From Alphaproteobacteria bacterium RIFCSPHIGHO2_12_FULL_66_14 (lineage in GTDB: Bacteria; Pseudomonadota; Alphaproteobacteria; Reyranellales; Reyranellaceae): a DNA stretch of 34,981 nucleotides. This document shows positions 1-34,981 of the stretch, piece by piece. The translations under genes were made by a program, and so were the position numbers. Under the pieces are notes generated by a model. That model was not told the DNA's origin. It did not search any database and worked only from the letters and a program-made list of their open reading frames with translations. The stretch spans positions 1-34,981 of the forward strand of contig MEMN01000119.1 in assembly GCA_001767945.1 (NCBI GenBank), given 5' to 3'. Each line of letters opens with the position of its first letter. Position 1 is the first letter of the stretch.

Positions 1-276
1 TCGATCGAGAAGTGGCAAGGCCTCGATTGGGCGAACCTGCAGGTGACGCTCGTGGTCGACGGCAAGACCATCGTCGACCAGAAGGGCGGACTGGGCGCCG
101 TTGATCCGGTGCGGCCGCTCGCCTGGATGATCGACCATGCCGTGCGTCACCGCGGCGGCATCCGGAAGGGACAGGCGATCACCACCGGTTCATGGACTGG
201 CCTGCGCTACTTCCCGCCAGGCGCGCGAGTTCGCGGCGAATTCGTCGGGCTGGGCGCGGTGGAAGCGTCGTTCTGA
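1..276 (+). CDS. 2-keto-4-pentenoate hydratase / fumarylacetoacetase-family protein, 3' end only
   Basis: The first 91 codons seen are the C-terminal end of a protein whose start lies left of the window. The pattern WQGLDWANL, a GG-containing strand, DPVRPLAWMIDHA, then KGQAITTGSWTGL, PPGARV and GEFVGLG is that of the C-terminal part of MhpD/TesE/XylJ-type hydratases. In these, the TTG-x-x-TGL segment forms part of the active-site wall. Family members add water to 2-hydroxypenta-2,4-dienoates in meta-cleavage of aromatics, or act as related decarboxylases. The metal-binding glutamates lie upstream and cannot be checked, so the reaction is uncertain. A strong inverted repeat follows the stop, before the next gene. 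Confidence 0.8.
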   Translation, partial: SIEKWQGLDWANLQVTLVVDGKTIVDQKGGLGAVDPVRPLAWMIDHAVRHRGGIRKGQAITTGSWTGLRYFPPGARVRGEFVGLGAVEASF

Positions 277-297
277 CGTTTCGGCCGATGCCGTAAC

Positions 298-328
298 ACC
301 GGACGGCGCGGTTCGCGCATTGTCCGGT
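298..328 (+). repeat. Nested inverted repeat abutting the DUF1127 start codon
   Basis: ACCGGAC (298-304) pairs perfectly with GTCCGGT (322-328). Inside it GCGCG (306-310) pairs with CGCGC (314-318) around a GTT loop. The structure ends one base before the ATG at 330 and occupies the place where a ribosome binding site would be; no Shine-Dalgarno sequence is visible there. No T-run follows. It could be a terminator-like hairpin after the hydratase gene or a structure that limits translation of the small downstream protein. Confidence 0.6.
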
Positions 329-329
329 C

Positions 330-539
330 ATGCAACAGACCCTTCGACTAATCGTCCTTCCGGCGAGACTGTGCCTCGCTGACCTCCTGCAAACCGGCCT
401 CGCCGTGCTCGCGATCTGGTCCCGCCGCAGCCGGACACGCCGGCGCCTGGCGATGCTGGAGGCGCGCGCCCTGGCCGATCTCGGCCTCACGCGCGCGCAG
501 CAGCGCGCGGAGGCCGCGAAATGGTTCTGGCAGGTGTGA
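330..539 (+). CDS. DUF1127 (YjiS-like) small protein
   Basis: This 69-residue protein has a hydrophobic N-terminal half (about residues 5-29) followed by a basic arginine-rich helix. It ends with the DUF1127 pattern LAMLEARALADLGLTRAQ and a terminal KWFW. DUF1127 proteins are small and abundant in alphaproteobacteria; some members are linked to RNA binding and to phosphate or carbon metabolism, but the role of this one is unknown. The start at 330 is chosen because the downstream methionine would remove half the domain. The gene ends 8 bases before the stop of the convergent lipoprotein gene. The upstream hairpin (298-328) may affect its expression. Confidence 0.8.
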   Translation: MQQTLRLIVLPARLCLADLLQTGLAVLAIWSRRSRTRRRLAMLEARALADLGLTRAQQRAEAAKWFWQV

Positions 540-547
540 GGCGGAGG

Positions 548-952
548 CTAGTAGTACCAGCCCGGATATGGGTAGCCACCCCACGGGCCCCAGTCCCAGT
601 CGTTCATCGAGTTGATGTTGGCGGTCATCTGCTGCTCGTCCGCCAGGTTCTTCTGGAAGACGTTCCCCTGGTACCGGGCATAGGCCGATTGGTTGCCGAC
701 ATACAGGCAGACGCAGACGGTGGGGTCCGGATAGACGTAGAACACTTGGCCGTTCTTGATCTCGCGAGAGAACTTGTGCGGCGGCAGGTTCTTGAACGAG
801 GCCTGGCGCGCCGGGGTGTTGGCCGGCACGAACTTGAAGCCGGCCGCGGCCATCATGTCTTCCTTGTTGCCGATGCTCTGTTGCGTGGTCTGGCAGGCGG
901 CGACGGCGGCGCACAGTCCCAGAATCGCAAGAGTTGATCCAACCTTAACCAT
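548..952 (-). CDS. Small lipoprotein with an aromatic-rich C-terminus
   Basis: A 134-residue predicted lipoprotein of unknown function. The N-terminus has Lys3, a hydrophobic stretch (residues 5-18) and a lipobox-like VAAC with Cys20 as lipidation site, so it should be exported and membrane anchored. The mature part contains FYVYPDP, CVCLYVG and AYARYQG segments. It ends in a tail of Trp, Tyr, Pro and Gly (last 18 residues, containing WDWGPWGG and YPGWYY). The start at 952 is preceded by GAGGAGGAAGC, a good ribosome binding site; an upstream in-frame start at 991 would add a charged extension before the signal. It lies 23 bases downstream of the crotonase-fold gene on the same strand, so the two are probably co-transcribed. 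Confidence 0.75.
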   Translation of the reverse strand: MVKVGSTLAILGLCAAVAACQTTQQSIGNKEDMMAAAGFKFVPANTPARQASFKNLPPHKFSREIKNGQVFYVYPDPTVCVCLYVGNQSAYARYQGNVFQKNLADEQQMTANINSMNDWDWGPWGGYPYPGWYY

Positions 953-975
953 CGCTTCCTCCTCGTTGAGCAGTC

Positions 976-1755
976 CTAAGCGCCCGTCCATTTCGGCGCC
1001 CGCTTCTCCAGGAACGCCGCCATGCCTTCGCGGAAATCGGCACTACCGTAAGCCAACCGGATCAGGTCGTCGATGCTCTCGTCGGCGATCCGCGCCTGCA
1101 GGCGCCGCAGCGCCTCCTTGGTCACCTGCAGGGTGAGGGGGGCATGGCCGGCGACGGTGCGCGCCACTTCCTCGGCGCGGGCATGAAGGCTCGCCGCATC
1201 GGGCAAGACCTCGCTCACCAGGCCGACCGCGAGGGCCGACGGCGCGTCCATCAGCTTGGCGAGGAAGATCATTTCCTTGACCCGTTGCGGACCGATCAAG
1301 GCGGCCAGGCGGGCATAGTTGGACATCGACAGGCAGTTGCCCAGCGTGCGGGAAATGGGAAAGCCGAACTGGGCACTGGCGGCGGCCAGCCTGAGGTCGC
1401 AGACGGCGGCAATGGCGGCACCGCCCCCGGTGCAGAATCCGGCGATGGCTGCAACGGTCGGCACGGCGCAGCGTTCGATGGCATCCAGAATGCGATCCAT
1501 CTTGCGCTCGTAGCCGATGCCGTCCTCGCCACCCTCGAAGCTCTTGAACTGGGCGATGTCGGTGCCGGCGGCGAAGGCCTTGTCGCCCGCACCGGTGACG
1601 ACCAGCGCTTTCGCCTCTCCGGTCTGGCCGATGCGGGTACAGATCTCGGCCAGACCTTCGTACATCGCGAAAGTCAGCGCGTTGCGCGCCTGCGGCCGGT
1701 TCAGTGTCACCCAGCCGATTTCGCCACGCTTTTCGTAGAGGAGTTCACCGGTCAT
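976..1755 (-). CDS. Enoyl-CoA hydratase/isomerase (crotonase) family protein, non-canonical active site
   Basis: A 259-residue crotonase-fold protein. Visible signatures are VTLNRPQARNAL (16-27), the oxyanion-hole region AAGTDIAQF (62-70), and AIAGFCTGGGAAIAAVCD (103-120). In canonical enoyl-CoA hydratase the two catalytic glutamates sit in GGGxEL and in xPExxxG. Here the aligned residues are Ala114 and Ile134, so classical hydration is unlikely and an isomerase, hydrolase or decarboxylase activity on an acyl-CoA is more plausible. The start at 1755 (MTGELLYEKRG) fits the family; the in-frame start at 1794 adds an unlikely tail. It is divergent from the carbonic anhydrase gene and followed by the lipoprotein gene. 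Confidence 0.85.
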   Translation of the reverse strand: MTGELLYEKRGEIGWVTLNRPQARNALTFAMYEGLAEICTRIGQTGEAKALVVTGAGDKAFAAGTDIAQFKSFEGGEDGIGYERKMDRILDAIERCAVPTVAAIAGFCTGGGAAIAAVCDLRLAAASAQFGFPISRTLGNCLSMSNYARLAALIGPQRVKEMIFLAKLMDAPSALAVGLVSEVLPDAASLHARAEEVARTVAGHAPLTLQVTKEALRRLQARIADESIDDLIRLAYGSADFREGMAAFLEKRAPKWTGA

Positions 1756-1838
1756 TTTCACACAAACAAACTGAATTGCCGCTGGCGGCATCATCGTCTA
1801 TGTCGCGCCGCGCCGCAAACAGGCGTAGGCAAGACGGC

Positions 1839-2579
1839 ATGGCATTGGAACGGCTTCTGAAGGGCTTCTCGGATTTCCATCTGGGCTACTATCGCGAGCA
1901 TCTCGATCTCTTCGACCGTCTGGCGGCGGAAGGTCAGTCCCCGAAGATCCTGATCGTGGCCTGTGCCGACGCCCGCGTCGATCCCGGCATCCTGACTCAG
2001 ACCAAGCCCGGCGAGCTCTTCACGGTGCGCAACGTGGCGGCGATGGTGCCGCCGGCGCAGTTCCCGCCCGATGCGCGCCACCACGGCACGTCGGCGGCCA
2101 TCGAGTTCGCCGTGAGGGGCCTCGGCGTCGAGCATGTGGTCGTACTGGGACATGCGCTCTGTGGCGGCATCGGCGCCCTCGTCGACGGCCGCGCGAGCAT
2201 CTATGCGGACTACGATTACCTGTCGACCTGGACCAGCATCGCCCAGGACACGCGCGACCTCGTGGTGGCCGAGCTGAAGGGACGTCCGCGGGAGGAAATC
2301 GCTCGCGCCGTCGAACAGGCCGCGGTGCTGAACAGCGTTAAAAATCTGATGAGCTTCCGCTGGATCGCCGACAAGGTCTCGGCCGGCACGCTCGTGCTGC
2401 ACGCCTGGTGGTTCAACATGACCCAGGGTCAGCTCTACGCCTTCAATCCCGCAACGGCCGCATTTGAGCCGGTGCTGGGCGTCGCGGTCGAGCCGACCGT
2501 GGGGCGAGGCACGGCGCTGTCGTCGATCCAGCCGGCGCGCTTTGTCGCCGCCGTCGCCGGCCGCAAGCCCGATTTCTAG
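1839..2579 (+). CDS. Beta-class carbonic anhydrase
   Basis: A 246-residue zinc enzyme interconverting CO2 and bicarbonate. The ligands expected for the class are present: Cys42 and Asp44-x-Arg46 in CADARVD, and His105 and Cys108 in LGHALCGG. The usual CSDSR motif is changed to CADAR, keeping the Asp-Arg dyad. GELFTVRNVA (58-67) and GTSAAIEFAV (83-92) are typical. The start at 1839 (MALERLLKGF) matches where family members begin; upstream in-frame starts at 1800 and 1704 give Arg-rich, non-conserved extensions. No signal peptide is seen, so the protein is cytoplasmic. It may supply bicarbonate for carboxylation. It ends 3 bases from the convergent aminotransferase gene. Confidence 0.88.
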   Translation: MALERLLKGFSDFHLGYYREHLDLFDRLAAEGQSPKILIVACADARVDPGILTQTKPGELFTVRNVAAMVPPAQFPPDARHHGTSAAIEFAVRGLGVEHVVVLGHALCGGIGALVDGRASIYADYDYLSTWTSIAQDTRDLVVAELKGRPREEIARAVEQAAVLNSVKNLMSFRWIADKVSAGTLVLHAWWFNMTQGQLYAFNPATAAFEPVLGVAVEPTVGRGTALSSIQPARFVAAVAGRKPDF

Positions 2580-2582
2580 GTC

Positions 2583-3761
2583 TCAGCTCGCGAGCGACGC
2601 GACCGCGGCGTCGACGCCGCCCGGCGCGAACGGCACACCCGCCGTCTTCATCGCGAGCTCGGTCGTCGCGAGGCAACCCAGCAGCATCGGCTCGTTGAGG
2701 TCGCCCATGTGGCCGATGCGGAAGACCTTGCCCATCAGCGGTCCCAGTCCGCCGCCCAGCGACAGGTTGAAGCGGTCGATCGCGGCCTTGCGCATCGCGT
2801 CGGCGTTGACGCCTTCCGGCATCATCACCGCCGTCACCGAGTTGGAAAGACGGTCCGGCGACTGGCCGTAGAGCTGCGGACCCCTGCCGTCGGCGCCCCA
2901 GGCGCGCACGGCGGCGCGGGTCGCTTCGGCGAGGCGGGCGTGGCGGGCAAACACGCCGTCGAGGGTTTCCTCCTCGAGCATTTTTAGCGATTCCTGCAGG
3001 CCGAAGAACATGTGCACCGGCGCCGTGCCGATGAACTTCTGCGGCGCGCGGCCGTTCATCAGTTCCCAGTTCCAGTAGTGGCGCGGCGCCTTGTTCTTGC
3101 GCGACAGCTCGATCGCCTTGTTGCTGACGCCGGTCAGCGACATGCCGGTCGGCAGCATCAGGCCCTTCTGGCTGCCGCCCACGGTGACGTCGATGCCCCA
3201 GGCATCCATCTTGTATTCCATCGATGCCAGCGAGGAGATGGTGTCGCTGAGCAGCAGGGCGGGATGCTTGGTCTCGTCCATGGCGCGGCGGATGTCGGCC
3301 ACCGGCAGGACCATGCCGGTCGCAGTCTCGTTGTGAACGGTCAGCACGGCCTTGATCTCGTGCGCCTTGTCCTTGGCGAGGCGCTCCGCGAGCTTCCCGA
3401 CGTCAGCGCCGGTGCGCCAGTCGGCGGCGAAGGTTTCCACCTTGATGCCGAGATTGACCGCCATTTCCGCCCAGCTCAGCGAGAAGTAGCCGGTCTCGAC
3501 GATCAGGACCGTGTCGCCGGCGGAAAACAGGTTGGCGAGGGCCGCTTCCCAGGCGCCATGGCCGCTGGCGTTGTACATGTAGAGCGTCTGGTCGGTCTTC
3601 AGGACCCTCTTCACGCCGGCATGGCAGGCATGCTGGATGGCCAGGAACTCGTCCGACATGAAGTCCAGGACCGGCCGGTCCATGGCGCGCAGCACACGGT
3701 CGGGGATGTTGGTGGGGCCGGGATTGTTGAAGAACTGACGTCCGCGCGGTTTGGCGTTCAC
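2583..3761 (-). CDS. Serine-glyoxylate / alanine-glyoxylate type aminotransferase (class V, PLP)
   Basis: About 392 residues, the usual size for serine-glyoxylate aminotransferases. From the proposed start, NNPGPTNIPDRVLRAM (12-27) is the family N-terminus, Asp173 in LLLSDTISS contacts the PLP ring nitrogen, and Lys199 in GGSQKGLMLPTG forms the Schiff base. The enzyme would move an amino group between Ser, Ala or Asp and a small keto acid such as glyoxylate. I prefer the GTG start at 3761, preceded by GGAG at 7-base spacing; ATG codons at 3794 and 3860 lack ribosome binding sites, and 3860 nearly collides with the divergent gene. It is divergent from a second PLP enzyme gene. Related enzymes include BhcA of the beta-hydroxyaspartate cycle, but the aldolase of that cycle is not in the window. 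Confidence 0.85.
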   Translation of the reverse strand: MNAKPRGRQFFNNPGPTNIPDRVLRAMDRPVLDFMSDEFLAIQHACHAGVKRVLKTDQTLYMYNASGHGAWEAALANLFSAGDTVLIVETGYFSLSWAEMAVNLGIKVETFAADWRTGADVGKLAERLAKDKAHEIKAVLTVHNETATGMVLPVADIRRAMDETKHPALLLSDTISSLASMEYKMDAWGIDVTVGGSQKGLMLPTGMSLTGVSNKAIELSRKNKAPRHYWNWELMNGRAPQKFIGTAPVHMFFGLQESLKMLEEETLDGVFARHARLAEATRAAVRAWGADGRGPQLYGQSPDRLSNSVTAVMMPEGVNADAMRKAAIDRFNLSLGGGLGPLMGKVFRIGHMGDLNEPMLLGCLATTELAMKTAGVPFAPGGVDAAVASLAS

Positions 3762-3816
3762 GTATGCACTCCGGTCTGCGAAAGGCGCGAACATTAGTCC
3801 CGCGGCACTTGGCGAA

Positions 3817-3831
3817 GCAAGCGAGGCTTGC
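3817..3831. promoter_or_regulatory. Inverted repeat in the divergent aminotransferase promoter region
   Basis: GCAAGC (3817-3822) and GCTTGC (3826-3831) form a perfect 6-base inverted repeat with a GAG spacer. It lies in the roughly 100-base region between the divergent starts at 3761 and 3862, about 30 bases upstream of the latter. Position and symmetry suit an operator, but a small hairpin or chance is possible. No regulator gene is adjacent. Confidence 0.35.
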
Positions 3832-3861
3832 GATGCTCCGTCATTAGTAAAGTGAGGGCTC

Positions 3862-5253
3862 ATGACCGTCGTCGCGCCGACCAATTCCGCCATCGTTACC
3901 GATTACAAAGCCCGCACGCCGGGCTCCGGCGCCCTGTTCGAGCGGGCCCACAAGGTGCTGCCCAGCGGCATCACCCACGACGCCCGCTATCTCGATCCCT
4001 ATTCCATCCACGTCGCCAAGGCCAAGGGCGCCCGCAAGTGGGACGTCGACGGCAACGAGTATGTCGACTATTTCGGCGGCCACGGCGCCATGCTGCTGGG
4101 CCATTCCCATCCCGCCGTCGTCGAGGCGGTGAAGAAGCAGATGGAGCTCGGTACGCATTACGGTTCGAGCCACGAACTCGAGGTGCGCTGGGCCGAACTC
4201 GTCTGCGAGCTGACGCCGTGCGCGGAGAAAGTCCGCTTCACCGCGTCGGGCACCGAGGCCTCGCACATGGCGATCCGCCTGGCGCGTGCCTACACGGGCA
4301 AGGACAAGATCGTGCGCTTCATCGGTCATTTCCACGGCTGGCACGACAACGTGACGGCCGGCGCCGGCGCCACCTATGACGGCGGCACGACGCCGGGCGT
4401 GCCGCAGGACGTGAGCGCGCTTTCGATCGTGATGCCGAGTGACAATGTCGCGGCGATCGTGAAGCTGATCGAGGAGCGCGACGACATCGCCGCCGTCATG
4501 TTCGAGCCGTCGGGCGCATCCTGGGGCCAGGCGCCACTGCCGCCGGGCTTCATCCAGGCGGTGCGCGACGCCACCCGGAAGAAGGGCGTCGTCATGCTGA
4601 TGGACGAGGTCATCACCGGCTATCGCTGGTCCTCGGGTGGCGCGCAGAAGGCGTTCGGCATTACGCCCGACCTCTGCATCCAGGCCAAGATCGTGGCCGG
4701 CGGCCTGCCGGGCGGCGCGGTCGCAGGCAAGCGCGACATCCTCGACCGCATCGATCACGATGCGACCGCGGCGAAGAAGATCGAGAGGATCCTGCACCCG
4801 GGTACCTACAACGCCAATCCGCTGTCGGCCGCGGCGGCGGTGACGGCGCTCACGCTGCTGCGCGACGAGGACCTGGCGGAGAAGGCCAACAAGACGGCGG
4901 CAGAGCTGCGCAAGGCGCTCACCGAGGTGCTGGTCAAGGAAGGCGTGCCGTGGGGCATCTACGGCCAGAGCTCGACCTTCCTGATCTATCCCAACCCGTT
5001 CAACGATCCGATCGATCCCGCAACCTTCGATCCGCTCAAGGTGCCTTTCGCCAAGCTCAAGGGCGCGCGCGGCGCGGGTCCGCTCACCGGCAAGATCCGC
5101 ATGGGCCTGATGACCCACGGCGTCGACGTCATGGGCGCCCCCGGCGGCTTCGTGTCGGCGACGCATGGTGGGGCAGAGATCGAGAAGACGGTCCATGCAT
5201 TGCGCGAGACCGTGCGGGCGCTGAAGGCTGAACGCGAAGTGAAGGCGGCGTAG
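3862..5253 (+). CDS. Class III aminotransferase, glutamate-1-semialdehyde aminomutase-like
   Basis: A 463-residue PLP enzyme related to HemL and to class III aminotransferases. Landmarks are GARKWDVDGNEYVDY (56-70), the phosphate-binding SGTEA (129-133), HFHGWHD (156-162), the Asp248-Glu249-Val250 motif, and Lys276 in QAKIVAGGLPGGA as the Schiff-base lysine. It is longer than typical HemL (about 430 residues), and its neighbours are a glyoxylate-type aminotransferase and a lactonase rather than heme genes, so it is more likely a catabolic transaminase or aminomutase. The start at 3862 has GAGG at 5-base spacing. The SMP-30 gene begins at the very next base after the stop, indicating an operon with coupled translation. 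Confidence 0.87.
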   Translation: MTVVAPTNSAIVTDYKARTPGSGALFERAHKVLPSGITHDARYLDPYSIHVAKAKGARKWDVDGNEYVDYFGGHGAMLLGHSHPAVVEAVKKQMELGTHYGSSHELEVRWAELVCELTPCAEKVRFTASGTEASHMAIRLARAYTGKDKIVRFIGHFHGWHDNVTAGAGATYDGGTTPGVPQDVSALSIVMPSDNVAAIVKLIEERDDIAAVMFEPSGASWGQAPLPPGFIQAVRDATRKKGVVMLMDEVITGYRWSSGGAQKAFGITPDLCIQAKIVAGGLPGGAVAGKRDILDRIDHDATAAKKIERILHPGTYNANPLSAAAAVTALTLLRDEDLAEKANKTAAELRKALTEVLVKEGVPWGIYGQSSTFLIYPNPFNDPIDPATFDPLKVPFAKLKGARGAGPLTGKIRMGLMTHGVDVMGAPGGFVSATHGGAEIEKTVHALRETVRALKAEREVKAA

Positions 5254-6174
5254 ATGTACGGGCTGACCAAGCCGATCCCTGCCACCGAGTTCACGCGGCT
5301 GCCGGAAAAGTTCCGCAAACCCGGCCGCACGTCCTGGGGAGACGCCAATGCGGTCGGCATGGTGCTCGACTGCTTCCTCGAGGGGCCGAGCTTCGATCGC
5401 GCCGGTAATCTCTACGTCACCGACATTCCCTTCGGCCGGGTGTTCCGCATCAGCCCGGCCGGCGAGTGGACCCTAGTGACGGAATACGACGGCTGGCCGA
5501 ACGGGCTGAAAATCCACAAGGACGGCCGGATCTTCATCACCGACTACAAGCGCGGCATCGTCCTGCTCGATCCCGCGACCGGCAAGATCACGCCGCTCCT
5601 GGAGACGCGCGGCTCCGAGAGCTTCAAGGGTGTGAACGACCTGTTCTTCGCAGCCAACGGCGATCTCTACTTCACCGACCAGGGCCAGACCGGACTGCAC
5701 GACCCGACGGGCCGCGTTTATCGCTACGACACGGCGGGCAAGCTCACGATGCTGGTGAACACGGTGCCCAGCCCGAATGGGCTGGTCATGAACAAGTCGG
5801 AGACCGTACTCTATGTCGGCGTCACGCGCGGCAACGCGGTGTGGCGCCTGCCGATCATGGCCGATGGCACGGTGAGCAAGGTTGGCCTCTTCATCCAGAT
5901 GAGCGGCGGCCATGCCGGCCCCGACGGCATGGCGCTGGATGAGGAGGGCGGGCTGGTCATCGCCCATCCCAGCACCACAGCCTGGCGCTTCGATCATCTC
6001 GGCCGGCCGACGCACCATATCGACTGCGGCGACGACATCTACTGCACCAACGTGGCGTTCTCGGGCAACGACCTCTACCTCGTGGTCTCGCGCAAGAGCG
6101 AGAAGGTGGCGAGCGGCACGATTCTGAAGGCGGCCATGCCGGTCGCCGGCAAGTCCATGTACAGTCACGCCTGA
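5254..6174 (+). CDS. SMP-30/gluconolactonase/LRE family protein
   Basis: A 306-residue beta-propeller protein of the SMP-30 family, which use a divalent metal to open sugar or hydroxyacid lactones. The conserved metal-site segments are in order: LEGPSFDRAGNLYVTD (Glu43), KGVNDLFFAANGDLYFTD, PSPNGLVM and GPDGMALDEEGGL. No signal peptide is evident. The ATG directly follows the TAG of the aminotransferase gene with no gap, so the two are expressed together. The pair could process an amino or keto sugar acid: the lactonase opens a lactone and the transaminase handles the amino or carbonyl group. The substrate is not known. Confidence 0.85.
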   Translation: MYGLTKPIPATEFTRLPEKFRKPGRTSWGDANAVGMVLDCFLEGPSFDRAGNLYVTDIPFGRVFRISPAGEWTLVTEYDGWPNGLKIHKDGRIFITDYKRGIVLLDPATGKITPLLETRGSESFKGVNDLFFAANGDLYFTDQGQTGLHDPTGRVYRYDTAGKLTMLVNTVPSPNGLVMNKSETVLYVGVTRGNAVWRLPIMADGTVSKVGLFIQMSGGHAGPDGMALDEEGGLVIAHPSTTAWRFDHLGRPTHHIDCGDDIYCTNVAFSGNDLYLVVSRKSEKVASGTILKAAMPVAGKSMYSHA

Positions 6175-6176
6175 TC

Positions 6177-6302
6177 CTCACCATCGGCAAGCTGGAGCCC
6201 ACGGACTGGCAGACCCTGGCGAGCAACACGACGGCGTGGTTGCTCAATGACCAGGTCGCGATCAACCGCGGCTTCATCCGCTATGACATCGAGCTCGGCT
6301 GA
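6177..6302 (+). pseudogene. Possible remnant of a coding region
   Basis: Directly after the lactonase gene a different frame stays open to a TGA at 6300-6302 and reads like real protein (…GKLEPTDWQTLASN…, …NDQVAINRGFIRYDIELG) of ordinary amino-acid composition. There is no start codon or ribosome binding site for it. It looks like the C-terminal end of a lost gene. I do not recognise the family, and a chance open stretch is possible. Confidence 0.3.
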
Positions 6303-6601
6303 CGCGTGCCGTTTCCGGAGAACGTCGGCCGTGGTGATAGCGATGCCTACGGCTTCAAAGGTGGATGGCTGCGGCGGCAGAGAGGACTGCGGCCGGCACG
6401 ATGCAGTTGATGGTTTCGGCTGCGATCATCGCGATGGCCGCGGAAATGCCCTGCAAAGCCAGTACAGGTAGCCAAGTAAGCTCATCGCTGATTAGATTTG
6501 AAGGTGCCGCAGGCTAGCCCCGGGGTGGAAGGGAACTTGGGTATGCAGTGTCTCAATGGGTCTGTTTCATCGGCGCCTTCGCGATAGCCGGGAGGACGGG
6601 C
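6303..6601. other. Intergenic region upstream of the LysR-type gene
   Basis: About 300 bases without a convincing gene. On the minus strand, roughly 6490 to 6356, one frame gives a hydrophobic alanine/isoleucine-rich stretch ending in a stop, possibly another gene remnant. Together with the fragment just to the left this suggests a decayed stretch. It should also hold the promoter of the LysR-type regulator. GCCCCGGGG near 6516-6524 is a local GC palindrome of no clear meaning. Confidence 0.4.
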
Positions 6602-7570
6602 GTGACGAACGACAAGATCAGGGGGTTTCCGCAAGGCTTGGAAAGTCGGTTCTTCCGCGAGGTTCTGAAAATTCGTCACTTGCGAATTCTCGTTGCCCTG
6701 GATCAGATGGGCCAAATCACCAAGGTGGCCAAGGCGTTCAATGTGACCCAGCCGGCGATCTCCAAGCAGATCGTCGAACTGGAACGGGAGCTCGGTAGCG
6801 CGATCATCTGCCGACGGGGAAACGCGATCGCCTTCACGCCGATCGGAGATCTGCTGGTACGTCATGCGAAAGACGTCCTCCATCGCATCCAGCGTGCCGA
6901 ATTCGATATCGACGCCTTCCGGAAGGGACTCGGCGGGCATGTGCGGGTCAGTGCGGTAGCGAGCCTGATGCCGACCATCCTGCCAAAAGCAGTGCGTTTG
7001 ATGCTGCAGGCGGCGCCCTTGTCGCAGGTGACCGTCGCAGAGGGGCATTTCAATCAAATGCTGCCGGCGCTGATGAGCGGCGAGATCGACATGATAGTGA
7101 CACGTGTATGGAAGCCGATGGGGTTGAACGGTGTTGCGCAGCTGTCCTTGGGGTTCGAGCCGATCGTAGTTGTCGCCGGCAGCGATCATCCCCTGGCGAG
7201 GGAAAACGGCGTGACCTGGGAAGCCGCCCTGAAATGGCCTTGGGTGCGGGCGTCCTCAGGATCGTTGGCCAGCGAAGCGGTGAACGAATTCTTGGCTGAA
7301 CAGGGGTATGGGCCGCTGACCGGACGGGTTGAGGCGACGTCGGTCATGCTGACGCTGCAACTCCTGCGGACGTTGCCCTATCTTGCCGCCCTGCCCGAGG
7401 GGTTGGCGCGCCACCATTCCGGACGGGGCGAACTGTCGATCCTCCCGCTCAATTTTGCCGGGGTGCTTTCCGAAGCCAGGTGCTTTTGGTTGTCGGACCG
7501 AACGGATGAAACCGTGACTTTGTTCAGAGCTTGCCTGGCCCGAGCTGCCGAGGACCAATTCGCCGGGTAG
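6602..7570 (+). CDS. LysR-family transcriptional regulator
   Basis: A 322-residue LysR-type regulator. The N-terminal winged helix-turn-helix includes LRILVALDQMGQITKVAKAF and NVTQPAISKQIVELERELG, followed by the linker helix and a periplasmic-binding-like effector domain (from about residue 95). I choose the GTG at 6602 because GGGAGG lies 6 bases upstream and family proteins start close to the HTH; an in-frame start at 6548 would add 18 residues. It is co-directional with, and 211 bases upstream of, a Bug-family binding protein gene, which it may regulate in response to a carboxylate. LysR genes are more often divergent from their targets, so this link is inference. Confidence 0.87.
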   Translation: MTNDKIRGFPQGLESRFFREVLKIRHLRILVALDQMGQITKVAKAFNVTQPAISKQIVELERELGSAIICRRGNAIAFTPIGDLLVRHAKDVLHRIQRAEFDIDAFRKGLGGHVRVSAVASLMPTILPKAVRLMLQAAPLSQVTVAEGHFNQMLPALMSGEIDMIVTRVWKPMGLNGVAQLSLGFEPIVVVAGSDHPLARENGVTWEAALKWPWVRASSGSLASEAVNEFLAEQGYGPLTGRVEATSVMLTLQLLRTLPYLAALPEGLARHHSGRGELSILPLNFAGVLSEARCFWLSDRTDETVTLFRACLARAAEDQFAG

Positions 7571-7673
7571 TCGATTTCTCCCACGTCATTACGTTTCGGT
7601 TATGACGGCTGCTGGAGAAGTAATTTGTTCGGATTTGCCTGGGCGGTTAGCGTCTCAATCCAACGATAAAAAA

Positions 7674-7698
7674 TGCCGCCTGCTGCGTGGTAACGGCA
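7674..7698. promoter_or_regulatory. Possible operator upstream of the Bug-family binding protein
   Basis: TGCCG (7674-7678) and CGGCA (7694-7698) form an inverted repeat with a 15-base spacer. AAGAA-C-TTCTT (7729-7739) is a second small palindrome closer to the start at 7782. Both lie in the 211-base gap between the LysR gene and the binding-protein gene. LysR sites are often interrupted palindromes, so the first is a candidate, but 5-base arms can occur by chance. Confidence 0.25.
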
Positions 7699-7781
7699 CT
7701 TGCGCATGCCTCGCGCGTCCGCAGGGAGAAGAACTTCTTGGTTATGAATTGCCAAGGCTTCGACTATAGGGAGAACGTGCA

Positions 7782-8762
7782 ATGGGTCGTTTGCTTCATC
7801 GCCGTCGGATGCTGGCTGGTGCAGTGGCGGGCGCCGGGGCGCTAGCGGCTCCAGCCGTCGTGCGCTCACAGGATTTTCCGAGCAAGACTGTTCGTATTGT
7901 GGTGCCGTATCCGGCGGGCGGCGGCACCGACATTGTCGCCAGGCTGATCTCGCCGCGCCTCGCCGAGCGGTGGAAGCAGACCGTCATCGTCGACAACAAG
8001 GGTGGAGCGAGTGGCGTGCTCGGCAGCGACATCGTCGCCAAGTCGGCACCCGACGGGCACACGTTGCTGATTATGACGGGCGCCCATGCCCTCAATCCGT
8101 TCATGATCAAGAACCTGCCTTACAACACCGAGAAGGACTTCACGCCCATCACGACGCTGGTAAAGGGTGCGATCGGGCTGGTTGGCTCGGTCAAGGCCGG
8201 CATCGACAGCATGGATAAGTTCATGGCAGCTGCGCGCGCCAATCCTGGCAAGATCGCGTTCGGCAGCACAGAGAACTCCACCCGCATGACCGGCGAGCTG
8301 TTCCGCATCAAGACCGGGCTGAAGATCGAGAATGTAGCCTACAAGGGCGCAGCCCCCATGCTGCAGGAGCTGGCAGGCGGCCACATCCCCTCCGGCTTCA
8401 CCAGCCCTCTCACTTCCATGTCGTACCTGCAGGCGGGAACGGTGCGTATGCTTGCCCTTGTCGCAGACCAACGTCTCGAGGCCCTGCCCGATGTGCCCAC
8501 GATGGCGGAGCTGGGGATCAAGGGCATGGACCGCCCTGGCTGGTTCGCCATGTTCGGACCGGGCGGCATGACGCCTGCCCTTGCCGGGCGCATTCAAGCC
8601 GATGCAGCGGCGGCACTGGCCGACCCGACGGTTGTTGCCCGCATCCGTGCCCTCGCCAGTACTCCGGGTGGCGAATCGCCTGAGGCGTTCGCCAAGCGTG
8701 TCAAAGCCGATATGGTCGTCTGGGGCGAGACAGCGAAGCTTGCCGGCATCGTTCCGGAGTGA
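7782..8762 (+). CDS. Tripartite tricarboxylate transporter substrate-binding protein (Bug/TctC family)
   Basis: A 326-residue periplasmic binding protein. The N-terminus has Arg-Arg-Arg at residues 7-9 and a hydrophobic alanine/glycine stretch to about residue 27, a Sec- or Tat-type signal. The mature part has the Bug-family pattern FPSKTVRIVVPYPAGGGTDIVAR, then DNKGGASGVLGSDIVAKSAPDG. Family members bind carboxylates, amides or similar small ligands. The start at 7782 has AGGGAG at 8-base spacing. No TctA/TctB membrane genes are present, so it is an orphan component. Such orphans are common in Bordetella-like and alphaproteobacterial genomes and may share a membrane partner or act as sensors. 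Confidence 0.88.
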   Translation: MGRLLHRRRMLAGAVAGAGALAAPAVVRSQDFPSKTVRIVVPYPAGGGTDIVARLISPRLAERWKQTVIVDNKGGASGVLGSDIVAKSAPDGHTLLIMTGAHALNPFMIKNLPYNTEKDFTPITTLVKGAIGLVGSVKAGIDSMDKFMAAARANPGKIAFGSTENSTRMTGELFRIKTGLKIENVAYKGAAPMLQELAGGHIPSGFTSPLTSMSYLQAGTVRMLALVADQRLEALPDVPTMAELGIKGMDRPGWFAMFGPGGMTPALAGRIQADAAAALADPTVVARIRALASTPGGESPEAFAKRVKADMVVWGETAKLAGIVPE

Positions 8763-9057
8763 TCCGCCGAATAGCCTGATCTTCGATGTGAGGGAGACGC
8801 TGAAGGCTCGGCCGAGGATTCGCACTGGGTAGAGCAGGTCAGCAGAAAATGGCTCGCCGGCCGCCCGTGCCCCGGGGCCGAACGGACACAGACGAACGAC
8901 AGCGGCACTGGCTTCGGAGCACTTGGAGCGATTTGGGTTTTCCCGATCTGGGATTTCAAAGTCTCGTCGGTCTCACGAGACCCTCAATGCACCCGCGGGC
9001 CGACACAACCGAACCACTCCGAACACCCCTCGAGCGGTGTCAGAAGTTGTTCGGAAT
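8763..9057. other. Intergenic region between convergent genes
   Basis: About 295 bases between the stops of the binding-protein gene and the RidA-like gene. No reading frame on either strand looks like a known protein. Apart from the nested inverted repeat at 9019-9054 I see nothing in it. It is the only convergent junction in the window with appreciable space. Confidence 0.4.
9019..9054. terminator. Nested inverted repeat just beyond the RidA-like gene
   Basis: CCGAAC (9019-9024) is complementary to GTTCGG (9049-9054), and ACACC (9023-9027) to GGTGT (9036-9040). The two pairings share two bases, so they are alternatives or partly nested. The element lies 3 bases past the stop of the minus-strand RidA-like gene and could form a terminator hairpin. 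No T-run follows in that direction, so intrinsic termination is doubtful. Confidence 0.3.
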
Positions 9058-9459
9058 TTATCGCCTGCCTTTGCCGATGTGGGCGATCGCCTCGATCTCG
9101 ACCAGGATCTCGGGTGCTGCCAGCGCGCTCACCTCGACCAGGGTCGAGGCCGGGAAATCGCCGGTGAAGAACTCGCGCCGCGCTGCCCAGACCTTGACGT
9201 TGTTTTTGATATTCGTGACGTAGACCGTGATCTTGACGACGTCGGCCATCGTGCCGCCGGCCGCCTCGACCATGCCTTTGATCTTGCCGAAGATCACCTT
9301 GGCCTGCTCGTACTCGTCCATGGCGGCCAGCTTCTTGTCGTCGATGCCGCGGCAGGTCATGCCCGAGACATAGGCGATGCCATCGGACACCAGGCAGTTG
9401 GACCAGCGCTCGGGCGGCGGCTCGGGGACAGCGGGCGAAGTCACGCGACGGATGCTCAT
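9058..9459 (-). CDS. RidA/YjgF-family protein lacking the imine-deaminase arginine
   Basis: A 133-residue RidA/YER057c-superfamily protein. AYVSGMTC (29-36), AGGTMADVVKITVYVTN (67-83) and VEIEAIAHIGKG (120-131) are typical. In E. coli RidA, Arg105 in the segment PARSCVEV binds the substrate carboxylate and is needed for 2-iminobutanoate deaminase activity. Here the aligned segment is FPASTLVEV with Ser105, so canonical imine deaminase activity is unlikely. Subgroups without this arginine often sit with catabolic genes. The start at 9459 has GAGGAG at 6-base spacing. It is divergent, with only 40 bases between starts, from the acyl-CoA synthetase gene, implying a shared promoter region and possibly a shared pathway. 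Confidence 0.87.
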   Translation of the reverse strand: MSIRRVTSPAVPEPPPERWSNCLVSDGIAYVSGMTCRGIDDKKLAAMDEYEQAKVIFGKIKGMVEAAGGTMADVVKITVYVTNIKNNVKVWAARREFFTGDFPASTLVEVSALAAPEILVEIEAIAHIGKGRR

Positions 9460-9499
9460 GTGCGTCTCCTCATTTCCTTATGCCGAGTATACTCATCGC

Positions 9500-11593
9500 A
9501 TGAGCGATCCCAAGAAGCTGTTCGCAGCCCTGTTCGAGCCGAAACGCATCGCCCTGATCGGGGCGTCGGCCGATCCCGCCAAGACGACGTCGCGTCCGCA
9601 GCGCTTTCTGCGCAAGCACGGCTTTACCGGCGAGATCCTGCCCGTGAATCCCTCGCGCAGCGAAATCCTGGGCGAGATGGCCCACAAGGATCTCGATTCG
9701 ATCCGGGGCGAGATCGATCACGCCTACATCCTGCTGAATGGTGCTGCGGCCGTGGCGGCCCTCGCCGACTGCGGCAAGCGCGGCGTCAAAGTGGCGTCCA
9801 TCCTGGCCGGCGGTTTCGCCGACGCCGGTGCGGCGGGCGCGTCGTTGCAGGATGATCTTTCGCGCATCGTGGCCGAGACCGGCATCCGGCTGGTCGGGCC
9901 CAACAGCATCGGCACGGTGAGCACCCAGCCGCCGATGGTGCTGACGGCGAACGCCGCGTTCGCCATCGACAAGTTGCGCAGCGGGCGCTGGGCCGTCGTC
10001 AGCCAGAGCGGCAGCCTGATCGGCGCGCTGCTGTCGCGGGCGGATGCGCGCGGAATCGGTTTCTCGCGGTTGATCTCGGTCGGCAACGAAGTCGATCTCG
10101 CCGTCGGTGAGATCGCCGACCTGCTGGTCGACGATCCGAACACGGACGCGATCCTGCTGTTCATGGAGACCTTGCGCGACGGCGAGCGGCTGGCGCGGGC
10201 GGCGCGGCGCGCCCATGTCGCGGGCAAGCCGGTGATCGCCTACAAGCTCGGCCGTTCCTCGATCGGCCAGGAGCTGGCGAAGTCGCATACCGGCGCCATC
10301 GCCGGTTCCGACGCCACCTTCGACGCCTTCTGCCGCCGCCATGGCATCGCCCGCGTGTCGATGTTCGAATCCCTGATCGACGTGCCGGCGTTGCTGGTCG
10401 ATCGGCCGCCGGCCTCTGGAAAGCGCGTCGCCGTCGCGACCACGACCGGCGGCGGGGCCGCCATGGTGGTCGACAACATGGCGATGGCCGGCCTCGACAT
10501 CGCGGGTCCGCCGCAAGGGCTGGTCGACTGGCTAAGGCCGCTCGGCATTGCGGCGGGCGAGGGCAAGCTGATCGATCTCACCCTGGCCGGCGCCAAGCCC
10601 GAGATCGTGGCCGGCACCATCGAGCGGCTGTTGGCCGACGATGGTAACGACGCGGTGATCTTCGTGGTCGGCTCCTCGGCTCAGTTCAATCCCGAGCTCG
10701 CCGTCGAACCGCTGCTGCGCTTCGCGCGCACCGCCAAGCCCTTTGCCGTCTCGCTGACGCCGGCCGCGGAAAAGTCGCTGGCCCTGCTGACGGCGGCGGG
10801 CGTGCCGGCTTTCCGCCATCCCGAGTCCTGCAGCGAGGCGATGGCCCTTTGCCTGCTGCGTCCGATGCCGCAGCCGTTGCCTACGCTGGGCGAGCCGTCG
10901 CGCGCGTCGCTGGACGCGCTCGAGGCGGGGCGGGTCAACGGCTTCGACGAGCGCCGGGCCGCCGATCTCTTCGCGGCGCTGGGCGTGCCGATGGCCAGGT
11001 CGATGGCTATTCCGGACGCCAAGCGTGTCGCGGCGGCAGTGGCCGAGGTCGGCGCACCCGTGGCGCTGAAAATCCTGTCTGCCGACATCGCGCACAAGAC
11101 CGACGCGGGCGGCGTGGCCTTGGGCCTGATGGATGGCCAGGCCGCCGCCGTTGCCGCGCGCGAGATCGAGAAGCGCGTGAAGGTTCACGCGCCCCACGCC
11201 AAGCTCGACGGCTTTCTGATCCAGAAGATGGAGCGTGGCTTGGCCGAAGTAATCCTGGGCTTCCGCCGCGATCCGCTGGTGGGACCGACCATCACCGTCG
11301 GTCTCGGCGGTGTTTTGGCGGAGATCTACAAAGACGCTTCTACTCGGATTGCGCCGGTCGACGAATCCGAAGCGCGGCAGATGATCGAGGAGGTGAAGGG
11401 CCTCGCGACCATCCGCGGCTACCGCAACCTGCCGAAGGGCGATGTCGCGGCGTTGGCAAGAACCATCGCGGCTTTCTCGACCCTGGCGCACAAGGCCTTT
11501 GCCGACATATCCGAGGCCGAAATCAATCCGCTGTTGGTCAAGCGCGACGGCGAAGGTGTCGTTGCCGTCGACGGGTTGGTCGTGCTGCGCTAG
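9500..11593 (+). CDS. Acetate/acyl-CoA ligase (ADP-forming), fused alpha-beta subunits
   Basis: A 697-residue protein with the domain order of fused NDP-forming acyl-CoA synthetases. It has an N-terminal CoA-binding domain (about 8-140, with IALIGAS near residue 17), succinyl-CoA-ligase-like domains (about 150-460) and a C-terminal ATP-grasp domain (about 475-697, with APVALKI, HKTDAGGVALG and a late EINPLLV). His263 in KSHTGAIAGSD is the expected phospho-histidine. It would interconvert a carboxylate plus CoA with acyl-CoA using ATP/ADP. The start at 9500 (MSDPKKLFAALFEPKRIAL) fits the family; the in-frame start at 9377 would lie inside the divergent RidA-like gene. Its TAG and the phhA TAG share the palindrome CTAG at 11590-11593. 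Confidence 0.9.
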   Translation: MSDPKKLFAALFEPKRIALIGASADPAKTTSRPQRFLRKHGFTGEILPVNPSRSEILGEMAHKDLDSIRGEIDHAYILLNGAAAVAALADCGKRGVKVASILAGGFADAGAAGASLQDDLSRIVAETGIRLVGPNSIGTVSTQPPMVLTANAAFAIDKLRSGRWAVVSQSGSLIGALLSRADARGIGFSRLISVGNEVDLAVGEIADLLVDDPNTDAILLFMETLRDGERLARAARRAHVAGKPVIAYKLGRSSIGQELAKSHTGAIAGSDATFDAFCRRHGIARVSMFESLIDVPALLVDRPPASGKRVAVATTTGGGAAMVVDNMAMAGLDIAGPPQGLVDWLRPLGIAAGEGKLIDLTLAGAKPEIVAGTIERLLADDGNDAVIFVVGSSAQFNPELAVEPLLRFARTAKPFAVSLTPAAEKSLALLTAAGVPAFRHPESCSEAMALCLLRPMPQPLPTLGEPSRASLDALEAGRVNGFDERRAADLFAALGVPMARSMAIPDAKRVAAAVAEVGAPVALKILSADIAHKTDAGGVALGLMDGQAAAVAAREIEKRVKVHAPHAKLDGFLIQKMERGLAEVILGFRRDPLVGPTITVGLGGVLAEIYKDASTRIAPVDESEARQMIEEVKGLATIRGYRNLPKGDVAALARTIAAFSTLAHKAFADISEAEINPLLVKRDGEGVVAVDGLVVLR

Positions 11594-12336
11594 TGAGCGG
11601 ACGGCCGGTCCAGGAGCTGGCGGAAATCGTCGAGCACGAAATAGGTGTTCTGCAGCCTGTCGATCTCGTAGGGCCGATCCATGGCCTGCGCCGGGGCGAA
11701 GGGCAGGCGCTCGACACCCTGACCTTCGATGGCATGCTTCACCTCCGCCGCCGACGACAGGATACCGGCGCCGTAGACCTTCAGTCCCTTGGCCGTGTGG
11801 ATCAGGCCGAACTCGACGGTGAACCAGTAGAGTCGCGCCAGGCGATGGATATTGTCGAGACCCGCCGCGATGGCGCGCCGGCCGTAGGCCTGCATGTAGT
11901 CGGCGAACACCGGGTCGGTGAGCAGCGGCACGTGACCGAAGAAATCATGGAACAGGTCGGGCTCGACCAGGTAGTCGAGTTCGGCTCGGGTGCGAATCCA
12001 TATCGTCACCGGAAAGCGGCGATGCGCGAGGGGGTCGTAGAAGGCCGTGTCGGGAATGAGGCCCGGGACGCCGACGATTCGCCAGCCGGTCAGGGGTTCG
12101 AGCCGCGCGTTGATCTCCTCGAAGTCGGGAATGGCATCTCCGATCCCGAGCGCCTCGAGGCCCCTTAGGAATTCGTCGCAGGCGTGCTGTCTGGCGAGCG
12201 TGGTCTGGCGCTCGACCAGCAGGCGCCACACGGCCTGGTCCTCGTCCGAATAGAGGTCGACATGCTGCGGCACGGTCCAGTCCGGTGCCATGCCGGCGTA
12301 ATCGCCGCGCAAGTTCTCGAGAGGGGCGGGTTTCAT
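11590..12336 (-). CDS. phhA: Phenylalanine 4-monooxygenase
   Basis: A 248-residue pterin-dependent, iron-containing aromatic amino acid hydroxylase of the short bacterial type without a regulatory domain. The iron ligands are visible: His130 and His135 in PDLFHDFFGHVPLL, and Glu175 in YWFTVEFGL. DWTVPQ near the N-terminus and GWRIVGVPGLIP (84-95) are conserved. It converts phenylalanine to tyrosine using tetrahydropterin and oxygen, the entry step to tyrosine catabolism. It is divergent from an Lrp/AsnC regulator with a 110-base spacer containing an AT-rich inverted repeat. The pterin carbinolamine dehydratase (phhB) and downstream homogentisate genes are not in the window. Confidence 0.95.
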   Translation of the reverse strand: MKPAPLENLRGDYAGMAPDWTVPQHVDLYSDEDQAVWRLLVERQTTLARQHACDEFLRGLEALGIGDAIPDFEEINARLEPLTGWRIVGVPGLIPDTAFYDPLAHRRFPVTIWIRTRAELDYLVEPDLFHDFFGHVPLLTDPVFADYMQAYGRRAIAAGLDNIHRLARLYWFTVEFGLIHTAKGLKVYGAGILSSAAEVKHAIEGQGVERLPFAPAQAMDRPYEIDRLQNTYFVLDDFRQLLDRPSAH

Positions 12337-12416
12337 GCCCTCAATATGGAGGCGGCGCCACGGTGAATCCTCGCGAAGTTGGCCTGTTAAATGCCTGAAA
12401 TTAGGTATATTATCCG

Positions 12417-12433
12417 AAAATAGACGATATTTT
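12417..12433. promoter_or_regulatory. AT-rich inverted repeat, candidate Lrp/AsnC operator
   Basis: AAAATA (12417-12422) and TATTTT (12428-12433) are a perfect 6-base inverted repeat around GACGA. It lies in the only AT-rich patch of the neighbourhood, between the divergent phhA (start 12336) and Lrp-type (start 12447) genes, 13 bases upstream of the regulator's ATG. Lrp-family proteins bind AT-rich palindromes of about 15 bases, so this is a good candidate for autoregulation and control of phhA. Confidence 0.5.
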
Positions 12434-12446
12434 GGTGAATTGCTCT

Positions 12447-12932
12447 ATGATCGAACTCGACGACATCGATAAGCGCATTGTCGCTACCCTTCAGTCCGAC
12501 GGCCGGCTGCCGATGGTCGACCTCGCCGGGCAGGTTGGGCTCTCGCCCACGCCTTGCCAGCGCCGCGTCAAGCGCCTGGAGGAGGAGGGCGTGATCGAGC
12601 GCTATGCCGCCCTAGTCTCGCCGCTCGCCCTCGGGTTGGCGTTGCAGGCCCTGGTGCAGGTGACGCTCGACGATCATTCGGAGAAGACCGTCGCTGCCTT
12701 CGAGGCGGCGATCCGAGCGCGGTCCGAGGTCGTGGCCTGCTACGCCGTGACCGGCGACATGGACTTCCTGCTGCACGTGCTGGCGCCCGATCTCGCGAGC
12801 TTCAGCGAGTTCGCGATGAAGGCGCTGCTGCGCATGCCTGGCGTCCGCGGCACGCGCTCGTCCTTCATCATGCAGGCGGTGAAGAGCGATCTCGCCTGGG
12901 CGCCTCAGTTGCCAGCAAGCGCCCGCAAGTAG
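12447..12932 (+). CDS. Lrp/AsnC-family transcriptional regulator
   Basis: A 161-residue feast/famine regulator. The N-terminal HTH domain (about 1-60) starts IELDDIDKRIVATLQSDGR and includes the recognition region VGLSPTPCQRRVKRLEEEG. The C-terminal RAM domain (about 66-145), which binds amino acids and drives oligomerisation, includes VVACYAVTGDMDFLLHV. The start at 12447 is the usual family start; TTG and GTG codons slightly upstream (12432, 12435) add a few residues only. The divergent position next to phhA suggests it senses phenylalanine or tyrosine and controls that gene. Its 3' end overlaps the convergent dehydratase gene by 28 bases. Confidence 0.92.
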   Translation: MIELDDIDKRIVATLQSDGRLPMVDLAGQVGLSPTPCQRRVKRLEEEGVIERYAALVSPLALGLALQALVQVTLDDHSEKTVAAFEAAIRARSEVVACYAVTGDMDFLLHVLAPDLASFSEFAMKALLRMPGVRGTRSSFIMQAVKSDLAWAPQLPASARK

Positions 12933-13861
12933 AGCGGGCGGTCGATGTTGCCGCCACTCAGGACCAGGCCGACGCGCTTGCCCGCCATCTGCGCGCGTTC
13001 CTGCATCAGGGCGGCGAGCGACGCGGCACCCGCACCTTCCGTGAGCTGGTGCGAATCCTCGTAGTAGGCGCGCATGGCGAGGCCGATCTCGGCGTCGCTC
13101 ACTTTTACGATCCGGTCCGCGCCCTTCAGGATCACTTTCAGCGCCTCGGCGTCGGGCCCGCGCACGGCCATGCCGTCGGCCATGGTGTCGGCGCTGTTGG
13201 TCGCCACGACCTTGCCGGCGGCAAAGGACAGCGCATAGGCCGGGGCCTCGGTCGAGACCACGCCCACCACTTTGGTTGGCAGTCCGAGTGCATCGCGCAC
13301 GGCGATCGTACCGCAGATGCCCGAGCCGAGGCCGATCGGCACATAGACCGTGTCGAGCGCAGGGGCTGCCCGAAACAGCTCGAGGGCGTAGGTGGCCACG
13401 CCGCACACCAGGTCGCGGTCGAAGGAGGGGACCATGGAGAGGCCACGCTCGCCGGCGAGCCGTATTGCGGTCTCGCGCGCGGAATCGAAATCGTGGCCGG
13501 CCTCCACCAGTTCGGCGCCGAACGCCCGCATGGCGGCATTCTTCTCCACCGAATTGCCCAGGGGCACGACGATGGTGGCGGCGATGCCCACCTTGGCGGC
13601 GGCGAGCGCGATGCTCTGGCCGTGGTTGCCACGGGTGGCGCTGATCACGCCCGCGACATCCGGCTGCGCGCGCTTCAGCCGGTCCATGTAGACCAGCCCG
13701 CCGCGCACCTTGAAGGCGCCGGTCGGCGTGTGATTCTCGTGCTTCACCCACACCTCGCAGCCCGTGCGTCTGGCAAGCAGCGGCCATGCGTATTGGGCGG
13801 TGGGCGGCATGGCGGCGTAGACGATCGCGGCCGCGTCTTCGACATCCTGGAGGGACAACAT
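12905..13861 (-). CDS. Threonine dehydratase-like PLP enzyme (fold type II)
   Basis: A 318-residue serine/threonine dehydratase-family enzyme without the C-terminal ACT regulatory domain of IlvA, so of the catabolic type. Lys51 in HTPTGAFKVRGG forms the PLP Schiff base, Asn79 is in the SATRGNHGQS loop, and GLGSGICG is the phosphate-binding glycine loop. Likely substrates are threonine, serine or 3-hydroxyaspartate, giving a keto acid and ammonia. The start at 13861 (MLSLQDVEDAA) fits the family; the frame remains open upstream to 14512 but that part is antisense to the M20 gene. It is divergent from the M20 amidohydrolase gene with 48 bases between starts and converges on the Lrp-type gene. 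Confidence 0.88.
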   Translation of the reverse strand: MLSLQDVEDAAAIVYAAMPPTAQYAWPLLARRTGCEVWVKHENHTPTGAFKVRGGLVYMDRLKRAQPDVAGVISATRGNHGQSIALAAAKVGIAATIVVPLGNSVEKNAAMRAFGAELVEAGHDFDSARETAIRLAGERGLSMVPSFDRDLVCGVATYALELFRAAPALDTVYVPIGLGSGICGTIAVRDALGLPTKVVGVVSTEAPAYALSFAAGKVVATNSADTMADGMAVRGPDAEALKVILKGADRIVKVSDAEIGLAMRAYYEDSHQLTEGAGAASLAALMQERAQMAGKRVGLVLSGGNIDRPLYLRALAGN

Positions 13862-13909
13862 GGTGCTACTGTGGGCTAAGATGCCCGAGGTTCCAACCGG
13901 AGTGCTTTG

Positions 13910-15079
13910 ATGCCTGTTCTTCCCCGTTCGCTCGAGATTCAGGGCGAGATTTCCGCCATCCGCCGCGACATCCATGCCCATCCCGAGCTCGCCTACGAGG
14001 AGAACCGGACGTCCGACATCGTCGCGGCCAAGCTTGCAGAGTGGGGGCTGGAGGTGACTCGCGGCCTCGGCAAGACCGGCCTCGTCGGCACGCTGCGCAA
14101 GGGCAACTCGGTGAAGTCGATCGGCTTGCGTGCCGACATGGATTGCCTGCCGATGGACGAGACCAACGACTTCGCGCATCGCTCCACGAATCCCGGCCGC
14201 ATGCACGCCTGCGGCCATGACGGCCACACCGCCATGCTGCTGGGCGCCGCCAAGGTGTTGAGCGAAAAACGGGACTTCGAGGGCGCCGTGCACTTCATCT
14301 TCCAGCCGGCCGAAGAGGGCGGCGGTGGTGGCAAGAAAATGATCGACGACGGCCTGTTCGAGAAATTCCCCTGCGACGCCGTCTTCGCCATCCACAACAA
14401 GCCCGGTCTGCCTCTGGGCATGATCGCCACCAAGCCCGGCGCGCTGCTGGCCGCGGCCGACCGCTGGGACCTGCGCATCACCGGCAAGGGCGGCCACGCC
14501 GCGCACCCGCATCTCAGTCTCGATCCGCTGATCGTTGCGTCCAACCTCGTGCTGTCATTGCAGACCATCGTCAGCCGCAACATGGACCCCTTCGCCTCGT
14601 CCGTCGTCACCGTCGGCTTCGTCAAGGGCGGCTCGGCCTACAATGTCATCCCGACCGATGCCCACGTCGGCGGCACGACCCGCACCACGACGCCGGAGGC
14701 CCGCAAGCTGATCGAGGCCCGCATCCGCGAGATCTGCGAGGGTGCGGCCAAGATGTACGGTGTGAAGATCGACGTCGAATACCGCTACGGCTATCCGCCG
14801 ACGATCAACAACGCCCAGCGCGCCGCCTTCGCCATCGACGTGGCTGCCGGCGTCTGCGGCCCGCACGGCGTGCGTGACAACGTGCAGGCCAGCATGGGGG
14901 CGGAAGACTTCTCCTACATGCTGGAGAAGGTCCCGGGCGCCATGGTGTGGCTGGGCAACGGTGGCGAGGATGGCAACGGCGCGGGCCTGCACAACTCGCG
15001 CTACGACTTCAACGACATGGCGATCCCGTTCGGGGTCAGCTTCTTCGTGAACACCGTCGAGCGTTTCCTCGGCGAATAG
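13910..15079 (+). CDS. M20-family amidohydrolase (hippurate hydrolase / N-acyl amino acid deacylase type)
   Basis: A 389-residue zinc or manganese amidohydrolase of the M20D group. Metal-site motifs are Cys101 and His103 in MHACGHDGHTAM, Glu135-Glu136 in FQPAEEGGGG, His162 in AIHNKPGLPLG, and the GKGGHAAHPH dimerisation/active-site segment. A late MGAEDFSYML and a C-terminal LHNSRYDFND complete the pattern. It hydrolyses N-acyl amino acids or similar amides. The ATG at 13910 has GGAG at 7-base spacing. No signal peptide is seen. Its position opposite the dehydratase suggests a step that releases an amino acid for deamination, but this is inference. Confidence 0.92.
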   Translation: MPVLPRSLEIQGEISAIRRDIHAHPELAYEENRTSDIVAAKLAEWGLEVTRGLGKTGLVGTLRKGNSVKSIGLRADMDCLPMDETNDFAHRSTNPGRMHACGHDGHTAMLLGAAKVLSEKRDFEGAVHFIFQPAEEGGGGGKKMIDDGLFEKFPCDAVFAIHNKPGLPLGMIATKPGALLAAADRWDLRITGKGGHAAHPHLSLDPLIVASNLVLSLQTIVSRNMDPFASSVVTVGFVKGGSAYNVIPTDAHVGGTTRTTTPEARKLIEARIREICEGAAKMYGVKIDVEYRYGYPPTINNAQRAAFAIDVAAGVCGPHGVRDNVQASMGAEDFSYMLEKVPGAMVWLGNGGEDGNGAGLHNSRYDFNDMAIPFGVSFFVNTVERFLGE

Positions 15080-15110
15080 CAGGCCAGAGGCCAGGCCCGG
15101 TCGACCGATA

Positions 15111-16871
15111 ATGGAATTCTTTCGCGTCTATGGCCGGGTGATCGGGCTGCTGCGGGCCGAGAAGGGGCTCGCCATCGTTCTGGCCATCGCCAACGTGGCG
15201 GTGGCCGGCCTGCAGTTCTACGAGCCGGTGTTGTTCGGCCAGGTGATCGATCTCCTGGCTACCGCCAAGGACAAGCCAGTCGAGGTTCTGTGGCGGAATG
15301 CCCGGGAGATCCTGGGTCTGTGGGCGCTGGTCGGGCTGGGCGGCATTGCCGCCAACATGATCGTGTCGCTACAGGCCGACCGCATGGCCCATCGCCGCCG
15401 GCTGGGCGCCATGGCGACCTATTTCGAGCACCTGCTTGTGTTGCCGTTCTCGTTCCACAACGCCCAGCATTCCGGCCGCCTGATCAAGATCATGCTGACC
15501 GGCGTCGACAATCTGTTCGGCATCTGGCTCTCGTTCTTCCGCGAGAACCTCGCCACCCTGGTGGCGCTGTTCATCATGCTGCCGCTCAGCATGTTCATGA
15601 ACTGGCGGCTCGGCCTCTTGCTGCTGGTGCTGATCCTGTTCTTTGCCGCGACCAATGTCTGGGTGGTGAGCCGCACCGACCAGCTCCAGCAGAAGGTCGA
15701 GGATCTGCACAGTGAGCTCGCCGGCCGTGCCGGTGATGCGTTGGGCAACATCCACCTGATCCAGAGTTTCGTGCGCCTGGCCGCCGAGACGGGGGAGATG
15801 CATCGCATCATCGGCCAGACGCTTCAGGCGCAGTTTCCGGTCCTGAACTGGTGGGCGCTGCTGTCGGTGCTGACCCGCGCCGCCTCGACCGTCACGGTGA
15901 TCCTGATCTTCGTGCTCGGCACCTGGCTCTACACCAAGGGTGAGGCGACGGTCGGCGAGATCGTGAGTTTCATGGGCTTCGCCACCATGCTGATCGGCCG
16001 CATGGACCAGGCCTCAGGCTTCGTCAGCCGCATCTTCTTCCAGATGCCGTCGCTCGGTGATTTCTTCCGCATCCTCGATGCGCAATCGACGGTGCCGGAC
16101 AAGCCCAACGGCATCGACATTGGACGCGCCCGTGGCGACGTGGAGTTCGACGACATCAACTTCTCCTACGACGGCAAACGGCCGGCGCTGGTGCATTTTT
16201 CTCTCAAGGTTCCGGCCGGCACGACGGTGGCGCTGGTCGGGCCGACCGGCGCCGGCAAGAGCACGACGCTGTCGCTGCTTCATCGCATGTGGGACGCGCA
16301 ATCGGGCGTGATCCGCATCGACGGGATCGATCACCGCGACATCAAGCTGGAGTCGCTCCGGCGCAACATCGGCGTGGTGTTCCAGGATTCGACGATGTTC
16401 TATCGCTCGATTGCCGACAATCTGCGCATCGGCAAGCCCGATGCCACCCAGGCCGAGCTCGAACAGGCCGCCAGGCTCGCCGAGGCGCACGACTTCATCA
16501 TACGCCAACCGCAGGGCTACGACACGCTGGTGGGCGAGCGCGGTACCACGCTGTCGGGCGGCGAACGCCAGCGGCTGGCGATCGCCCGCGCGCTCCTGAA
16601 GGACCCGCCGATCCTGATCCTGGACGAGGCGACCAGCGCCCTCGATTCGCTCACCGAGGCGCGCGTCCAGAAGGCCTTGAAGACATTGATGCAGGGCCGG
16701 ACCACCTTCGTGATCGCCCATCGGCTCTCGACCATCCGCGACGCCGATCTGGTCGCGGTGTTCGAGCACGGACGGGTTGTCGAGCAGGGCGGCTACCAGG
16801 AGCTCTCGGCCCGCGGCGGCGCCTTCACTCAACTCATCGCCACGCAGCGGGCTGGCATAGAATCTGCCTGA
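15111..16871 (+). CDS. ndvA: ABC exporter, ATPase-permease fusion of the cyclic beta-glucan (NdvA/ChvA) type
   Basis: A 586-residue half-transporter: an N-terminal membrane domain with about six segments (residues 1-320) and a C-terminal ATPase. The ATPase has Walker A GPTGAGKST (near 376), signature LSGGERQR (near 481), Walker B LILDEATSALD (near 503) and the H-loop IAHRLST. Membrane-domain segments such as EPVLFGQVIDLL, FGIWLSFFRENLATLVAL and FPVLNWWALLSVLTRAAST match what I recall of NdvA/ChvA, which export cyclic beta-1,2-glucan. No glucan synthase (ndvB) is nearby, so substrate assignment is tentative; lipid or other glucan export is possible. The 70-base gap to the next importer gene suggests separate transcription. 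Confidence 0.82.
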   Translation: MEFFRVYGRVIGLLRAEKGLAIVLAIANVAVAGLQFYEPVLFGQVIDLLATAKDKPVEVLWRNAREILGLWALVGLGGIAANMIVSLQADRMAHRRRLGAMATYFEHLLVLPFSFHNAQHSGRLIKIMLTGVDNLFGIWLSFFRENLATLVALFIMLPLSMFMNWRLGLLLLVLILFFAATNVWVVSRTDQLQQKVEDLHSELAGRAGDALGNIHLIQSFVRLAAETGEMHRIIGQTLQAQFPVLNWWALLSVLTRAASTVTVILIFVLGTWLYTKGEATVGEIVSFMGFATMLIGRMDQASGFVSRIFFQMPSLGDFFRILDAQSTVPDKPNGIDIGRARGDVEFDDINFSYDGKRPALVHFSLKVPAGTTVALVGPTGAGKSTTLSLLHRMWDAQSGVIRIDGIDHRDIKLESLRRNIGVVFQDSTMFYRSIADNLRIGKPDATQAELEQAARLAEAHDFIIRQPQGYDTLVGERGTTLSGGERQRLAIARALLKDPPILILDEATSALDSLTEARVQKALKTLMQGRTTFVIAHRLSTIRDADLVAVFEHGRVVEQGGYQELSARGGAFTQLIATQRAGIESA

Positions 16872-16941
16872 TATCCCCTTGGCGGGCGTGGCTTGTCCGC
16901 CTAAGAGTCGCCGGACGGGGAACCTCACGAGGGAACAGGAC

Positions 16942-17955
16942 ATGAGCAAATTCGCCAAGTGGCTGGGTGGCGCTGCCGCCGCGGCCGTGATGCTGGCCGG
17001 CCTTTCGGCGCAGGCCCAGACGCCGATCAAGTTCACGCTGGACTGGGTCTTCCAGGGCCCGACCTCGCCGTTCCTCGTGGCGCTGGAGAAAGGCTACTAC
17101 AAGGCCGAAGGGCTCGACGTCACCATGGATCCCGGCCAGGGCTCGGCCGGCGCGGTCCAGCGCGTCGCCACCGGCGCCTACCAGATCGGCTTCGCCGACG
17201 TGAACTCGACGATCGAGTACAACGCCAAGAACCCGGGCAAGGAGATCCTCTGTGTCTTCATGGCCTACGATTTCCCGCCCTTCGGCGTCTATGCGCTCAA
17301 GAAGAGCGGGATCAAGGTGCCCAAGGACCTCGAGGGCAAGAAGCTCGGCGCTCCGGTGTTCGACGCCTCGTTCCGCCTGTTTCCTGCCTTCGCCAAGAAG
17401 AACGGCATCACCAAGTGGGAGCACGTCAACCTGACGCCGCAGCTGCGCGAGCAGAGCCTGGTCCAAGGCACGGTCGACTTCATCTCGGGCCACTATTTCT
17501 CGTCGATGCTCGACCTCAAGGCCCGCGGCGTGAAGTTCGACGACATCGTCGCCTTTCGCTACAGCGACTACGGCATGGACGTCTATGGCAACGGCATCAT
17601 CATCTCGCCGGAATTGGCCAAGAACGAGAAGGCGGTGAAGGGCTTCATCGCCGCCACGGTCAAGGGCTGGAAGGACGTCATCGCCGACAACAAGGTCGGC
17701 ATCGCCGCCGCAAAGAAGCGTGATCCCTTGATCAACGACGCGCTGGAGACCGAGCGCCTGCAGCTCTCGCTGCAGACCAACATCCTGACGCCCTGGGTCA
17801 AGGCCAACGGCATGGGCGACGTCGACCCGGCGCGCTTCGCCCGTTCGGTCAAGGACGTCGCCGAGGCCTTCAACCTGCCGGCGGCGCCCGATCCGGCCAA
17901 GGTGTTCACCAACCGATACCTGCCGCCCAAGGCCGATCGCATGGTCGCCAAGTAG
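16942..17955 (+). CDS. ABC transporter substrate-binding protein, NMT1/ThiY-SsuA type
   Basis: A 337-residue periplasmic binding protein with a signal peptide (KFAKWLGG then an Ala/Val-rich core, cleavage after about AQA-Q at residues 23-26). FTLDWVFQGPTSPFLVAL, EKGYYKAEGLDV and FADVNSTIEYNAK are typical of the NMT1/SsuA/ThiY group, which bind pyrimidines, thiamine precursors, sulfonates, nitrate and similar compounds. The start at 16942 is preceded by GAGGGAACAGGA. It is the first of three genes: ATPase 2 bases after its stop and permease overlapping the ATPase by 4 bases. The tail-to-tail cytosine-deaminase-like gene makes a nitrogen-heterocycle ligand worth considering. Confidence 0.9.
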   Translation: MSKFAKWLGGAAAAAVMLAGLSAQAQTPIKFTLDWVFQGPTSPFLVALEKGYYKAEGLDVTMDPGQGSAGAVQRVATGAYQIGFADVNSTIEYNAKNPGKEILCVFMAYDFPPFGVYALKKSGIKVPKDLEGKKLGAPVFDASFRLFPAFAKKNGITKWEHVNLTPQLREQSLVQGTVDFISGHYFSSMLDLKARGVKFDDIVAFRYSDYGMDVYGNGIIISPELAKNEKAVKGFIAATVKGWKDVIADNKVGIAAAKKRDPLINDALETERLQLSLQTNILTPWVKANGMGDVDPARFARSVKDVAEAFNLPAAPDPAKVFTNRYLPPKADRMVAK

Positions 17956-17957
17956 GG

Positions 17958-18740
17958 ATGGCCTTCGTCGACCTCGACGCCGTCAGTCTCACCTACCGCC
18001 TCGGCAAGGAATCGACCGTCGCCCTCGCCGACGCCACGTTCAGCATCGACAAGGGTGAGTTCATTGCCGTCGTCGGCCCCTCGGGTTGCGGCAAGTCGAC
18101 GATCATGAAGCTGGTCACCGGCCTGCTGCCCGCCTCGGGCGGCGAGGTCCGGGTGGCCGGGCAGAAGGTGACGGGGCCGATCAAGGGCGTCGGCATGGCG
18201 TTCCAGAATCCGACCCTGATGCCGTGGCGCACCACCATGGACAACATCCTGCTGCCCATGGAGGTGGTCGAGCCGCACAAGCGCCGCTTTCGCTCGAACC
18301 GCGCCGACTACGAAGCCCGGGCGATGAAGCTCCTGCAGACGGTCGGCCTTGCCGACTTCGCCGGCAAGTTTCCATGGCAGCTTTCCGGCGGTATGCAGCA
18401 GCGCTCCAACCTCTGCCGTGCCCTGATCCACGAACCCGAGCTGCTGATGCTCGACGAGCCGTTCGGCGCGCTCGACGCCTTCACCCGCGAGGAACTGTGG
18501 GGTGTCATGCAGGCGCTGTGGCTGGAGAAGCGCTTCACCGGCGTGCTGGTGACGCATGATCTGCGCGAAGCCGTCTATCTCGCCGACACCGTCTATGTCA
18601 TGAGCCGCCGGCCGGGACGCATCGTGCTCAGCAAGAAGATCGACATCGCCCGGCCGCGGACGCTCGCCACGACCTTCGAGCCCCGGTTCGTCGAGATCGT
18701 CCACGAGCTGCGCAACCGCATCCAGCAGGAGCACGCATGA
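17958..18740 (+). CDS. ABC transporter ATP-binding protein, SsuB/TauB/NrtD type
   Basis: A 260-residue ATPase for the importer. Walker A is GPSGCGKST (40-48), the Q-loop is in MAFQNPTLMPWRT, the signature is LSGGMQQR (about 142-149), Walker B is LLMLDEPFGALD (about 162-173), and the H-loop histidine is in VLVTHDLREA. Downstream VYVMSRRPGRI is a conserved feature of the SsuB/TauB/NrtD subgroup. It powers uptake through the permease encoded next, with ATGA overlap (18737-18740) showing translational coupling. Confidence 0.93.
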   Translation: MAFVDLDAVSLTYRLGKESTVALADATFSIDKGEFIAVVGPSGCGKSTIMKLVTGLLPASGGEVRVAGQKVTGPIKGVGMAFQNPTLMPWRTTMDNILLPMEVVEPHKRRFRSNRADYEARAMKLLQTVGLADFAGKFPWQLSGGMQQRSNLCRALIHEPELLMLDEPFGALDAFTREELWGVMQALWLEKRFTGVLVTHDLREAVYLADTVYVMSRRPGRIVLSKKIDIARPRTLATTFEPRFVEIVHELRNRIQQEHA

Positions 18741-19513
18741 GCGAGCTCCAGCGCGAAGCCTTGAAGCATGCCATGCCGTGGCTGGTTCTGGCGGTCCTGC
18801 TGATCGTCTGGGAGATCGCCTGCATCGTCTTCGAGGTGCCGGAAATCATCCTGCCAAAGCCGACCAAGATCTTCGTCGTCTTCATCCAGCGCTTCGACAT
18901 ACTGATGGCTTACTGCTGGGACACGTTGTGGACGACCACGATCGGCTTCCTGCTGGCGATTGCGGGGGGACTGTTGCTCGGATTGGCGATCGGCGCCTCG
19001 CCGTTCGTCTACTCTGGCCTCTATCCGCTGCTGATCGCCTTCAACGCCATTCCCAAGGTGGCGATCGTGCCGATCCTGATGATCTGGGTGGGTGTCGGTT
19101 CGCTGCCGGCCGTCATCACCGCCTTCGTCATCAGTTTCTTCCCCATCGTGGTCAACGTGGCGACCGGCCTTGCCACCATCGAGCCGGAGATGCGCGACGT
19201 GCTGCGCAGCCTGGGTGCGACGCGCCTGGAGATCCTGACCAAGGTCGGCATCCCGCGCGCCATGCCCTATCTCTTCGCCAGCCTCAAGGTCGCCATCACC
19301 TTGGCCTTCATCGGTTCGGTGATCTCCGAGACGGTGGGCGGCAACAACGGCATCGGCTTCCTGATGTTGTCGGCCAGCGCGCGCAATGACGCGCCCACGA
19401 CCTTCGCCGGCCTGTTCGCCATTGCCATCATGGGCGTGGCGATGTACGCGGTCTGCGCCATGGTCGAAAAGCGCATGACGCGCTGGGCCTTCCGCGGCGA
19501 GATCGTCGGTTAG
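18737..19513 (+). CDS. ABC transporter permease, SsuC/TauC type
   Basis: A 258-residue inner-membrane protein with about six membrane segments, starting with WLVLAVLLIVWEIACIVF and including IGFLLAIAGGLLLGLAIG. The cytoplasmic coupling region follows the BPD_transp_1 pattern, MRDVLRSLGATRLEILTKVGIPRAMPYLF. It completes the three-gene importer that starts at 16942. Its stop overlaps by 4 bases the stop of the convergent amidohydrolase gene. The substrate is unknown. Confidence 0.92.
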   Translation: MSELQREALKHAMPWLVLAVLLIVWEIACIVFEVPEIILPKPTKIFVVFIQRFDILMAYCWDTLWTTTIGFLLAIAGGLLLGLAIGASPFVYSGLYPLLIAFNAIPKVAIVPILMIWVGVGSLPAVITAFVISFFPIVVNVATGLATIEPEMRDVLRSLGATRLEILTKVGIPRAMPYLFASLKVAITLAFIGSVISETVGGNNGIGFLMLSASARNDAPTTFAGLFAIAIMGVAMYAVCAMVEKRMTRWAFRGEIVG

Positions 19514-20694
19514 GCTGCGAACACGCCGTCTTTTGCAACGACGCGCCCGTTCTTGATCACGTACTTGCGGCGCGGGCGGGTGGCGACGGCCTCGGCGACC
19601 GAGCCCGCCTCGATGGCCACGAAATCGGCGGCAGCCCCCGCCGCGAGGCCATAGCCTTCGATACCGAGGACGCGCGCGGCGGCGCCGGTCACCATGTCGA
19701 AGGCGAATTCGAGTTCGTGATCGTGGCGGAAGTTGGCGCGGTATCCGATCGTCATGGCGCGCTCAAGCATGTCGCCGTTGCCGAAGGGCGACCAGGCGTC
19801 GCGGATATTGTCGGACCCTCCGAACACTTCCACGCCACGCTCGCGCAACAGCGCGAGCGGCGGGATTGCGGCGGCGCCCGGCCCGTGGCTCATGATCGCC
19901 ACCCCGGCCTTCGCGAGCACGTCGGCCGTGCGGGTGGCCATATCGGTATCGACGGAGCCCAGCGCGAAGGCGTGGCTGACGGCAACGCTGCCCGTCAGGC
20001 CTGAAGCGGCGGTGCGCTCGGCGATGGCGAGCAGCTGGGCGATGCCGCCTTCGCCGCCATCGTGCAGATGGATGTCGACGCCCACGTTCCGCCGCTCTGC
20101 GACGCCGAAGACGGAGTCGAGATGGCCGTCGAGATCGCCGTCGATGCCCACGGGATCGAGACCGCCCACCAGGTCGGCGCCCTCGGCGATGGCGGCGTCG
20201 AGCAGGTCCGCGGTGCCCGGCGAGCGCAGGATGCCGCTTTGCGGGAAGGCCACGATCTGGATGGTGACGAGGCCCTGGAAGCGTTCGCGTATTTTCAGGA
20301 CCTCATGCAGGTTCCGGAGGCCAAGCTGATTGTCGATGTCGACGTGGCTGCGCATGTGCAGCGTGCCGCTCGCCACCACCTGGCGCACCAGGTTCGCGCC
20401 GGTTTCCGCCTCCGGCACCGTGCGCGCCGCCCGCACCTTGCGTTCGGCCTCGATGCGATCGGCGACCCGGCTGCCGGGGGCCTGGTTGGGCACCCACGGA
20501 AGGCCGAGAAGCGTCTTGTCGAGATGGATGTGGCCGTCGACCAGGGGCGGCAACAGCAAGGTGCCGGCGAGGTCGAGCACGTCGCCGCGTGCTGGAACGC
20601 CGGCCGAGGCGGAAAGGAGGGCGGCGATCCGCCCTCCCTTGACGTCGATGTGACGTTTCGTGCCGTCCGGCAGGACGGCGTTGGCGATCAGCAT
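19510..20694 (-). CDS. Cytosine deaminase (CodA)-like amidohydrolase, altered active site
   Basis: A 394-residue metal-dependent amidohydrolase. Compared with E. coli CodA: His55 and His57 in DGHIHLDKT correspond to His61/His63; VAFPQSG contains the glutamine that in CodA binds the ring (Gln156); His209 in DIHLHDGGE corresponds to His214; His241 to His246; and Asp295 in FGGSDN to Asp313. The CodA catalytic Glu217 is replaced by Asp212, so cytosine is probably not the substrate and another cyclic amide or amidine is likely. The ATG at 20694 lies 4 bases after the aldolase stop, so the two form an operon; a TTG at 20712 inside the aldolase gene is less likely. Its 3' end meets the importer operon. 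Confidence 0.85.
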   Translation of the reverse strand: MLIANAVLPDGTKRHIDVKGGRIAALLSASAGVPARGDVLDLAGTLLLPPLVDGHIHLDKTLLGLPWVPNQAPGSRVADRIEAERKVRAARTVPEAETGANLVRQVVASGTLHMRSHVDIDNQLGLRNLHEVLKIRERFQGLVTIQIVAFPQSGILRSPGTADLLDAAIAEGADLVGGLDPVGIDGDLDGHLDSVFGVAERRNVGVDIHLHDGGEGGIAQLLAIAERTAASGLTGSVAVSHAFALGSVDTDMATRTADVLAKAGVAIMSHGPGAAAIPPLALLRERGVEVFGGSDNIRDAWSPFGNGDMLERAMTIGYRANFRHDHELEFAFDMVTGAAARVLGIEGYGLAAGAAADFVAIEAGSVAEAVATRPRRKYVIKNGRVVAKDGVFAA

Positions 20695-20698
20695 CGCT

Positions 20699-21484
20699 TT
20701 ACTTGGCGGCAACCGCGCCCGCTTCCTTGCGGAAGCCGCTCACCGCGGCCTTGGCGGCCATCGCCAACAGGCCCGAATCGTTGGCGATGGTGCAGAACTG
20801 GAAGCCCATGCCGACCGCCTTGGCGGCGTAGCTCGCCGTGCCGTTGTGGATGCCCGCGAACAGGCCGCGCTTCTTGCAGGCCGTCGTGAGCTTCTCGTAG
20901 ATCTTGAGGACCTGCGGCTCGTCACGGTCGAGCTTCGGCACCAGGCCCAGCGACAGGCCGAGGTCGGATGGGCCGACATAGATACCGCTCACGCCCGGCA
21001 CGTCGAGGATGGCGTCGATGTTGTCGATCGCCTCCTGCGTCTCGATCATCGGGATGATCAGCACTTCGTCATTGGCCGTCGCCTGGTAGGGCGTGGCCTC
21101 GCCGTAGGCGCCAGCGCGGATCGGGCCGTTGCTGCGCTTGCCCTTGGGCGGATAGAGCGCATAGGAGACCAGCGCCTTGGCTTCGGCGGCGTTATTCACC
21201 ATCGGGCAGATCACGCCCCAGGCACCGCCGTCGAGGACCTTGCCGACGATGCCGGGCTCGTTCCAGGGCACGCGGACCAGCGGCGTGATGGGGTGCTTGT
21301 CCATCGCCTGGAAGCAGGTGACCATCGAGAGGTAGTCCTGCACACCGTGCTGCATGTCGACCGTGACGCTGTCCCAGCCGCACTGCGCCATGACTTCGGC
21401 CGAGAAGCCGTTGGGGATCGCGAGCCAGCCGTTGACGCAGGCCTTGCCGGCCTGCAGCCGCTTCTTCAGCATGTTCGTCGACAT
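20699..21484 (-). CDS. HpcH/HpaI-family class II aldolase
   Basis: A 261-residue pyruvate-type aldolase. By comparison with HpaI, the general base His46 is in VDMQHG, Arg71 in PLVRVPWNEP binds the keto acid, and Glu148 in PMIET and Asp174 in GPSDLG bind the divalent metal, all at positions almost identical to HpaI. The enzyme would cleave a 2-keto-4-hydroxy acid, for example a 2-keto-3-deoxy sugar acid, to pyruvate or a related keto acid and an aldehyde. The start at 21484 has GAGGAAG upstream. It is first in an operon with the amidohydrolase and divergent, 53 bases apart, from the aldose epimerase gene. Confidence 0.9.
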   Translation of the reverse strand: MSTNMLKKRLQAGKACVNGWLAIPNGFSAEVMAQCGWDSVTVDMQHGVQDYLSMVTCFQAMDKHPITPLVRVPWNEPGIVGKVLDGGAWGVICPMVNNAAEAKALVSYALYPPKGKRSNGPIRAGAYGEATPYQATANDEVLIIPMIETQEAIDNIDAILDVPGVSGIYVGPSDLGLSLGLVPKLDRDEPQVLKIYEKLTTACKKRGLFAGIHNGTASYAAKAVGMGFQFCTIANDSGLLAMAAKAAVSGFRKEAGAVAAK

Positions 21485-21537
21485 TTCAGCGCTTCCTCAG
21501 TTTGGTTGAGAATGACGAAGTCTACACAGCAGTGGAG

Positions 21538-22398
21538 ATGACCGTGACGATTTTGTCGCTGCGGGCGGGGCGGTTCGCCGTCGACCTTGCACCGTCGGCC
21601 GGCGGCTCGATCATCCGTTTCATGCGGGATGGTGTCGATCTGCTGCGGCCGGCCGATGCCGCTGCGATAGCCTCGGGGACGGGATCGAACAGCTCGGCCT
21701 ATCCACTGGTGCCGTTCTCCAATCGCATTGCGAACGGACATCTCGCTTTCGACGGGCGCGAAGTCCATCTCGAGGCGAATTGGCCCGGAGTTCGCCATCC
21801 CATGCATGGTGACGGCTGGTCGCACACCTGGGAGGTCGTGCGCAGCGACGTACAGTCGGCTGAAATCGCCTATGCTCATGACGGCCGCACAGGCTGGCCA
21901 TTTCGCTATCGCGCGCGACAGATCTACAGGCTCGACGAGTCGGGGCTGACCGTGACCATGGCCATCGACAATCTCGAAAGCTTCGCCGTGCCCGCAGGCC
22001 TCGGCCTGCATCCCTTTTTCGTGCGCGACGACGACTCGCAGCTGCGCTGCCGCACGCAGGCGGTATGGCGCGCCGATGCCGAAGGCTTGCCGATCGAGCG
22101 CATTGCCGTACCTCGAGAATGGAATTTCAGCACGCCGCGACCGGTTGCCGGGGTCGTCCTCGACAATTGCTTCGATGGTTGGGACGGCCAGGCGACGATC
22201 ATCTGGCCACGACGGCGTCTGTGCGTCGAGTTGACGGCCTCCGAACCGTTCCGCCACGTCGTAATCTACGCGCCGGCGGATCAGGCATATTTTTGTGTCG
22301 AACCGGTGAGCCACGCCAATGGCCAAATTGCCCGAACGCGCCTCGCCGCGAACTCGGCCCTCGAGGGCGAGATCGTGTTCCGTCCGTTCACATTGTGA
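21538..22398 (+). CDS. Aldose 1-epimerase (mutarotase) family protein
   Basis: A 286-residue beta-sandwich sugar epimerase interconverting anomers. Expected residues are FSNRI (60-64), His90 in RHPMHGDGW, His158 in GLGLHPFF as the general acid, and a glutamate in CVEPVSHANG as the general base. The ATG at 21538 is used because the residues from VTILSLRAGRFAVDL match family starts; the upstream TTG at 21502 is less likely. The SDR gene begins 6 bases after the stop. Together with that dehydrogenase it could prepare the beta-anomer of an aldose for oxidation at C1. Confidence 0.88.
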   Translation: MTVTILSLRAGRFAVDLAPSAGGSIIRFMRDGVDLLRPADAAAIASGTGSNSSAYPLVPFSNRIANGHLAFDGREVHLEANWPGVRHPMHGDGWSHTWEVVRSDVQSAEIAYAHDGRTGWPFRYRARQIYRLDESGLTVTMAIDNLESFAVPAGLGLHPFFVRDDDSQLRCRTQAVWRADAEGLPIERIAVPREWNFSTPRPVAGVVLDNCFDGWDGQATIIWPRRRLCVELTASEPFRHVVIYAPADQAYFCVEPVSHANGQIARTRLAANSALEGEIVFRPFTL

Positions 22399-22404
22399 GG
22401 AGCC

Positions 22405-23172
22405 ATGTCTCGATTCGCCTCTTATCCCAACCTTGCCGGCCGCGTCGTCTTCGTCTCGGGCGGCGGCTCCGGCATCGGTGCCTCGATCGTCGAGCATTTC
22501 GCCGAGCAGGGCGCCAAGGTCGGTTTCGTCGACATCGATGAACCCGCCTCGAAGGCCCTGGTCGAGAAGCTCACGGCGGCCGGCTATCCCACACCGATGT
22601 TCGCCAAATGCGACGTCCGCGACATCGCCGCCTATCAGGCCGCGATCGGCGCGGTCGCGGGAAAGTTCGGCACCATCACCGTTCTGGTCAACAACGCCGC
22701 GCGCGACGACCGGCACGTGATTGCCGACGTGACCCCGGCTTTCTGGGACGAGCGCATCGCGGTCAATCTCCGGCATCAGTATTTCGCCATTCAGGCGGTG
22801 GCGCCCGGCATGAAGAAGGCGGGCGGTGGCTCGATCGTGAATTTCAGCTCGATCAGCTATCACACCATGGCGCCGCAGCTCTCGGTCTATCAGGCGGCCA
22901 AGGCAGCCGTCATCGGCATGACGCGCGGCCTGGCCCGCGACCTCGGTGGCGATGCCATCCGGGTCAATGCGATCACACCAGGCTGGATCATGACTCAGCG
23001 CCAGATCGATCTGTGGCTGACGCCGGAAGCCGAGGCGGCGCTGATGGCGGCGCAATGTCTCAAGGAGAAGGTCTATCCGCCCGACATCGCCCGCATGGTG
23101 CTGTGGTTGGCGGCCGACGACAGCCGCCTCGTGACGGCGCAGAATTTCGTCGTCGACGGTGGCCGGGCGTGA
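22405..23172 (+). CDS. SDR-family sugar 1-dehydrogenase-like oxidoreductase
   Basis: A 255-residue short-chain dehydrogenase. The cofactor motif GGGSGIG (19-25) and Asp43 after the second strand favour NAD. NNAA (96-99), Ser149/Ser151, Tyr162 and Lys166 (YQAAK) make the active site. Segments RDDRHVIADVTPAFWDERI, VNLRH and APGMKKAGGGSIVNF closely resemble what I recall of Caulobacter D-xylose 1-dehydrogenase and related arabinose/galactose dehydrogenases. It would oxidise an aldose to its lactone, the first step of Weimberg/Dahms-type pathways. Its stop overlaps the next gene in GTGA. Confidence 0.9.
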   Translation: MSRFASYPNLAGRVVFVSGGGSGIGASIVEHFAEQGAKVGFVDIDEPASKALVEKLTAAGYPTPMFAKCDVRDIAAYQAAIGAVAGKFGTITVLVNNAARDDRHVIADVTPAFWDERIAVNLRHQYFAIQAVAPGMKKAGGGSIVNFSSISYHTMAPQLSVYQAAKAAVIGMTRGLARDLGGDAIRVNAITPGWIMTQRQIDLWLTPEAEAALMAAQCLKEKVYPPDIARMVLWLAADDSRLVTAQNFVVDGGRA

Positions 23173-23849
23173 ACACGACAAAGGCGCCGCTGGCGGCACG
23201 CGTCTATCGGTTCTGGCTGAAGGAAGTACGGCATATCCTTCCGCCGACGCTCTATTTCGTCGCCTCGTTCAACCTTATCGTCTTCACCACCAATCTGTTG
23301 ACCCAGGGCTACTGGTTTCATCTCTCGGGGTTCCTGCTGGCGACCGGCGCGGCGCTGGTCGTGGGCAAGACCATCCTGGTGATGGACAAGTTCCGGCTCA
23401 TCGACCGCTTTCGTGGCGCCCCGTTGATCCAGCCGATTCTCTACAAGACGATCTTCTACACCCTGGTCGTCCTGGTCGTGCGCCTGCTCGAGCAGGTCAT
23501 GCACTACACTCTGCGGGGCGACGGCATCGGTCCGGCTCTCCAGGCGGTTTCCGACAATTTCGTCGTTCATCGTTTCGTGGCGGCCCAGATCTGGATTTTC
23601 ACCTGTTTCCTGATCTACTGCACCGCGACCGAGCTCGCGGCACTTCTTGGCGAAGGCCAACTGCTGCGGCTGTTCTTTCGTCACCGCTCCGCGCAGCACC
23701 GGATGACGCGCCGCCAGCACGTGCGGGCATTGATGGAACTGAGCAGGCTCGCGGAGACGACGCCGCGCGAGCAACTGTTCGATCCCGCCACGCCCCAGGG
23801 TGGCCGGCTGGCGTCGATCGTCGACGCTCTGCGCCAGCGCCCCGCCTGA
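23169..23849 (+). CDS. Four-segment membrane protein of unknown function
   Basis: A 226-residue protein starting at a GTG that overlaps the SDR stop (GTGA, 23169-23172), so translation is coupled to the SDR gene. Four hydrophobic segments are visible: around PTLYFVASFNLIVFTTNLL, FLLATGAALVVGKTILVM, TIFYTLVVLVVRLLEQ and IWIFTCFLIYCTATELAALL. A basic C-terminal tail (FFRHRSAQHRMTRRQH) follows, probably cytoplasmic. I do not recognise the family. The next gene, also a membrane protein, starts 10 bases after its stop. Confidence 0.75.
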   Translation: MNTTKAPLAARVYRFWLKEVRHILPPTLYFVASFNLIVFTTNLLTQGYWFHLSGFLLATGAALVVGKTILVMDKFRLIDRFRGAPLIQPILYKTIFYTLVVLVVRLLEQVMHYTLRGDGIGPALQAVSDNFVVHRFVAAQIWIFTCFLIYCTATELAALLGEGQLLRLFFRHRSAQHRMTRRQHVRALMELSRLAETTPREQLFDPATPQGGRLASIVDALRQRPA

Positions 23850-23859
23850 GGCCGCCGCG

Positions 23860-24753
23860 ATGGCTGCAGACCGCGATTGGCGTTGGATCGCCTGGGCGAT
23901 CCTCGGGATCGGCGGGCTGATCCTGGCCGGCGGCATGGCGTTGGGGCTCGGCAGCCTTCGTCATGTCCTCTACGGCGAGCGTGTCGACGGCGAGGTGATC
24001 GAGATTCGCCGCGAAGGCGACATGTATGCGCCAGTAATTCGTTTCCGGCTGCCCGGCGATGAGGCAGAGACGGTGAAGGATCTCGCCAGCGGCGCGCCCG
24101 ACTTCGCCCTCGGCGATCGGGTCATGATCCTCTACATGCCGCAGGAACCACGCGATTTCCGCATCGACACCTTCGAGCGGTTGTGGCTGTCCGCGATCAT
24201 CGTCACGATCTTCGGCGGCTTCTGGCTGCTGTTCGGTATCGTCGCCTGGGCGCTCTCCCGCGGCGTCGACCTAGTCGTGCTGGGCGAGCAGGCTTTTGCC
24301 GTCATCGCCGCAGGGGCCGGCCTGATCGGGGTCTTCGTCCTGTGGAGCGCGGCCGATCTCTATACCGGCGGCGTACGCGCCGAGGGGATTGTTGTCGAGA
24401 ACCGCGAGAGCCGACGCACCGAGTCCGAGAGCGTCCGGCTGGCCGATGGACGCGAGGTCGATCGGATCGTCGAGCGCATCTCCTTCGCGCCCGTCGTGCG
24501 CTTCAAGACGCACGATGACGGCCGCGAGATCGAGTTTCATGGTCGCGGCGGCAGCGGAAGGTCGTTTTCCGAGGGTGAGCGGGTGACGGTGATCTACGAT
24601 CCGGCCAACCCGATCCGCGCCCGCATCGTATCGTTCGTCGACATCTGGCTGCCCTCCGCCGTGGCATTTGCGGTCGCCGTCGTGTTCGGCGGCGCCGTCT
24701 GGCTGTCGCGACGGGTGCGGCGGCGATCCGCGGAGCCTCAGGGAATTTCGTAG
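23860..24753 (+). CDS. DUF3592-type membrane protein with two extracytoplasmic-like domains
   Basis: A 297-residue protein with membrane segments near residues 9-31, 106-130, 145-170 and 262-284. Between them are two copies of a small beta-rich module with the DUF3592 pattern. The first runs GEVIEIRREGDMYAPVIRF, then GDRVMILYMPQEP; the second EGIVVENRES, then FAPVVRFKT, EGERVTVIYDPANP. The function of DUF3592 is unknown. The start at 23860 follows the previous stop by 10 bases; an earlier in-frame start at 23800 would overlap the upstream gene. The last 16 bases overlap the convergent cyclase gene. Confidence 0.78.
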   Translation: MAADRDWRWIAWAILGIGGLILAGGMALGLGSLRHVLYGERVDGEVIEIRREGDMYAPVIRFRLPGDEAETVKDLASGAPDFALGDRVMILYMPQEPRDFRIDTFERLWLSAIIVTIFGGFWLLFGIVAWALSRGVDLVVLGEQAFAVIAAGAGLIGVFVLWSAADLYTGGVRAEGIVVENRESRRTESESVRLADGREVDRIVERISFAPVVRFKTHDDGREIEFHGRGGSGRSFSEGERVTVIYDPANPIRARIVSFVDIWLPSAVAFAVAVVFGGAVWLSRRVRRRSAEPQGIS

Positions 24754-26147
24754 ACGGCCACTTCCGAGGCCACGCCACGCAGCGCCTGGAGCTGGGCCAC
24801 GGGCCGGTTGCCGCCCGCTCCCAACAGGTTGGCACTCAGTGGATGCTCGATTACCGGGGCGGTCGCCAGGATCGATTGCGACATCGCCAGTCCCTGGACG
24901 CGCGAAGCGATGTTCACCGTCTGGCCGAAATAGTCCTGGCGCTCGTTCAGGTTCACGGCGAGGCAGGGGCCTTCGTGAATGCCGATCTTGAGCAGAAGGT
25001 CCTCACGGCCGTGGGTCGTGTTCATGCGTCGCATCGCTTCGCGCATGCGGAGTGCCGCGGCCAGGGCGCGGTCCGGTGTCGGGAATGTCGCCATTACCGC
25101 GTCGCCGATGGTCTTGACGACGGCGCCGCCCTCAGCGGCCACGATCTCGTTCAGTGCGCCGAAATGCTCGCGCACCAGGTCGAACGCGATCAGATCGCCG
25201 ACTCGCTCGTAGAGTTCAGTCGATCCCTTGAGGTCGGTAAACAGGAAGGTAAGGCTGGTGATTTTCAGCCGCTGGTCGACGTCCAGTGTGTCGGTGCGAT
25301 AGATGTCGCGGAAGGTCTGATTGGACAGCATGCGCTTGGCCGTCATGAACGGTTTGCGCTTGCCGATGAACGCGTGCATCTCGTCGTTCGCGATCCAGAC
25401 CGCCGGCAACACGCGGCGGTCGGTACGGTTCTCGAGCGAAAGCCGGAGCGGACCCGGGCGCAGTTCCATGGTTCCGGTCGGCGCCCGCAAGTCGTTGTAC
25501 ACGAGCGTGAGGTTCTGGCGCTCGCGCGTCGGCTCACCCTTTACGTCGATGAACTGCGCGGAATGGGTCACCGGTTCGAAGACGATGATGAACTCAGCGG
25601 GCAATTGCAGCGACAGCAGCGCCTTTCCTCCGGGCGGCAGTTCAACGGCATCAAGCGTGATTTTCTCTATGGCGGCTTCGAGCGCACCGTCCGGGAGATC
25701 GATCCCGGTGCCCCAGAAAATTTGCCGCATATACTCGGACATCGGCAATTCATGTGGATTGTGTGCCGCGATCCGGCGCACGCGTGGGCTGACGGTGAAG
25801 GTCACCTCGACCATTTCGTCGAGCGTGGCTTCGTAGCCGGCGGCGCACAGCGCGCAATTGTATTCGCTGGCGCGCACGCTCTTCAGCGAGGCGTTGGCGT
25901 CGAGCACCCCGCCGCAGCCGGGGCAGAGAATGTTCCAGGAGAGGTCGAACAACCCGATCCGGGCGGCATGGAGGAACGCGGCGATCGCGCGTTCTTCATC
26001 GAGGCCCAGGCGCTTGGCGACGTCGAGCACGTTGATGCGGCTCAGCTGGTGGTCCGGAGCGCCTCCGACCAGCCGTTCGAGCGCAGCCACACAGTCGGCG
26101 TCCGCAGATTGGCGCAAGACGGCGAACAGGGCTTCCGTTTCGCTCAT
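24738..26147 (-). CDS. Class III adenylate cyclase with N-terminal zinc-ribbon/DUF5939 region
   Basis: A 469-residue soluble cyclase. The N-terminal half has a winged-helix-like start (VLDVAKRLGLDEERAIAAFL), a putative zinc ribbon with Cys75/Cys78 and Cys98/Cys101, then a beta-rich region typical of DUF5939. The catalytic domain (about 295-469) has the metal aspartates Asp305 in FLFTDLKGST and Asp349 in KTIGDAVMATF, and the Asn412/Arg416 pair in VNIASRVQ expected to stabilise the transition state. It should make cAMP from ATP (cGMP cannot be excluded). No membrane segment is present, so regulation is probably by the N-terminal domain. It is the last of three minus-strand genes. Confidence 0.87.
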   Translation of the reverse strand: MSETEALFAVLRQSADADCVAALERLVGGAPDHQLSRINVLDVAKRLGLDEERAIAAFLHAARIGLFDLSWNILCPGCGGVLDANASLKSVRASEYNCALCAAGYEATLDEMVEVTFTVSPRVRRIAAHNPHELPMSEYMRQIFWGTGIDLPDGALEAAIEKITLDAVELPPGGKALLSLQLPAEFIIVFEPVTHSAQFIDVKGEPTRERQNLTLVYNDLRAPTGTMELRPGPLRLSLENRTDRRVLPAVWIANDEMHAFIGKRKPFMTAKRMLSNQTFRDIYRTDTLDVDQRLKITSLTFLFTDLKGSTELYERVGDLIAFDLVREHFGALNEIVAAEGGAVVKTIGDAVMATFPTPDRALAAALRMREAMRRMNTTHGREDLLLKIGIHEGPCLAVNLNERQDYFGQTVNIASRVQGLAMSQSILATAPVIEHPLSANLLGAGGNRPVAQLQALRGVASEVAVYEIP

Positions 26148-26205
26148 TGGGGAATGCTACGCCCAAAAGTCGACCGAATAAACACTCAGCCAAGTCTTTG
26201 CCCCT

Positions 26206-26919
26206 TCAGGCGGATTCGCGTTGGTCCGGCGAAACCTCGCGCCTGATCCACTTGGCGAGCAGGGCTGCGAGCTCGCGCGGCCGTTCCAGCGGCGCCATAT
26301 GGCCGCAGTCCTCGATCACTTCCAGGTGCGCATGTGGCAGGTGCTTCGCCATGCGTTCGGTCTCGGCGAAGCTGCGGAGCCGATCCTGGCGACAGGCCAC
26401 CACGAGCGCGGGGCAGGTGATGTGTTCAAGGTCGGCATAGCCGTCGCGCCGGACGAGGGCTGCCTGCCGCCTGCGCACTTCGGGACCGAGGCGGCGCTGC
26501 ATGCCGCGCAGGCGATCGAGCAGGGCAGGGTCCTTCTCGCGGTCCGGGTGCAGGCCCATGGCTGCCGACACGGCAGCCGCGGCCCGTGGTGGCCGGTCGC
26601 CCGGCCTATAGCCCGCCTTGCGCCGTGCCGTCTCCTCGTCGGAATAGCCGCGCGCCGACGACGCAACGAAGGCCACGCCCGTCACGCGCTCGGGCGCCAT
26701 AAGGGTGAGCACGCGTGCCACGAACCCGCCCATCGAGAAGCCGACCAGCGTGAACCTGTCCGGCGACTCGGCCAACACGCGTCGCGCCATGCCCGCCAGC
26801 GTGTCGTCCTCGTAGACGTTGCCGTAGTGGAGCGGTCCTAGCACCTCGAGGTCCGGGACCATGTCGGTCCACAGATCTCGGTCGCACATGAAGCCCGGGA
26901 GAAGGACGAGGTCAGCCAA
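26206..26919 (-). CDS. Alpha/beta-fold hydrolase
   Basis: About 237 residues. The nucleophile elbow is GFSMGG with Ser62, the acid is probably in VVACRQDRL, and the catalytic histidine is in EDCGHMAPLERP. VLLPGF near the N-terminus forms the oxyanion-hole region. I favour a TTG start at 26919, since it has GGGAG about 9 bases upstream and yields LADLVLLPGFMCDRDLW, the place where related proteins begin; it overlaps the 3' end of the upstream gene by 8 bases. An in-frame TTG at 26949 would add a Pro-rich extension. The substrate is unknown; an ester or thioester is plausible. Confidence 0.82.
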   Translation of the reverse strand: MADLVLLPGFMCDRDLWTDMVPDLEVLGPLHYGNVYEDDTLAGMARRVLAESPDRFTLVGFSMGGFVARVLTLMAPERVTGVAFVASSARGYSDEETARRKAGYRPGDRPPRAAAAVSAAMGLHPDREKDPALLDRLRGMQRRLGPEVRRRQAALVRRDGYADLEHITCPALVVACRQDRLRSFAETERMAKHLPHAHLEVIEDCGHMAPLERPRELAALLAKWIRREVSPDQRESA

Positions 26920-28156
26920 AGAACCGGGCTCCCGCCCAGGCGGCGGCAAGAACCAGGATCAATCCCGGAATGACCCGTACGGCGAAAGCGGCCCCGCCGC
27001 CAGTAACAGCAAAGACCATCTTGGTCAGGGTATTGGTTGTGACTGCGGCCAGGATCGGAACGACCGCGGCGTCGGCGCCGAGCTTGTCCGAAGCGACCAG
27101 GGAGGCCACCGAGATCGCGGGCGAATGGGTGTCGGCGAGGCCGGCAAGGCCGGCGACCGCCAGGACGCCCGCGCCCCCGAACCAGTCGTCAAGAGCGGCC
27201 GAGGCGACGAGGATGACGGCCAGCAAGGCAGCGAACAGCAGCGCAGATCTCAGGCTGAAGGCGTGACCCGGCTCGTCCTGCCGCTCGACCTCGTGACGCA
27301 GCGCAAGCACCGTGAAAACGCCGCCATAAAGCAGTGCCGCCGCGCCGCCACAGGCCAAGGGCACGGAAAGAGCCATAAGGGTAGCGGTGCTGGTCGCGGC
27401 GAGGAGCACGGTTAGCTGGACGAACGTAGCCACGGTCGAGAGCACCGCGGCCGCCACCGCTGGCCTCAGGAGATTGCCGTTCTTGGCCGCGCGCGCACCC
27501 ATGGCGCCGATGGTGGCGACACTCGAAATAAACCCTGAGGCGAGGCCCGCCAGCGGCAGACCGAAGCGGGCGCCCATCAGGCGGACCGCAATGTAGCCCA
27601 GCGCGCTTACGCCCATGACCAGGACGACAACGATCCAGATCGTGCGCGGGTTGAGCGCACCATAGGGCCCGAACGCCTTGTCGGGCAGGAGGGGCAGGAC
27701 GACAAGCGTGGCGCCGGCGAAGATCAGCCCGTCCCGGACTTCTTCCTCTGTCAGTGCCGAGCGCACGAAGCGATGGATGGCGGTGCGCGCGGTCAGCAGC
27801 CCCGCCACGATCACGCCCAGCCCCGCCGCCAGCGCCGGTTCGTGCACGGCGAGCCCGCCCAGCAGCGCCGTCGCGACCAACGCCGCTTCGGTGGACAGGC
27901 CTGGATCCTGGTTGCTCGCCCGCCAATAGGCAAGGCTGGCCATCGCAAACACGCCCGCCGTGACGACGGCGAGCAGCAGGTCGCCACCCACGATCACGGC
28001 GACGGCGCCGCAGAGCGACGTGATGGTGAAGGTGCGGATACCGGCCGGCGCGCGGCCCGGCCCGTCACCCTTGCGGCGCTCGCGGTCGATTCCGATCAGC
28101 AGTCCGATGCCGAGCGCGACGGCGAGGTTGAGGACGAGGGGACTGATGGGCGGCAC
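26912..28156 (-). CDS. MgtC/SapB-DUF4010 family membrane protein
   Basis: About 414 residues with roughly ten or more membrane segments. The N-terminal MgtC-like part has PLVLNLAVALGIGLLIGIDRERR followed by GIRTFTITSLCGA; the rest is DUF4010, with repeated alanine-, valine- and glycine-rich helices and NPRTIWIVVVLVM. MgtC proteins aid growth at low magnesium; the role of these long fusions is unknown. The GTG at 28156 has GGAG at 8-base spacing and gives the family-like start; ATGs at 28174, 28201 and 28213 have weaker or no ribosome binding sites. It is divergent from the ugp-like operon and first in an operon with the hydrolase. Confidence 0.8.
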   Translation of the reverse strand: MPPISPLVLNLAVALGIGLLIGIDRERRKGDGPGRAPAGIRTFTITSLCGAVAVIVGGDLLLAVVTAGVFAMASLAYWRASNQDPGLSTEAALVATALLGGLAVHEPALAAGLGVIVAGLLTARTAIHRFVRSALTEEEVRDGLIFAGATLVVLPLLPDKAFGPYGALNPRTIWIVVVLVMGVSALGYIAVRLMGARFGLPLAGLASGFISSVATIGAMGARAAKNGNLLRPAVAAAVLSTVATFVQLTVLLAATSTATLMALSVPLACGGAAALLYGGVFTVLALRHEVERQDEPGHAFSLRSALLFAALLAVILVASAALDDWFGGAGVLAVAGLAGLADTHSPAISVASLVASDKLGADAAVVPILAAVTTNTLTKMVFAVTGGGAAFAVRVIPGLILVLAAAWAGARFFG

Positions 28157-28293
28157 AAAACTTTCTCCGCTCATTGAGAGGGCGGTGGCAACGATCGCCA
28201 TTATCCCACGCATTTCGAGGACCGTCACTGAACCGTAGCGACTTCGTAACCAGACCTTGTTTCACGCTGCCTATTGAGCCGCCTGAGGTGAAC

Positions 28294-29244
28294 ATGAGCT
28301 TGGCAGGCACGACTGGAATTCTGGAAGGCGTCGACCAAGAACCTGTCGTGGTGCCCAGACGGCGGCCGTGGCGGCGCAGCTATCTGCCATATGCGCTGCT
28401 GGCGCCATCGCTGCTGTTCCTCGGCTTGTTCACCTACCTGCCGGTCATCCGTGTCATCGTCGAATCGCTGTACGATCATCCGCACGGAACCGGCGCGGTG
28501 GCAGCCACCTTCGTCGGGCTCGGGAACTACACCAAGGTGCTGGCCGATCCCGCCTTCCGGCAGGCGGCGCTCAACAACCTCGTCTACGCGCTGGGGACCC
28601 TGATCCCGACCCTGGCGCTGGCACTCGCCTTCGCGCTCGCTGTGCAACGCTCGAGCCGCTTCTCGGCGGTCCTGCGCACCGTGTTCTTCTTCCCCTCGCT
28701 GGTGCCGCTGGTCGCCGCCGCCTCGCTGTTCTTCTTCATCTTCCTACCGGGCATCGGGTTGCTCGACTACTACCTCGCCAAGATCGGCGTCAGAGGGCCG
28801 AACTGGCTGGGCGATTCGGATATCGCGCTGTGGTCGGTGATCGGCCTGACGGTTTGGAAGAACGCGGGCTACTACATGCTCTTCTACATCGCCGGCCTGC
28901 AGAACATCCCGCGCGACACCATCGAGGCGGCGCTGATCGACGGCGCCAACGCCTGGCAGCGGCTGCGCTACGTCATCCTGCCGGCGCTGCTGCCGACCAC
29001 CAGCTTCGTGGTCGTCATCGCGCTGATCAATCTGCTGACCAGCGTCGATCATGTGATCGTGCTGACGCGCGGCGGCCCGTCGAATGCTACCAATCTGCTG
29101 CTCTACTACATCTTCCAGGCAGCGCACGAGAACTTCGAGGTCGGCAAGGCGGCCGCAGCGACCCTTCTGAGCGTGGTCGTCCTGCTGGCAATCTCGCTGG
29201 CCTCGATGCGGATCATGAGCCGGGGTTCGCACCATGAGGCTTGA
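28294..29244 (+). CDS. ugpA: ABC transporter permease, UgpA-like
   Basis: A 316-residue inner-membrane permease of the carbohydrate/glycerol-3-phosphate importer family. It has a basic N-terminus then about six membrane segments starting at YALLAPSLLFLGLFTYLP. The EAA coupling loop is EAALIDGANAWQRLRYVILP. LRTVFFFPSLVPLVAAASLFF matches the family. The start at 28294 has GAGGTG immediately upstream (3-base spacing); the frame is open to 28174 but without conservation. The next permease overlaps it by 11 bases. Assignment to glycerol-3-phosphate rests on the binding protein and the phosphodiesterase downstream. Confidence 0.88.
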   Translation: MSLAGTTGILEGVDQEPVVVPRRRPWRRSYLPYALLAPSLLFLGLFTYLPVIRVIVESLYDHPHGTGAVAATFVGLGNYTKVLADPAFRQAALNNLVYALGTLIPTLALALAFALAVQRSSRFSAVLRTVFFFPSLVPLVAAASLFFFIFLPGIGLLDYYLAKIGVRGPNWLGDSDIALWSVIGLTVWKNAGYYMLFYIAGLQNIPRDTIEAALIDGANAWQRLRYVILPALLPTTSFVVVIALINLLTSVDHVIVLTRGGPSNATNLLLYYIFQAAHENFEVGKAAAATLLSVVVLLAISLASMRIMSRGSHHEA

Positions 29245-30070
29245 GCGCCGCCTGTGGCAGGCCCTGGGCATGGCGCTGTTGGCCGCGGTTGCCTTCCTGT
29301 GGGCGACGCCGTTCCTGTGGACGCTCGTCGCCTCGTTCCGGCCCGAGGGCGCCGGCAGCGCCCGGATGGCGTCGCTGGTGCCGGACACGCCGCAGACGCT
29401 GGAGAATTTCCGCAACGCGCTCGAGAGCGGCGCGTTCGGTCTTTACTACGTGAACACCTTCATCGTCGTTGCGGGCGTGCTGGCGGTCCAGTGCGTCACG
29501 GTCAGCCTGGCAGGATACGCCTTCGCCCGGCTGCGCTTTCCTGGCCGCAACGTGTTGTTCTACGTCTTCCTGCTGCAGCTCATGCTGGTGCCGCCGGCGC
29601 TGATCGTGCCCAACCTGCGCACCATCGTCGATCTTGGCCTCTACGATACCTTGCCCGGCGTCATGGCACCGTACTTCGCCTCGGCCTTCGGCACCTTCCT
29701 CATGCGCCAGACCTTCCTCGCCCTGCCGCGGGACTTCGAGGAGGCCGCGGCGATCGACGGCGCACCGTGGTGGGCGATCGTCTGGTACGTGCTGCTGCCC
29801 ATGGCCCAGCCGGGGCTGGTGGCCTTCGCCATCGTCTCGGTGACCGCCCACTGGAACGAGTTCCTGTGGCCGCTGATGGTGATCAACGATCCCGCCAAGC
29901 ACACGCTCACCATCGGCCTCGCCGCGTTCACGCGCGGCGCCGAGGGCGGCAAGGAATGGGGCGTGCTGGCAGCCGGCACACTTCTCGTCATGGCGCCGCT
30001 CGCGGTGGTCTTCGTCGCCTTCCAGCGGCGGTTCGTCGACAGTTTCGTGTTCAGTGGAGTGAAGGGCTAG
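29234..30070 (+). CDS. ugpE: ABC transporter permease, UgpE-like
   Basis: A 278-residue permease partner with about six membrane segments, beginning MALLAAVAFLWATPFLWTLV. The EAA loop is EEAAAIDGAPWWAIVWYVLLP. LMVINDPAKHTLTIGLAAF near the C-terminus and the terminal FQRRFVDSFVFSGVKG are typical of UgpE/MalG-type proteins. The start overlaps the end of the UgpA-like gene by 11 bases, showing coupled expression. The binding-protein gene follows after 11 bases with an AGGAGG ribosome binding site. Confidence 0.9.
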   Translation: MRLERRLWQALGMALLAAVAFLWATPFLWTLVASFRPEGAGSARMASLVPDTPQTLENFRNALESGAFGLYYVNTFIVVAGVLAVQCVTVSLAGYAFARLRFPGRNVLFYVFLLQLMLVPPALIVPNLRTIVDLGLYDTLPGVMAPYFASAFGTFLMRQTFLALPRDFEEAAAIDGAPWWAIVWYVLLPMAQPGLVAFAIVSVTAHWNEFLWPLMVINDPAKHTLTIGLAAFTRGAEGGKEWGVLAAGTLLVMAPLAVVFVAFQRRFVDSFVFSGVKG

Positions 30071-30081
30071 GAGGCTCAACC

Positions 30082-31395
30082 ATGTCAGCAATATCCCGTT
30101 TGGCGATCGGCGCTTTGGCGTTGTCGTTTGCACTACCGGCGGCGGCGCAGACCAAGATCGATTTCTTCTTTCCCGTCCCCGTCGAGGGCAAGCTGGCGCG
30201 TGAGATGACGCGACTGGTGAAGAGCTACAACGAGAGCCAAAAGGAAGTCGAAGTGACCGCCGTCTATACCGGCGGCTACGACGACACCAAGCTCAAGGCC
30301 CAGGCCGCCGCCAAGGCCGGCAAGCCGCCGGCGGTCGTGCTGATGAGCGCCAACTTCAACGTCGATCTCAAGCTCTCGGGCGACATCCAGTCGCTCGAGC
30401 CGATGCTCAAGGCGGACGGCACCACGCGCGATGCCTTCTTGGCCGATTTCTGGCCGGCGCTGCACGCCAACGCCATGGTCGACGGTGAGCTCTACAGCGT
30501 GCCATTCCACAACTCGACACCACTGCTCTACTACAACGTCGATCACTTCAAGGAAGCGGGCCTCGACCCGGCAAAACCGCCGCGCACATGGGCCGAGCTC
30601 GTGGATGCCGCGAAGAAACTGACCAAACGCGACGGCGACAAGGTCGAGCGTTACGGCTTCACCATGCCAGCAGGCTACGACTATCTCGGCTGGCTGATGG
30701 AGGCGCTCACGTTGTCCAACGGCGGCCGCTACTTCAACGAGGAATACGGCGGCGAGGTCTATTACGACACCGCCTCGATGCTGGGCGCCGCGCGCTTCCT
30801 CGAGGATCTGATCTTCAAGCACAAGGTGATGGCGCAGGGCGTCGTCGAGGCGGGTGGAGTCTCGACATCGTTCTTCGCCGGCAAGGCGTCGATGATGCTG
30901 CTCTCGACCGGCTCGCTGTCGTTCATTCGCGAGAACATGAAGGCGCCCTACGAGGTCGCTTTCGTGCCGAAGAACGTGCGCAACGCCGTGCCGATCGGCG
31001 GCGCCTCCTTGGTCATGTTCAACGGCCAGAGCGAAGACAGCAAGAAGGCCGGCTGGAAGTTCATCAAGTGGCTGTCGTCGGCCGACACGCTCGGTGGCTG
31101 GAGCCGCTTCACCGGCTATTTCTCGCCGCGCAAGTCGGCCTACGACACCGCCGAGATGAAGGCGTTCATCGCCAAGAACCCCGACACCAAGGTGGCGCTC
31201 GAGCAGCTGCCCTACGCCAAGCCGTGGTTCGCCACCTATCAGACCGTGGCGGTGCGCAAGGCGCTGGAGGATGAAATCCAGGCGATGATGAACGGCAAGA
31301 AGAAGCCCGACGTTGCCCTGAAGGACGCGCAGAAGAAGGCCGACGAGCTGATGCGGCCCTACGTTGAGCAGACTGCGCTCAAACTGCCGCGATAG
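30082..31395 (+). CDS. ugpB: ABC transporter substrate-binding protein, UgpB-like
   Basis: A 437-residue periplasmic binding protein with a signal peptide ending near ALPAAAQ (residues 17-23). Segments SVPFHNSTPLLYYNVDHFKE, AGLDPAKPPRTWAELVDA, STGSLSFIREN and IGGASLVMF resemble E. coli UgpB closely over its ligand-binding regions; UgpB binds glycerol-3-phosphate and glycerophosphocholine. The start at 30082 has AGGAGG at 7-base spacing. The frame is open much further upstream but that part is a shadow of the permease gene. High expression relative to the permeases is plausible from the strong ribosome binding site. Confidence 0.9.
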   Translation: MSAISRLAIGALALSFALPAAAQTKIDFFFPVPVEGKLAREMTRLVKSYNESQKEVEVTAVYTGGYDDTKLKAQAAAKAGKPPAVVLMSANFNVDLKLSGDIQSLEPMLKADGTTRDAFLADFWPALHANAMVDGELYSVPFHNSTPLLYYNVDHFKEAGLDPAKPPRTWAELVDAAKKLTKRDGDKVERYGFTMPAGYDYLGWLMEALTLSNGGRYFNEEYGGEVYYDTASMLGAARFLEDLIFKHKVMAQGVVEAGGVSTSFFAGKASMMLLSTGSLSFIRENMKAPYEVAFVPKNVRNAVPIGGASLVMFNGQSEDSKKAGWKFIKWLSSADTLGGWSRFTGYFSPRKSAYDTAEMKAFIAKNPDTKVALEQLPYAKPWFATYQTVAVRKALEDEIQAMMNGKKKPDVALKDAQKKADELMRPYVEQTALKLPR

Positions 31396-31406
31396 GGGAG
31401 TCTTCC

Positions 31407-32252
31407 ATGATCGTCGCCCAGATCACCGACATGCACATCCGGCCTCGTGGCAAGATCGCCTACGACCGGGTTGACAGCAACGCCATGCTGGCGGCGGCCG
31501 TCGTCGCCCTGGAAGCGCTGCCGCGCAAACCAGACCTGGTAGTCGCCACGGGCGACCTCACCGATTGCGGCCTGGTCGAGGAATACCAGGTCCTGCGCGA
31601 GGTTCTGGCGCAGTTGTCGATGCCGGTCTATCTGGTGCCCGGCAATCACGACCGCCGGCCGGAACTCTTCTCCGAGTTCGCGTCGGACGGCTATCTGAAC
31701 AACGACGACGGCTTCCTCCACTACACCGTCGACACGCATCCGCTACGACTGGTCGGACTTGATACCGTCGTGCCGGGCCACGGCCATGGCGAGGTGTGCC
31801 CGAAACGCCTGGCTTGGCTTGCCGCCCGCCTCGAAGAGCAGCCCGACCGGCCGACCCTGATCTTCATGCATCATCCGCCGTTCCGCACCGGGCTGGTCGA
31901 CATGGACAACATCAACTGTCGCAACGGCGCTTCGATGGCGGAGCTGTTGCGGCACCACGACAATGTCGAGCGCGTGGTCTGCGGCCATCATCATCGGCCC
32001 ATCACCACGCGCTGGGCCGGCACCATCGGCTCGGTGGCGCCCAGCACTGCGCATCAGGTCACGCTCGACCTGATCCCGGACGGCGGTCCGGCCACCTTCA
32101 GCATGGAACCACCGGGCTTCCATCTGCATCTGTGGTCGCCGGAGGCAGGCCTCGTGACACACGGCGTTGTCATCGGTGACTTCGCCGGGCCGTTTCCCTT
32201 TGTTCTCGACGCCGACTATCCCGGCCACGCCGCCAAGGCGGAGGCGGCCTAG
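31407..32252 (+). CDS. gpdQ: Binuclear metallophosphodiesterase, GpdQ (glycerophosphodiesterase) type
   Basis: A 281-residue calcineurin-like phosphoesterase. All metal ligands of GpdQ are present: Asp8 and His10 in ITDMH, Asp50 in GDLTDCG, Asn80 in VPGNHD, His156 in FMHHPP, and His194/His196 in CGHHHRP. The segments CGLVEEYQVLREVL and MHHPPFRTG strongly resemble Enterobacter/Klebsiella GpdQ, which hydrolyses glycerophosphodiesters; related enzymes (CpdA) cleave cAMP. It starts 11 bases after ugpB with GGGGAG upstream, so it is the last gene of the operon. No signal peptide is seen: hydrolysis would take place in the cytoplasm after import. It replaces, in function, the unrelated UgpQ of enterobacterial ugp operons. 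Confidence 0.88.
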   Translation: MIVAQITDMHIRPRGKIAYDRVDSNAMLAAAVVALEALPRKPDLVVATGDLTDCGLVEEYQVLREVLAQLSMPVYLVPGNHDRRPELFSEFASDGYLNNDDGFLHYTVDTHPLRLVGLDTVVPGHGHGEVCPKRLAWLAARLEEQPDRPTLIFMHHPPFRTGLVDMDNINCRNGASMAELLRHHDNVERVVCGHHHRPITTRWAGTIGSVAPSTAHQVTLDLIPDGGPATFSMEPPGFHLHLWSPEAGLVTHGVVIGDFAGPFPFVLDADYPGHAAKAEAA

Positions 32253-32261
32253 AAGGCGCGG

Positions 32262-33041
32262 CTACTTCTTCTTCAACGCCTTCAGGATCTTCCCGGAATC
32301 GGTCACGAAGCCGAAGCACTTCTTGACGTTCCAGACGGTCGCCTCCGTGCAGAAGTCGGGCGAGGTCGTGGCGCAGCAGTCCTCGACCAGCACGCAGCCA
32401 TAGCCCAGGAAGTTGGCGTCGGTCAGGCTGTGCAGCACGCACTGGTCGGTGTTGACGCCTGAGAACAAAGCGGTGCGGATGCCGAGATTGCGCAGGATCG
32501 AATCGAGCGGCGTGTCCCAGAAGCCGCTGATGCGATGCTTGTCGACCTTGATGTCCTCCGGCTTCTGCTCGAGTTCATCGACCACGGCGGCGGCCCACGA
32601 GTCCTTCTGCAAGACCGGCGCGCCGCTGCCGGGCAGGGGATCGCCGAGCCCGATGCCGGTCCCGGCCGGCTTGTAGAGATGGATCTGGTTGGGCGGCATG
32701 TTGGCGAGGTCGGGCCGGTTGCCCCAGTTCACCCAGATGACGGGCATGCCGGCCTTGCGCAGGGCGGGCAGAAGTTTTTGCAGCGGCTTGATGGGCCGCC
32801 GGTCGGGCGTGTAGTCGGCGCCGAGATGGTCGACCCAGCCGCCTTTGGCACAGAAGTCGTTCTGCATGTCGATCACGATCATGGCGCTGCGCTTGAGATC
32901 GATCGTGACGTTCTGCGGCGCCGCCGCGATCTTGACCGGCACCGGCTTGGCCGGCGAGGTGGCCATGTCGATATGGCCGGCATTGGCGGCCCAGACGTAG
33001 CCGGCGCGCGGCGCGCCCAATGAATGCAATTTGTTGGTCAT
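32262..33041 (-). CDS. Isochorismatase-family cysteine hydrolase, biuret hydrolase-like
   Basis: A 259-residue hydrolase with the catalytic triad Asp58 (VIDMQNDF), Lys168 (VDKHR) and Cys201 (GVNTDQCVLHS). NDFCAKGGWVDHLG, GNRPDLANMPPNQ and TGIGLGDP resemble biuret amidohydrolase (BiuH) and related amidases, more than isochorismatase or nicotinamidase. About 50 residues precede the first strand, longer than in short family members. The start at 33041 has GGGGGAG at 4-base spacing; the frame continues open upstream as antisense of the next gene. It is divergent from a BMP-family importer with an operator-like repeat between, suggesting joint control and a nitrogen-rich amide as imported substrate. 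Confidence 0.86.
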   Translation of the reverse strand: MTNKLHSLGAPRAGYVWAANAGHIDMATSPAKPVPVKIAAAPQNVTIDLKRSAMIVIDMQNDFCAKGGWVDHLGADYTPDRRPIKPLQKLLPALRKAGMPVIWVNWGNRPDLANMPPNQIHLYKPAGTGIGLGDPLPGSGAPVLQKDSWAAAVVDELEQKPEDIKVDKHRISGFWDTPLDSILRNLGIRTALFSGVNTDQCVLHSLTDANFLGYGCVLVEDCCATTSPDFCTEATVWNVKKCFGFVTDSGKILKALKKK

Positions 33042-33088
33042 CGATCTCCCCCATGGGTCTTCTGATTCCTCTGCAATAAGCAAGTTCC

Positions 33089-33106
33089 CTGCCAATGCCT
33101 TGGCAG
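33089..33106. promoter_or_regulatory. Operator-like inverted repeat in the hydrolase/BMP-importer divergent region
   Basis: CTGCCAA (33089-33095) and TTGGCAG (33100-33106) form a perfect 7-base inverted repeat with a 4-base spacer. A further TTGGCA (33107-33112) follows directly, giving a tandem TTGGCA half-site. The repeat lies near the middle of the 129-base region between the divergent starts at 33041 and 33171. This is the strongest operator candidate in the window. No regulator gene is adjacent, so the binding protein is unknown. Confidence 0.55.
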
Positions 33107-33170
33107 TTGGCACGGCGATTGCCTGCTCCTTGCTCCGAGGGATGACGTCAACGAACGGGGGAGCACGACC

Positions 33171-34160
33171 ATGAACAAGTTTGATCGCCGTGGGTTTTTG
33201 AGTGGAACGGCCGGCGCCGCCGGCTTGGTGATGCTGGGCGGCCTCGCCGTGTCGGCCCGTGCCGCCGGTCCTTTGACAGTCGGTGTGCTGATCCCGGGCT
33301 CCAAGTCCGACAAGGGCTGGATGGAGTCGGGCTACGACGGACTGAAAGCCGTGGAAAAGAAGCTCGGCGCCAAGATCACCGTGAAATACATCGAGAATGT
33401 GAAGTTCGGCGACATGGAGCAGGTGCTGGTGGCGCTGGCCGGCAAGAACGAGCTGGTGATCGGCGTCGGTGGCCAGACCCAGGCCTCGGTCTTCAAGGTG
33501 GCGCCGCGCTTCCCCAAGGTGAAGTTCGCCATCATCGGCGGCAACGCCGACCCGAAGAAGCCCGCCAACGTCTCGGGCTACGACGTCCGCCAGGCCGAGA
33601 TCGGCTTCGTGGCCGGTGCCGCGGCCGCCATGCTGTCCAAGAACGGAGCCGTGTCCTACGTCGGCGGCCTGGAAATCCCGGCCATCAAGAACACCGGCAC
33701 GGAATTCGGCAACGGCGCGCGCTACGTCAATCCGAAGATCAAGTACATCGAGAATTATACCGGCGACTTCGATGACGTCGCCAAGGCCAAGGAAGCCACG
33801 CTCGCCGCCATCTCCCAGGGCGCCGACGTGCACTACCATATCCTCAACCTCGGCCTGCGCGGCATGGAGCAGGCGGCGCGCGAGAAGGGCACGCACGTCA
33901 TCGGCAGCTACACCGACCGCTGCGGCACCGATCCGCTCTACGTCGCCTATTCGGTCACCGGCGTCGGTTTCCAGGTCGAGTATGCGATCGAGCAGGCCGC
34001 GGCCGGCACCTGGAAGCCCGAGTTCAAGCCTTTCGGCCTGGCGATGGGGCCGAAGTCCTCCGACATGGTCATCTGCAAGGGCACACCCGAACAGAAGGCC
34101 AAGATCGAGGAGATCAAGAAAGATCTCCTGTCGGGCAAGATCAAGGTGCTCGACGCCTGA
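33171..34160 (+). CDS. BMP-family (PnrA-like) ABC transporter substrate-binding protein
   Basis: A 329-residue periplasmic binding protein. The N-terminus DRRGFLSGTAGAAGLVML is a twin-arginine signal (Arg6-Arg7), cleaved near ARA-A (residues 30-33). The mature part has TVGVLIPGSKSDKGWMESGYDG, the family N-terminal motif, and KVKFAIIGGN and VSGYDVRQAEIGFVAGAAAA. BMP proteins bind nucleosides, purines or related heterocycles. The start has GGGGGAG at 7-base spacing. The ATPase frame of the same importer begins in an overlapping CTGA at its stop. Confidence 0.92.
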   Translation: MNKFDRRGFLSGTAGAAGLVMLGGLAVSARAAGPLTVGVLIPGSKSDKGWMESGYDGLKAVEKKLGAKITVKYIENVKFGDMEQVLVALAGKNELVIGVGGQTQASVFKVAPRFPKVKFAIIGGNADPKKPANVSGYDVRQAEIGFVAGAAAAMLSKNGAVSYVGGLEIPAIKNTGTEFGNGARYVNPKIKYIENYTGDFDDVAKAKEATLAAISQGADVHYHILNLGLRGMEQAAREKGTHVIGSYTDRCGTDPLYVAYSVTGVGFQVEYAIEQAAAGTWKPEFKPFGLAMGPKSSDMVICKGTPEQKAKIEEIKKDLLSGKIKVLDA

Positions 34161-34981
34161 GCCCGCTTCTTTCCCTCCAGGGCCTCGGCAAGCGCTTCGG
34201 CGGCCTGCAGGCCCTGGAAGGCATCACGCTCGATATCCATGCCGGTACCGTTCATTGCCTGCTGGGCGAAAACGGCGCCGGCAAGTCGACATTGTGCAAC
34301 CTGATCTTCGGCGTCTATGCGCCCAGCGCCGGACAGATGCGGTTCGGCGGGCAGGCGTGGCTGCCACCCAGCCCGGCCGAGGCGCTGGAGCAGGGCATCG
34401 CCATGGTGCACCAGCATTTCAGCCTGGTGCCGCGCATGACCGTGGTCGAGAACCTGATGCTGGGCCAAGCCAAGGGCGTGCTCAATCGCGCCGCCTTCGC
34501 CGCCCGCATCAGCGACATCGCCGATCGCTTCGGCTTCGTCCTCGACCCCAACGCCGTCGTCGGCGAGCTCTCGGTGGGCGAACGCCAGCGCGCCGAGATC
34601 GTGAAGTGCCTGATGCGCGATCCGAAGCTGCTGGTGCTCGACGAACCCACCGCCGTGCTGCCGCCTTCGGAAATCGGCGCGTTGCTCGATATCTGCCGCC
34701 GCGTCGCCGACTCCGGTCGTGCCGTCATCCTGGTGACCCACAAGCTGGCCGAGATCGCCAAGGTCGCCGACAAGGTGGCGGTGCTGCGCACCGGCCGGCT
34801 GGTGGCCCAAGCCGACATGGCGACGGCCGACATGGGCCAGCTGGTCCAGGCCATGGTCGGCCGCGAGGTGAAGCCGCTCGACGTGGCACTCTCCGATTCC
34901 AAGGGGGGCGATGAGCAGGACGAGGGACCGGCGGAAGCGAAGCCGGGCTTCGCCTTGGTGTGCGACGGCCTCACGGTGCAG
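34157..34981 (+). CDS. ABC transporter ATP-binding protein (nucleoside/sugar type, double ATPase), partial, apparent CTG start
   Basis: A frame open for 275 codons to the window edge encodes the first ATPase domain of a RbsA/NupA-type double ATPase. Walker A is GENGAGKST (37-45), the Q-loop is in MVHQHFSLVPRMTV, the signature is LSVGERQRAEIVKCL, Walker B is LLVLDEPTAVL, and the H-loop histidine is in LVTHKLAE. The second domain is just beginning (FALVCDGLTVQ) at the edge. Family members begin M-x-PLLSL-x-G; here the matching first codon is CTG at 34157, overlapping the upstream TGA, with AAGGTG at 8-base spacing. No ATG, GTG or TTG occurs in frame before the Walker A motif. The gene should continue right, followed by permease genes. 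Confidence 0.85.
   Translation, partial: MSPLLSLQGLGKRFGGLQALEGITLDIHAGTVHCLLGENGAGKSTLCNLIFGVYAPSAGQMRFGGQAWLPPSPAEALEQGIAMVHQHFSLVPRMTVVENLMLGQAKGVLNRAAFAARISDIADRFGFVLDPNAVVGELSVGERQRAEIVKCLMRDPKLLVLDEPTAVLPPSEIGALLDICRRVADSGRAVILVTHKLAEIAKVADKVAVLRTGRLVAQADMATADMGQLVQAMVGREVKPLDVALSDSKGGDEQDEGPAEAKPGFALVCDGLTVQ

Follow-up and report, generated by a model that had tools for sequence, protein, structure and literature searches.

Where does translation of a transporter ATPase begin when its reading frame offers no ATG, GTG or TTG ahead of the nucleotide-binding loop? The question is raised by a locus at the right end of the window, by which we mean the whole stretch of 34,981 nucleotides analysed here (bases 1-34,981 of a 35,845-base contig from a draft genome). 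Upstream lies a gene for a BMP/PnrA-like substrate-binding protein (33171-34160, plus strand, ATG start, TGA stop), which matches Pfam Bmp at 2e-42 and carries a twin-arginine-like N-terminus, MNKFDRRGFLSG. The ATPase gene, the first part of which occupies 34157-34981 on the same strand, crosses the window edge and is complete, as an ORF of 511 codons, on the contig, which ends at 35845 (eight codons read as N). It encodes a double ABC ATPase with its first domain inside the window (ABC_tran, 1.1e-33). A Bmp-family binding protein, an ABC ATPase and two adjoining permeases together constitute a BMP-type ABC importer; the permeases were called as the two downstream membrane proteins of the related loci L042 and L043, read from sequence alone.

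The CTGA junction in the window

The junction reads AAGATCAAGGTGCTCGACGCCTGAGCCCGCTT, in which the binding-protein gene stops with TGA at 34158-34160 and a CTG occupies 34157-34159, being composed of the last C of the Ala codon GCC and the TG of the stop. The original prediction held that the ATPase frame lacks ATG, GTG and TTG ahead of Walker A, and this was borne out: no such codon occurs between the in-frame TGA bounding the frame upstream (33773-33775, plus strand) and a TTG at residue 46 (34292-34294, plus strand), downstream of Walker A (GENGAGKST, residues 37-45 counted from the CTG). It had further described the CTG as overlapping the stop in CTGA, with AAGGTG 8 nt upstream, and both can be read directly: the four-nucleotide CTGA lies at 34157-34160 and the AAGGTG, which is Shine-Dalgarno-like, at 34143-34148, each on the plus strand. 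The 3' end of this genome's 16S rRNA, GGATCACCTCC, includes the anti-Shine-Dalgarno sequence and, since it contains CACCT, AGGTG can pair with it over five bases. The CTG itself falls within a predicted hairpin. As foreseen, ORF calling restricted to ATG, GTG and TTG truncates the gene: the ATPase then begins beyond Walker A, at MCNLIFG, and the nucleotide-binding loop is lost, as it is in the relative L043.

A single CTG means little by itself, since near-cognate codons are frequent in this GC-rich frame (further CTG codons lie at -237, -147, -84, +48 and +57). What lifts the CTG at 34157 above chance is the combination of its N-terminal place, its four-nucleotide overlap with the stop and an identical junction in seven genomes.

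Conservation and history of the junction in Reyranella

Among named bacteria, those closest to this genome belong to Reyranella, and a search of the 65 genomes of that genus yielded 17 orthologs with 79-100% identity. The junction, GACGCCTGAGC, is identical in seven of them (L009-L014 and L016; hereafter the CTG group), corresponding to seven of the nine species of the inner clade and answering the question of which start codon close homologs carry at this position. The claim that the CTG stands where the family has its initiating methionine is matched by a distant homolog from Phormidium, L063, whose ATG (ATG AAT CCG TTA) occupies the same place. Within the CTG group, a canonical start is absent from -96 to codon 35 in six of the seven genomes; one of the six, L014, carries a TTG just past this stretch, at codon 36, and a GTG well before it, at -147. 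In the seventh genome, L016, a GTG stands at codon 3, and the start may have moved back to this canonical codon. L042, a locus from the same genome, shows this in-frame gain (CTG AGC GTG) at position 3007. Near-cognate codons common to all seven genomes occur at -84, 0, 48, 57, 66, 102 and 105, and of these only the CTG at 0 closely precedes the conserved segment LGKRFG (codons 10-15), which is invariant in all 17 orthologs. A distant upstream canonical start was considered for the group and rejected, as the frame stops at varied places and offers no common start; in L011, the frame is closed by a stop at -96, which rules it out.

In the other ten orthologs, the in-frame start codon lies 6-21 nt upstream of the CTG position (ATG in eight, otherwise GTG or TTG), and a spacer of 3-255 nt, as derived from the coordinates of stops and starts, separates it from the binding-protein stop, while the CTG group has no spacer. 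Upstream starts in homologs, which had been named as grounds for abandoning the CTG, thus do occur, but inside the spacer that the CTG group is missing. The CTGA overlap requires TGA as the stop of the binding-protein gene, which fits the presence of TGA in all seven CTG genomes, compared to two of the ten others; TAG or TAA is found in the remaining eight. Outside the genus, a scan of named genomes showed a canonical start near the N-terminus in all 72 homologs.

Several features of the relatives are recorded here in their own right. In some Bradyrhizobium loci, the corresponding junction reads CTGA (L075, L077, L082-L084) or TTGA (L081, L085, L086), and these loci share a conserved GTG two codons downstream. 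In L015, L017, L022 and L023, GCAGCGGCG or GTAGCGGCG is predicted to pair with a downstream CGCCGCTGC-like sequence in a strong hairpin that encloses the ATG (-25.6 to -29.8 kcal/mol for 60 nt); given this position of the ATG, upstream ribosomes may be needed for translation of the ATPase in these relatives as well. Codon 4 of the ATPase is CTT in six of the seven CTG genomes and CTG in all ten canonical-start relatives; codon 5 is CTT in six of the seven and CTG or CTC in the ten.

Gene trees place the seven CTG genomes in one group of nine species together with L015 and L017, which start with ATG, and L014, a CTG genome, is outermost. That the CTG group had one clean origin was compatible with the ATPase tree (p-AU 0.135), and was rejected by the binding-protein tree (0.014) and the joint tree (0.016). 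A comparison of rpoB did not resolve the branching order. L015 and L017 retain the spacer end GCGGCGATGG, as in the outer relatives L022 and L023, and their first 75 coding nucleotides are nearer to the outer relatives, although over the larger part of the gene they cluster with the CTG genomes. Because these two loci fall inside the CTG group and have an outer-like beginning, recombination of a 5' block is likely, as far as the alignments can tell. The history is most simply explained by one deletion of spacer and start, later reversed by recombination in the lineage of L015 and L017; two losses, or a deletion that spread by recombination, may also account for it.

Within the limits set by contig ends and N bases, the ATPase frame is open in each of the seven CTG genomes, and dN/dS is 0.114 in this group compared to 0.165 in eight canonical-start relatives. 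Judged by these substitution patterns, the gene is under purifying selection in the CTG group. The signal is weak in codons 2-16 (27 synonymous versus 34 nonsynonymous codon differences), in part because of one Gly/Ser difference at codon 16, and codons 18-48, counted from 1, show 140 synonymous to 18 nonsynonymous differences. In the binding-protein frame, the C of the CTG falls on a fourfold synonymous position, where A or G would yield ATGA or GTGA and leave the protein unchanged, and it is invariant in all seven genomes. However, 40 of the 96 fourfold sites nearby do not vary either and eight of 22 Ala codons are always GCC, so that the retained C is no proof of selection for CTG: the fourfold-site test gave it no conservation beyond that of its synonymous neighbours. 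What the comparison indicates is that CTG is tolerated.

Probable re-initiation at the CTG and competing explanations

We consider it probable that the gene encodes an intact ATPase subunit of a BMP importer, started at the CTG at 34157 by re-initiation after deletion of the spacer and the former start. Such a deletion in a Reyranella ancestor would have brought the ATPase frame up against the 3' terminus of the binding-protein gene, after which the C from GCC and the TG from TGA would together have been taken as start codon. With its 16S tail able to reach AAGGTG, a ribosome terminating at the UGA of the binding protein could re-initiate on the overlapping CUG with initiator fMet-tRNA, giving the N-terminus fMet-Ser-Pro-Leu-Leu-Ser-Leu. 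From the sequences, we infer initiation at CTG, methionine as the first residue and a termination-reinitiation route.

The four-nucleotide CTGA overlap places the two genes at the short distance expected of a termination-reinitiation pair, and overlaps of this kind (-4) are the commonest layout for termination-reinitiation in prokaryotes, where coupling drops steeply with distance (PMC10666635). In CTG and canonical groups alike, the ATPase gene overlaps the first membrane gene by ATGA (-4), and the first membrane gene overlaps the second by TGATG (-1) in most loci read in both groups; in the CTG genomes, the whole operon would therefore be linked by stop/start overlaps. This layout, together with the CTGA itself, makes it likely that translation of the ATPase is coupled to that of the binding protein. 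CUG is a very poor start codon, reaching 0.86% of AUG and making up 0.024% of bacterial starts (PMC11497404), and as a poor de novo start it leaves re-initiation directly after release of the binding protein, by the same ribosome, as the most plausible route. The ATPase may be made in smaller amounts than the binding protein. Binding proteins are made in excess, which lower ATPase output would fit.

The same elements could also serve ordinary de novo initiation at the CTG through AAGGTG, independent of the upstream ribosome, and the five-base match of AGGTG to the genome's own anti-Shine-Dalgarno sequence at 8 nt spacing speaks for it. We regard this as unlikely, though the least so of the alternatives: AAGGTG is present in five of the seven CTG genomes and two have AAGGTC only, the motif codes for a conserved Lys-Val of the binding protein and is also present where the start is elsewhere, the CTG lies in its hairpin and CUG alone is very inefficient (PMC11497404). 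Initiation farther downstream, at a Leu codon (CTG 17 or 20) or another near-cognate, would yield a shortened ATPase. Both CTG codons are present in all seven CTG genomes and codons 2-16 diverge more at the amino acid level than those that follow, but the CTG at codon 17 is also found in all ten canonical-start relatives, which identifies it as ordinary Leu coding, and a start there would forfeit the first strand and the invariant LGKRFG; this possibility is improbable.

Terminating ribosomes might instead slip by -1 or suppress the stop and thereby produce a fusion of binding protein and ATPase, as some fusion protein arises by stop suppression and frameshifting at an AUGA overlap in Mycobacterium tuberculosis (PMC11260477). 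Yet GAC GCC TGA contains no evident slippery run and the two genes lie 3-255 nt apart in ten relatives. Given the twin-arginine-like N-terminus of the binding protein, a fusion would also take an ATPase that belongs in the cytoplasm across the membrane, and we hold this route to be very improbable. That the gene is decaying, with its start lost and no useful translation, would agree with the missing canonical codon and the weakness of CUG (PMC11497404), but the frames are open in seven genomes, dN/dS (0.114) is below that of the canonical-start relatives and, in L042 and L043, both membrane genes begin downstream with intact frames, all of which makes decay slightly more remote still. An error of base-calling or assembly comes to mind in a draft genome of many contigs, with the junction 1.7 kb from a contig end; the original prediction had singled out the base at 34157 for such scrutiny. 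The identical base in seven separately assembled genomes, recorded from different isolates, makes this explanation negligible. Start of the gene at CTG, the core of that prediction, is thus supported by every check that could be run on sequence data.

Known systems and implications

The operons of BMP/PnrA-type ABC importers likewise encode a binding protein, a double ATPase and a pair of membrane proteins. The nearest named families are NCBIfam ABC_BMP_B6 and ABC_ATP_B6, and the proteins of the window score far under their curated cut-offs (70.2 versus 400 bits for the binding protein; 237.3 versus 670 bits for the 275 ATPase residues in the window). The junction shares with ATGA and GTGA overlaps (Huber et al., 2023; PMC10666635) the four-nucleotide overlap with TGA, the unidirectional gene pair and subunits of one complex as products. 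However, -4 overlaps are written ATGA or GTGA in that study, the text of which does not contain CUGA or CTGA, whereas the proposed Reyranella start is CTG. With the rare bacterial CUG starts (PMC11497404; Belinky et al., 2017, PMC5622118), it has in common the single first-base mismatch to the fMet-tRNA anticodon; it differs in being common to seven species and in overlying the preceding gene's stop. Reconstruction of 68,906 ancestral starts gave only four switches to CUG when counts are summed (Belinky et al., 2017; PMC5622118). The CUG of Caulobacter dnaA, which has a Shine-Dalgarno sequence, gives a toeprint in vitro, yet is unused in vivo (PMC8443254). This weighs against a CTG start in Reyranella, although in dnaA a canonical AUG lies downstream of the CUG, which the Reyranella ATPase lacks. 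Termination-reinitiation in caliciviruses and influenza B offers a parallel in that a re-initiating ribosome kept near the stop tolerates non-AUG starts (PMC5972666), but in the viral case an RNA element tethers the eukaryotic 40S subunit, and in Reyranella there would be a bacterial ribosome with at most a Shine-Dalgarno-like motif. In the literature, we found nothing direct on Reyranella transporters or on CTG starts in Alphaproteobacteria, and a paper on reinitiation at non-canonical codons concerned eukaryotic expression.

By all available sequence tests, then, the CTG would be a conserved start of a known, rare kind, and its mechanism does not appear to be new on present evidence. Natural CTG starts conserved across species have seldom been documented, and this case comes with a clear before and after: relatives that have spacer and canonical start, and a group that has neither. 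It also carries a practical warning, as calling restricted to ATG, GTG and TTG turns a healthy-looking gene into an ATPase without Walker A. The locus provides a clean natural construct with which to ask if termination-reinitiation relaxes the choice of start codon in bacteria. We propose, tentatively and with considerable doubt, that re-initiation at an overlapping stop does so, such that CUG, almost inert in de novo initiation, could function well enough within CUGA to be retained as the sole start of an indispensable transporter subunit through several speciations; genes of this type may be common, and annotations may cut them short systematically.
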